NCBI RefSeq assembly: GCF_018873765.1
Contig: NC_057916.1
Span: 24,971,001-25,035,000 of the forward strand
Reading direction: 5' to 3'
Source of the DNA: Telopea speciosissima
Lineage: Eukaryota; Streptophyta; Magnoliopsida; Proteales; Proteaceae
DNA length: 64,000 nt
Shown here piece by piece: positions 1 to 64,000 of this stretch. The notes below the pieces were generated by a model that had not been told where the DNA came from, made no database searches, and was given only the letters and a program-made list of their open reading frames with translations. Both the position numbers and the translations under genes were made by a program. Within the stretch, counting starts at the first letter, position 1, and every line of letters starts with the position of its first letter.

Positions 1-2500
1 CATAGTCGCATTCGACCCACTAATATTCTTATTAAAGTTGTATAATATGGAAATACTAAAGACAAGGATTTGAATGGAAATGGTTACCTTCTATTGATAT
101 GGAGGTGTCCATATATACAAGAGATACAAAATTCAAATACCCAACATAGTCCTAGGATCAAGCTATACAATAAATATACAATCAACATGATTCCTAAGAT
201 CAAGTTATTCTCAACTATCCTAGGCCTAGAATCAAGCTATACAATGAATATACAATCAATCATCCTAGTCAGCAGATTATGAAGACTCATACGGTAATAA
301 TTCTGATATTTGACTTTCTTAATTCTAGTTCATAGTTCAAAGAAGAAAAAAACAAAGGTGGGATTTCCAATTTTCAAGTTAAAAAGTCCAAAAAAGCAAG
401 CCACATTGATAGTTCCCTCCGGTTGAACAACCAGATCTGAACTCTGAAGCTCTGTAGCAATCAAAATTCTCTACCCTTAGGGGTTAGTATTGAGAAACGA
501 AACGGTCGCACGGTCAAATTACGGGAATTCTAAAGAAAACAACCACCATTAACGAAACCATATTAATGGAAAGAGCTAGGATTTCAACAGGAGCTCAAAT
601 GAATTACAGGTCAAGGTAGAGTACGGTTATAAGCTATAGGAGAGGGGTGTAATTGTTGAAAACACAGAGGAAGTTGTAATTAGGGCAAAGTACAAGGATG
701 GGGATGTAAATTTCCCTAAAATAAAACAAATAAAAAAACAGAAGAAGATGAGAAAAAAAAAAAAAACAAATATTTTGCAGTCCATGTATCCATTGCCTGC
801 CCCATGGGAGCTGGTCACTGATTTATAGCATTTTCATTATGTGGAGGCAAATGATACACCATACTTTACCTATCCAATCCGAGCTTGAAGCGTGGAATGA
901 TTTGGAATACAAGCAACCGGCCCACGACCAGGATAGATTAAACCCCTAAAGAAACGGTTGTATTGGTCCAGACACGTCAGCAAGATCAGTTGAGAGCACC
1001 CTAGTGGATGGAGGCTGATAACCGTAATTCACATGTGAGAAGATTCTGGATCCCGAGATCTGAGGAGAGGATCCCTCTTTCTTGAAAGGTTTCCTAATCC
1101 GAGCACAAGGGGACCACCTTACAGAGAAGGAAAGCCACCTGGCGAATCCAAAGGAGGATCAGAGAAAGAAGGCTGGGGTAAATTTGTATAACTAAAGGTC
1201 TTTGCACCCATGTAATTCAATTCGAAGTATTCTTTCATCAATAGAGAAGTCAAGAAACCCTAAAGAGTGATCTTCGTTTTCCATAATCTTCATTCTAGTC
1301 TAGTCTAGCTTGAAAGTTGCAGTGCTTGAGGATTTTCCTCGAGCATTATTCTTTGTGCAACAGGAGTTGTTTCTTTCTATTTGTTCGTTCCGTAAAAGGA
1401 GATCGATCTATTCATTAGAATGTGTTGAACACTTGGGTTGTAGTGTCATTAGGCTTCTTTAACTATGGAGTGGATACTGATCAAATTGTCGTACATATCA
1501 TAAACATGGCCTTCCTTGTTTGATTCCCTAGAAATAAAAGAAAAAAGACATTTCTATCTGATAATCCACCCCTAGCGAGATACTTTCCAACATTCCTGCC
1601 CGCGTAGTCAACGCTTCTCCAACAGTCACATTAACAAAACAGTACTGGGCTTTCACCAAAGAGAGCATGGCCCTCGATCATGAGTGTGTGTATGTTCAAC
1701 CAAAGCTCTACACACCGTAATACCCAAAGTAACTTCATCACTGAAAGGGAGGAGGGATTCTTTCACGAAATTCAACCAAACTGTATTATTCATGGATGTG
1801 TATGGAAGCTGCCTTTGATTGTGGCTGTCCTTAGTATTTTCTACACCTTCTGTTAATTACTCTATTTCAGATAGATTGCTAATAACCCCAAACGCCCGAA
1901 AAACTTCTAACTAGTTGCTATTAAGGACCGATGGTGACATGAGCTTTTCGAAGTTTTCTATTCATTTGAATTGCTAATTAATGATTCATTCTCTCTATTT
2001 GTAGCTTTCGGCTACGCATTCAGAGACCAATTATTCCTCAAGACCAATTAGAAGTAGTTCAGTTATTTGCCCTTCCATCTCATCTATTGACCCTTCTAAT
2101 CTTGCTTTCTTTGTAGACCCTTAATCATATTTTGTTTCTTTATTTTTGACTTTGCTTGGGTTCTTTGGAGCACAAGGGAAACTGCATCTTTTAGTTTGGT
2201 GGGTTTTGAAGTGGCGGAGGATGGAGTTTGTGGCGGTGGTAAAAAGGCTTAGAAATATGGGTTACAACTCACTCCTAACCTACATGAGTGTCAATTACAC
2301 AAACCCCCATTTTTTTATACCAAATTTGGTTACAACAAGAATTTTCCTTTATTTTTTTCCTTGGACCCACAATTTCAGAAGACAGCAAAACCTTAAACCA
2401 TTAAGCGGGGAGAGCTTTTAAGTATATGAAGGCACCAAGGACTAGAACAAACCGATATAGAACTGTAAGTCTATTAACTCCCAACATCTCATCAGATCTG
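1..2500. other. AT-rich spacer without recognisable gene
   Basis: No open frame here resembles a known protein; the longest (2146-2421, 91 codons) has low-complexity composition and no motif I recognise. Short A-runs near 750 and 2775 fit ordinary plant spacer DNA. The stretch 950-1370 has a transposon-like feel, but I found no paired ends. Confidence 0.5.
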
Positions 2501-2507
2501 TCCTTCG

Positions 2508-2625
2508 TTCATTGGGAAAATATCAACAATTTGGATCTGGATACTTAAAAACATGCTAAATAAAGGATTAACAACTAAGGCAGACTTTATTTAAATCTTA
2601 TTAACTTAACCACAAGTGTCTATTA
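2508..2625. repeat. Footprint of SDR 3' flank
   Basis: This stretch (ATCAACAATTTGGATCTGG followed by a motif like AAACATGCTAAA and GATTAACAAC, then an ACTTTATTTAAATCTT-like run) matches the sequence just downstream of SDR3 (29560-29640) and its relatives near 13300, 14740 and 21600. No SDR coding sequence lies beside it here. I infer a diverged remnant of an old duplication of the SDR array, or a dispersed repeat that shares this motif. Confidence 0.5.
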
Positions 2626-2960
2626 TTTCATTTTTCATAGTGCTGGGAGAGACAGACTTGGGTTGCGCACAGGGCTGGCGTGCCCAGCATTTACCTTTAA
2701 TTTATATCTCTTTCTCAAAAGTTTTTGACAAAAGTTTTCATGTACAGTCATGCATGTGCTCTTAACCCCAAAAAAAAAAAAAAAAAATGAAAAGCCATGC
2801 ATGTGCACGACTAGCATTAAATGCAGTCAAATTCCCCTCTACGCTATTGGAGAACACTTCGAAGGATCATCATTGAATCATATAATATGAAGCTACTTGT
2901 TCTTATTAGGAATCCATCCAAGCCTAGTCCAGTCGAAGTGACATCACTCATGTATGAGGG

Positions 2961-3135
2961 CGGGCCTTGGAGTAACGGTAAAGGTTGCTCCATTGTGATC
3001 AAATGGTCATGGGTTTGAGTCTAGACGCAGCCTCTCTGCTAAAGCAAGGGTAAGGCTAGCTGTATACATTATGACCCTCCCTAGATCCCGCAGTGGGATT
3101 TTTATTGCCCCTAGTACACGATCCCCCATTGCACC
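2961..3135 (+). mobile_element. Au-like tRNA-derived SINE
   Basis: The head reads CCTTGGAGTAACGGTAAAGG, a box A-like Pol III element, followed by GGTCATGGGTTTGAGTCTAG, which contains a box B (GGTTTGAGTC). Then come the GCAGCCTCT, AAGCAAGGGTAAGGCT and TGACCCTCCC blocks typical of plant Au SINEs, and a GATCCCGCAGTGGGA stretch. The copy is diverged and its 3' end is not sharp. Identification rests on recalled family consensus, not on a search. Confidence 0.7.
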
Positions 3136-3239
3136 TAGTGCACCCCTGGTTGCTCGACACGTGTATCATTCCAATCCCATGGTCACTTTTAAAACCCCAC
3201 AAATTAACCTCAAAAGACTCAAATCGAAATTTCCCTCAG

Positions 3240-3422
3240 CTCAACTACTCTCCTCTCCGTGAACGACGGCCAAACTCTCTCACGGCGGCATACCATCACG
3301 CGACGGAGCACCCTCACACCGGCCAAATCAGAGTCCCTCCATTCAACTTTTCTCCTCTCCTTGAACGATGACCAAACTCTCTCACAGTAGCGCACCATCA
3401 CGCGACGGAGCACCCTGATGCG
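3240..3422. repeat. Two-copy tandem duplication, 104-bp period
   Basis: A block starting CTCCTCTCCGTGAACGACGG and ending ACGCGACGGAGCACCCT recurs 104 bp later with roughly 10 changes. The surrounding 3140-3640 is otherwise unremarkable, with a T-run near 3590. I see no gene. Confidence 0.7.
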
Positions 3423-3911
3423 CCTGCACAATCTCCAATGGAGACGAGCTGCAATCGAACTTCTTGGGTTTGAAATCCCTAACTCCCTCCCTGCCAAACT
3501 CTAATTCGATCGTTCATCTTCCTGGAACTTCAATCACTCAAGGTATGCTCTATGGTTATCTCGCTCTCTCTTCCCCATTCCTTTCATCAAATTTTTTTTT
3601 TTTCTCATTCTCGCAAACTTAACATGTGAGAATAGGACCAGTAGTGCTTATTGAGATAATGGAGTGGTACCCCATACCGTGCTGGTGCCGTGGTTTATGG
3701 TCTCTTGCTCTCTCTTATTGCGTGTGAGAAATGAGAATAGAAGTTCATAGCAAATAGAATACAAATTGTTAACCACAACAGAAAAGTAATAATTAACTAA
3801 CCAATTACAATCAAAGACCTCACCAACAGCCTTTATCAGATTATTCAAGAAATAATTAAAGCAAAAATACACTTGCATGTAGTGACTTCCTTTCAGTAAA
3901 ATCTAATTAAC

Positions 3912-5890
3912 CTAAAATCCATTCATGTGCTTCTCCTCCTTGACTTTCTTTTTACCATCACTACAAACATGCGAAACGAATTCATTAATGTTGTTGTCTG
4001 AGCTCCCACCTTCAGAAATTGCTTTCTTGGCCAATTCCCTCCACTTTGCAGCATTCCTTCTCATCTCCTGGCTTCTCTTCCCATCCATTACTTCTCTTAA
4101 ACAAAACTGAAGTTCTTCTCTTCCCACAGTTCCCTTATCATCTTCCTCCTTGGCTCTCACACCTACACCCCACACTTCCTCAATAAACTTGGCATTCGTG
4201 TATTGATCTGAAAACTTAGGCACTCCCACCATGGGCACACCGAGGCACAAAGCCTCCAGTGTCGAATTCCATCCACAATGTGTTACAAAGCAGCCTATTG
4301 CTTTGTGCTCCAGCAACTCTAGTTGTTGGCACCAAGTCACCACCAGTCCTTTCTCTTTACTTGCCTCAATGAAACCTTGAGGCAATTTCCCACGCTCAGA
4401 CTCCTTCACAACCCATAGGAAATGGATACCACTCTCTTTCAGCCCCCATGCGATCTCTTCCATTTGTTTGGGAGTCAATGCCGCCATGCTTCCGAATGAT
4501 ACGTAGGCCACTGATCCAGCTGGTTTTAGCTCAAGCCATTTCTTGCATTTGTCGTCTAATGGCTTCCAGAGGCTGGCTCCATACCCTCTATCACCCTCTA
4601 TTTTCCCATCCAAGTAAGCTGACGGGATCATCGGCCCAATCAATGTTCCCCTCCATAGGTCGCTTACCCCTTCTCCTGCCTTTAAACAAACAAAAAACCA
4701 AGAGGATCACAACTTTGAAGTAGAAAAAAAAAAAAAATCTTATATATAAAAGAGAAAATGCTTGAATGACACTTTTATAGGTGTATTTAGAACTTGAAAC
4801 CTTCGTATAATTATCTCTTATTTTATTCTCAAAAATTGTTTAAGATAAAGGTATAAAAGGATGGCAAAAGATTGTGCGACCATGCACACAGTCGAGTCCG
4901 ATGGAATTGAGGAGGGTGCATCATAGACCTCATCCCTCCATCCCTTTGTGTATAGGTGCACGATCAAAGATTTTCAAAATAATCTGAAAATGAAACATCA
5001 TTATGTCATTATCAAAAGATGTCATTTTCATGTATATTTTTTTTTAATTTTGAAATGAAACTATTAGCTTTGTTGGAAAAAAAAATTGTATTTTATGCTA
5101 AGAGGATAAAAAAAAATATAAGGTTTCAAATTATTTAAAACATTGTTTTGAGGGTGTCAAAAAGAAAATCCCTATGAAAAAAGAGGAAATATAGTGAAAA
5201 AATAGAATAAATGAAGCAGTTAATTACCGGGAATTGCAACTCCAAATCATCAAAAGTGTTGCCCAAGATCCAATCAGCTTGGTAAAGGTTGTGAAACTGA
5301 CCCAGTAACATAGCCAAGTAAGCAGGGTGGGAATCTGGATCTTTGAGAAAAGCAGGTAAGTCAGGATAATTCAACTTGTGAAGTCCAGGTATTGAGAGAG
5401 GGAGATCTTCCATCTTAATGGGCAAAGTAAGGAGGCCTTTGTGAAGGCGGTAGAATAAAGAGGTGACGGTGGGGGTGTTGGTGAAGAATGAGGCTCCGTA
5501 AACTCCGTGTTGTTTGGCCACATCAAGCGCCCATGGTAGGAAAGCATCGTATATCACACAGGTGACTGGGGAAGCTGTGGTTTCAAATTTCTGGATGAGT
5601 TGGCTCAGCGTCTTGGACCCGAAGGTCTTGAATGCCTTGAGATAGGTATCGGTGTCTGGGGCAAAAGCCACTCCACCCTCGTCGTATCCGTCGGAGATGG
5701 CTTCGACACGGATGGTGGGGGTGTTTATGGAATTGACAGTATAATGGGTGGTGGCCATTGTGGCCTTCAGCCCTTTTGAGGCTAAGCGTTTGGCAAATTG
5801 GAGAAGAGGGTTTATGTGGCCTTGACTTGGATATGGGATCACCACAACATGACCTCTCCAGACCTGCTTCTCTTCCTGCTCCTTCTTCAT
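3912..5890 (-). CDS. UDP-glycosyltransferase, UGT74-like (two exons)
   Basis: Family 1 plant glycosyltransferase, expected to move glucose from UDP-glucose to a hydroxyl or carboxyl of a small molecule in the cytosol. Exon 1 is 5228-5890 and exon 2 is 3912-4679; the 548-bp intron begins GTAATT and ends AAAG, and joining in phase 0 gives 476 residues, a normal length. The N-terminal domain carries the catalytic pair His25 (PSQGHINP) and Asp115 (CVIYDAF). The C-terminal domain carries a full 44-residue PSPG box (residues 337-380) with WCQQ, HCGWNSTLE and a final SDQ. The usual Trp a few residues before the final DQ is Phe (PKFSDQ), which is uncommon. An alternative acceptor a few bases downstream would give an immediate stop, so the chosen one is favoured. 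The N-terminal region and intron position fit group L (UGT74/75/84). The acceptor substrate cannot be read from sequence. Confidence 0.9.
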
Positions 5891-5944
5891 TTCTTTGTTT
5901 CTTCTTTCACTTCAAGATGAGAAGATGGAATGGGATGTCCACCC

Positions 5945-5952
5945 CTATATAT
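5945..5952 (-). promoter_or_regulatory. TATA box of the UGT gene
   Basis: TATATATA on the minus strand, 55 bases upstream of the start codon at 5890. That leaves a leader of about 25-30 bases. Confidence 0.65.
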
Positions 5953-5959
5953 ACATGTA

Positions 5960-6345
5960 CGTATGGGGTTGTAAAAGCCACGAGAAGGTATTCATTGATT
6001 TCTTTCTTCTTCAACGGAAAGTAAGAAGGTGAAAGTGAAAGTGCAGTGCTCCTTTTTGGCCTGATTCATCAGCGGTGACGGCATATGAATGACGTTTGCT
6101 GCTTCTAATGGCTACCAAACCAAATTGCGTAGGCTATGACGAACGGCATAGTCTTCTTCTGTCACGGCACTTCAAAGGGAATTCAATATTTCTTCGGAAG
6201 GTTAGACAGTTTATGTTGGCTACGATAACTTTTGCTGAATATTTGATCAGGGGTCGAAGAGTGGTTATAGGAAAGCGGTCTATTAAACTTTAAGCGCCAT
6301 CAAGATTAATTATATAACCCCACGTGAACAAATCTAAGTCCACTC
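5960..6345. other. UGT promoter and spacer
   Basis: Upstream region of the minus-strand UGT. A short open frame at 6096-6293 has no recognisable motif. Nothing further seen. Confidence 0.4.
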
Positions 6346-6351
6346 AGGCTC

Positions 6352-6492
6352 CCTGCCTGGTCAGGTTCGTAGGTTCCTCTCAGGGGTTAGAAATGACAAT
6401 CTCACCCCCTGTCCGAACACACTGCCTGGGTGGGGTGAGATCGTCATTTCCGCCCTCCCTATGAGAGGAACCTACGAACCTAACCGGGCAGG
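6352..6492. mobile_element. Fold-back MITE, 141 bp
   Basis: A nearly perfect inverted repeat over its whole length. The left arm GGTTCGTAGGTTCCTCTCA pairs with the right arm TGAGAGGAACCTACGAACC, and the inner blocks around GAAATGACAATCTCACC also pair. A clear target duplication is not visible. Confidence 0.8.
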
Positions 6493-6499
6493 AAACCTA

Positions 6500-7240
6500 A
6501 GAAGAGAAAAATTCCACGTGAACACCGTGCCGCACTTGGTAGACGGTGGCTAGAAACTCATTGTTACCACGAGAATTAGGTATACCCATTTTGCAAGTAA
6601 CCGACTTAGTTAATCTCATAAAAGTACTTGGAGAACTTGATGACTCAAATATGATGACAAGCCACTCATAGAATTCCATTTGGGTTGATTTAGGTCATAC
6701 AATCATCCATCAGACTTCCTTCACACCTAATGCGACAACCATGCAAACAGAGAGCTTAAGTCTGTCCTTAATCGTGAACGCTTTTAGTTCATAACTCTAA
6801 ATACACAATCATCTATATAAAAATAAATAAGAATTAATTAAAATAAATCATTTATATTAATTTGATAGACACTATATCAAACATTAACTGCCTTCTTGAA
6901 GCTACAAAGTAAATTTAGGGAATGACAAATTGCAAAAGAGATACTAAGAAACTACTATTGGTATTAAAAATAGACCATGAGCGAGGTTCCCTTGAGCTAA
7001 TAGTGGCAACATCTATCTAATTAACACTTTCAACCATAACTACTCATTTCCTCTTCGTTAAGGAAAGGGCCTAATCTTTTTATGGTGAAAGGACCTTTTC
7101 TTCTTACTCCAATATTTTTCACTGTATCTTCGTCAAATATGCCACATTGGGAAGAGATAGGCATGGCAGGATATATTTTAGCCAAATCAGACCTGCTCTA
7201 TACTCCTATTCAATGAAACTTGCATAGGATTTATTTGTTT
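6500..7240. other. Spacer, nothing recognised
   Basis: AT-rich non-coding sequence between two fold-back elements. I see no gene, tRNA or repeat structure. Confidence 0.4.
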
Positions 7241-7242
7241 TA

Positions 7243-7404
7243 GGGGCGATGTTCTCTGCATGGGAGCGCACGAGGCACAAGCTGCACCTAGACACATGTG
7301 ACAGGGTGCAGCAGTCATTTAACCCATTCAGAAGGGGTGGGGCAATCATTTCACCCACCCCTTGTGTCTAGGCATAAGGCCTCAGTGCAGAGAACATTTC
7401 CCCC
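7243..7404. mobile_element. Fold-back MITE, about 160 bp
   Basis: The ends pair as ATGTTCTCTGCA on the left with TGCAGAGAACAT on the right. Inner blocks (GCACCTAGACACA with TGTGTCTAGGCA) pair as well. No coding content. Confidence 0.75.
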
Positions 7405-7524
7405 AAAGGAAAGGTAATTAGTGAAAAAGCTATACACACACTTAGTTGAGAATGGGTAACTATGGCGGATCAGATCAAAAGTTATTGTTGTCTAAACTAT
7501 GGCGGTGCACAGCCCAGTGCACCT

Positions 7525-7787
7525 TGTAACGGAAGAGGATATAGATAAGGAAAATTCAAATTCAAATTCTAAGTTGATCAAGTCAGCAAACATTACCTGG
7601 ACTCCTAGATCGGTGCTAGCTCCTTCAACTTAGGAGATAAGAGTTTGAAACAAACTCAATCTTATTTTCAAATGTAAAACACCGTTGTACATTCAAATTA
7701 CAGTTACACAAATATCCTTATAAATACAAAACATCCTATTGACACATTGTCATAGGAGAGAGTTCAAAACAATTCAAACTTCTTACT
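7525..7787 (+). repeat. 5' LTR of the Copia element
   Basis: 263 bp, starting TGTAACGGAAGAGG and ending CTTCTTACT, preceded by target duplication CACCT and followed directly by the primer-binding site. Confidence 0.92.
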
Positions 7788-10700
7788 TGGTATCATCCGC
7801 CACTGACCTAAGTCACCATGACGAATTCTGAGGACTCCACCACCACTGCTTCTGCTATTCCTTCCTCCTCTCTCATATCTCCAACTAATATTGTTTCACT
7901 ACTTCCCATTAAGCTTGACCATACCAATTACCTACTATGGAAGTCCCAGTTTCTTCCTCTCCTACATGCACACGATCTCTTCGGCTTTGTTGATGGCAGC
8001 AACAGATGCCCGCCGGCAACTTTATCTCCTTCTCCAACGGCTTCTTCTTCTGAACTCAGTCCAAATCCTGCATAAACTCTTTGGCGCAGGCAAGATCAGA
8101 TCATATTAAGTTGGATAATCTCTTCTCTCACAGAAGGAGCCCTTACTCAAATCATAGGCCTCACCTCTTCTCATGCGGCTTGGAGCACTCTAGAACTCAC
8201 GTATGCGTCTCAATCTCAAGCTCACATCATGCAACTGAAGCTGCAATTGTTCCAACTAAAGAAAGGAACATCCTCCATGGCTGATTATGTTCAACGAATT
8301 AAAGGCCTCGTTGACAACCTAGCAGCTGCTGCACATCTGGTCAGTGAACCTGATGTCATACTGAGCATTCTTCAAGGCTTGGGATATGACTATGAAGCCT
8401 TTGCTACTTCGATCACAATAAGGCTGGATCCACTGCCTCTTGATGATTTTATTGGCTTGCTACTCTGCCAAGAAATTCTTAAGGAGCAGCGGACATCACC
8501 GGTTGATCTTCCAACAACGGAAGCTAATGTTGCTGCAAAATCATCAACACCCAATGCTACCCGTGGGAGAGGATATAATAGTCGTAGCCGTGGCCGCGAC
8601 AATTATTATAATAACTGTGGCCGTGGTCAGCTCAACAACAACCAGCAGCAGCGCCCTCCCCTTATTCCGACTCTAACCTCTTGTCAGATTTGTCATCGAA
8701 CAAATCATACTGCTTCTACATGCTTCAACAGATATAATCCTAATTACCAGCCGGTCAATCACCAAGCACCTACAACCAACACTGAGGCTAATCAAAGTGT
8801 ACCTGCGGCAACTTGTGACTATGCATGGTATCCAGATTCAGGTGCTTCTCACCACATCACTTCTGATATGGCGAACATGACAGTCAGCTCACCATATAAT
8901 GGCACTGATCAAGTGCGAGTTGGTAATGGGGCAGGTTTGCAAAAAAAAATATTGGCTCATCTAAAATTCCTACTTCTTCTCAATCTTTGGTTTTAAATAG
9001 TATCTTACATGTTCCAACCATTACAAAGAATTTACTTTTAGTCAGTAAATTTACATCTGACAATAATGTAATTGTTGAGTTTCATCCCAAATCTTGTTAT
9101 GTGAAGGATATTAAAATGGGGAAGATACTACTACAAGGAACAACTGAAGATGGGCTATATAAGCTGCATAAGGACAATTTTTCCTTCTCAAGTTCAAATA
9201 AAGCACTACCAGCCGTCCATGTTGGTGAAAAGGTGTCCAAGGCCATCTGGCATGATCGCTTGGGACATCCTTCGCTGAAGTGCCTAGATTCTATTTTGCG
9301 CTGCTCCAGTCTTCCATTCAATAAATCTGCAACATCATCGGTCTGCGTTTCCTGCCAGCTAGGAAAAGCTCACAAGTTGCCATTTGAAGTCAATAAGCAC
9401 ACTGCTAAGTTTCCTTTCCAACTGGTGCATTCGGACATTTGGGGGCCATCTCCTTCTCCATCAGTGCAGGGTTATCAGTATTACATTTCGTTCTTGGATG
9501 ATTTTAGTAGATTCACTTGGGTCTTTCCACCTGTACGCCGTTTAGAGGCTTTATCTACATTTCTTCAATTTAATTCACATATTGAAAACTTCTTCAATTG
9601 CACTATTAAAGTTTTTCAATCAGATGGAGCAAAGGAGTATCAAGCTTTTGATCCCTATCTCAAACAAAAAGGGATAGTGCATCAATATTCATGTCCCCAT
9701 ACTTCAAAACAGAATGGAAGAGAAGAGCGCAAACATCGCCATATTGTAGAGACTGGCTTATCTCTAATGGCAAGAGCCTCAATACCACTAAATTTTTGGC
9801 CAACAACCTTTGAGACAGTCGTGTATCTGATAAACAGGCTGCCAACACCAGTGCTTGAAAATAGGTGTTCAAAGTGCTTTTTGGTAGTGATCCAGACTAC
9901 AAATTGCTTCACACATATGGCTATGCATGCTACCCATGGTTGAGACCCTACAACAAGAATAAATTACAGTACCGATCGACCCAGTGCATATTTCTTGGCT
10001 ACAACAACAGTCACAAGGGATATAAGTGTTTTGACCCATCTCTAGGGCGCACATATATCTCAAGGCATGTTACATTTGATGAGAACCTGTTTCCTTATGC
10101 CACCCAAACCACTTCAAAAACCCAACCCAATTTATCTATCTCCAACCCAGTGATTGTAACTGATGATAAAATATTACAATCACATACCCTGTCCAGCCCA
10201 CAAATGCCCACCATTTCAGCCCAGTCCGCCAAATATAATCCCTTCACCTAATCCACAAACCGAACCATCAAGCCCACTTAGTTTGGCCCACCAACGGAAC
10301 AACCCATCATCCTTGGCCTCATTAGACCAACAAATTACTACCCTGGACAATGTCTGAATTACTACACCCATTGCCGCACCTGCTCTAGAAACTCCTGGCC
10401 CAATTTCCCATACCTCTCCACCCATTTCTCAACCTTCACCAAGACCAGCCCATCCAATGGTGACTCGGCTAAGGTCGGGTGTCACAAAACCGGTTGAAAA
10501 ACTGAACCTTATGGCAACTAAGCGTCCTATCTCCACTGTGTTGCTGTCTTCCTTGACCTCTCCTAATGAAGAACCAACTTCATACACCAGTGCAAGTAAG
10601 GATCTGAAATGGAGAGAAGCCATGAGTGACGAATTCCATGCCCTATTAAGGAATGGAACTTGGAAGTTAGTGCCTTACAACCCTTCAATGAACTTGGTTG

Positions 10701-12108
10701 GTAACAAGTGGGTTTATAGAATCAAAAGGAATTCTGATGGGTCGATAAGTCGGTACAAAGCACGTCTGGTCGCTAAAGGGTTTCACCAACGGGAAGGGAT
10801 CGATTATTTCGACACCTTCAGTGCAGTTGTCAAACCTGCAACCATTAGAATGGTCCTATCCATTGCCGTGTCCAGAGGATGGTGTCTACGGCAGTTGGAC
10901 ATTCAAAATGCTTTCTTGAATGGCGACTTGAAGGAGCAGGTTTTCATGACTCAACCATAAGGGTTCATAGATCCGGCCTGCCCTAACCATGTGTGTCACT
11001 TACAACGTGCTCTTTATGGGTTAAAACAAGCACCTCGTGCATGGTCTCATAGGCTTGGCCAATTTCTAGTATCCCTTGGATTCAAATCTTCGGCAGCTGA
11101 CACAGCCCTGTATGTACGTACCTGGAAAGATGAAGTTATCTATCTACTGGTGTATGTAGATGATATAATAATTACAGGTACAAGCTCACAAGTAGTGCAG
11201 GAACTCATTAACAGTCTTGGCAAGGAGTTTGCAATCAAAGATTTGGGAGACCTAAGCTATTTTCTTGGCATTGAGGTTTTAAGAACCTCCAAAGGCTTAC
11301 ACCTCTCATAGTCCAAGTATACATTGGACCTAATCCGAAGGGCACAAATGGAGGGTGCCAAACCGATGCCAACTCCTTCGTCAACACAACCTCTAGCTCC
11401 AGCCGTTGGATCACCCTTCAATGATGCAACATTATATCGAAGCACGGTAAGAGCACTACAGTATCTCACCTTGACTAGACCTGACGTTGCATTCGCAGTC
11501 AACAAGGTGTGTCAGTTCATGCATAGCCCCACCATTGATCACTAGGCAGCAGTGAAGAGGATACTCTAGTATCTCAAGGACACCATCGATCTAGGAATTC
11601 AAATTCGTCAGTCTGCCACACAAAAATTAATTACGTTTAGTGATGCTGACTGGGCAGGCAGCCAACATGATTGACGATCGACCAGTGGATATTGCGTTCA
11701 CCTTGGTCAAAATCTAATATCATGGAGTTCAAAGAAGCAACAAACAGTGGCCCGCTCATCCACTGAATCAGAATACAAGGGTGTTGCAAATGCCGCCGCT
11801 GAACTACTTTGGCTACGACAGCTCCTACATGATCTTGGCATATCACCTACACCACCCGTGTTGTACTGTGACAACATCGGGGCAACGTATCTAGCAGCCA
11901 ATCCGGTTTTTCATGCTAGAATGAAGCATATTGAAATAGATTACCACTTTGTCCGCGAGCAAGTGGCTGCAAATCAATTATGCATTAGGTTCCTACCCAG
12001 TCAGGATCAAGTTGCAGACATCCTCACAAAAGGTCTACCTGGGCCACGATTCAGACTTCTGCGGGACAAGCTCACCATCGCCATTCGACCATTTCGCTTG
12101 AGGGGGAG

Positions 12109-12371
12109 TGTAACGGAAGAGGATATGGATAAGGCAAATTCAAATTCAAATTCTAAGTTGATCAAGTCAGCAAACGTTACCTGGATTCCTAGATCGATGC
12201 TAGCTCCTTCAACTTAGGAGATAAGAGTTTGAAACAAACTCAATCTTATTTTCAAATGTAAAACACCGTTGTTCATTCAAATTACAGTTACACCCATATC
12301 CTTATAAATACAAAACATCCTATAGACACATTGTCATAGGAGAGAGTTCAAAACAATTCAAACTTCTTACT
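12109..12371 (+). repeat. 3' LTR of the Copia element
   Basis: 263 bp, same ends as the 5' copy with about nine substitutions. Preceded by the purine tract and followed by CACCT. Confidence 0.92.
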
Positions 12372-12442
12372 CACCTCACGTACTTGTGCATCCAACGGTG
12401 CACTGGGCTGTGCATCTTTAAAGTTTATCTTCTCAATGCTCA

Positions 12443-13245
12443 ATGCACTGGCCACCGTCGGTGCACCACTTTCTTCATGAATGGAAAGATTTCTATACTG
12501 ATGCTAAAGAGCATGGGCGTTATATGTCTTCAATGGCTTCTTTTATTCTTTGGCACATATGCTTGGCACGATGTGATATTGTCTTTGGCCGGCGGGAGAA
12601 GCGTCCAACAGAGGTTATTCGGTCTACGAATATGGCTTTTGAGGAGTACTGGGACTCTATCTCATCAACTTCTTGTTCCGTTGCTACCATCGCCACTAAT
12701 AATAATGTGGTTTAGAGTACGTGATGGTTCATCTGGTCGGATTGTGGTTCACTGTGTTGCTAGTCTACTGGTGGCTGATAACAAAGGGGGTCTTGGTTAT
12801 GTCTTCAGGTCTTCGACTGGTGTCCCTCTCTTAGCTATCTCCATACCTGTTGTTTTTAGTAGTGTTATGGTTGGGGAGGCATTGGCTATTCGATCGGCTA
12901 TGGTGGAGGCAACTAACAGTGATTATGATGATTTGTTGGTTGTCTCTGATAGTAAAGACATTATCATTCATCTTCAATAGGGTAGAGGTACTGTTGCTCG
13001 AGAGGTTAAGCCAATCTTGGATGATATTATTCACTTATCATCCCAGTTTTCTTCTTGTGTTTTTTCTTATGTTTCAAGGGAGGAAAATAGCTTTGCTGAC
13101 TCCCTGACAAGGAGGACTCTGTCGGTTTCGTGTATGAGAGTATGACCTATTTCTGATCTATGGATAATGGAGTTTGGGTCATCTCCAACCATGTGTACTA
13201 CATGATGATTAAATAAAGTTACTTTTACTACTAAAAACCAAAAAA
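12443..13245 (+). mobile_element. LINE 3' end (ORF2 C-terminus with RNase H), decayed
   Basis: The 12443-12715 frame reads like the region after the zinc-binding reverse-transcriptase domain of plant LINEs (FILWHICLARCDIVFG, then AFEEYW). The following RNase H-type domain (RVT_3) is in another frame (about 12716-13140): GGLGYVFR, VGEALAIRSAMVEA, VVSDSKD and ENSFADSLTRR are typical. A stop at 12978-12980 interrupts it. The end has an A-rich tail near 13240. A second copy of its 3' half lies at 14180-14670. Confidence 0.75.
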
Positions 13246-13417
13246 CTAACATGAGAAAATTCTCGAACAACGAAGGTGGATAAGAAAACTAATAATAAAT
13301 CAACAACTTGTATCTGGATACTGGAAAACATGCCAAACGATGGATTAACAACGGATTAACAAAGCTAATGCTGTTGAAAATTAAAATTTAAAAGTAGACC
13401 AAAACAAAGAGGGTTAT
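12715..13417. repeat. Segmental duplication, copy 1 (pairs with 14175-14855)
   Basis: Carries the LINE RNase H piece followed by the SDR 3'-flank motif (CAACTTGTATCTGGATACTGG, then CCAAAACAAAGAGGGTT). The same order occurs at 14175-14855, where SDR1 follows at once. Here no SDR follows: beyond 13417 the sequence becomes unrelated spacer. Confidence 0.85.
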
Positions 13418-13715
13418 GTACCTTATTCTTTTTTATTCATACTTTTCCAATTTTCTCAACCACTTGTTTGACTTTTAGAGGGAAATGCCTCCCAAAGTAT
13501 TCCATGGATCTTTGATTCGGCCCCTTCTTCCATTAATTATCTCAGCCTATTGACGCCATCTCTCTCTCTTTAAAAATAAAATTCATGCGAATTTTCCCAA
13601 CATTTGTCGGGATGGACCAGGTGTGTACGTCAAAAGTTGGCCCGCACCGGTATGTCCGATTTGAATGGACTATAAGGGAGAATCTTATATGGACAATCCG
13701 CAATTTGGATTCTCT

Positions 13716-13809
13716 ACTGCCGAGACACAGTGAGGCGGTGAATGACCGTCTTACCTCTGTTCGGGTAGGGGTATGGCAGTCATTCCCTGCCTTGCTGTGT
13801 CTCGGCAGT
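13716..13809. mobile_element. Fold-back element, 94 bp
   Basis: The arm ACTGCCGAGACACAG (13716 on) pairs with CTGTGTCTCGGCAGT (ending 13809). The loop contains CGGGTAGGGGTATGG. This is probably the core of a slightly larger MITE. The rest of 13420-14175 shows nothing else. Confidence 0.7.
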
Positions 13810-14174
13810 ACTGTTCTGCCAAGCAGCTCGACAGTAAAGGATCTGGATCCTTTGAATGGATCGGTTAAAACCTGAGATAGCCTTATTTGATGATTAAATA
13901 TGTCAAGATCGATCAAGCTTACGTCAATAAATAATCAGATGTCTGAGTGTAAGGTAGTGGCGTGACGATTGCTCGACCGAGATCGATCATTTATAGTCCA
14001 ATTGTGGTCCCGTTTAAGGTTTGTTTGTAGTCCAATTTCTCAATAAAACTGTTTAAATCCCGATTATAGCTTGATTGTCCCAATTACCTTGAACCTGATT
14101 ATGGACCAAAAATCAAACGATCGAATAAAAACAAATCCATAGCCTAGCATATGAGTGGTAAAACGGTGTGTTAA

Positions 14175-14855
14175 TAAAGATGGAGTGATGGTTCATCTGG
14201 CCGGATTGTAGTTCACTGTGATGCTAGTATGCTGGTGGCAGAAAACAAAGGGGGCCTTGGTTATGTCTTCAGGTATTAATCGACGGGTGTCTCTCTCTTA
14301 GCTATCCCCATACCTACTGTTTTCAGTAGTGTTATGGTTGGGGGAGGCATTGGCTATTCGATCGGCTATGGTGGAGGCAACTAACAGTGGTTATGAGGAT
14401 TTGTTGGTTGTCTCTGATGATCATAAAGACGTTATCATTCATCTTCAACATGGTGAAGATACTGTTGCTCGAGAGATTAAGCCAATCTTGGATGATATTA
14501 TTCACTTATCATTCCAGTTTTCTTCTTGTGTTTTTTCTTATGTTTCAAAGGAGGAAAATAGTTTTACTGGCTCCTTGACAAGTTCCGATCCATTCCATGG
14601 ATTATGAAGTTTGTTTCTATCTCCAACCATGTGTACTACACGATGATTAAATAAAACTATTTTTACTATTAAAAAAACAAAAAACCTGAACATGAGAAAA
14701 TTCTCGAACAACGAAGATGGATAAGAAAACTAATAATAAATCAACAACTTGTATCTGGATACTGGAAAACATGCCAAACGATGGATAAACAACGGATTAA
14801 CAAAGCTAACGCTGTTAAAAATTAAAAGTAATAACTAGACCAAAACAAAGAGGGT
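14175..14855. repeat. Segmental duplication, copy 2, ending at SDR1
   Basis: Contains the second LINE RNase H fragment (GEALAIRSAMVEATNSGYED, about 14340-14600, upstream part frameshifted) and then the SDR 3' flank, leading straight into the stop codon of SDR1 at 14867. Confidence 0.85.
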
Positions 14856-14866
14856 TGACTAATGGT

Positions 14867-15803
<937 letters not shown>

Positions 15804-15864
15804 CTTCTCCTAACTAAATTAATTTGCTTTAGTTCTATTGCAGATCATAGTCTCCTAATAGTTA

Positions 15865-15871
15865 TTATATA
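15865..15871 (-). promoter_or_regulatory. TATA box of SDR1
   Basis: TATATAA on the minus strand, about 62 bases upstream of the start codon. The surrounding GAAAATTTCAGTGTATATAA is shared almost exactly with SDR2. Confidence 0.6.
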
Positions 15872-15984
15872 CACTGAAATTTTCTCAAACTTTTGAGTAT
15901 TAAAGAAAATTTTGAAAAAAAAAATGGGAGTGGACTTTTTTGGTAAACAAGTCTTTATTAATTAATAATAGTAGTTTAAGTCGG

Positions 15985-16053
15985 TCGTGGGTAAGGCGGT
16001 CATTATGCCTCTCCTCATTAGTGTTCTGCTATGGTCGCTACGGGCAGGCAGGC
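15985..16053. mobile_element. Half of a fold-back element interrupted by a solo LTR
   Basis: GGTAAGGCGGTCATTATGCC through GCTACGGGCAGG matches one arm of the complete fold-back element at 26768-26907. The solo LTR sits at its end and the host sequence resumes at 18744 (CGTAGACGATCTGG). Confidence 0.65.
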
Positions 16054-18738
16054 TGTTATACCCGCACCCGGGGAGTATAATTAATTATTAATTCTTCCCC
16101 GTGACGTGTAGTTATCACTGCCACATATGCTGGTGAGTTGTTCTCACTGGTGGTCAAACCCAGCTATAAAATTATTGACCATAGTACGAGTTTGCCTGTG
16201 GAAACTAGTCGGGATCACGGAGGTTGCACCTTGACATGTCAGGGGTAAGTAGTTGACCAAATTTGTTGTGTGCTTACTGCCCTCTCAAAGCCCTCGAAGT
16301 GTGGTCCAAAGGCCCTGACCTCTTATGGTGGGAACCACCTTCCTACTCGCATCGGAGGCAAGGTTACTGGCTGCCTCCGACCCTGCATCCAATGCTGCTG
16401 ACAAGGACCCTTGTGGGTGAGACCCTGTGGCTAAGGTACTATTGGTGTCCTGCCATGTTTGACCCTACCCAAATAAACCCTAGGTTACACTTATGAGGCC
16501 TTATCCAAATAGGCCAATAAAGGTGATTTTCTATATGAGAGAGATAGGTAGTACTATTCCTTATTCTCTTTTTCTTTCCTAACCTAATCGTGAAAGGAGA
16601 GGAGAGCTTTGAAGAGAGGAGGCAACAAGGAGGAGAAGAAGGAGAAGGAGGGGAGAAGAAGAAGGAAACGGCTGCTGGGTTTGGAGCTTTAAAGAGGGCA
16701 CATCTTGTGTATCTCAAACCAGGTAAGCCAAGTGCCCCTTTTCCCCCCTTTTTCTCTCTTTCCCCCTTGCTCGTTTGAGCTTGGGTGGTTCTTTGGTTGC
16801 AGCCCCAAGATGGGGATTTCTTTTTGGAAACCCAAAAGATTAGCTCGAGCCATGTGTAGTTTCCCTTGTAGCATGCTGTCTTATTTTCTTTACATCCCTT
16901 GAGATCTCCAACTAGTTCTCTTGACCTAAGGTTCCAACCACCAAAGGAAATCCCAAATCTGGATTTTTGGAGCTTTTGATCCTTTAAACCCCCCTTAAAT
17001 CTTTGGATGTTGGGTGTTTCTAACACCCAAATATACTCCAAGACACCCCCTCCCTAGTCCCTTGAGGCTTAGAGAACCAAATGGGACAACCCTGGGCTTT
17101 TAAAGACCTTGAAATCACACCTGGGTTGCATCGGAGGCAAGACTGCGTGAGTCCGATGTTGCCTCCGATGTGGCCTGAGCCTGCAGGGAAGGTCGGACTC
17201 AAGGTCGGAGGCAAGACTGCGTGAGTCCGATGTTTGCCTCCGATGTGGCCTGAGCCTGCAGGAAGGGCGGACTCAAGGTCGGAGGCAAGCCTGCTGAGTC
17301 CGACGTTGCCTCCGATGTGGCCAGAGCCTGCAGTGAAGGTCGGACTCAAGGTCGGAGGCAGATCTCTGCTGAGTCTGACGTTGCCTCCGATGCAGTTTTT
17401 AAGGCTTATAACTTATGTAAACTGTGGGGTTTCTCTATGAGGTCTCCCCTACACTCTCTCACACTCTTATTCACTTCTATAGGCGCCAACATATGTGCAA
17501 TGGAGTGATTTTGAGCGGGAATCGTTGCGCTTATACAAATTCTATTTGAAGTAATTGGTGAGTGGGTTTGGGTGACTGTTTGAGCTTGTTTACTATTGCT
17601 TATTCATGCATTTATGAATTATATTATGACATTATCATTCAAGCATGATTGTATATTTGCATTTATTCTTATTTGATGATGATGATTGATTAGGATGATA
17701 TGGATTTGTGTTGGGTTACGGTGCCAGGAAGTACTGGCACCGGAACCCCTGAAGTACGTGGAATTGTATATTACATCTCATTCTTGCCTGTATGCGCCAT
17801 GTTGTGCTGGTACCCGGGTGTTAGATGGAATGGGACGTTGACACACCCGGATGTACCTCTCAACATGATAGGATTCATGTAGTATATCTGTGGTTAGGCT
17901 CAGTTCCCTATGCTACGACCCTTACCAACAGGGGTTTAGGTGTTGGGTAGCCAGAGCACCTGCTGCCTATGGAGAGTTAGAGAGGCTAGGCCAGGGGTAG
18001 TAATGGTTATCGGGGTCTGCCTCTGGGTGGTGATGACTACGACCGGCGCGGGCTCCATAGTAATAATTGAGGTTGCATTGTGGTGAGAATGGAAGGATCC
18101 ACAGTTGTCTTCCCGAGTTATTGCGAGCATATACCCATTGACTTAGCATTGTGTGTTAGGTGGTAAATGAATTAATAATGGCATGCACCATGGACTATTT
18201 GTGATTGTGTGATTGTGCATCCCCTTTTCTCTCTCACTAGCTCGGTGGAGCTAACCCCCGTGTACACATTCTTTTTAGATTTTGATGCAGATGATTACTG
18301 TTGAGACTTCAGAGACCGTGACTGAGGATCATGGCGATGGTTGTCCATGATGATTATGCCTACGGGCTGTACTGTTACTTGGGATCGTTCCCGTTTTGTT
18401 ATTTTTGAGAGCCTTGCACTTTGTATAAACTTTTATGTTTTATCTTTTTGGTAGCTACTTGATGGTCATAGGAATTTTATAACTATATTACTTATTATCA
18501 TTAGCCAATGAACATCTTATAATTATTTCATTTACGCTTCCGCAAACTCTGACCTATCTTGGAATGTAATATTCATTTGTCTTTCGCACTCTGATATTAT
18601 TGTATTTTAATAATGCTTTATGCAAAACTGTGAGTTGGCCACTGCATCGAGATCCTGGCGGTGAGGTGGGATGACGCGTGTCATCCCAATCATACCCTGA
18701 TATTGTACTTTATCCCTTGTCGGGATAGGGGTGTGACA
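16054..18738. mobile_element. Solo LTR, about 2.7 kb, Ty3/Gypsy-like
   Basis: Begins TGTTATACCCGCACCC and ends GGGGTGTGACA, with 5-bp target duplications CAGGC at 16049-16053 and 18739-18743. The paralogous site upstream of SDR2 (about 26903) lacks the insert and shows a single CAAGC. There are no internal genes, primer site or second LTR, so this looks like a solo LTR left by recombination. Termini and length resemble Del/Tekay-type Gypsy LTRs; that lineage is inferred. Long open frames inside show no protein motif. Confidence 0.8.
17129..17395. repeat. Four-unit tandem repeat inside the solo LTR
   Basis: About 74-bp units, each with a TCGGAGGCAAG head and GTTTGCCTCCGATGTGGCC-like middle, repeated four times. 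TCGGAGGC and GCCTCCGA make each unit self-complementary. A further related motif lies near 16350. Confidence 0.85.
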
Positions 18739-18935
18739 CAGGCCGTAGACGATCTGGATACTAATGAAATGGGCATCGAATTATCTACCTAAACATATAT
18801 TTCCTGCGAGATTGTTCCAAAGTTTGTATGCGAGCATTAATTAGGTAATAATTTTTAAAATTCCGAAAGGTATCTATTCTAAGACGGTGGGAGGGAAGAT
18901 GAGAAACAAGAGATTTGAACACAAAATCTCTTGGT

Positions 18936-19379
18936 TATGGGTGTCAAAGTTGAGACTGACCGGGTAAACGGGCCCGAATGGAGCCAAAGTCTTATTGAGC
19001 TGGTTTTGGTTTGGGGTATTGCGATCCCAAAACCGAACCGAGCCGAGCCAAGCCAAACCAAAAATCAAAAGAACCTGAAGCCAAATTGAAACTGGCTCAA
19101 AATCCGGAACGAAACTGAAACCAAACTGATCTACCCCGATAATAACCCGAAATCCATTAAAAATCATTTTTTTTTCTATAGTTTAATATAAATGTGTATG
19201 GTAAATCGAATTCAAACCGGGCCAAAAATAAAACCAACCCGATAACTAACTGATACAAGAAATCAAAGTAAACCCAAAACCAAACTTTCCTTATTGGTTT
19301 AGTTTCGATTTTACCATTCTCATACCAAAACCCACCAAATCGAACCGAAACTGACCCGAACCAATCGATTGACACCCCT
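18936..19379. mobile_element. hAT-like non-autonomous element (GGGTGTCAA ends)
   Basis: Starts near ATGGGTGTCAAAG and ends TTGACACCCCT, with interior rich in AACCGAACCGAGCC-type words, as in the verified element at 33378-34307. I cannot see a clean 8-bp target duplication. A partner copy at 27092-27410 has lost its right end. Confidence 0.55.
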
Positions 19380-21107
19380 GCTACTGTTAGGTGGGCTTTT
19401 ATAAGTTATATTTGTGTGGTGTCCTTTTTTTATTTTTTAGTTTTTTGTCTTTGAAAATTTTAAAATTTGATTGACCATCCCATTTAATTTGTAAACCGTG
19501 TTAAATGTATCATTCCGATCTAAGTGTTTTTTTTTTTCGGTCCTCCCCGTTTTAACCAACTAAGGATGGGACAACAACAATGATTAATTGCAATTCCATT
19601 AAAAAATCGATATTCCATCCAAATTATTAAATAGCATTACCATTAAAAAGATATTAGAGGCAATTACAATCACTCCCATGTACTCAAACCTATATTTACT
19701 CAAAATTGCTGACCTTAAATTTCTTGTATGATTTCTCCATTAAATCAAAGTTTTTCTTCCCCTCGACAAAATTTTGGTGCTATACTAGTTGCAGGAACAT
19801 TCTTGCTACTAGCTGGCAGCCAAGGAAATGAAATCTTAGAGGGTAATTAAGAAAATACTAACATCTATGAGGGTATTTATGAACCCAAAGAGGAAATGAA
19901 TTATTCCATTTACTTGGCTGCCAACCTTATAATAGAAACATTCCTACTACAAGTGTAGCAGCACAATGTTTCCCTATCTAATACGATTTGATGGTAATAC
20001 CAAAAGGATAATGACAAGTGACATAAAGTATTAAAAAATAATAAAATATTAGTAAAAATCAATATCAGATTTGTATCGTTGTCGGATTTGCCGATCGATA
20101 CTGATACCTCAAATTATGCCACCCATCCCTTTCACAATCCTCGCCCTTGCCCCACCCCACCCACCCTACCCTACCCTACCCTACTCTACCCTACACTTTC
20201 CTTTCCTTTCCTTTCCTTTACTTTCCAAGTAGTCTTCAATGACCAGGCGTTTAAGCATTGAATTTCTTCTCTGCTGGATTGCGAAAGCCCACATGTAACA
20301 TAGTTATGATTTTTTTTTTCAACTAAACTTAGTTACAACAAGATTTAATAAGATTTATCCTATCAAGTAAGGGAGTCAATTGTGCACTAGAATTGAAAAC
20401 CGGCCCGTAAAAAATTGGAATCGATCCTCCTAATAGTTTATTGGATCGGTTTTGGATCTATCAATAAGTTATTGGTCTCCAACAGTTCCAGAACCAATAC
20501 ACCAACTAGGAACTGGAATAAATCTACATCCTAACCCTACAATAAATATAACTCTAAGGACTTAAGGCTATGAGAGCTATGGTCAAATCCTTTATTTAAT
20601 TTTAACTGGTAGCTCTCATCTTATATACCATTTTACCAAAGATTCAATTGTTAATTTAAAGGTCCATTTGAGAATTGTAACTTAAGAACATGCCTTAAAT
20701 TAATCCTAATATGAAGGTGGTGGTGTTCTTATTTATTAATTGAATATAAAATAAGAGGTACTATGGACTAGTTAAGTGATTTGAAAAAAAATATGATGGT
20801 AGGTTGCATCTCTCATGTGATTGAAATTAATGTCTTATTATTTATAAAAAAAAATAACTAGTGTCTCATAATAATATTATTGAATATATGTAGATGTGGT
20901 CGGTTTATTTTTATTTTTATTTTAGACTGCTTGGAACCGATTAAGAACCGAAACTGGCCCACCCATTAGTTAATGATCCTAGATCTCAGGTCTGGGGACG
21001 TTTAACTTATTGGTATGGTTCTGGTCTTGACCCCTTAGGGTTTGAATGGTTAAGGAACTAGACTAGTAGCCTAGAAGCGGACAAATTGACATACTTAGGG
21101 TCAAACC

Positions 21108-21400
21108 ATAGTTAGCAAAAACACGTTTAAAACGTCGTTTTAAACACGTTCCCATTTTTTACCATTTTAAACGCGATTTGTCTTTTGTTTCTCAAACATA
21201 TAGGAAAAAGGCAAACGGCAAACATTCTTTTTTTAAACGCGTTTAAAATACATTCCTTTTTGTGCTTTTTAAGATCTTAGACTTATTGAACAATGACTTA
21301 CTTAATTGACCATATCTCTCCCTACTGAACTCTAATCGATCTGATTCTTTCGTTGATGTAAAGCTAACTCGAAGTATTATACTGCTCATGCTTTTAACAA
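21108..21400. repeat. Dispersed repeat (TTAGCAAAAACACG family)
   Basis: TTAGCAAAAACACGTTTAAAA followed by a CCATATCTCTC block. It recurs at 29042-29340 and, in reverse orientation, at about 40055-40567 where both ends are visible. Confidence 0.65.
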
Positions 21401-21680
21401 TGTTCAATACACAAACTCTAAAATTAAGCTATAAACTGAATCATCTGTTGAAAAGAGTTTCTAAAGCGATGACTCACATCTCGAATAGAACATGCATCAT
21501 TCTAGAACTACTTAATAACAATGAACAACACCATACCCAAAGCCACATTGTTCAATCTTTCCTTGAAGCATTACAAAAGCTAAGATCAACAATCAATTTG
21601 GATCCTGATACTTAAAAAACATGCTAAACGATGGATGGATTAACAACTAAACTAATTTAAGGTATACTTAATTTAAATCT

Positions 21681-22990
21681 TGGTGACCGCCTTTTTATGA
21701 ATTGTCAGAAAAAGAAGAAACGGAGTGACACACTGACGCCTGAAATAGACAAGAGGGACTCCGGTGACCATAAGCAGGTCAGCAAATTGGTAAGCTAAGG
21801 GATAGCTAGTTGGTATGATCATAATGAGGGGCGCCATCTTGGAAAAAATTTTGCCGCGTTTGCTACAGGTGCTATAGGTGTAGCAGCAAAATTTTGTTCC
21901 GTCATCTTGGAGACAAGATTATCATTCCATCAAGGTTCCCATTTGTTGAGAGAGTTGTGGGATCACTAACAGGTGGGTGTCATGTGTTTGAAAAAATAAA
22001 GAGATGATGATTTACTGTAGCATTCCATGGGAAAGTTATAAAATCCCACATATTTCATGGAACTTTGTAAAGCCAGGGGGTGGGAAATTATGAATTTTTA
22101 TCCGATGTTGTACGCATCGTGTGGTGCAGCAGAGGTCATATGACACAGCGGGCCCCACATGGCACGCATGGCTTCTGTTGCGCCGCATGATGTGTACAGC
22201 AACGTGTGTTGTATAACCGCGGATAATGACTCAAAAAATTATGGGATTTGCAATGCCATGTTAGCGGACAATGCTAATAATTATGTTCCTTCCATTATCT
22301 CAACATTCCCACCCCTTGCAAAGAAAGAACCTGGGTGGGAATATTGCAATGTCATGTCAACATTTTACCACAATTTTCCCATCCCTTGCAAAGTATTTCG
22401 CTAAACAAACGGATCCTAAGTATACCGGACACTTTGTATTATACAGGAGTAATGACTCCAACTATATCTTCTATTGCTTTAAACTACAAATTCGTTTAAC
22501 TAATTGTCGACCAATAACATTAGAAAGGAAAAAAAGATTCCTATGATATCGGAGTAGGGATTCCTTCTCACACTCTCAGACTCTCTTGCATATATAACGA
22601 GTCGTGGAATTCAAACTGGCAATCTCTCTTCTGACAAAACGTGGCTCCCTTGCCGAATCCATCTCTGATCTTTCCTTGTTGCGGTTTTCCACTTTGACAT
22701 CATGAGAATCATTGTCCATTCTACCCAAAAAAAAATAAAAAAAAATCATTGCCCAATAAAAATAAAAAAACAATAGACAGCCAACAAATATGCACATGAA
22801 TGGAAGATATTAAAAAAAAAGTCGTTTATCTGATTATCAACACACATGAATTTCATGATGTTGAATACTTGAATTAAAAAGAGAGAAATTTGCAAAGGCG
22901 GTGCAACTCAAAAGAAAAAAATATATATATAGAATATTTCAATTATCAAGAAGAAAATCAAATACAAGATGATAACGAATTCGGCTCTCC
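21681..22990. other. Spacer; site where an SDR copy is expected but absent
   Basis: By comparison with 29660-30760, an SDR3-like gene should begin at about 21.7 kb. I find no SDR motif in any frame. A fold-back element lies at 22105-22204; the rest is AT-rich and unremarkable. Confidence 0.5.
22105..22204. mobile_element. Fold-back MITE, about 100 bp
   Basis: GTTGTACGCATCGTGTGGTG on the left pairs imperfectly with the right arm CGCCGCATGATGTGTACAGC. The centre GGGCCCCACATGGC is shared in type with the elements at 36935 and 49787. Confidence 0.65.
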
Positions 22991-22991
22991 T

Positions 22992-23133
22992 CCAGCCATG
23001 GCAGGAACTGGAGGATCTAGTGTGCCCAGCTAAAACATGGGTGTTTGAGTTATTTCATGGGCTGGACCCCCACCTATGAAATGGCCCCCCCTCTTTTGGC
23101 TGGGCTGGATCCTCCAGTTACGGCTATGGCTGG
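22992..23133. mobile_element. Fold-back MITE, 142 bp
   Basis: CCAGCCATGGCAGGAACTGG on the left pairs with CCAGTTACGGCTATGGCTGG on the right. The adjoining GGATC/GATCC and inner blocks pair too. Confidence 0.8.
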
Positions 23134-23786
23134 TGAAAGCAACATCCAACTTACAAGCACATTCCAAAGGTAAACACTTAACTCTCTGAAGCTACCCTCT
23201 CTTACTATGGGCTTACTTGTATTTTATAAGAAATTATAAATGAAAACGTTGGAATGGAGGAGAGGACCGTTGGGGCTTGGAGCGGTGGACGGGAGAAATA
23301 AATATTAAAAGGAAACTTAGGTATTATTTTTTTTTTTTTTTGATAAACAAACTTAGGTATCATTACCCTACAAAGATAAGGCAAAAGTTTCCATTAAAAA
23401 GTAGATATTCCAACGAGACTTTTAGCATCGGGCTCATCTACAGGGAGCCCAGCGCCTGGAGAGTGCCTAAGAAGGCATCTAACATCGTTGGCTGTTGGGC
23501 ACATCAGAATGCATGATGGGCACTCATCCTCGTGCACTCAACAGTTCAACACCATTGGATACTTTCCTGAGCACTCCTTTGGGTGTTTGGGGGTAACTGG
23601 AGAGGAGCCGGATCCAGAGTTTTAAGTATCATTACCCTAAAAAGAAATGGCAAAAGTAATATGACAAACATTTTCATTAAAAATTGTATATACCCAACGA
23701 GACTATTAAATTTATTCCAAAATTTCAATTACCTTCATGTTGTTGATATTCATTTCAGTTGAAGTCTATACAATTCATTGCAGCGA

Positions 23787-23918
23787 AACGCAAGTCAAGC
23801 TTTGGAACGTCTGCATGCAGCGGCTTTGGAAGTAGAAGGAATCAGGGACGCCATGCTTCTATCCCTAAGCATTGGGTTCCATCATGTGACCATCTTCTCA
23901 GAGTGTCAAGGCTAATAC
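23787..23918 (+). pseudogene. RNase H-domain fragment (LINE-derived)
   Basis: One frame reads QALERLHAAALEVEGIRDAM, then LLSLSIGFHHVTIFSEC and a stop. This is the helix-strand part of a plant RVT_3-type RNase H domain up to its second acidic residue. It is cut on both sides and non-functional. Confidence 0.6.
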
Positions 23919-24245
23919 CGAACTTGAATGAAACGCCCCCTTTCACCTCTGATCCATAACCAAGATTTTTTTGTCTAGTGACTCACAAATCCTTGTATTA
24001 AATATTTTTTTGGGCTAATTGTCACGTTTATATTAGATTTCATTCTCCACTGTTAAGAAGTGGGAGATGGGGGGATGGTACAGGGGAGTGATGGGAGTGG
24101 GGAAGAAGAATAATTGAGGTGGGGAGGAATCGTTGATGTGAGAGATGGGGGCGGAACAGGGAAGTGATGGTTGAGGGAGTTGCAGAAAGCAAGAGGGAGA
24201 TGAGGAAGATGATCAATGTCGTAGTTCATTGGTTGGATCTTTGAT

Positions 24246-24479
24246 GTGGAAATTGAATCAGACAACAAGGAGCTAGTTAGAATCATATCTGAGGAGAATG
24301 CCCAGGTCCCTATTGAAATTCGTAGTATCATTCAAGACATTAGACACCTCAAGTCCTTTATTTCTCCTTCCTCTTTCCATTTTATTCCCAGGGAGATTAA
24401 CAGCATATCTGACTTCCTGGCTCAGAAAGGCCTGTCCGGGGCAAGGACTGAATGCCCAGATTCCACTCAAACCTTGTAA
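24246..24479 (+). pseudogene. RNase H-domain C-terminal fragment (LINE-derived)
   Basis: The frame contains EIESDNKELV, IRSIIQDIRHL and FIPREINSISDFLAQKG, the C-terminal half of an RVT_3 RNase H domain, ending at a stop. It starts near where the 23787-23918 fragment ends in the domain, so the two may come from one interrupted copy or from two. Confidence 0.6.
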
Positions 24480-24499
24480 TGACACCTTGAGTTTATCTT

Positions 24500-25353
24500 G
24501 TATCAATGAATGAGTTTGTTCCCTACCAAATAAAAAAAAATTCCTAATTTATGTACCTCAAACACAATATATGAAACATGGGGTACCTTTGCTACAAGTT
24601 CAGTAAACCTTAGGTACCTTAGGTGTCATTTAACCAAGAAATAAAGAACCAACAGATATGCAAAGTGAAAGGTACAAAAAAAAAAAATTTGTTTATTTAA
24701 TTATCGATACACATGAATTTCATGAAGTTGAATACTTGACTAAAAGGGAGAAAGAACGTCACCTGGTCGCACAACGAATGCCACCCTAAACCCTGACACA
24801 AGGATATGCGAAATGACCAGCGGTGCGATAGTCATTTTCATTTCATGCACCTCTAAGTCAAGGTGCAAGGTGGCATATTTGGCAGGACGAGGTGGCATTA
24901 TTTCTCCTTTTTTAATGTGGGGGATGTAAATGGACAGATGAAAATCCAAATTCAATTTGCATCAGTATCCGTTTAGAGATATTTATTTCTGATCAGGGAT
25001 CATTTGTATTTAATTTGTTTACATTTCTCTATCAGTGTGAGACTGAGTTGACACCACCAGGAAAAAAGATCAATAGAGAATTAATTCCTCACATAAATTA
25101 GATAGGACCCAATTGGCATCATACAATTCTTCTAAGAGGAAGAGTTGGTCCTGCAAAATACGGACAGACTCTTCATCTGTTGAGTTCATCCAGTTTTCTG
25201 GTTGAACTCAACAGTGTTTTTGACCCATCTGGTGAATACATTTAGATGATAAAAAGTTCATATTTGGAATACTTATCAAGAGTTACATAATATTATTAGA
25301 AACTCTGATCTATTTGAAAATCAAAACTAGACCAAAACAAAGGAGACTAGGGA
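24500..25353. other. Spacer, 3' side of SDR2
   Basis: AT-rich. The last 30-40 bases before SDR2 (AACTAGACCAAAACAAAG) match the SDR1 3' flank. No gene seen. Confidence 0.45.
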
Positions 25354-26266
<913 letters not shown>

Positions 26267-26379
26267 CTTCTTCTAACTAAATGAATTTGCTGTTTCAACT
26301 TTAAACCTGGGTACCTGTTTCGTGAGAGAGAGATGAAGGGTTTGCTTTAGTTCTATATCAGGTCATACTCTTCTTATAC

Positions 26380-26386
26380 TTATATA
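26380..26386 (-). promoter_or_regulatory. TATA box of SDR2
   Basis: TATATAA on the minus strand, about 114 bases upstream of the start. The preceding AAAATCTCAGTG is shared with SDR1. The leader is longer than in SDR1 by a short inserted stretch containing a GA run. Confidence 0.55.
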
Positions 26387-26767
26387 CACTGAGATTTTCT
26401 CAAACTTTGAGTATTAATCACAGAAAAATTTTGTAAATAAAAAAAACAAAAGGTGGGAGTTGACTAATAGTCGAACACTACTGTTAGGTGCACCAGTACT
26501 ACATGTGAGTAGTTTAAGTCGTGGGTTATTGAGTCCTTATCATGGGGTAGTTTAGGAATATTATTTTAATCACATGTTGTGAGTCATCGTTAGTTGTCAC
26601 CTCTTGCTATTAGCATATGTTCATGGCCAGGAGTGTGGTCGTTATTTTATGTACATGGGGTAGTATGGAGAGTGTGGCCGGGAAGTGGGGTGGTGTGGTT
26701 ATCTACCCTATTTATTATTTGGAAGTTAATGAAATGGGCATCGAATTATGGACCCTGATCCACTACG

Positions 26768-26907
26768 GCTGCTGCGGCCATAGCAGCACACTAATGAGGC
26801 ATGGTGCAATGATCGCCTTACCCTCGCTCGGGCAAGGCACTGGGTAGGGGTAAGGTGGTCATTGTGCCGCACCTTATCAAGGCACTGCTCTAATCGCTAC
26901 GAGCAGG
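26768..26907. mobile_element. Fold-back MITE, about 140 bp
   Basis: Left-arm blocks GCACACTAATGAGGC and GCAATGATCGCCTTACC pair with right-arm blocks GGTAAGGTGGTCATTGTGCC and CCTTATCAAGGCACTGC. One arm of the same element is found upstream of SDR1 beside the solo LTR. Confidence 0.7.
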
Positions 26908-26924
26908 CAAGCCATAGATGATCT

Positions 26925-29660
26925 GGATTGTCGAATTATCTACCTAAACATCTCTTAGGAGATTGTTCCGAACTTTGTATGCAAGCATTAATTGGGTAAT
27001 ATTTTTTTTAAAGTTTTGATAGGTACCGATTCTATGAGGGTGGGAGGGAAGATGAGTCTAGAACCCAGAGAGTTGAACCCAAAACCTCTTGATTATGGGT
27101 GTCAAAGTTGGAACCGATCAGGTAAACCGGTTCGAATCAAACTAAAAAAGTGGGGCTCGAATCGAGCCAAAGTCTTATTGGGCTGGTTTTGGTTTGGGGG
27201 ATTACAATCCCAAAACTGAACCAAGCCAAACCAAAAAACCAAAAAAAACCTGAAACCAAATCTAAACCGGTTAAAAAAACTGACCAAAACTAAAATCAAA
27301 CCGATCTACCCTGATAATAACCCGAAACCCATTAAAAATTATATTTTTTTAATACTTTTATATAAATGTGTATAATAAACCGAATCTAAATCGGGTCGAA
27401 AACAAACTTTTCTTATTGTCCTTTTTGTTTTTTTCATCTTTGAAAATCTTAAAAGTTTATTGACCATCCCATTTAATTTGTAAACTGTTTTAAATTGGAA
27501 CAAAGGTTTTTTTTTTGGTCTTTCCCGTTTTAACCAACAATGGATGGGACAACAATGAATAATTGCAGTTCCATTAAAAAGTAGATATTCCATCAAGATT
27601 ATTAAACGGCAATACCATTAAAAAGATGTTACAGTCTGATTTCTTCATAAAATCAAAGTTTCACCTCTCATTCTCCCCTGGTATTTTAAAAACCCGAATT
27701 ACCCCTCTTACACACCCTTCTTCTCCCGTATTACCCTTCTAGCAGCCCATCACCACCCCTACCTTGCCCTCTGCATCTCCACCACCCCCTAGCTCCCTGC
27801 CTCATCCCCCCATCATGGTTTTAGTAATTGGTATTAAAATTAATATCGGTACCATGCAATGTGAATCTTTTTTTTTTGGTAGGAATGCAATGTGAATCTG
27901 AGCCACATGATGTTTAGTTCCAAGATATAAATGTGCATCCTGCATCTGTTCTAGTCGGGCTTGGATTTTATTAATATTAGAATCATCTATATGTCATTAT
28001 CAAAAGCTACACATTTTTCAAGTAAGCAAGTGATATGACAAAATTTACCCTTGTTGAACACACGAAAATTGTGTTATACTAAAATGCCAAAAAAGAAGTA
28101 TGGTTATGAATTTTTTTTTTTCAACTAAACTTGGTTACCACAAGATTTTTCCTTAATTTATTATTATTTTTTTTAAAGAAAGACAAATGGGAGACAATAA
28201 GAGATCTCGACTCTAATACCATATTAGACGGTCAAGTAAGGGAGTCAATTGTGCACTAGAACCAGAAATCAGACCCTAAAAAACTAGAACCGACCCACCC
28301 AATAGCTTATTGGATCCGTTTTGGATCTATCAATAAGTTATTGGTCTCCCAACGGTTCTGGAAATAGTAGACCAATTAGGAATCAAAACTGGTGGAACCA
28401 GAATAAATCCACATCCTAACCCTACAATAAGTATAACTCTTAAGACTTAAGGTCATGAGAGCTAAGGTCAAGTCCTTTATTTTTTTTAGCTTTTCAATTT
28501 TGCCTGGTACCTCTTGTCTTATGGCTTATACACCATTTTACCACAGATTCAACGGTTAATTTAAAAGTCCTTTTGAGAATTTTAATTTAAGAACATGCCT
28601 TAAATTTTTTGGTAACAGAACATGCCTTAAATTAATCCTAATATGAAGGTGGTGTTGTTCCTACTTATTAATTGAATATAAAATTAGAGTTATTATGGAC
28701 TAGTTTCGTGATTTGAGATTAAAAAAAAAAAAGATGGTAGGTTGCATATCTTATGTGATTGAAATTAGTATCATATTGTTTATCAAAAATAAATTAGTGT
28801 CGTATAATAATATTATTGAATATATGTAGCATGTGGTCGGTTATTTATTTATTTATTTTAGACTGCTTGGAACCGATTAGGAACCAGAACCGGCCCACCC
28901 ATTAGTTAATGGTCCTAGATCTCAAGTTTGGAGCTGTTTAGTTTATTGGTCTGAATATGGTCTTGACTCCTTAGGGCTAGAACCAATAAGGAACTAGAGT
29001 AGTAGCTTAGAACCGAACTAATTGACATACTTAGCGTCAAACCATAGTTAGCAAAAACACGTTTAAAACGTCATTTTAAACATGTTCACATTTTTTACCG
29101 TTTTAAACGCGATTTTCCGTTTGTTTCTCAAACATACAAGAAAAGGGCAAACGCCAAGCATTCCCATTTTAAACGCGTTTAAAACATATTCTTTTTTGGC
29201 GTTTTTTAAGATCTTAAACTTGTTGAACAATAACTTTCTTAATTGACCATATCTCTCTCTATCGAACTTTGATTGACTTGATTCTTTCGTCGACGTAAAG
29301 CTAACTCGAAGAGCTAGCTATATTGCTCATGCTAACACCTTTAACACATGATCAATACACAAACTCTGAAATTGAGCTATAAACTGAAGCATCTGTTTAA
29401 AAGGGTTTCTAAAGCGATATATATATATATATATATGACTCACATCTCGAACGGAACATGCATAATTCTCGAAGTATTTGGTTGTGTTAATAATAATGAA
29501 CAACACCATAGTCAAGTCATATTGTTCAATCTTTCTTTGAAGCACTAGAAAAATTAAGATCAACAATTTGGATCTAAATACATAAAAACATGCCAAACGA
29601 TGGATTAACAACTCAACTAAGGTATACTTTATTTAAATCTTGGTACATAAAAAAAAACCA
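26925..29660. repeat. Segmental duplication, copy 2 (pairs with 18760-21680)
   Basis: Runs from ATTATCTACCTAAACATC to the SDR3 3' flank. It includes a truncated GGGTGTCAA hAT-like element (27092-27410) and the TTAGCAAAAACACG repeat (29042-29340). An (AT)n microsatellite lies at 29418-29436. No gene seen within. Confidence 0.85.
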
Positions 29661-29709
29661 CTAGCTAGTTTCTTTTATTTCAGGCCGGAACGAAAACAAG
29701 ATCAAATCT

Positions 29710-30698
29710 TTACTGAGGAGGCATACCGCGATGACTTGTAGGATTGGTAGTACTGAAACCCCCATCCACAACAAGATTAAGACCACTTACGTACTTAGAG
29801 TCATCGCTAGCTAAGTATAGAGCAGCCTGGGCAATGTCCTCTGCCTTAAGAGTTGCTCCTTTCAAGTTCCCAGCCTGTGAAAGAACCCCTTCAATCAAGT
29901 CGTCCTCTATATTCTCACCAAATCCCCTCTTTAACAATGGGGTTAAAAGTCCATAGGGAGAGATGCAGTTGACTCTGATCCCAAACTGTCCCAGTTCCAC
30001 ACATAAGTTCTTGGTTAACCCTACTATCGCGTGCTTTGATGCGATATAAGCATGTGGGATTTCACCTGCAATCACAGAAGCTACACTTGAAGTGAAGAGT
30101 ATGGTACCCTTCTTTTCTGGGATCATTACCCTAGCTGCGTGCTTGGCCCCCAAGAACCCACCATACACGTTCACACCCAATACTTTATTGAAATTGTCGC
30201 CGTCCGCCTCCACGATTGCCATGGTGAGGTTACCAGCGATGCCGGCGTTGTTGAACATTATGTCGAGCTTACCATACTTAGAGACTGCCGTGTCGACGGC
30301 ATTACGGACATCGTCTTCGTTGGTCACATCGCAATGGACGAAGGTGATGTCATCATTGGAGGCTCCCAGTTCTTGACAGAGGGAGTTGCCCAGATCATCT
30401 TGGACATCGGCTATAACGACCTTAGCACCGTGTTGAACGAACAACCTTGCCGTGCTCGCTCCAATTCCACTGGCTCCGCCGGTTATCACCGCTACCTTTC
30501 CTTCCAACCTTCACAAAGTTATAGAGGAGATTTACTGTAAATATCACTAATTAAAACTGATAGATAGATGTAATTGGGTTCTCTAATTAATTAATTAGGA
30601 ATTAAAAAGGTTTTTAGACCTGGTTTGGATTCTGATGTACGTCTAATCCAGAATGGATTTAATTACCTTTTGGCTGTGAGAGCACTACTTCCTTCCAT
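29710..30698 (-). CDS. SDR3: secoisolariciresinol-dehydrogenase-like SDR
   Basis: Third SDR of the first subtype. Exon 1 is 30667-30698 (32 nt, MEGSSALTAK plus AG); exon 2 is 29710-30508; the 158-bp intron runs GTAATT to GAAG, an acceptor with a weak pyrimidine tract. Joined length is 276 residues. [23 protein letters not shown], a serine in FTSSVASV and Tyr/Lys in YIASK are all present. It is more diverged from SDR1 and SDR2 than they are from each other (for example IAGNLTMAIVEA after NNAG and GGFSTTNP at the C-terminus). The frame is intact and it is probably functional. Confidence 0.9.
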
Positions 30699-30699
30699 C

Positions 30700-30727
30700 G
30701 TTCTTCGTTCTTCGTTCTTCGTTCTTC
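30700..30727. repeat. Heptamer microsatellite in the SDR3 leader
   Basis: Four exact copies of GTTCTTC (GAAGAAC in the sense of the gene), ending two bases before the start codon. Confidence 0.85.
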
Positions 30728-30775
30728 GCCTAGCAGTGCTGTTTCAATGAAGTATTTGGTGCCACAGCTTATCAC

Positions 30776-30782
30776 TTATATA
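30776..30782 (-). promoter_or_regulatory. TATA box of SDR3
   Basis: TATATAA on the minus strand, 78 bases upstream of the start codon. Confidence 0.55.
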
Positions 30783-30799
30783 CTCGAGAGTCCAAGGAC

Positions 30800-31780
30800 T
30801 GAAATAATAAACCGATTGGCCAAAATAAAAAAATTAATTACTTAACACTGATTGGTTATTTCCTTTCAAGTTCGATTTCTCTGTATATACCAGCAGATGA
30901 ACGTACATATGAGAACCAATCACTTATGCTATATTTGACCATTTCCAAGAGGAGGGGTTTTATGAAAATAAAATTAAAATATGATTGACTTGAGATGTTT
31001 CTTGTTTAAGACAAAAAAAAAAAACCCATAAAAAGTAAGATTGCTCACGTTGCTACGTGGTTACAAGTCTATTAAACGTGTGGCTGATGGATCATGGATG
31101 TGTAAGTGTTGTGTTTTTTAAAGAGAAGATGAGTAAGTGTTGCTTGAACTATTTGAATTCCTTCTTGTTTTTCTACTACTTACGTACCAATAATACTGGA
31201 CAGTGGACGCCCACCTACTTAGTTTTGATTATTTTCTATACCATGCATGGTTGGTGATCTGACCCTCAAGCGAACAAGCCCAGTTGAACAAAGAAAAGTA
31301 GGCCAAGACAAGCTCCACGCTCAAGCTCTATCTCCTTCCTTCCCCCTTTTAGCTCTTAGGTAAGTAAGCTCCTTGCTCTTTCTCCGGAAGCTAATCCACC
31401 CCAATACAACCTGTCTGGCCTTTCACAAATCTTGCCTTTCTACCTTCCCGTTCCTTTCAGCGTCGACCTTTCAAACAGTCATTTGACTTGCAGTCCAATT
31501 CCACGGTGTTCGATCGAATCGGATTGGGATTAGATCGGGATCATTTAAACTCGGACAAATATAACTCTTTTGTCCCTATTTTCTTATAAAAAAAACTAAT
31601 TTTTTTTTAAATATTTTTACCCCTGTTTGTACAGTTGGATCAGATCGATATCGGGATTGTTTTTTGTCAATATCAATCCAATCTGACCAAAATCGGCCGA
31701 TTCGATCCACATACGCATGGATGATGTGACATGAGAAATTCTAGAAAGCGTGTAGGCATGGGAACTCTCTGCCATTTTAT
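30800..31780. other. Spacer upstream of SDR3
   Basis: AT-rich. The stretch 31500-31700 is rich in words like GATCGGGATC, as in other degenerate repeats of the window (52070, 57300, 58950). No gene recognised. Confidence 0.4.
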
Positions 31781-31782
31781 TG

Positions 31783-32613
31783 AAACAAAGCCTTAGCCGA
31801 GGTATAAGAGTTGGAAGATTAACGTTAGCTTGTGCATGTAAGACTGGTTCCTACAGGAATAATCCCTACGGGGCTGGCTGGAGGATATTTTCTTGCTTAA
31901 TCTAAACAAAGCCCTAGCGGCGGTATAAGACAATAAGAGTTGGAAAATTAACTTTAGCTTCTCCGTGTAAGGCTGGTCCCTACGGGGCCTAGTTAGAGGA
32001 TAGATTTTTTGCTTAATTTAAACAAAGCCCTAGCGGAGGTATAAGATAATAAGAGTTGGAAGATTAACGTTAACTTGTCCATGTAAGGCTGGTCCCTACA
32101 GGAATGGTCCCTACGGGGGTCTGTCTGGAGGATATATTCTTTCTTAATCTAAACAAAGCCCTAGTGGAGGTATAAGATACTAGGAGTTGGAAAATTAACG
32201 TTAGGATGTCCATGTAACGCTGGTCCTTACATGAATGGTCCCTATGGGGCCTGGCTGGAGGATATATTCTTGTTTAATTTATACAAAGCCTTAGCAGAGG
32301 TGTAAGAGTTGGAAGATTATCGTTAGCTTGTCCATGTAAGATTGGTCCCTACAGGGCCTGGCAAGGATATTCTTGCTTAATCTAAACAAAGCCTTGGCGA
32401 AGGTATAAGAGTTGAAAGATTAACATTAGTTTGTCCATGTAAGGTTGGTCCCTACGGGGCTTGGCTGAAGGATATATTCTTGCTTAATCTAAAAAAAAAA
32501 AAAGCCTTAGCAGAAGTATAGGAGTTGGAAGATTAACATTAGCTTGTCAAGGATCGTCCCTACAAGAATGGTCCCTACGTGACCTGGCTGGAGGATATAT
32601 TCTTGCTTAATCT
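31783..32613. repeat. Minisatellite, seven units of 105-131 bp
   Basis: Units begin ACAAAGCCCTAGCGGAGG (near 31785, 31907, 32021, 32152, 32283, 32387 and 32503). They continue through GAGTTGGAAGATTAACGTTA, CATGTAAGGCTGGTCCCTAC and GGCTGGAGGATATATTCTTG. Length varies by loss of one of two GGTCCCTAC repeats. Confidence 0.92.
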
Positions 32614-32735
32614 TCGGTATCTTTGTTTTGTATATGGTTTCAAGAGTTTATAATCGAATCGGTGAATCGGTGGATGCGGATAAGAATCTTCTAGAATCGA
32701 TTCAAACGATTCAGCAGAAACCCAACACTTCTATG

Positions 32736-33005
32736 TAGGGCTGTAAACGAATCGGATTCGGCTCGGATAGTGCTATCTCCGCATCCGCATCCGATTAGCT
32801 ATCGGACAGATTCGGATAGTGCTAAACGGATACGGGCACAGATACGGATCGGATATTTTATCCGTTTATATGTAAATATAGCTTTTCGGATGGCTATAGC
32901 CTATCCGCATCCGCATCCATTTAGCTTTCGAACGGATCCGGATAGTGCTAAACGGATGAGGACACAGATACGGAAACGGATTTTGGCTATTCATTTACAC
33001 CCCTA
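32736..33005. mobile_element. hAT-type MITE, 270 bp, 8-bp target duplication
   Basis: Starts TAGGGCTGTAAACG and ends ATTTACACCCCTA. Flanked by perfect direct repeats CTTCTATG at 32728-32735 and 33006-33013. The interior has alternating GGATACGG and CGCATCCGCATCC words that can fold back. Confidence 0.88.
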
Positions 33006-33106
33006 CTTCTATGTTGCCACTTGCCCATTGATTCTGATTGACTAGACAATTCCAGCTCCTCCCAGCCGATTCCCTTTTTTTTTTAAAGGATTTGACTCTT
33101 TTTAGC

Positions 33107-33146
<40 letters not shown>

Positions 33147-33234
33147 TGGGGGGTGAAATAACAGCTGACCATGTCTGATGATTCTTTTAAAAAGAAAAAA
33201 CTTTTGGACAAACAAAATGGAAACTACTTAAATG

Positions 33235-33320
33235 TACGAGAATGGGTTCCAATCATCCAGATGGCATCCACTATGTGTGGGACATGGATGCCATCTAGAT
33301 GGTTGGAACTCATTCTCGTA
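33235..33320. mobile_element. Fold-back element, 86 bp
   Basis: TACGAGAATGGGTTCCAATC pairs with the right arm GGTTGGAACTCATTCTCGTA. The inner CAGATGGCATCCA pairs with TGGATGCCATCTA. Confidence 0.8.
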
Positions 33321-33377
33321 CGAGAATGTGAATCCAACTTGTAAAAGCAAGGCTGCACATTGTCACCTGTCTAAACG

Positions 33378-34307
33378 TAAAGGTGTCAAAACCTAGCCTA
33401 AACCATTAAGATCGATTGAAAAAATCCGGATCAAACCGAAACGATCCTTATTGGATTGGTTTTGGACTAGGGTAGGACAGGACCGACCGATAACAAACTG
33501 AAAACCGAACCAAATGAAATTGATTAAAAAAAAAAAAATCATTAAGTATAAGGTTATGAATTTGAATTGATTATCCATTGATTTCAATATTAGTGAGCAA
33601 ATTTCTAGTTGTAAGGGGAATTATTACAAATCAATGAGTGATTATGAAAAAAAGGAAATTGATTTGTAATCATGTTTCTTCCATTGATCTCCTTGTTTAC
33701 TATACAAAATTAGTTGGTTATCAAATAAATAATTTGATAGTGGGGTTCATTTTGTGATTTCAATATTAATTATCTTCTCAGTGACTATTATTGATTTCAA
33801 TTTTAATTATCTTCCCCTTACAATTTATTTACCATACAACACATGATTTAATTTTTCATTTCTCTCATTAGTTAATTAATTGAAGACTAGAATATCGGTC
33901 ACCTCCCAAAACCAATGGATAAATTATATGGGGAAGAATGGAAGATAATTAATATTCAAATCAATGGATAAATAGAGTTCGTAGAGAAATCATTATTACA
34001 AATCAATTTTCTTATTGTTAGTTGTATTATTTGTTTTGACTTGGGAAGGTGAATTGAATTGTTTTTATCGAATCTTTCCTCACTACAAATTATGAATTTA
34101 AGATTTAATTGTGGCTCAAACCTGAAAATAAACAGATCTAAACCGGTATTATCCCAATATTAAAAAATCGAAACCGCACCGGATCGAAAACAAAACCGAC
34201 CAAAAACCGAAGTTTCTTAACGATTTATTTTTGGTCTCACCATTCCGAGACCGAAACTGATTCAGCCCGGACCAAAACCGAGCCGAACCAACCGTTTGAC
34301 ACCCCTA
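33378..34307. mobile_element. hAT-type non-autonomous element, 930 bp
   Basis: Starts TAAAGGTGTCAAA and ends TTTGACACCCCTA. Flanked by TCTAAACG (33370-33377) and TCTGAACG (34308-34315), an 8-bp target duplication with one change. The ends are rich in AACCGAACC words. No transposase is seen. Confidence 0.82.
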
Positions 34308-34533
34308 TCTGAACGTGTTGCTGATATTAATATTAATGGCCAACATCCTTTTATTGGTTAATAATATTAGAAATAATTTATTATTCCTCTGTGTCCATGG
34401 AATCTCACATGCTTGACTCGAAATAGTGAAGAGAAAGGAGGCCTCTAGGAATGGATTTACTAATCGGTATTAGATATGATATCAGTTGCGATAAATATCG
34501 ATCTGATACTAATCTGAATCGACCTATATTAGG

Positions 34534-35060
34534 GGTGTCAATTCCAGGCCCAGCCTAGCAGACCTGATCAAGCCCGCCCGGTTAAAGACCTCAACAAGTC
34601 CATGATACTACGTCCCATCACCAACAACTCTTCGATCTTCTCAAGGTTTCTAAGATTCAATAGAACCAAATCTAGGCAATGGATGACACATGGGGTCCAA
34701 AATAAGTGATGATGTCTTTGCTCCAATTCCTCCACGCTACTTGGTAGGTAGGTTCATTATCCATGACTATCTTGGCAACATGCTCCTCTCGAATGTCTCG
34801 GACGATCAAAGTCATTTGTACGAGTAAGAAATCATTCGTCTTCTAATCTCCCGAGGCATCAATGGACTTGTAGAATATCATATTTTCATTGCAGTACATC
34901 ATAGAGTTGATGATTTGGTTGTCAAAGTCCACCCATCGCACAAAATGGTTACCTTCCTCATCCAGTCTAGCCAAGGTACACTCATAAGAGTTTTCTCTAT
35001 AACACTAGCAGACAGCTGAAACGATCAAACCACCCCCCCCACCACCACCACCACCAATAC
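34534..35060 (-). pseudogene. Decayed hAT transposase (DUF659 region)
   Basis: Read on the minus strand from about 35030 to 34590, the pieces MMYCNENMIFYKSIDASG, REEHVAKIVMDNEPTY and YFGPHVSSIA resemble the DUF659 segment of plant hAT transposases (KSVDAS, VVQVVTDNASNY, CAAHCID). Several stops interrupt it. A TAGGGGTGTCAATTCC hAT end lies at 34533. A CCACC repeat runs at 35029-35056. Confidence 0.6.
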
Positions 35061-35199
35061 CTAGTCCCATAGACTTAGACGGCTCAACACCGATGACCAT
35101 GGATCTCCGTCTCACCTCATCGGACTCAAAAGTTGATATGTTGGCCCATGAACTATTGAAGGAGTAGGACGTACAAGAAACTTGTAAGCAGTTTGAAAG

Positions 35200-36405
35200 G
35201 ACAAATAAAAAAAAAATTTATTGACTTGTTAAATCCGATCAACCGATTTCAATTTAGTCAAAATCCACAAGAATCATCTAGAATCAACCTAAACCTTAGA
35301 AACTACTAATAGTTTACTCCCAAACCCTAAGCCCCATCAAATGTAGCTCAACCAAGGTCACAACTCATAACCACTTGAAAATTTGAAAATCCTATGTCTC
35401 AAATACCTAATTTTTAAAAAGTAATCTAATAACATTGAAATCAGGTCAATCGGAGTTCTAGGAGAAAGATTTTGTTTCAACGATCACTATTGATCAACAA
35501 GAAAATTGTGATGGAAACCTAAAAAAATTTAAATTCCCAAGTCTCAACCACAAAATTTTGAAAGAGGGATCATATGACATTAAAATCAGGTAAATCTGAA
35601 TTCCACAAGAAAATATTTTATTTCAACCGTCATCATTGGCAGATAAGAAATTTCTGATGAGAACTTGGACATTTGAAAATTCCTAGGTATCGATTAGGTA
35701 ATTTGAAAAGGGGATTCGATGAAAATGAAATCAGGTCAGTCAGGTTCCACGAGAAAAGATTTTGTTTCATGGGCCATCATTGATCGACCTAGAAATTTGA
35801 AAACTCCTAAGTTTCAACCATCCAACGTTGAAAAGGGGATCCAATGACATCAAAATCAAATCAATCGAAGTTCTATCGGAAAAGATTCTATTTTGATGAC
35901 CATCATTTGCTAGTAAGAAATTAGTGATGGAAATCTAGAAACTTGAAAATTCCAACGTCTCAACCACCTAATTTTGACAAGGGGGATACAATGACATTGA
36001 AATCAGGGAAATTCCACTAGAAAATATTTTGTCTCAAAGGTCACCATTTACCGATAAAAATTGTGATGGAAACTTTTTGTTTTTGGTAAACAAGTCTTTA
36101 TTGAATAGAAGACATACAAAAGCTCATGGAGGAAGTGAGAAACACAATTCACTCAACTATGGAGTGGTTAGGGGTCATTCAGTCGTGCATGTTACTGACA
36201 AAGTCCTCCTTGCCAAGAAGTCAGCAAAGCTATTAATCTCCCGTGAAATACAAACAAAATTACAAGAAACAAAGGATGAACAAAGATGGATAATGTCATC
36301 CACTAAAAACTCGAAAATTTCTAGATCGCAACAGGGGCATTTGATGACATAGAAATCAGGAAAATCGGAGTTCCACTTAATCTTGAAGTGGCACATGGGC
36401 AGCAT
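35200..36405. repeat. Degenerate minisatellite, about 130-bp units
   Basis: Repeating order: ACATTGAAATCAGGTCAATC, GTTCCACGAGAAAAGATTTTG, ATTGATCGAC..AGAAAT, TTGAAAATTCCTAAGTCTCAACC. At least six units can be followed from about 35340 to 36400, with a LINE tail inserted in the last. Confidence 0.8.
36075..36310 (-). mobile_element. Truncated LINE 3' end inserted in the minisatellite
   Basis: On the minus strand one frame reads DDIIHLCSSFVSCNFVCISR then EINSFADFLARR, the C-terminal end of an RVT_3 RNase H domain. It is followed by a short 3' tail whose complement is TTTTTGGTAAACAAGTCTTTATTGAA. The same tail motif occurs at 15938. The element is heavily 5'-truncated. Confidence 0.7.
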
Positions 36406-36930
36406 ACTTGCATAACACGATTTAATTAATGTTTTTTTCTCTCACATGTTTAATAAGGTTTACAATGTCCACATTACTTCCATTGGTTTTTCTTTCAATT
36501 TTAAATCTACATTTCCTAACTACATATTACATACTTAATAGTGTTATGTTAAGACCTGTAATACTTGTTACATAATTAATTGACTACATATTACATAGCT
36601 AGGCTAAATTGACATGCAGACAGAGAATGAAATCAATGAGCAACAAAATTGGAATTGAGGGTTACCACTGTGAAAATATTGGATTTTTCATCCAATCCTT
36701 AAAAGGAAAAATAATATCTTCTATTCTTCCTTTTGAGAAAGAAGGAACAGATTGAGAGTCACCACCTATATTAGGGCCTAGGACCCATGATTATATATCT
36801 CCAATGGAGACTGCTTAAGCCTTAAGACATGAGAATTTGTATCCAATAGCTCGTGGACCAGGAAAGTGTGAGATACTTTGGTCTATCCAGTTAAACCGAT
36901 CTTTTTAGTTATTTGACATTTTTTAGGATC
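36406..36930. other. Spacer, nothing recognised
   Basis: AT-rich non-coding sequence between the minisatellite and a fold-back element. Confidence 0.4.
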
Positions 36931-36934
36931 AGGA

Positions 36935-37056
36935 TCCTCTGCAGTACCGGCGGGGCGACGGTGCACATCCGACGGCACAGTAGATGCCACGTGGCACACA
37001 TGGCCTCTGTTGTGCCGCCAGATGTGCACCGCCGCACCACCGGGTACTGCAAAAGA
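36935..37056. mobile_element. Fold-back MITE, about 120 bp
   Basis: GCAGTACCGGCGGGGCGACG on the left pairs with CGCCGCACCACCGGGTACTGC-type sequence on the right, and GGTGCACATC with GATGTGCACC. Composition and centre resemble the elements at 22105 and 49787. Confidence 0.75.
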
Positions 37057-37289
37057 TTTTAATTCTATTTTTTATAAGATAGTAAATTTTCAAACTTAAA
37101 CATATCACATCATTACATAAACATGAAACTAAACATGATTATATGCTAACTAAAAAGATATGAAATTAGCTGGAGAAGGGAATGAAAACACCTCCATATC
37201 CGGCTAAAAAAACAAGTAAGTAAACCACAAAAATTCCACACAAAAGTAAAATTAAACCAATAATATTAACCCTAAACATCTACTGGAAT

Positions 37290-38201
37290 TAGGGGTGCAA
37301 GTTTGGCCCTATTGACCCAAACCCGCCCTAGCCCGCCCTGAGCCCGAACAGGACCTGCTAAAGATTTCTAGCCTTGAGGACGGGTTAGGGTCAGAAATGC
37401 CTGGCCCTGAGTCAGGGTCGGGTCGGGTCCAGGTTGAGGCCTCAGGCTCAACCCGACCCTAATTTTGGCCTTGATTTTTTGCCCTGGTTTTTTTAACCTA
37501 ATTTTTTTACCCTAATTTTGACCCTGAACTTGGCCCTGATCTTGACCCTGATTTTGACCCTGATCTTTGCCCTGATGATGACCCTGATCTCGACCTTGAT
37601 CTAGACCCTGATTTTGAACCTGATTGTGTATAATGATAATATGATATTATATTATATAAGAAATTATTAATGTAACAACTAACAAAGGGTTCATAAATTA
37701 GACTTTTAAGTACATTATATATATTATATAATCTATAATCAGGATTGGGAAGGATTAATGTGTAAATTCATTGAACAAATAAAAGGCTGAGAGAGTGAGT
37801 GAATGAGAGAGTTTTTCTATACCAGTTAACAGGTAATGCATGTTGTTATTTGATAATAAAAAATATATAACTTTATATCATAAAATGAGAGAGTGTTACC
37901 TGCTTGTGTGAAAGCATGCGTGGTTATGGCTTATAGATATAGTCTGTTTGCACTCTATACAATGAAAGCATATAGTCTATCTGGGTCAGGGTCAGGGTTA
38001 GGGTCAAGGTCAAGGCCAGGACCAGGGCCAGGGTCAGGGCCAATCAAGGCCAATCAAGGATGGTTTGGGCTAGGCCTGGCCCGTCAGGGTCAGGGTCAGG
38101 GTTTTTAGGCCCTAAGTCAGGGTCAGGGCGGCTCTGGGCCTAGCTAAGGGGACTCAGGGTTGGGCTAGGGTTTTAAAAAGCCCGACCCTGTTGCAGCCCT
38201 A
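37290..38201. mobile_element. hAT-type element, 912 bp, with GACCCTGA palindromic arms
   Basis: Starts TAGGGGTGCAAG and ends CTGTTGCAGCCCTA. Flanked by perfect 8-bp direct repeats ACTGGAAT at 37282-37289 and 38202-38209. The left interior is a run of GACCCTGAT words (37440-37625), and the right interior is the complementary run of CAGGGTCAGGGT (37985-38130). The element can therefore fold into a long imperfect hairpin. No protein is encoded. Confidence 0.9.
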
Positions 38202-38209
38202 ACTGGAAT

Positions 38210-38700
38210 CATCCTTAATAAAATCATCCAAGAAGAAAATATATATGAACATGGATTAAAATAAACCAAAAAACATGATGCAATTAGTCCTAACCCTAAT
38301 GCAATTTAAAATACATGATATGGTTAAAGAAAATATAGAAATTGACATTAAATGATAGAAAAAATATGAGATTTTAAGGATGAGTTGAAAGGGTTTAAAT
38401 CAAATAAGATGGAATTAAAAAATATCATAAAATATAGAAAGAGAAACCATAAGCAAATTAATGGTATGAAAACCTTGACTTAAATAGCAAAACTGCAAAA
38501 AAAAATAGGAGTTCATCAAAAGTAATCAAACTAGGATCACATTTAATTTTTTTTTTAATATTGAAGATTAAAAAGGAGGCAAACAAGCCTAAAGACCAAT
38601 CTGACCACACTTATTTCCCTTCAAACTTATTGTTAATAGTATGGTAAAATTTATATATCTTTGATCTCTCTCTGCTTCCGAAATGTGCCGATCTAGTTGA
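38210..38700. other. Spacer downstream of SDR4
   Basis: AT-rich sequence with no recognised feature. Confidence 0.4.
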
Positions 38701-38708
38701 GTTGATCC

Positions 38709-39630
38709 TTAATTTCCTTGATCGTAAACGGTGAAAGCAGGATTTGAGATGGTGTAGCCACCATCTACGACGAGGTTATGCCCACTCACGTACTTGGACT
38801 CGTCACTCCCCAGATAGAGAACTGCCTCAGCCACGTCTTCCGTCTTCAGTACCACTCCTTTCAGGTTAGAATACACCTCCTCCGGCATGTTAGCCTTCTT
38901 AAGGAACTCCTTCGCCAAAGGCGTTATCACCAGGTACGGCGATACAGAGTTTACCCGAATACCGTACCGACCCAGATCCACGGCCGTGTTCTTTGTGAGC
39001 CCCAGTACGGCATGCTTGGAGGTCGTGTACGAGTGTGGTGCGAGACCGCCCATGACGGAGCAGACACTAGCAGTGTTAATAATACTGCCGCCACCAGCGG
39101 GGATCATGACACGTGCGGCGTGTTTTGTGCCCAAGAAGGCTCCTGTGACGTTGACGCTGAGAATCCTCTCGAAATCGGCTTTGTCATCGTGGGGGATGTT
39201 GGGTGTGTTTGAGCCAACGATGCCAGCGTTGTTGAACATGTTATGGAGTGCGCCGTACTTGGAGACTGTGGCGTCCACGGCATTCTGAACGTCCGATTCG
39301 ACGGTGACGTCACAGTGGACGAAGGATGCCGATGTGGGACCTATGTCTTGGCAGACGGAGTGGGCCAGCTCGTCTTTGATGTCCGCGATCATGACTTTGG
39401 CTCCGTGTTTGCAGAATAGTTCGGCGGTGCACTTTCCGATTCCGCCAGCTGCACCGGTGATCAGTGCCACCTTACCCTCCAGCCTATATTATATTACATT
39501 AATCAAACACATAAGAAAACAAAACCACCTACTTACCAATATATTTGTTAGAGGTTGAGAATCTGAGACAAGAAAGAGAGAGAGAGAAAAGGTACCTTCT
39601 TCCAATAGCAGAGAGAATTGAGGATCCCAT
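38709..39630 (-). CDS. SDR4: SDR of the second subtype
   Basis: Classical SDR, SDR110C-like (the family of secoisolariciresinol dehydrogenase, momilactone A synthase and zerumbone synthase). Exon 1 is 39596-39630 (35 nt, MGSSILSAIGR plus AG); exon 2 is 38709-39483; the 112-bp intron runs GTACCT to ATAG. Joined length is 269 residues. It has TGAAGGIG (21-28), ADIKD, NNAG, VNVTGA, a serine in INTASVCSV, and Tyr/Lys in YTTSK. The C-terminus GGYTISNPAF is typical. The N-terminal exon and the cofactor loop differ clearly from SDR1-3, so this is an older branch of the array. The frame is intact. The substrate is unknown. Confidence 0.92.
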
Positions 39631-39723
39631 GTTTGGTTGGGTGGTTGGTGTGTTACTACTCGATCTTGTCTATTATTGTGTGTGTGCTCTATCTGATCGC
39701 CCGTCGGAGGGAGCCGCAGTTGC

Positions 39724-39736
39724 CCTTTTAAAGTAG
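39724..39736 (-). promoter_or_regulatory. TATA-like element of SDR4
   Basis: ACTTTAAAAGGG on the minus strand, about 95 bases upstream of the start. The region around it (GCCCGTCGG, GCAGTTGCCC) is conserved upstream of SDR5. Confidence 0.4.
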
Positions 39737-39929
39737 TTCCTCCCTCACAGCCCAAATACAAAGCATTTCAATCTACAAGTCTTTGCCATTGCGCCTCCCA
39801 TTCAAGGCAGTAATTCAGAAAAGACTGTGGTAATTAAGGTACTATCCACCCTCGCAATATGATTTGACAGTAATGGTTATTAATTAAAGGTTAAATATGC
39901 CAGTGAAAATATTTATTCGGAGAGGTGCT

Positions 39930-40790
39930 TTTAGTGGACGAGCACTCATGGGCCTTGCTTGCGCGCTTGCAATAGGATTGGTGCAGAATTTTGTCTTTTT
40001 CATGAGGGTGGCTGATCATTTCTCTTCCATCTGCCTAGGTTTGGAATCCTATATTTAGCAAAAACAGGAATAGCAAAAATACGGAGTATTACGATACGGA
40101 TTTTAAATGGTAAAAACTTATAGACAGATGGTCAAATAAAACGGTCAAAAAAATGGAGAATGGTAAAAAATGAAAAACGGACGATACTAGTTTTAAATAT
40201 TTATTATTTAAAAAATTAGAACAAAAAAAACAGCACTATTCTCATATAAATTGAGGAATTTTTATTTTAAATACACGCTTCTAATTTCAATATCCGTGCA
40301 TTGACCTTAAGTTGAAGGTGATATCAGAAAAATGTAGCCTTTCGAGTCATCTTTACACTGATGAAAGAATCAGGCCGATCAGAGTTTGGGAGAGAGAGAG
40401 ATAGTCACTTAAGTCCAATGTCTTAAAAAACACCAAAAAAAGGGAAACATGTTTTAAACATGTTTTAAACACGTTTAAAATGGGAATATCCATTTGCCCT
40501 TTTTTTCGTATGTTTAGGAAGCATACGATAAAAAACAGGACCGTTTTACACATGTTTTTGCTAACAGAGGTTTGGACGACATACTCCCCCAGCCACATGA
40601 AACACTTCTCCTACTTGTATGAATGCCATGGCCCTTGCTTGCAATCAGGCAATAGGATTGGTGTGAAGAAGCATAAGGTGGGCAGTCACTTTCGCCTTTC
40701 AGGGTGGTTGATCATTTCTCATCCTTCTATCTACCTTGGACGGCATACTCCCCCACATGAAACACTTCTCCTACTTGTATAAATGCCCCC
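39930..40790. repeat. Tandem units split by a dispersed repeat
   Basis: A unit with CATACTCCCCCACATGAAAC, ACTTCTCCTACTTGTAT, CATGGCCCTTGCTTGC and GGTTGATCATTTCTC occurs in two full or partial copies (40572-40738 and 40739-40790), with part of another at 39935-40040. Between them lies the TTAGCAAAAACA family repeat. Confidence 0.7.
40055..40567. mobile_element. Complete copy of the TTAGCAAAAACA repeat
   Basis: Left end TTAGCAAAAACAGG, right end CATGTTTTTGCTAA, forming terminal inverted repeats of about 12 bp. Inner GTTTTTTAAGACATT-like and TATCTCTCTC blocks (minus strand) match the copies at 21108 and 29042. No transposase; class undetermined. Confidence 0.6.
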
Positions 40791-41278
40791 AATAAGTTCT
40801 CCACCCCGCTACTATCCCATTGGAATTCAATAAGGGCCCGTTTGTTTAGAAGGAACTTAGGTGGGGTGAGAGAATTAAAGTGGAAAAATATTGATGTGAA
40901 ACTTCAAAATCCCACTCCAATCTTGGTTAGTTAATTTGGGGGGGATCGATAAACTTAGAAAAGCTAAGGAGACATAATTAATTGCTTAGACTGTTGATGT
41001 GGCACTTCAAAATCCCATCTTTTTGTGAATTTTTTAATGATTAAAATCCCACCCCTTTGGTGAGAAAAAATTAATTTACTTCAATATTTTTAACCCAACA
41101 AAACCTCACAAACATGTGAATCCCATCTTTTCAACAATCCCATCCCATCACCCCTCTAAATAAACGAGGGTAAATTGTCCAAAGTGACTAACAATTCATG
41201 GGGTTTACCCTTTCCTCACTCCTCTATGCCGTGCTACTTCCTTTCACATCCTGGCCCCATGCATGAACGTTTAAAAAT

Positions 41279-41622
41279 TATTTGCATTCAATGGGATGGA
41301 GGAAAGCAGAAAAACCAAAAGGTTCCCAAAACAAATGGGATAGCTGGAATCAGAAAACAAAGTTTTCTTCAATTTCTAAAAGTGTGCAGTGCAGTTAGGT
41401 AGAACTATGGACACTTGACAGCTTGAACATCTAAAGGTGAATGTCAATGAACTCAGGTCATTGGATGTTATTCAAGCTATCAAGTGTCAACATCTCCAAC
41501 TATCCTGACATTTTTAGAAATTGAAAAAGAAATTATTTTTTAATTCTGGGTTTCCCATTTGTTTTGGGAACCTTTTGGTTTTTGGGCTTTACTCCATCCC
41601 ATTGGATCATTCATAAATTTAG
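41279..41622. repeat. Long hairpin, about 340 bp with arms near 140 bp
   Basis: CAATGGGATGGAGGAAAGC, CCAAAAGGTTCCCAAAACAA and CAATTTCTAAAA on the left pair with TTTTTAGAAATTG, TTGTTTTGGGAACCTTTTGG and CTCCATCCCATTG on the right. The inner GACACTTGACAGCTTGAA pairs with TTCAAGCTATCAAGTGTC. This may be a MITE or an inverted duplication capable of making a long hairpin RNA. Confidence 0.85.
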
Positions 41623-43233
41623 AATTTCCAAACCGGCCTACAAGTATTATTTGCCATTGATTGGATTGTCTTCCACTCGAAAAAGACTCCCACTCGAGGC
41701 AGTGATTCAGAAAGGACAGTATCAAGGTATACTATCCAGTATCTACCCTAGGCAATGTGTTCGATTGAAGGTCACGGGTGTAAATTTATTTTTTCTTTTG
41801 GGTTGAAATCACGGGTTGGTAATTAAAGGTTAAATATGTCGGTGTAAGATATTTGTATAAAGGCCCCACCCGTCCTTAGTCCAATCTATGGAACCCATAT
41901 AAGCATAAGTTGTCCTATTCGATCAATAATTGTTCAAAAGGGAGATGTAGCTAGCTAGCTATTCATGAGATGGGAGTTTCCCCTTTCCTCCCTCACCCCT
42001 AACCTCACCCTCTGCATCTCCCTCAAGAACCCTATTGTCCTTGAAAGCAAAATGCTTGAGGATGACGCTACGTCGTTACCATATCACCCGATAAGCAACA
42101 CCAGCTGACATGCCACCGATCAATCGAGCTAATAGTAATTAATTTGCATGTTAGATGGTAATTGTGGGAGAGAAAGAAAACGTGGGATCAAGGGTAATTC
42201 AAGGATTTTGATTTATTAAGGGAAGAATAGAGGTAAAAAATTATTGGGAAAGTCGTGTGGATCTTGGCATATTGCATAGACATAGGAATGCGCAAAAGTA
42301 CAGTAACCCACTCGTGAAATCCAAAATCCCACCCATGTTGACCTTGCGCTGGTGCAAGAGCCACATCGATCTCTTGCCCAAATTTATTCTTTTGTGATAA
42401 AGAAAAAGGGGGTTAATCTCTTTATAATCAATGTGGTTACAATCCATTGTTGTAACCTTATTTGTCCATCCCACAACATTTAATTACTTTCTTACATAGG
42501 GTTTATTTTGATATTTCGCGTGGAGGCTTGGGACATCGGTCAGTGGTTAATTCCTTTTGCGTTGCACAAAGAGAATGGTCATCAATCTCTTTAACGACTA
42601 TTCCGGCGAGACGAAGATGCAACGCCTTCAAGTAGCATTGGGTGTCACCCAACTAGAGAAAAAAGGGATTTAGATAGTTTTTCCTCTTTTCCTTCTCACC
42701 TCCGTCATCAGCCATCATCTCTCTCCTTCTATGCCCCAACCATCATACCTTGGAATTGAAGTTAATAAATTGACAATTGAAATTTAGGTGACAATCCCCT
42801 CCAGTTCCCTGCCCAGCCTAGTTCCCCAATGCCTCTGACAAGGGGACACAAAGACCAATTCAGGTTAAGATAGACTCCACATGACATATGCAATAGATTC
42901 AAGTTTCAACTTTATTCACCATGAGAGAGATAGAGAGGGCATGCTATTGGAAACAATGAAAGGGAAGTAGAGAAAATAAATCTTATATGTTATCTCTGTG
43001 AAAGAATTTACTAGAGAGGATTCTCTAAGCAAGCAACTTAGAGGAGCATACCAACTACGTGGGGAGCATCAAAATGGTATCGTGCATGGGAAGGCAGCAA
43101 AGTCATTTTATAATTGAAGGTGAGAGATAGACACAAGGATGTTAGTGTACCCTGCCCAGTGGCTTAGAGAACATTTTCCTTATTATGAAATTACCTCATG
43201 TACTCTTCAATTCAAGTAAAACTCCATTATGCT
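41606..43233. repeat. Segmental duplication, copy 1 (pairs with 49340-51255)
   Basis: Shares with 49340-51255 the order TTTAGAATTTCCAAAC, CAGTGATTCAGAAAGGACAG, CCATATCACCCGA, GTGTGGATCTTG, CCACATCGATCTCTTGCCC and AAAGGGATTTAGATAGTTTT. It lies upstream of SDR4 as the second copy lies upstream of SDR5. No coding sequence recognised. Confidence 0.85.
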
Positions 43234-43788
43234 ATGTTTGTTCTAAGGTATGTAGGCAACTTGGCAAAGTGACGATCTAGTTCGACCAACCTATCTACAT
43301 AGTCATCCATTAATTTGTATGGTGTCTACCATATCTTTACTCTCAATCTCTCTCTTGATTGTTATTTGAAAAAGAAAAAATCGAAGATTAAAAGAAGGGA
43401 AAATTACGTACCCTTCTCCTGTACTTTGCCCTAATTACACATTCCTCCCCTTGGTTTTTTCACCTTACATATGATTTCCCTGTAGTTTTCGAAAAATTAC
43501 TAATTCCTCTCCTGCCGTCTGTTAAGTGTTGACGTGACATAGTTAGATTTTTTTATAATGCCCAAACTAACCCTTGGTCATTGTGAGATGACCCTTTTAC
43601 CCTTCTTTTTCTTCTTCCTCCTCTTGCAACTTCGTCCACACCATGCTCCTGCAACCTCTGATTTTGACATTGAATCAAACTTTTCTGAACCCAACCATAC
43701 CCTTCTTCGTCTTCATGCTGCAATCCCACCTGCCCCCACCCACCTCATCATGGATAAATTCACATTTTTATTAACACTAGGAGATTGC

Positions 43789-44310
43789 TTAACTTACACC
43801 ATTTTCTGTGTTCGATAATGTGCAGTTCGTCACTGCAACTCCATTCACATCCTTTTCATCTAGATACTTGCCAAGGCTACCAACTCTGTTGTTTAAACAT
43901 AAAACCCATAATATTAATATTGAATTAGTTAAAGCCACACCTTTTCTGGGTTTCTCTTGAAAATTCGGGTTAGGGATCATGGGAAAAAAATACCTAATTT
44001 CATGTCCTGGTCTGCAAGTGACCTCATTAATGGTGGTATTGATTGGGCCTTGACCGATTGAGATGCAGTCATCCCTAGTTCCAATGATGTCTTTGGATAT
44101 TGCGACAGAATTGGATTTATTGATGTGGATGCCGTCTGTGTTTGGGCTAGTTTTAGGGGTGGTGATAGTGAGCTTGCGTGCCCTAAAGTTATGGCAAAAG
44201 TTAATCATAAAGTGGAAAGATTTGCTATTAAGTGAATGGAGACGCTGAACCAAACCCTCCCATTGTTTACATGATTGAACTTTTGTTCTGTAAAAATCAA
44301 TAATTTTCAA
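43789..44310 (-). pseudogene. Polygalacturonase (GH28) gene fragment
   Basis: The frame reads LTITTPKTSPNTDGIHINKS, then IGTRDDCISIGQG and TCRPGHEI, and after an intron-like break GSLGKYLDEKDVNGVAVTNC. This is the catalytic heart of plant pectin-degrading glycoside hydrolase 28. NTDG and the DD pair remain, but the usual GTGDDC is GTRDDC and the GHG motif is GHE, so catalysis should be lost. The break after PGHEI lies at a position where GH28 genes commonly have an intron, with GTATTT and CAACAG borders, so the capture was of genomic DNA, not of an mRNA copy. N- and C-terminal parts of the enzyme are missing. It lies entirely within the inverted repeats of the MULE-like element. Confidence 0.8.
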
Positions 44311-44704
44311 GGGTAAACTAAAACGGCTTGAACAAAAAATGAAGAATGTTTAACAAGAAAGTACAGATCTTGGTTCCCTAATCCCAATTGACCGGTCGGG
44401 TGCAGGAGACTTTTGGTCTTCAGATTTACCGGATTTCATGCCTACAGTGGCTATAAACAGAACCATGGAGGGCTGGGTTTTGAACACCATTAATGGGTGT
44501 TTTGAATATTTGAAACCGTTTTTTAATTTTTCAAGGTTCCTCATTTCGTTTGAACGGTGAAGGGATTTCAGGCTTATTCTAGCTTATTGGAAAAGCCGTC
44601 GGCATCGATTTAAGTTCATTTTGAAACCCGAAAGGGTTTCTGTTTTGCGGTGGCTTGAGGAAACAGGGGTTGCAAGAGGAGGATAAGGAAGAAGAAGAAG
44701 GGTA

Positions 44705-44745
44705 AATGGGTGGCGGTGGCGGTGGCGGTGGCGGTGGAGGAGGAA
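44705..44745. repeat. GGCGGT microsatellite
   Basis: About six units of GGTGGC, giving a polyproline run on the minus strand. Lies inside the MULE-like element. Confidence 0.85.
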
Positions 44746-45176
44746 AGAAATGGGTGTTTAAGATTGAAGAAGATGAAAAGGGTATCATGGTAATTTTACT
44801 TGCGGTGTTTTAGAACAATAGTAATATTGTTTTTTCAAACCATTAATTAACAGCAGCCAACACCGTCAGCGATAATAAGGGGTCAAAATTTAAGATGGAA
44901 ATACTAAGGGAAGGAATGTGTAATTAGAGCAACATCCAGGGGAGGGGTATGTAATTTTTCCTTAAAAAAAGAAAGCTTGATTTACCAACACAGAATTAAG
45001 AATGAGGTTCATACTTGTTGATGGCATGATCATGATTAGGAATGATCGGAATAGCCTTTGGATTTGCCTGATCCTATAGGTGTCAGCAACATTTTATTCA
45101 TCCTTGTTAACACCATTAATATGTCGGGTTCTTATTTCACCAATCTGGCCACACTGATTTCCCTTCAAATATATTT

Positions 45177-48100
45177 TTACTCCTTTCGTTGATCGTAAAT
45201 GGTGAAAGCAGTATTTGAGCTGGAGAAGCCACCATCTACGACGAGGTTATGCCCACTCACATACTTGGACTCGTCACTCCCTAGATAGAGAGCTGCATCA
45301 GCCACATCTTCCGGTTTCAGCTCCACTCCTTTGAGGTTAGAATACACCTCTTCCGGCAAGTCAGCCGCCTTAAGGAGTCCCTTCGACATGGGCGTTGGCA
45401 CCACGTACGGAGACACTGAGTTTACCCGAATTCCGAATCGTCCTAGATCCACGGCCGTGTTCTTGGTGAGCCCCTGTAGCGCATGCTTCGAGGCCGTGTA
45501 CGAGTGGGGTGCGACAGCGCCCCTGATGGAGCAGATACTAGCAGTGTTGATAATGCTGCCGCAACGGGCAGGGATCATAACACGTGCGGCGTGCTTTGTG
45601 CCCAAGAAGGCTCCTGTGACATTGACACTAAAAATCCTGTCGAACTCAGCCTTATCGTCGTGGAGGATATTGGGTGTGGGTGTGCTCATGATGCCAGCGT
45701 TGTTAAACATGATATGGAGCCCGCCGTACTTGGAGACTGTGGCGTCCACGGCATTCTGGACGTCGGATTCGTCGGTGACGTCACAGTGGACGAAGGATGC
45801 CGATATGGGGCCTATGTCTTGGCAGACGGAGTGGGCCAGTTCGTCGTTGATATCTGCGATCATCACTTTAGCGCCGTGCCTGCAGAATAGTTCGGCGGTG
45901 CACTTTCCGATTCCGCCTGCACCACCGGTGATCAGTGCCACCTTACCCTCCAGCCTGTTATATCAACCAAACGTATCAACTCTTAATTAAATAGGAACCA
46001 AACCAATATAGCTGTGTCAAAATGGTCCGACCAGCCCGAACCCGCCCTGAGCCCCAATAAAGGCTTGAGCTGAGATTTTCCACCCATAGGGTATGCATGG
46101 ACTGGGATTTTGAAGCTCGAGGCCGGGTCGGGCTAGGCCTGGGCTAAGGCATTAGGCTAAGCCCGGCCTTATTTACTATATGTATTTGAAATTTTATAAA
46201 AAATATACTACCAACTCCATCGATTCATCATCAAATACTATATAATTTATGGGAAGTAGTTTTCTGTCCGGGATTGTGGCCTACATAAACACTCCCATGT
46301 ATCTATCTCTCTCCTCCTTAAAACAAGAGGGTATAGATGTCTTTTCATATCTGGAGCAAAGAGAAAAAGAGATAGACTCATGGGAGTGCTGGCATAGGCC
46401 ACACTCCTGGACAGAGTTCTTTTTTCTATAATTTATACTATTAACACCTATATATTTTTAAGGAGAGGGTTCTCTACATTTACTTAGTGCAAGTTCAGTG
46501 CATAAGGAAACCAAACACATTTGGAATCTAACAAATGGAGAAGGGATATTTATGACATATCACCCCTCACATGCATGAACAGTGATATGTGAGGAGGTGT
46601 GTAATTTCATTTTTAAGCTGATGTTTTACAAAACTTTTTTCTCCATCTTTTTAGTTCACCCACATACTCATATAGTTTTTAATCCACAAAGGCATAACTA
46701 CATTAAACACACTGTATTTTTAAATTCAACAATACATCAAACCCAGGTCAATCAGGGTCAACTCAGCCCAGTCCCGCCCAATTAAGGTCAATCAGGGTTA
46801 GACTGGGTTGGGCTGAGCCTGACAGAGTTGGGCTTAGACTGATATATTCAAACCCAACCTTGGATTAGGCTGGGGCTGGGCTTGGGCTGAGTTAAGAGAT
46901 CTTAAGGTTGGTTTGTGGTTTTAAAAACCCATCCCATTGATGACACCCGTTCTCCACTACTCTTTGCTCTTTCTGTCTAGAATCTAGGCAAAGGTCGGCC
47001 AGGTAGGATATTGGCCTAAAGGCTGGTACTAGGGATGGATCGGGAAGATTGGGCCCAACCAACATTTGTTAGAGGTGAGAATCTGAGACAACTCTCGGGA
47101 TCTCCTCATGTCACAGTGCTTGTGTTACAACAAGTCCGAAAAGAAATCTGGGTGGGTGATTCCCATCCCGTAAAGCCTTTATCATATTGGGCGAGAGACA
47201 AGGTTAGGTTTTGAAACGAGGATGATCAAAGTGTCTTCTATCCAATGGTTTATTGTATTATATGAGCAGAGACCTTGTGCAGATCTGCTACCCACATGGG
47301 GACGGGTGGGGACAGATCTGAACCTTGCATGGGGTGTGAGATCCACATCCCATGGAGGGGTCAAATCTGTCCCTATCTATCCCCAGTGGGTAGCTGATCA
47401 GGATTCAGACTTGTTATGGTGGCATAATAATATGGGAAAAAATCCCATTCAAATCAATGTTTATGTAGTCTGTATGCACTCTCATCAGCCTTGCGCTGGT
47501 GCAGGGGCTACACAACTGGTTATCGTACTCTTACATTAATAATATTTGGGCTGCACCTCTTGCCTCTTGGTGTGATAGTGGCTGCTAGTCTTCTCCTGGC
47601 TACCATCGTAGTGGCCGATGGATTTTGGATAAAAATGACATTAAAAAAAAGTAGTAGAGCAGGGGCCATGTGTGCATGGCAACCAATGAGAGTGTGCGTG
47701 CTTGCATCTTAGGGGCAGGATTTTCGTCTTTCATGGGGATAGGGTGGTCATTTTGCCATCACCCCCCACTATGTCTGGACGTGACCTGCAACCCCGCTCC
47801 CCAAAAAAAAAGAGAATATTTTCTCCTAAAAACTTATAATAATTTCTTAGATGAGAGATAGGTACATTTTCACACGATAAACTAGAGAATGACACCAGCA
47901 GAGGCATGGATGGAGCATCACACAAGAGGGGCAGGGGGTCATTTGAAGGGGGAGGTGAGAGAGATAGACACTGCAAGCACTAACACATGATACACAGGCG
48001 ATGTACCCAGCCTTTTTCCCTTATATTTTCATTTGGAGCATGATATAGTTCTGAGTTTAAAGCTCCACTAATAATACTATAAAAAATTACATTTCACTGC

Positions 48101-48905
48101 ACAATAGAATTTAATAGCATATTTGTAGATACTTTTTCCTTCAAACTTACATCTTAAGTAGGACCCATTTGTGGTGAAGTTTATGAAAGTTGTATGCATC
48201 ATGCATGTGATGTGGTTCATGCTTTAACACACCTCCCCCGGAAAATTATCACCTCCAGTTTGCTGATCGGCTCAGCCGTCCCTAGAAGACCCCCTCATGA
48301 GAGAGGTATTCACTCCTTAAAAAAAAAAAAGGTGATAGATAAATTGTCAAACCATGTCTAACATAGATCAGTTCCAGAAACACTGTGACAACAATAACCA
48401 AACAATAAACAAAAGTTGAAGCAGGCCGGATTAGTTTCAGCAGCTGTTGCAAAAGTGTTGCAGAAGGTTATGCAGCAGACTGGAGAGGTCTTTGCAAGGT
48501 AGTTGAGGGTAGGTGGATCTGATCATCCCAAATCCTGGCGTTTTGGCCGCTGAATCGAGGTTTCCGGTTTAAGGGTTGCACCTCTTAGAGACAATATTAT
48601 TTTAGAGTACGTCTTAGACTACTTTAGGGAGTTTATTACTTTGGACTATAATAATATCATTAGGGATCAAGGGAAGCAAGAAGAAGAGGTCATCCCCTCA
48701 AAAAAAAAAAATAAAAGGTCAATACTGAATACCCACTCAAGAGTCAAGATTATAGTCCAATCTCAGAGGAGGGGCATGTTATCCGCATCAAGTATTCTAA
48801 CGCCATACAAAACTGGAAATCCTCTGCAACCCTTCACACACACACACAGAGACAGAGAGAGAGAGAGTACCTTTTTGCAATAGCAGACAGAAGTGAAGAT
48901 CCCAT
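45177..48905 (-). CDS. SDR5: SDR of the second subtype with a 2.9-kb intron
   Basis: Closest to SDR4. Exon 1 is 48871-48905 (35 nt, MGSSLLSAIAK plus AG), exon 2 is 45177-45954, joined length 270 residues. The exon 2 frame is intact, with TGGAGGIG, ADIND, NNAG, VNVTGA, a serine in INTASICSI and YTASK. The intron (45955-48870, 2916 bp, GTACTC to ACAG) compares with 112 bp in SDR4. A piece of the ancestral intron, ATTTGTTAGAGGTGAGAATC (from 47065), survives in the middle, so insertions occurred on both sides of it. The promoter also carries an insertion at about 48966-49089. The protein looks sound, but splicing across such an intron and the altered promoter make expression uncertain. If exon 1 were not used, no good start exists beside exon 2. 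Confidence 0.85.
46008..46955. mobile_element. hAT-like element in the SDR5 intron
   Basis: Starts near AGCTGTGTCAAAATGGTCCG and ends TTGATGACACCCGT, with interior CAGCCCGAACCCGCCCTGAG and GGGCTGAGTT words as in the element at 37290. I see no target duplication. It is itself interrupted by the 176-bp MITE at 46251-46426. Confidence 0.6.
46251..46426. mobile_element. MULE-type MITE, 176 bp
   Basis: The ends pair over CTGTCCGGGATTGTGGCC and GGCCACACTCCTGGACAG. Flanked by direct repeats TATAATTTAT at 46241-46250 and 46427-46436 (9-10 bp). Nested inside the hAT-like element of the SDR5 intron. Confidence 0.85.
47095..48838. other. Second insertion block in the SDR5 intron
   Basis: Foreign to the SDR4 intron. 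It contains a fold-back element (47278-47402), a half copy of the element seen at 57812 (from 48239, AAAATTATCACCTCCAGTTT) and otherwise uncharacterised sequence. No coding frame with a known motif. Confidence 0.55.
47278..47402. mobile_element. Fold-back MITE, about 125 bp
   Basis: GATCTGCTACCCACATGGGG pairs imperfectly with CCCCAGTGGGTAGCTGATC. The inner GGGACAGATCTGA pairs with TCAAATCTGTCCC. Confidence 0.75.
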
Positions 48906-48965
48906 GGTTGATTGGTATTGTGTGCTCTATCTAATCGCCCGTCGGGAGTCGCAGTTGTCCTTTTT

Positions 48966-49089
48966 TGTGGGAAGGGGGGAAGGGGGGAAGCGTGGAAGGG
49001 GAGGGGGGAGAGAAGACCTTCAAGTGGGTTTTTTATTTTTTTGGTAAAACCTTCAAGTGGGTTCAAGCCTTGCAACAACTGATTTTTAA
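48966..49089. other. Insertion in the SDR5 promoter
   Basis: SDR4 has GCAGTTGCCCTTTTAAAGTA in one piece. In SDR5, GCAGTTGTCCTTTTT and TTAAGGTAGTTC are about 120 bp apart, separated by a G-rich tract and two copies of ACCTTCAAGTGGGTT. Confidence 0.65.
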
Positions 49090-49339
49090 GGTAGTTCACT
49101 ACCTCACAGCCCAAAATACCAAACTGTTCTCGTTCAATCAATCGTTTTCCTTTACCAAAAATTAAAAAATTAAAAAATTAAAAAAATCAATTGTTTTTTT
49201 TGTTATTATTCAGAAAATTGATCCGAACGAAAGATAAAGTGATCATCACACGTACGATTCACTCTCACTCTGCCACAGAAAATCTGAATCTATTAATTAT
49301 ATGGGTCTCACTTACTCCCACTAATAAAGGAAATCCACC

Positions 49340-51255
49340 CATTGGATCGTTCATAGATTTAGAATTTCCAAACCCGGCCAAAAAGTATTATTTGCGATTG
49401 ATTGGATTGCCTTCCACTTGAAAAAGACTCCCATTCAAGGCAGTGATTCAGAAAGGACAGTGGAAAGGAACACTTTCCAGTATCTACCATTGGCAATATG
49501 TTCGATTGAAGATTACGGGTTGGTTATTAAAGGTTAAATCTGTCGGTGTAAGATATTTGTATAAATGTCCCACTCGTCCTTATCCCAATCTATAGAACCC
49601 ATATAGGGATCGATATCATCCAGCATCTGCCCACTACCTAAGTGTCAAAATTCTTCCACCATAAGTTGTTCTATTCAATCAATAATTGTTCAAAGGCTAG
49701 CTAGCTAGATGAGAGTTTCCCCTTTCCTCCCCCACCCCCACCCCACCACCCCACCCTCCCCCTCCCCCTCCCCCTCCGGATCGTTATCCTCTTTTGTTAT
49801 TGCACGGTGCAGTAATGCATCGTGCGACGGCTGCAGAGACCATGTGCATCATGTGGGGCTCGTTGTGCCACATGGCCTCTGTAGCGCCGCACAATGCAAT
49901 GCAGTACTACACCGTGCAGTAATAGGAGAGGAAAAAAATTCCTCTCCCTCCCCCTCTGAATCTTCCCTCAAGAAGCCTATTGTTCTTGAGAGCAAAATGT
50001 TTGCGGATGACACGATGTCGCTACCATATCACCCGACAAGCAACACCAAATGGCATGCCACCGATCACCTGAACTAATAGTTATTTGCATGTTGGATGGT
50101 GGATTGTTGGATGGTGGCTGTGGAAGGTGAAGAAAATGAGGGATCAAGGGTAATTCAAGGATTTTGACTTATTAGGTGAGGAAGAGAGGTAAAAATTTAT
50201 TGGGAAAGCAGTGTGGATCTTGACATACTGCATCCAGACATAGGAGTACGCAAAATTACAGTAACCCACTCATGAAATCAAAAATCTCATCCATGTTGAC
50301 CTTGCACTAGTGCAAGAGCCACATCGATCTCTTGCCCAAATTTTCTCTTTTGTGATAAAGAAAAGGGGGTTTAATCTCTTTGTAATCAACTTGGTTACAA
50401 TCTATTGTTGTAACCTTATTTGTCCATCCCACAACATTTGATTACTTTCTTACATAGGGTTTATTTTGATATTTCACTTGGAGGCTTGGGACATCGGTTA
50501 GTGATTAAGTCCTTTACGTTGCACAAAGAGAATGGTCATCGGTCTCTTTAACGACTACTCCGGCGAGACGAAGGTGCAACGCCTCCCCACCTTCCTCAAG
50601 TTGCATTGGGTGTCACCCAACTAGAGAGAAAAGGGATTTAGATAGTTTTTCCTCTTTTCCTTCTCACCTCTGTCATCAGCCATCCTCTCTCTCCTTCTAT
50701 GCCTCGGGGTTTCAACCATCATACCTTGGAATTGAAGTAAAATAATTGACAATTGAAACTTAGAAGGAAACAATCCCCTCTAGTTCCCTGCCTGGCCTAG
50801 TTCCCCAATGCCTCTAACAAGGGGGGCACAAAGACCACCCTACCCCTGCCTAAACACTCTACTCGAGTGCATTGATGCCTCAATTCAGACTAAGATAGAC
50901 TCCACATGACATATGCAACACATTCAAGTTTCTTTATTAACCATGTGAGAGAGAGAGAGAGAGAGAGAGCATGGTATTATAAATGGTGAAAGGGAAGAAG
51001 AAAAAATAAATTCTTGTATAGCCTTCACCATTTATATTCTTGTAAGTCTGTGAGCAAGCAGCATAGAGGAGCATACCAATTAGGTGGGGTGCATCAAAAT
51101 GGTATCATGAATGAGATGGCAGTGAAGTTATTTTACATTTGAAGGTGAGAGATAGACACAAGGATACTAGTATAGCCTTCCCAATGGCTTTGAGAACATT
51201 TTCCTTATTATGAAATTATTTCATTACTCTTCAATTCAAAGTAAAACCACATTAT
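49340..51255. repeat. Segmental duplication, copy 2 (pairs with 41606-43233)
   Basis: Upstream flank of SDR5, homologous to the upstream flank of SDR4. It includes an extra fold-back element (49787-49934) and a (GA)n run at 50947-50969. No coding sequence recognised. Confidence 0.85.
49787..49934. mobile_element. Fold-back MITE, about 148 bp
   Basis: TGCACGGTGCAGTAATGCAT pairs with ATGCAGTACTACACCGTGCA, and flanking TCCTCTTTTG pairs with GGAGAGGA. The paralogous segment near 42020 lacks it (CACCCTCTGCATCTCCCTCAA is uninterrupted there). Confidence 0.75.
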
Positions 51256-51259
51256 ACTA

Positions 51260-52750
51260 AAGCATAGAAGAAAAAAATTATAAGACAAAAAAATCAATAA
51301 ATAAATATAAAGTTGGAAAATTTTCTTTCGCCCATGGTGAACGAAGGGGAAGGTTTTCCTTCACTCACTGTGAATGCTTCATCCATAAATCAACAGTCAT
51401 AATTATTTTCCTCCTATTTGTGGGAGGTCCGAAATATCTTTCATTATTCTAGACATTTATTCAAACACAATGATGGCCATCGATGATAAAATTTATGGTT
51501 TAAGGATCTTAAAATTAATTTCCATGACAATTGATTGGTGGTTAGTTGACCTCAGCACTGACTCACTTGTGGTTAGCATTTTCGCTAAGGTTAGCATTTT
51601 CCTTCTCAACGTCACATATATGAGCTCAAAACTTACTCACTGCCTTATCGAGACAAATCACCAGTGGATTTTGATTTTGGGTATAAGAGTCCGGAAATAA
51701 ATAAATCCTCATAAAATAGACAATGTTACATGATCTTTTTCTTTCTTGGTCAAATAATGTTACATGATCTCGTGGTCCCTATGCCTAAACATAGGATTAG
51801 TGCATGAAATTACTATCTTATCCTCATAAAATAAAAAGTATATTTATATTGATGACCCTTCTTCACGTGCTCTCATTGGCCCTCACACTAGTGCAAGAGC
51901 CATGCGACGATGCAAAGATCTTGCCCATATAATTATTTATGAAACAGATGCAAGGATTTAGGTCACGGTATCAGTCAATTATAAAATTGATATTTTGATA
52001 CCATTAATTATATATCAATTTGTATCGATTGTAACCAAGGTTTGTAATCTCTGATCGGATTGACCAATTTTGTCCGGGATCAGATTGATATCGATTGAGA
52101 CTGATCCGATCCACTTGTGCGGATATTGAATATTTTACAAAAAAAAACATGGGCAAAAGTATCATATTTGACCCGAGTTTTGGCAATCCTGATCCAGTGA
52201 TCCGATCCCGATACCAAGATTAAGAACCTTGATTGTAACAGACGTTTTTGCCCTGAAAAATATTGATATCAATTGTAACTAATTTACCCTCTGTTCGTAC
52301 CACCGATCCGGTATCAATCAAGTATTGATAACCGTATCGGCCATAACCCTAGACAAGTGATTGGAGTGTAAGGCTCGTGATGCTCACAGTGTTACATGCC
52401 TTTCCACAAGTGTAGAGCCATGAATCATGGCTATCTCAGACTCAAGAGTGTTTTTATATCTGTATGTCATAATCGCAATTGGAACGACATTTCTTTAAAA
52501 ACTCTGTGAAAAACAAATCCAAAATCAGCTCAAGAAGAAGAAGAAGGAATGCTGTAAGAGCAGGGTTTCAAGAATCTGAATCGGTGTAAAGGGCAAGGGA
52601 CCCACGTCAGTCGCCACGGGGCCATTGAGAGTAACGATTTCCAACGCGTTCATAGCTGGGGACACGGGTAGGTCTGCCACGGCGTCACCAGTGTTGGAAT
52701 TATTCGTTCGTTAATGGCCTTTTCATTTTTTTTATTCCTTCTGCTCTCCA
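51260..52750. other. Upstream region of ILR1-like gene A
   Basis: Non-coding, homologous to about 55880-58440. It contains a degenerate GATC/ATCGATATC-rich stretch at 51960-52350. No gene recognised. Confidence 0.45.
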
Positions 52751-52755
52751 TTAAA

Positions 52756-52836
52756 ATGGAAGAAGGGACTGGTTGCACCCACTTCTTCTCATTACAATGG
52801 GGTTTCTCCCTCAAGTTCTGTTGTTCTCCGCTTTAA
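52756..52836 (+). promoter_or_regulatory. Overlapping uORF of ILR1-like gene A
   Basis: An ATG in AAAATGG context opens a 26-codon frame ([20 protein letters not shown], then FCCSPL) that overlaps the main ATG at 52797 in another frame and stops at 52836. Copy B has the same frame (59583-59663). If it lies in the transcript it would reduce main-frame translation. Confidence 0.5.
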
Positions 52837-54526
52837 TTCTTCACTCATGGGCACTCGAAAGCGAACCTGGATTGGAAATGAAGCTCCTCAGCCAGGAACT
52901 GTTGGAATCGGCAAGGGAGACTCAGTTCCTGAATTGGTTGAAAGGGGTTCGAAGGACAATCCACCAGTACCCAGAGATCGGCTTCCAGGAGCATAAAACT
53001 AGTGAATTCATCAGGTCAGAGCTCGAAAAGCTCGGAATCGAATACTCATGGCCAGTGGCGAAAACAGGGGTGGTAGCATCTATCGGATCTGGTGAGCACC
53101 CTTGGTTCGGTCTCAGAGCAGACATGGATGCCCTTCCATTACAGGTTTGTCTCAATCGCTTCCTTAATTTGTTCCTAATTTATCAAATACTTCCCCGAAC
53201 TGTGTGTGATTAAATGAAACCATGATCATCATACTCATTTGCAGGAATTGACAGAGTGGGAGTACAAGAGCAAGATTGATGGTAAGATGCACGCCTGCGG
53301 CCACGATGCCCATGTCACCATGCTCATCGGTGCCGCTAAGTTGCTCCAAAGTCGAAAACATCAATTGAAGGTAAACTTAAAAATTGAAATTGAAGCTTAA
53401 TTGAATTGGGTATTCCTCCCCCCTCCTCTTTATGTATTCAGAACTCAACTCAATCTGATCTAATTTTTTCTGTTAATGCTATTTTGAACTTGGAAGGGCA
53501 CCGTCAAACTTGTTTTCCAACCAGCAGAGGAGGGTTTAGGAGGTGCTTATCATATCTTACAAGAAGGCGTTCTTGACAACATTCAATCTATCTTTGGGTT
53601 GCACGTCGCACCCGAGTTGCCTACTGGAACCATTGGTTCGAGACCTGGTCCAATAATGGCCGCCTCCGGCCGCTTCTTGGCTGTAATTTTCGGAAAAGGT
53701 GGTCACGCGGCAGCTCCTCACAAAACTAGAGACCCAATTCTTGCGGCGTCCCTTGCGATCCAATCGCTGCAACAAATCGTTTCTCGAGAGATAGATCCTC
53801 TTGAAAGTGGGGTAATTATCCTCCCCTCCTCTTTCTCTGCTCAAGGGATTTTTGTTTTTCTGAATCTTTATCAAAGGCAACTTGAATCAAATATATTCAA
53901 ATGAACGTTCTTACTCGTTTGTTTCCAACACTATAGGTAGTCTCAATCGGATTTATACAGGGCGGCCAAGCAGAAAATGTTATCCCAGAGATTGTGAGTT
54001 TTGGAGGAACTTTCAGGAGCATGAGCACTGAAGGTATCTCTCGCCTTCGGAATCGAATCAAAGAGGTACCCAATTTCTGATTTTGCATTGTTTGTTAAAT
54101 TGAGTTAGAAAGATCCTTTCTGCTTAAAAAAAATGTTATTTTTGTTAGATCATAGAGATGCAGGCAGAAGTACATCAGTGTAAGGCTACTGTGGATTTCA
54201 TGGACAAGAAACTCATTCCATATCCACCAAATGTGAATGATGAGGCAGCATACGAGCACGCGAGGAGGGTTGGGCAGAACCTACTTGGGGAAGCCAATGT
54301 GAACTTGAGTCCCATGATGATGGGTGCGGAGGACTTCAGCTTCTATTCTCAGAAGATGACTACTGCATTTTTCTTCATTGGAATAAACAATGACACTCAA
54401 AAGCCATATCAACCACTGCACTCCCAACACTTCGTTCTTGATGAGGAGGTCCTCCCCATTGGAGCAGCTCTCCATGCTGCTGTTGCTATGACTTATTTAG
54501 ACAGCCAAGCTCAAGTTATTGGTTAA
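52797..54526 (+). CDS. IAA-amino acid hydrolase ILR1-like (copy A)
   Basis: M20-family metallo-amidohydrolase that releases auxin from amino acid conjugates, usually in the ER. Five exons, all phase 0: 52797-53144, 53245-53370, 53497-53811, 53937-54065, 54149-54526; all introns GT-AG; 431 residues. The start is the ATG after TTACA, giving a signal peptide (residues 1 to about 22, [19 protein letters not shown]). Metal ligands are visible: Cys134 and His136 (CGHD), Glu169/170 (QPAEEG), His194 ([10 protein letters not shown]) and His397 (PLHS). The dimerisation-domain motif [10 protein letters not shown] is present. The C-terminus DSQAQVIG lacks the KDEL/HDEL-type ER signal found in several family members, so it may be secreted or held otherwise. 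Intact in every exon. Confidence 0.93.
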
Positions 54527-55330
54527 GATGTCTATGTTGAAAAGGGAGAGAGCAAAAGTTGTTACTTGTCTTCAAGTATCAAATACAAAGCGGGTACAGA
54601 TCAGTTAGGGTCCCTCCCAGAAGAAGAGATTTATGATCAGCTATAAGGGAATCTGTGAGTCTGGAACAATACAACACACAAATAGAATAATAACTCTCCT
54701 TGTATATCAAGTATCTGAAATGCAATCCAAGTCTCTGACACTTTCCAAACTATGTTTCTGTTAATTTGCATTCATATTCTGATTATGTTTCAACGTTAAA
54801 AATGCAAAACTCGTTTTTGCACATCCTAAATTGAAAAGGAACCTTAACATGTCTCCAATGGTAAATGCAAACATTATGCAGTTTATGTGGATAATTGAGT
54901 CTGAATGCCTACACCATAGAAATGGTTTGTTCTGGTTTTAACAAAATAGATGTTTCTTATTTTAGTATAATATGACCACCTCATTACATATATACACGAC
55001 CATCAAATTCCGCCTAGGAAGAACATAATAAATTCAAACTACATTCTAGTTGTCGCTGCATGAAAGGATCCTATCTTTGAGTTGTCATCTTAGTGGTCAA
55101 TATATTGAATCAGAACTAGGCTTAAAGAAACAATAGCCCCACTACTTATAATACATGACCATCAAATTCCACCTGGGAAGAACAGAACAAATTCAAATTA
55201 CATTCTGGCTGCTAGCTACTGCATGAATGGATCCCATATCTGAGTTGTCATCTTATGGTAAATATATTTAATCAAAACTAGACCTGAAGAAACCACAACA
55301 TCCTATACTTGGTCATCTACCATAAAATCC
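54527..55330. other. 3' UTR and downstream flank of copy A
   Basis: Homologous to 61353-62235 downstream of copy B. It shows two partial internal repeats around CCATCAAATTCCRCCT and CTGCATGAAWGGATCC. Confidence 0.5.
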
Positions 55331-55385
55331 TCACAACTTGATATTACAGGTGAACAGTTTGAGATGATTGATGCATCTGAGCACC
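55331..55385 (-). pseudogene. Duplicated last codons of the NAC gene
   Basis: Minus strand reads VLRCINHLKLFTCNIKL and a stop, matching the end of the NAC gene at 62239-62292 with one change (L for M). It was carried along when the ILR1-like gene was duplicated and has no function here. Confidence 0.85.
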
Positions 55386-56332
55386 CAAAGGGAGGTGCAA
55401 AGACCATCCTACCCCTGCCCGAACACTCTGTCCGGGTGCATTGATGCCTCAATTCAGGCTAAGATAGACTCCGCATGACATATACAACAGATTCAAGTTT
55501 CAACTTTATTAACCATGAGAGAGAGAGAGAGAGATAGAGAGCATGGTACTGGAAACGATGAAAGGGAAAGAGAGAAAATAAATTCTTATATGTTATTGTG
55601 AAGGGATTCACAAGAGAGGATTCTCTGAGCACAAGCAGCATAGAGGAGCACACCAACTAGGTGGGGTGCATCAAAATGGTATTGTGCATGAAAGGGCAGC
55701 GAAGTCATTTTATATTTGAAGGTGAGAGATAGACACAAGGATGATAGTGTACCGTACCTAGTAGCTTAGAGAACTTTTAATTTCTTTATTATATAATTAC
55801 CTCATGGACTCTTGAATTCAAGTAAAACTCCATTATGCTAAAGGATAGAAAAAATAAAATTACAAGACAAAAAAATAAATAAATCTAGAGTAGGAAAAAA
55901 TTCTTTCACCCATGATGAACCAAGAACCTCTTTACCCCACCATAGTGAGAATCATAATTATTCACCCTACATACGAAGGGGACGGGTTTCCTTCACCCAC
56001 AGTGAATGGTTCCTCCATAAATCTGCAGTCATAATTATTTTCTATTTGTGGGAGGTCTGTAATATCTTTCATTATTCTAGACATTTATCCAAACACACTG
56101 ATGGCCATCGATGATAAAGTTTGTGGCTTAAGGATCTAAATTTTATTTTCCATTTTAATTGATTGGTGGTTGGTGGACCTCAACACTGACTCACTTGTGG
56201 TTGACATTTTCGTTAAGGTTAGCATTTTCCTTCTCAACATCACAGATATGAGCTCAAAACATACTCACTGCCTTATTGAGACCAGTCACCATTGGATTTT
56301 GGTTTTGGGTATAAGAGTCTGGAATAAATATA

Positions 56333-56940
56333 TCATACTAGTATATAAAAGCATGAATGCATGCTTCGTTGCAAAACTTTCATTATACTATTTTATCCTT
56401 CTTTCTTATTTAAATATGCTCTCCTTATCTATCTTTTTTTGTCATTCTTTTTTATTTTGCTTAAATTGTTAGTACCCTTTTTATTTATTTATTTTATACT
56501 CATTCTTTCCTTTCTTTAAATCCAACTCATATATTCTATAAGAATCTTTTCCATCTTAAATTCAAAGTCATTCTCTCATATCAATCCCTAATAAAGAAAA
56601 TTTTATTAAAGTAGGACACCCTACAAACATAATTTCTAAATTTTCTCCTTCAACCTCTTGAATATCTTTCATTCATTTCCTTCAACGGTCCAATCTCTCT
56701 CTCTCTCTCTCTCGTGTACAAATTAGGAGTTCTATACTTTCTATCTACAATTATAGTATTTAATTTCCAGTGTAGAAAAAAAATCTAAATATTTTATTGA
56801 ATCCTCTTAATGAAAGGAAATTCAATATTAATACAGAATTCTAATTATAATTAAGGTTAATAAATAAGAAAGAAATATGAATCCTAAATTTTTTTCATTC
56901 AACCTCTTTAATCTCATTCATTCATTTTCTTTAATAGTTC

Positions 56941-56986
<46 letters not shown>

Positions 56987-56997
56987 ACGTTTACTAG
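56333..56997. mobile_element. Helitron-like non-autonomous insertion, about 665 bp
   Basis: Absent from the paralogous site at 51700. Starts TCATACTAGTATATAAAAGC after A and ends with CTGTGCACGTTTACTAG before T, fitting TC...CTRR inserted between A and T without target duplication. A short GTGCAC palindrome precedes the end. The interior has a duplicated block (56640-56735 and 56885-56985), each with a CT repeat. Family assignment is tentative. Confidence 0.5.
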
Positions 56998-57811
56998 TTT
57001 AGATAAAAATAACATAAAGAAAAAGACAATGTTACTCGTGGTCCCATTGTCTAGACACAGATGTGCACAAAATTACCTCCTTACCCTCATGAAGTAAAAG
57101 TACATCTCTATTGATGACCCTTGTTCACGTGCTCTCATTGGCCCTCACACTAGTGCAAGGGCCATGCGATGAGGCAAAGATCTTGTCCATATAATTATTT
57201 ATGAAATAGATGCATGGATTTAGGTAACGGTATCAGTCAATTATAAAACTGATATTGATACCATTAATTATATATCAATTTGTATCGATTGTAACCAAGG
57301 TTCGTAATCTCTGATCAGATTGGTCAAATTTGCATAGGATCAGATCGATATCGGTTGAGACCGATCCGATCCACTTGTACGGACATTGAATTTTTTACGA
57401 AAAAAAACATGGGCAAAAGTGTCATATTTGGCCCAAGTTTTGGCGATCTGATCTCTATACCGACATTAGGAACCTTGATTGTAACAAACGTTTTTGCCCT
57501 AGAAAATTATTGATATCAATTGCAACTAATAATTACAGGGAAAAAAATTGTAATTAATTTACCCTCGGTTTGTACCCCCGATCTGGTATCAACCAAGTAT
57601 TAATACCGTATCGGTCAATACAGATACAGATCGACCATAACCCCTAGACAAGTGATTGGACTATAAGGCTCTTGATGTTCACAGGGTTATCTGGGTTTAG
57701 CATTTTCCCTTCTTTATTGACTTTTTTGTTTGGGAAACATTCCCTTCTTTATTAACATTTTTGTTTGGTAAGCTACACGTCTTTTCATAAGTGTAGAGTC
57801 ATGGATCATGG

Positions 57812-57989
57812 GAAAATTATCACCTCCAGTTTGCTGACCGGCCCAGTTTTCCAGTTCCTCTAATAGGGGGATGGTGGATCTCACCTGGACAGGGTGTTTG
57901 GGCATGGGCAGAGAGGTCATTTCAGCCCCCCTTTATTAGAGGAACTGGGGAACTGGGCCGGTCAGCAAACAGGAGGTGATAAAGATCCT
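57812..57989. mobile_element. MULE-type MITE, 178 bp, with empty site in the paralogue
   Basis: TTATCACCTCCAGTTTGCTG pairs with CAGCAAACAGGAGGTGATAA and GACCGGCCCAGTT with AACTGGGCCGGTC. Flanked by perfect 9-bp repeats GGATCATGG (57803-57811 and 57990-57998). In unit A the site reads GAATCATGGCTATCTCAGAC once, without insert. Confidence 0.93.
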
Positions 57990-58434
57990 GGATCATGGCT
58001 ATCAGACTCAGTTTGGTTTCTCTATATGTATCAATAGGTGATTATACATGTAAAAGCCAATCACCTGTCTTATTTTTGTTATTTATAAAAAAAAAAAGAA
58101 TTTTTTTGAAAACAAAATTAAAATGTGATCAACTTTAAGATATAAGTTCACCGGTTAATACGTGATGATCCAGTCTCATCCTCGGGAGTTTACCTCGTAC
58201 GAAGAAAGATTTTTTATCGGATGTCTCAGAAGAGACAAAGAAGAAGAAAGATTCGATTAGTTTAAAAAATGGGATTCAGCGTGAAGAGAAGGGACTCACG
58301 TTAGTGGCCACGCAGTCAGTGAGAGAAACGTTTCCAAGTAAATAGCTGGGGAAGTAAGCCACGACGTCACTAGTGTTGGAATTATTGGTGCGTTAATAAT
58401 CTCCTTTTCATTCTCTTATCAAAATAAATAAAAA

Positions 58435-59521
58435 GAGACAATTATCATCACTATCCTATACTTAACCTTACTAAAATTATTCTATTTTAAATTTCTTTTC
58501 TGAAACTATCCTGTTTTTAAATTTTTATATCTCTTTCTATCCTCATATTTTTTAATACCTAGATTACCCTTCCTTTTCACCTAGTAAAATGCTAAATATT
58601 TAACCTATCATTCTTCTTCTATTTTTTACTATTTTTATCATTAAATAGTAAAAAATGAAAGCATCCACCTATTTCTTCTCTCTCCCATTTTTTACTATAA
58701 TCATTTTTTTTTTTTCTTCAATCATTCTATTTAATTAATTTTTTATTCAACATTTCATTTTCATCGTTTTTCTTCAAACAAATCGACCTAATCCTCACCG
58801 TTATCGCATTGTAGGTTAATAAAAAATAAAAAACATAAATGTAAATTGAACAAAAAGAGGAAGAGAGAGAAGAAATGGGGTGCTTTGAAGAGAGTCGATC
58901 TGTTCCATGGTTTTAGTGCAAGGTATCAGAACGGATATCGATAACCTACAAAACCAATACGATACCGATACGGTATCGGCCTGGATCGATTGTATCAGAC
59001 AAAATTACCCCTAAATCTCCTTACAAAAATTGAATTTTTTGATCATTTTACCCCTTGTCTGTACCGTGCTATCGATACGGCATCGACATGGTATCGATGA
59101 CCAGCAAAATCGGTACGTATCGCCCGATATGTGCGATACGATATCGATACTTAGAGCCATGATCTGTTCGAAGAACAACGATGAAGATGAAATGTTGAAT
59201 AAAAAATTAATTAAATAGAAAAATTGAAGAAAAAAAAAAGAATGGAGTAAAAAACGGGAGAGAGAAGAAGCAGGTGGGTGCTTTCATTATTTCCAATTTT
59301 AATGACAAAAATAGTAAAAAATAGAAGAAGAATGGTAGGTTAAAACTTAGATAGATTAGGAGGTTACTAAGTGAAAAAGAAAGGCAATCTAGGTACTTAA
59401 AAACATGAGGGTAGAAGGAGATGTAAAAATTTATAAGCAGGATAGTTTCAAAAAAGAAGTTTAAGATAAGATAGTTTTAGTAAATATAGGCTAAGTGTAA
59501 GGTAGTGATAGTAATTACCCC
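58435..59521. mobile_element. Long-TIR MULE-like element upstream of copy B, 1087 bp
   Basis: Inverted repeats of about 280 bp: GAGACAATTATCATCACT on the left against the reverse complement of the right end GGGGTAATTACTATCACT, then GAAACTATCCTG, ACCTAGATTACC and ATTCTTCTTCTATTTTTTAC in both. Flanked by perfect AAATAAAAA (58426-58434 and 59522-59530). It encodes no transposase and holds a nested 255-bp element. It ends about 60 bp before the uORF of copy B and is absent from copy A. Confidence 0.9.
58906..59160. mobile_element. Nested MITE, 255 bp, 9-bp target duplication
   Basis: Starts CATGGTTTTAGTGCAAGG and ends ACTTAGAGCCAT. Flanked by perfect GATCTGTTC at 58897-58905 and 59161-59169. The interior is rich in GATATCGATAC words, like the degenerate repeats near 52070 and 57300. 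Confidence 0.88.
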
Positions 59522-59582
59522 AAATAAAAAAGGGATTTGTTAATCTCCTTTTCATTTTTTATTCCTTCTGCTCTCCATTAAA

Positions 59583-59663
59583 ATGGAGAAAGGGACTGGA
59601 TGCTCCCACTTCTTCTCATTTACATGGGGTTTCTCCCTCAACTTCTGTTGTTCTCTGCTTTAA
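59583..59663 (+). promoter_or_regulatory. Overlapping uORF of ILR1-like copy B
   Basis: 26 codons ([20 protein letters not shown], then FCCSLL), same position and length as in copy A, overlapping the main start at 59624. Confidence 0.45.
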
Positions 59664-61352
59664 TTCTTCACTCATGGGCACTCGAAAGCGAACCTGGTTT
59701 GGATATGAAGCTCCTGAGCCAGGAACTGTTGGAATCGGCAAGGGAGACTCAGTTCCTGAATTGGTTGAAAAGTGTTCGAAGGACAATCCACCAGTACCCA
59801 GAGATCGGTTTCCAGGAGCATAAAACCAGTGAATTCATCAGGTCAGAGCTCGAAAAGCTTGGAATCGAATACTCATGGCCAGTGGCGAAAACAGGGGTGG
59901 TAGCATCTATCGGATCTGGAGAGCACCCTTGGTTCGGTCTTAGAGCAGACATGGATGCCCTTGCATTACAGGTTTGTCTCAATCGCTTCCTTAATTTGTT
60001 CCTAATTTTTCTATTACTTCCCCGAACTGTGTCTGATTAAATGAAACCATGATCATCATACTCATTTGCAGGAATTGACAGAATGGGAGTACAAGAGCAA
60101 GATTGATGGTAAGATGCACGCCTGCGGCCACGATGCCCATGTCACCATGCTCATCGGTGCCGCTAAGTTGCTCCAAAGTCGAAAGCATCAATTGAAGGTA
60201 AACTTAAAAATTAAAATTGAAGCTTAATTGAATTGGGTATTCCTCCCGGTTCCTCTTATCTATTCAGAACTCAACTCAATCTGATCTAATTTATTCTGTT
60301 AATGCCATTTTGAACTTGGAAGGGCACCGTCAAACTTGTTTTCCAACCAGCAGAGGAGGGTTTAGGAGGTGCTTATCATATCTTACAAGAAGGTGTTCTT
60401 GACAACATTCAATCTATGTTTGGGTTGCACGTCGCACCCTAGTTGCCTACTGGAACCATTGCTTCGAGACCTGGTCCAATAATAGCCGGAGGCCGCCGCT
60501 TCTTGGCTGTAATTTTCGGAAAAGGTAGTCACGTGGCAGCTCCGCACAAAACTAGAGACCCAATTCTTGCGGCGTCCCTTGCGATCCAATCGCTGCAACA
60601 GATCGTTTCTCGACAGATAAATCCTCTTGAAAGTGCGGTAATTATCCTCCCCTACTCTTTCTCTGCTCCAAGGGATTTTTTTTTTTTTCTGAATCTTTAT
60701 CAAAGGCAACTTGAATCAAATATATTCAGATTAACGTTCTTACTCGTTTGTTTCCAACACTGTAGGTAGTCTCAATCGGATTTATTCAGGGCGGCCAAGC
60801 AGAAAATGTTATCCCCGAGGTTGTGAGTTTTGGAGGAACCTTCAGGAGCATGAGCTCTGAAGGTATCTCTCGCCTTCGTGATCGAATCAGAGAGGTATCC
60901 AATTTCTGATTTTGCATTGTTTGTTAAATTGAGTTAGAAGATCCTTTCTGCTCAAAAAATGTTATTTTTGTTAGATCATAGAGATGCAGGCAGAAGTACA
61001 TCAGTGTAAGGCTACGGTGGATTTCATGGACAAGAAAATCATTCCATATCCACCAAATGTGAATGATGAGGCAGCATACGAGCACGCGAAGAGGGTTGGG
61101 CAGAACCTACTTGGGGAAGCCAATGTAAATTTGAGTCCTATGATGATGGTTGCGGAGGACTTCAGCTTCTATTCCCAGAAGATGACTACTGCATTTTTCT
61201 TAATTGGAATAAACAATGAAACTCAAAAACCATATCAACCACTGCACTCCCAACACTTCGTTCTTGATGAGGAGGTCCTCCCCATTGGAGCAGCTCTCCA
61301 TGCTGCTGTTGCTATGACTTACTTCGACAGCCAAGCTCAAGTTATTGGTTAA
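59624..61352 (+). pseudogene. IAA-amino acid hydrolase ILR1-like (copy B), probable pseudogene
   Basis: Same five-exon structure as copy A: 59624-59971, 60072-60197, 60323-60637, 60766-60894, 60975-61352. All splice sites are kept. Codon 198 in exon 3 (60440-60442) is TAG where copy A has GAG (HVAPELP), so translation would stop less than halfway through. Other changes hit conserved spots: GKGGHAAAP becomes GKGSHVAAP and MMGAEDFS becomes MVAEDFS. An in-frame ATG at 59600, absent from copy A (TTG there), could extend the N-terminus by eight residues. With the promoter insertion, this is best read as a recent pseudogene; a sequencing error at the TAG is possible but would not explain the rest. 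Confidence 0.85.
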
Positions 61353-61461
61353 GATGTCTATGTTGAAAAGAGAGAGAGAGAGCAAAAGTTGTTACTTGTC
61401 TTCAAATATCAAATACAGAACGGGTACAGATCAGTTAGGGCCCCTCCCAGAAGATGGGATA

Positions 61462-61645
61462 TATGATCAGCTATAAGGGAATCTGTGTCTGGAACAATTC
61501 AACACACAAATAGAGTAATAACTTTCCTTGTATATCAAGTATCTGAAATGCAATATGATCAGCTATAAGGGAATCTGAGTCTGGAACAATTCAACACACA
61601 AATAGAATAATAACTTTCCTTGTATATCAAGTATCTGAAATGCAA
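61462..61645 (+). repeat. 92-bp tandem duplication in the copy B 3' UTR
   Basis: TATGATCAGCTATAAGGGAA through GTATCTGAAATGCAA occurs twice in a row with few differences. Copy A has a single copy (54630-54722). Confidence 0.9.
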
Positions 61646-62238
61646 TCCAAGTCTCTGACTCTTTCCAAACTATGTTTGTGTTAATTTGTAATCTCGTTCT
61701 GATTATGTTTCAACGTTAAAAATGCAAAACTCATTTTTGCACATCCTTAATTGCAAAGGGATCTTTACAGTAAATGCAAACATTATGCAATTTATGTGGA
61801 TAATTGATTATGAATGCCTACACCATGGAAATGTTGTTGAAGAATTGTTTGCTTTGGTTTATCGGAATAGATGTTTCTTATTTTAATATAATATGACTCC
61901 ATTACATACATACATGACCATCAAATTCCACCTAGGAAGAACATAATAAATTCAAACTACATTCTGGTTGTTGCTGCATGAATGGATCCCATCTTTGAGT
62001 TGTCATCTTAATGATCAATATATTGATCATAACTAGGCTTAAAGAAACAACAGCCCCATTACTTATATACATGACCAAATTCCACCTAAGAAGAACAGCA
62101 CAAATTCAAATTACATTGGGGCTGCTACTACATGAATGGATCCCATATCTAAGTTGTCATCTTATGGTAAATATATTTAATCAGAACTAGACTGAAGAAA
62201 CCACAGCATCCTATACTCAGTCATCTGCCATAAAATCT

Positions 62239-64000
62239 TCACAGCTTGATATTACAGGTGAACATTTTGAGATGATTGATGCATCTGAGCACCAGGAGGA
62301 ACAAAACCAGTAAGGCCACGATTTTGAAAATCATAAATATGAGCCTAGTGTCTGTCCCAACTGAAAATATACTTTCCATTCTTTTAAAACAATACCTCGC
62401 GTCCTGCCTTATCATTTTCTCTACATCAGTTACTTCTGGGGCTGCAAGATAAAACCTTACTTCTTGCTTTTTTAATCTGATTCTCCGTTGTGCTGTACCT
62501 TGGCTAGGAAGCTCCGAAGCCTTCATTGCATTTTCCCTCTGTTTATATGTTCTCTCAATCAGGGACATCTTGTCGATTTTTGGCAACAATGAAGGACTTT
62601 CTCGCAGTGAAGAGTAATCAAGTTGGATGATATCCTCATTCAAAATATCAGCAAAACAATCATCTTCTGCGTCATGATCCTGAAATTGAGGAGTAAATGC
62701 CAGGTTCAATTTACAGAAAGATATTAAGAAGGATAAGGTAAACCATGAAATTTGTATCTTCATAAGAATTCTTGGTAATAGGAGAATATGACAAGATGAT
62801 TGAAAGGTAAGATCAGTTAATATTCCTCTTCCTTAGGATTGGAAGAAGCTATATAGGAGAATCGAACTTGTATCTTTGTGGAGAAACAAAAAGTTGGTTT
62901 CGTGCATGAGATTTAAGCAGGCATTTCCGTTTAGGACTTGCAAAAGAGAGAAATGTGATGTGAGGGATTGTAGGAAAAAAATCTTCCATTGAAAACTCAC
63001 CATGCTGAGGTGATGAAGGTTGGGAAGTTCTTGGTTATATCAGAAATTAGTCTATTGAATCAGACAGAATATCTAGATCATACCTTTTGGCCAGAGCATT
63101 CTCCATTCTTTTGAACGGATTCAGATGTAGATTCACTTTGTTCTATAAAGAGGGTATCCAAAGTGCTGCTTTGCTTCGTGGATAAACATCCTGTTTCCTC
63201 AACCTCTTCTCCCATTCTTGTCTCTGCCTGCTTCATTACATTTCCATGGTGGTTCACAACGGAAAGACCAGCATCTGTCGCTGCAAAATCTCCTTGACTC
63301 ACTGAATTGCTGTTTGAACTATCATCATTTGCTTTAATTGGAACTTTTTTCCGGAGACGACAGACGACAAAAGAATCCTGCAGAAGCAACAATCCCAGAT
63401 CTAGATCAGCAGATGTTAACTAACATCTTTCTCTAAAATTATTAAGCATGATTCGAGGATATAAGCAATGAAAAGTGGAAGTGGTAAACATGTTTCTGTA
63501 ACTAGTTCCAACTCCAACCCTTGGCATTGAAATTATAGAGTTTAGGAAAGGAAAAGGGGTAGGGGGCGAAATTCCTCAAGATCAAATCTGCACAAGGGAA
63601 ATCATCATGCATGGATAATCTTATAAGAAGGTATCCTCAACAAAAGTAGTTTAGTGAGCACGAATATCCTTAAGCAACAATCATTTACAAGCAAATCCAG
63701 TGATTGCAATCTAACACGAATCATAAGGAGTTAGACACTGGCATTGCACCTATAATTTAGTTCTGTGTGTCTCAAGGGTTCTTTGTGTATGTGACTGCAG
63801 CTGATTAAGGAACAAGACTTGTATAGAAAGTGAAGCAATAAAGCACATAGATAATCAGCATAAATGGAGCAAGGGTTTTAGGATCTAAGGATTGAGTTTC
63901 AGGACAAGGGGGTCAGATAGGTGAAGGAATATACATAGTATATACCTGGCCTCTGCCTTTGACAGTAAATTCGTGCATTATCCAATGCGTCCTCTCCCCA
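62239..64000 (-). CDS. Membrane-tethered NAC transcription factor, 3' part
   Basis: Partial gene; the N-terminal NAC domain lies beyond the window end. Exons seen are 63946-64000 (GERTHWIMHEFTVKGRGQ, NAC subdomain D), 63084-63377 (starting DSFVVCRLRKK, subdomain E, then a Ser/Glu-rich linker) and 62239-62679. Both introns are GT-AG and phase 0. The last exon ends in a hydrophobic helix (LIFMIFKIVALLVLFLLVLR) about 15 residues before the stop, the arrangement of NTM1-like NAC factors that are anchored in a membrane and released by proteolysis. The middle region has no further domain I recognise. Assignment to a named NAC clade needs the missing N-terminus. Confidence 0.88.

What the first reader, a model, noticed from the sequence alone, without database searches (positions are those of the whole stretch)
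43397..44961. Candidate Pack-MULE that captured a polygalacturonase gene segment
A 1.56-kb unit with inverted ends of about 70 bp and 9-bp flanking repeats (one mismatch) encloses a GH28 fragment that keeps an intron-like gap. No transposase is present. Gene-fragment capture by Mutator-like elements is established in plants; this particular unit lies between two SDR genes and I know of no description of it. The GH28 motifs are altered, so an enzyme is unlikely, but transcripts or small RNAs against a parental polygalacturonase are possible.
Basis: partly seen in the sequence, partly recalled or inferred. Interest (0 to 1): 0.72.

Follow-up and report, generated by a model that had tools for sequence, protein, structure and literature searches.

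The report
Second-hand Pack-MULE carrying polygalacturonase fragment
This is a small plant jumping gene that carries a dead piece of a pectin-cutting enzyme gene, and scars at the joins indicate that it got the piece from another jumping gene rather than straight from the enzyme gene.

Summary
Window 43397-44961 is a non-autonomous Mutator-like element (MULE): 74-bp terminal inverted repeats (TIRs), 9-bp flanking repeats (8 of 9 match), no transposase domain found, and on the minus strand a 513-bp GH28 piece (end of intron 1, exon 2, intron 2, start of exon 3). It is a Pack-MULE.

It is not a private capture. In its own 823-Mb genome I found 14 copies of the piece in MULE context: 8 of family-1 build (window included) and 6 in a second family with different TIRs. 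At least four loci, one of them a third-family element, carry a scrap of it. The nearest gene, C7:57163103-57164407, matches at 82%. A 6-kb relative with the same ends encodes MuDR-type transposase domains.

Beside the piece, the window element and the five family-2 elements whose join was read keep 16 nt (one mismatch in one) that are native to a family-1 sub-group: a GH28-free relative (L086) has them in place. Family-2 fragments nest inside family-1 diversity (AU p = 0.012). So one capture was handed on between MULE families, probably by template switching. The fragment shows no coding constraint. Transcripts, small RNAs and related species could not be tested.

The parts
43388..43396 (.). 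left 9-bp target-site duplication TTAAAAGAA
   Evidence: 8 of 9 identical to 44962-44970
43397..43470 (+). left TIR, 74 bp, family 1
   Evidence: 81% identical to the right TIR; 86-88% to TIRs of L012, L034 and L085
43397..43773 (+). family-1 left arm (element positions 1-377), shared with many GH28-free copies
   Evidence: 86-90% identity to genome copies; the native arm continues differently after 377 in the loci looked at
43779..43794 (+). 16-nt scar AGGAGATTGCTTAACT, native to a family-1 sub-group, absent from the gene
   Evidence: present in L011, in five family-2 elements (one with a mismatch) and, in its native setting, in GH28-free L086
43795..44307 (-). captured GH28 piece: part of exon 3 (43795-43885), intron 2 (43886-43993), exon 2 (43994-44287), end of intron 1 (44288-44307)
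   Evidence: PF00295 E = 2e-30; 82% over 521 aligned nt to C7:57163467-57163978; borders read off the alignment
44308..44668 (.). block X, origin unknown, carried beside the GH28 piece in family 1; part of it occurs in L055, L057 and L058
   Evidence: no Pfam family over its cut-off
44669..44711 (-). 43-nt likely remnant of the donor's family-1 left arm, inverted (purine-rich)
   Evidence: 86% to element positions 195-234 inverted; in L010, L011 and L053 this sequence runs on into the inverted left arm
44709..44961 (+). family-1 right arm (element positions 1313-1565)
   Evidence: 82-85% to the family-1 copies aligned over this arm in the same orientation
44888..44961 (-). right TIR, 74 bp
44962..44970 (.). 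right 9-bp target-site duplication TTAAAAAAA

Best explanation
The unit is a dead-cargo Pack-MULE. Shown: it has the ends and duplications of a Mutator-like family that also has a 6-kb relative encoding MuDR-type transposase domains, and it carries a genomic (intron-bearing) GH28 piece whose nearest relative is the gene at C7:57163103-57164407. Inferred route: an element of the L010/L011 type was broken and repaired by copying; the polymerase slipped back within its own left part at AGGAGA, then switched at a few shared bases into the gene, took about 513 bp and came out in or next to block X. That cargo was then copied from MULE to MULE: with X into the family-1 backbone that gave the window element and its 2.3-kb cousins, without X into a second MULE family, and as a scrap fused to X into a third. 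Each new carrier was then moved by transposase supplied in trans. The cargo does not encode a working enzyme and drifts neutrally.
For: Ends and target-site duplications. Transposase-bearing relative L085, 5.98 kb, TIRs 92-96% to L012 and perfect 9-bp duplication. Introns kept. Single capture: the family-1 and family-2 copies in the junction alignment that reach the joins share one border to within a base at the X side, and the same 13-16 nt that are not in the gene at the other side. Route: GH28-free L086 carries those nucleotides inside a collinear family-1 arm, and L011 keeps a further 50 or so nt of it. Tree of 15 rows: L010/L011 outside, window + 2.3-kb class + family 2 together 97/96, family 2 together 98/96; holding the family-1 rows as one clade is rejected, p = 0.012, or 0.006 without the partial L054 row. 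No coding constraint: variable sites among the TE copies at codon positions 1/2/3 = 31/24/26 of 96 each, chi-square p = 0.62; most family-2 copies carry a stop just before the DD motif.
Against: Window and family 2 also share the outer edge of the 16-nt scar. 82% identity to the C7 gene is low, so the true donor may be a lost relative. L010, which should be close to the first carrier, has no target-site duplication (2 of 9). The transposase frames of L085 are split over several ORFs and may be dead. The 43-nt right-hand remnant is purine-rich. TIR similarity between families beyond the first 12 nt is at or slightly above the shuffled maximum, so the families may be distant kin.
Confidence: 0.83

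Rival explanations
1. Families 1 and 2 each took the piece independently from the same gene.
For: Both are MULEs, and repeated capture of one kind of sequence by unrelated elements has been proposed for ULP domains in grapevine (PMC2528002, passages seen). Both families stop at the same place on the X side, which a fragile or short-homology site in the gene could explain.
Against: Both share 13-16 nt that the gene lacks and that a GH28-free family-1 relative has. They share derived changes from the gene (TRDD for TGDD among them) and are 93-95% alike (five elements) while each is about 83-85% to the gene. Family 2 nests inside family 1.
Confidence: 0.06
2. The route ran the other way: family 2 captured first and family 1 copied from it.
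For: Family 2's borders coincide with the ends of the GH28 piece, as a first capture would give.
Against: The 16-nt scar is native to a family-1 sub-group. All family-1 copies read across that join have X, family 2 does not. On the gene-rooted tree L010/L011 branch outside family 2.
Confidence: 0.08
3. A degenerate resident GH28 pseudogene with chance inverted repeats, no transposon.
For: None found.
Against: 34 exact TIR 17-mers against 1 in the reversed control; 177 TIR 33-mers with up to 3 mismatches against 0; target-site duplications; copies elsewhere with the same inside and different flanks.
Confidence: 0.01
4. The element works as a source of small RNAs or antisense RNA that acts on the GH28 gene.
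For: Maize Pack-MULEs and other carriers are reported as siRNA reservoirs acting on donors (review PMC13317346, passages seen). Each of the 14 TE rows shares 6 to 20 exact 21-mers with the C7 gene, longest exact run 23-29 nt.
Against: The window copy shares only 6 such 21-mers, longest run 23 nt. No expression data are held here.
Confidence: 0.08

Closest known systems
Pack-MULEs (rice and other plants; MULEs with captured gene fragments)
   Same: TIRs, 9-bp duplications, no transposase, intron-bearing fragment of a host gene, several copies, transposase-bearing relative
   Different: The cargo was second-hand: it passed through an earlier carrier and sits in more than one TIR family
ULP domains in several MULE, Jittery-like and CACTA families of grapevine (PMC2528002, passages seen)
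   Same: One cellular sequence found in unrelated element families
   Different: There the authors favoured repeated independent capture or frequent loss; here join scars and a tree point to transfer from element to element
Pack-TIRs of animals made by gap filling or fork stalling with template switching (PMC8277862, passages seen)
   Same: Short shared bases at the joins, copying into an element, later spread of copies
   Different: Animal elements; source described there is external sequence, not a chain of elements
PM-ZIBP Pack-MULE family of tomato (PMC3310237, passages seen)
   Same: A small Pack-MULE family with one captured gene fragment and a tree that picks the oldest carrier
   Different: One TIR type with tandem duplication; no second TIR family is described in the passages seen

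Membership tests
Mutator-like element (MULE) | long TIRs | tested here: met
   74 bp, 81% identical
Mutator-like element (MULE) | 9-bp target-site duplication | tested here: met
   8 of 9 in the window; 12 of 16 elements with 8-9 of 9 against 2 of 240 mismatched pairings
Mutator-like element (MULE) | same ends on an element with MuDR/MULE transposase | tested here: met
   L085: DBD_Tnp_Mut 2.2e-16, MULE 5e-09, SWIM 2e-08 in split frames; TIRs 80-88% to the window's and 92-96% to L012's
Mutator-like element (MULE) | mobilised by that transposase | not testable with these tools
   needs excision or insertion assays
Pack-MULE | no transposase inside | tested here: met
   no transposase family in the five frames scanned
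Pack-MULE | contains a fragment of a host gene found intact elsewhere | tested here: met
   C7:57163103-57164407, four GH28 blocks without stops, 82% over 521 nt; start and end of that gene were not modelled
Pack-MULE | fragment taken from genomic DNA (introns kept) | tested here: met
   intron 2 and the end of intron 1 align
Pack-MULE | captured by this element directly from the gene | tested here: not met
   join scar native to another family-1 sub-group; not a defining feature of the class as generally used (recalled)
GH28 enzyme | complete catalytic domain with NTD, GDD, GHG and RIK motifs | tested here: not met
   about positions 102-188 of 324 plus part of exon 3; TRDD and PGHE replace TGDD and PGHG, and the RIK region is missing; motif names recalled
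Helitron or other class | no TIR and no target-site duplication | tested here: not met
   TIRs and 9-bp duplications present

The most novel reading that the evidence does not exclude
Captured gene pieces in this genome behave as trade goods among transposon families: once inside one MULE, the GH28 piece (with or without block X) was copied into at least two more MULE families with different ends, so capture from the gene is rare and element-to-element copying is what spreads cargo. If general, many published 'repeated captures' of one gene would be single captures followed by hand-overs, readable from scars like the 16 nt here.
Probability: 0.7. Interest if true: 0.5.

Novelty: new member of a known kind. 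Interest (0 to 1): 0.36.

Why it matters
How Pack-MULEs obtain and spread gene pieces is still argued. Here one locus set gives a dated order: a GH28-free relative, a first carrier with a readable double template switch (L086, then L011), second carriers with a scar of the first, and a different family with the same scar. It offers a simple test, reading native sequence left at the joins, that can tell repeated capture from transfer between elements in any plant genome.

Tried and rejected
Origin of block X: no Pfam family over its cut-off in three X frames and no gene-like source among the hits that I looked at (L053, L055, L057, L058); left open. Family-3 inside frames: no Pfam family over cut-off. 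Small-RNA idea: only a shared 21-mer count could be made. Chance origin of the ends: rejected. Independent capture by family 2: rejected. A reading that the 13-nt repeat in L011 marks a separate insertion was dropped after L086 showed the sequence between the repeats to be native. In one search the L010 row was taken too long through a stray hit; the corrected row gave the same tree. Literature: Pack-MULE with polygalacturonase gave 2 papers, neither on such an element by title and abstract start; Mutator-like + polygalacturonase + transposable element + captured gave 2, both on Fusarium; searches aimed at one fragment in different TIR families or at template switching listed no report of this route among the rows shown (25 of 36, 2 of 2, 20 of 546, 15 of 19, 12 of 47), judged by title and start of abstract apart from the five papers of which I saw passages. 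Subscription papers are not held, so this is not proof of absence.

Full report
What is there. Window 43397-44961 is bounded by inverted repeats (76 nt, 82%; 74-nt TIRs 81% identical) and by 9-mers that match at 8 of 9 positions. On the minus strand it holds a GH28 piece (PF00295, E = 2e-30). Element position 1 (q1) is window 43397. From left to right: a family-1 left arm (q1-377), a few unassigned bases, a 16-nt scar (43779-43794), the GH28 piece (43795-44307), block X (44308-44668), a 43-nt remnant (44669-44711), and a family-1 right arm (44709-44961). The unit lies 215 bp from the end of an SDR gene (45177-45962, minus) and between it and a second SDR gene (38709-39488, minus).

The family. 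The TIR 17-mer is found exactly at 34 places (1 in the reversed control). A 33-mer TIR taken from a relative is found at 177 places with up to 3 mismatches (0 in the control). Pairing a hand-typed part of the listed places gave 35 facing pairs: 24 of 1.6-2.4 kb and 6 of 5.6-6.2 kb among them. One of those six, L085 (C6:68861040-68867050), has a perfect 9-bp duplication and frames with DBD_Tnp_Mut, MULE and SWIM domains; the frames are split, so I do not claim it is active. Target-site duplications of 8-9 of 9 are present in 12 of the 16 elements whose ends I placed; L010, L013, L018 and L086 miss. Mismatched pairings reach that in 2 of 240.

Other carriers. The whole-element search scored 40 of 897 candidates, so counts are lower bounds. 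Family-1 carriers: the window; L012, L013, L014 and C7:5054534-5058318 (about 2.3 kb, the last 3.8 kb with an insertion), which are the GH28-free 1.39-kb backbone seen in L034 with the cargo set into it; L010 and L011, where the cargo lies the other way round relative to the arms; and C7:28563645-28564381 (L053/L054), a copy of the L010/L011 arrangement for which no TIRs were read. That makes 8. Family-2 carriers: L015, L016, L018, L019, L020 and a partial copy, L052; that makes 6. Their TIRs are 86-92% alike among those compared, and 60-66% to family 1. Without the first 12 nt, window against family 2 falls to 55%, inside the shuffled range (maximum 57%); L012 against family 2 is 59% against a shuffled maximum of 57%. 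Family 3: L058 has other TIRs (84% identical to each other) and a perfect 9-bp duplication, and holds two short GH28 scraps beside X. L057 has an 87-bp scrap (84%) fused to X at GTGG; its second TIR was not found. Two C10 loci show the same scrap and were not read. Three more loci align along L058 through that part and were not read either.

The gene. The nearest non-transposon match is C7:57163103-57164407, with four GH28 blocks and no stops in them and the NTDG, TGDD, GPGHG and RIK motifs in the translation (motif names recalled). BLAST gives 82% over 521 nt; over gap-free columns the window copy is 83.6%. It could be the donor or a relative of a lost donor.

The joins. At the exon-3 end the gene reads ...ATCCTAACACC; the window, L010, L011 and five family-2 elements read ...GCTTAACT then [A/T]ACACC. 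L086, a GH28-free element with family-1-like ends (71-76% TIR identity), holds AGGAGATTGCTTAACT within an arm collinear with L010 and L011 at 77-78% over 300-360 nt, followed by about 50 nt that L011 also keeps, up to ACCAGGAGA. L011 goes from that second AGGAGA back to TTGCTTAACT and then into the gene. This is what two template switches would leave, one at AGGAGA and one at about two shared bases. L010 lacks the 50 nt, which recombination between the two repeats would explain. So the 16 nt belong to the transposon, and their presence in the window element and in five of five family-2 elements read at that join (one with a mismatch, L019) is a scar of the earlier carrier. At the other end of the cargo, X in L010, L011 and L053 runs on into the inverted family-1 left arm, while the window and the 2.3-kb class keep about 43 nt of that arm and then change to their own right arm. 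That stretch is purine-rich, so I give it less weight.

The tree. With the C7 gene as the outer row, 15 rows of the GH28 piece place L010/L011 outside a group of window + 2.3-kb class + family 2 (97/96); family 2 is one group (98/96) and the 2.3-kb class another (100/100). Holding the seven or eight family-1 rows together is rejected (p = 0.006 without L054, 0.012 with it). This agrees with the scars: family 1 gave, family 2 took. Against it stands that family 2's other border coincides with the GH28/X border within one base. I tried to read a GH28-free family-2 element to see whether a shared TTTTC explains this and could not.

Function. Among TE copies, variable sites in exon 2 fall 31/24/26 on codon positions 1/2/3 (96 sites each, p = 0.62), and fixed differences from the gene 7/8/9. 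The copies carry stops, frame breaks and changed motifs. The window copy has one long open frame through the intron (186 codons), but it covers only about a third of the GH28 profile. I read the cargo as dead weight. A regulatory effect is possible but not shown: 6 to 20 exact 21-mers are shared with the gene per copy (6 in the window copy).

Place among known things. By ends, duplications, missing transposase and gene piece it is a Pack-MULE. Gap filling with template switching at short shared bases is the proposed route for animal Pack-TIRs (PMC8277862, passages). One cellular domain in unrelated plant element families is known for ULP in grapevine and was read as repeated capture or frequent loss (PMC2528002, passages). 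What I have not found described, in the searches listed under Tried and rejected, is a captured piece handed from one MULE family to another with the donor's own sequence left as a scar. The finding as given is therefore ordinary in kind; the relay is the part worth following.

Noticed in passing
L055 779-2074 (C5:20178359-20181594): An element with yet other ends (AGAAAATTACACTCCCCTCCCC...) carries about 235 nt of block X at 88% without the GH28 piece, so X may be older cargo than GH28.
   Followed up: partly
C7:20113650-20120389 of the same genome: A 6.2-kb pair of family-1 TIRs ends about 170 bp from a family-2 left arm; side-by-side carriers of this sort could help copying between families.
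   Followed up: no
L015 2021-2875 (C3): The right part of this family-2 element is present twice in tandem, 429 nt at 98.8% identity, apparently a recent duplication of the GH28-side arm.
   Followed up: no
window 38709-39488 and 45177-45962: Two SDR genes of the same type, same strand, about 5.7 kb apart, look like a tandem pair; the element sits between them, 215 bp from the second.
   Followed up: partly
L058 1677-2285 (C5): A roughly 600-nt block shared by several family-3 copies has no Pfam family in the frames scanned and may be another captured piece.
   Followed up: partly
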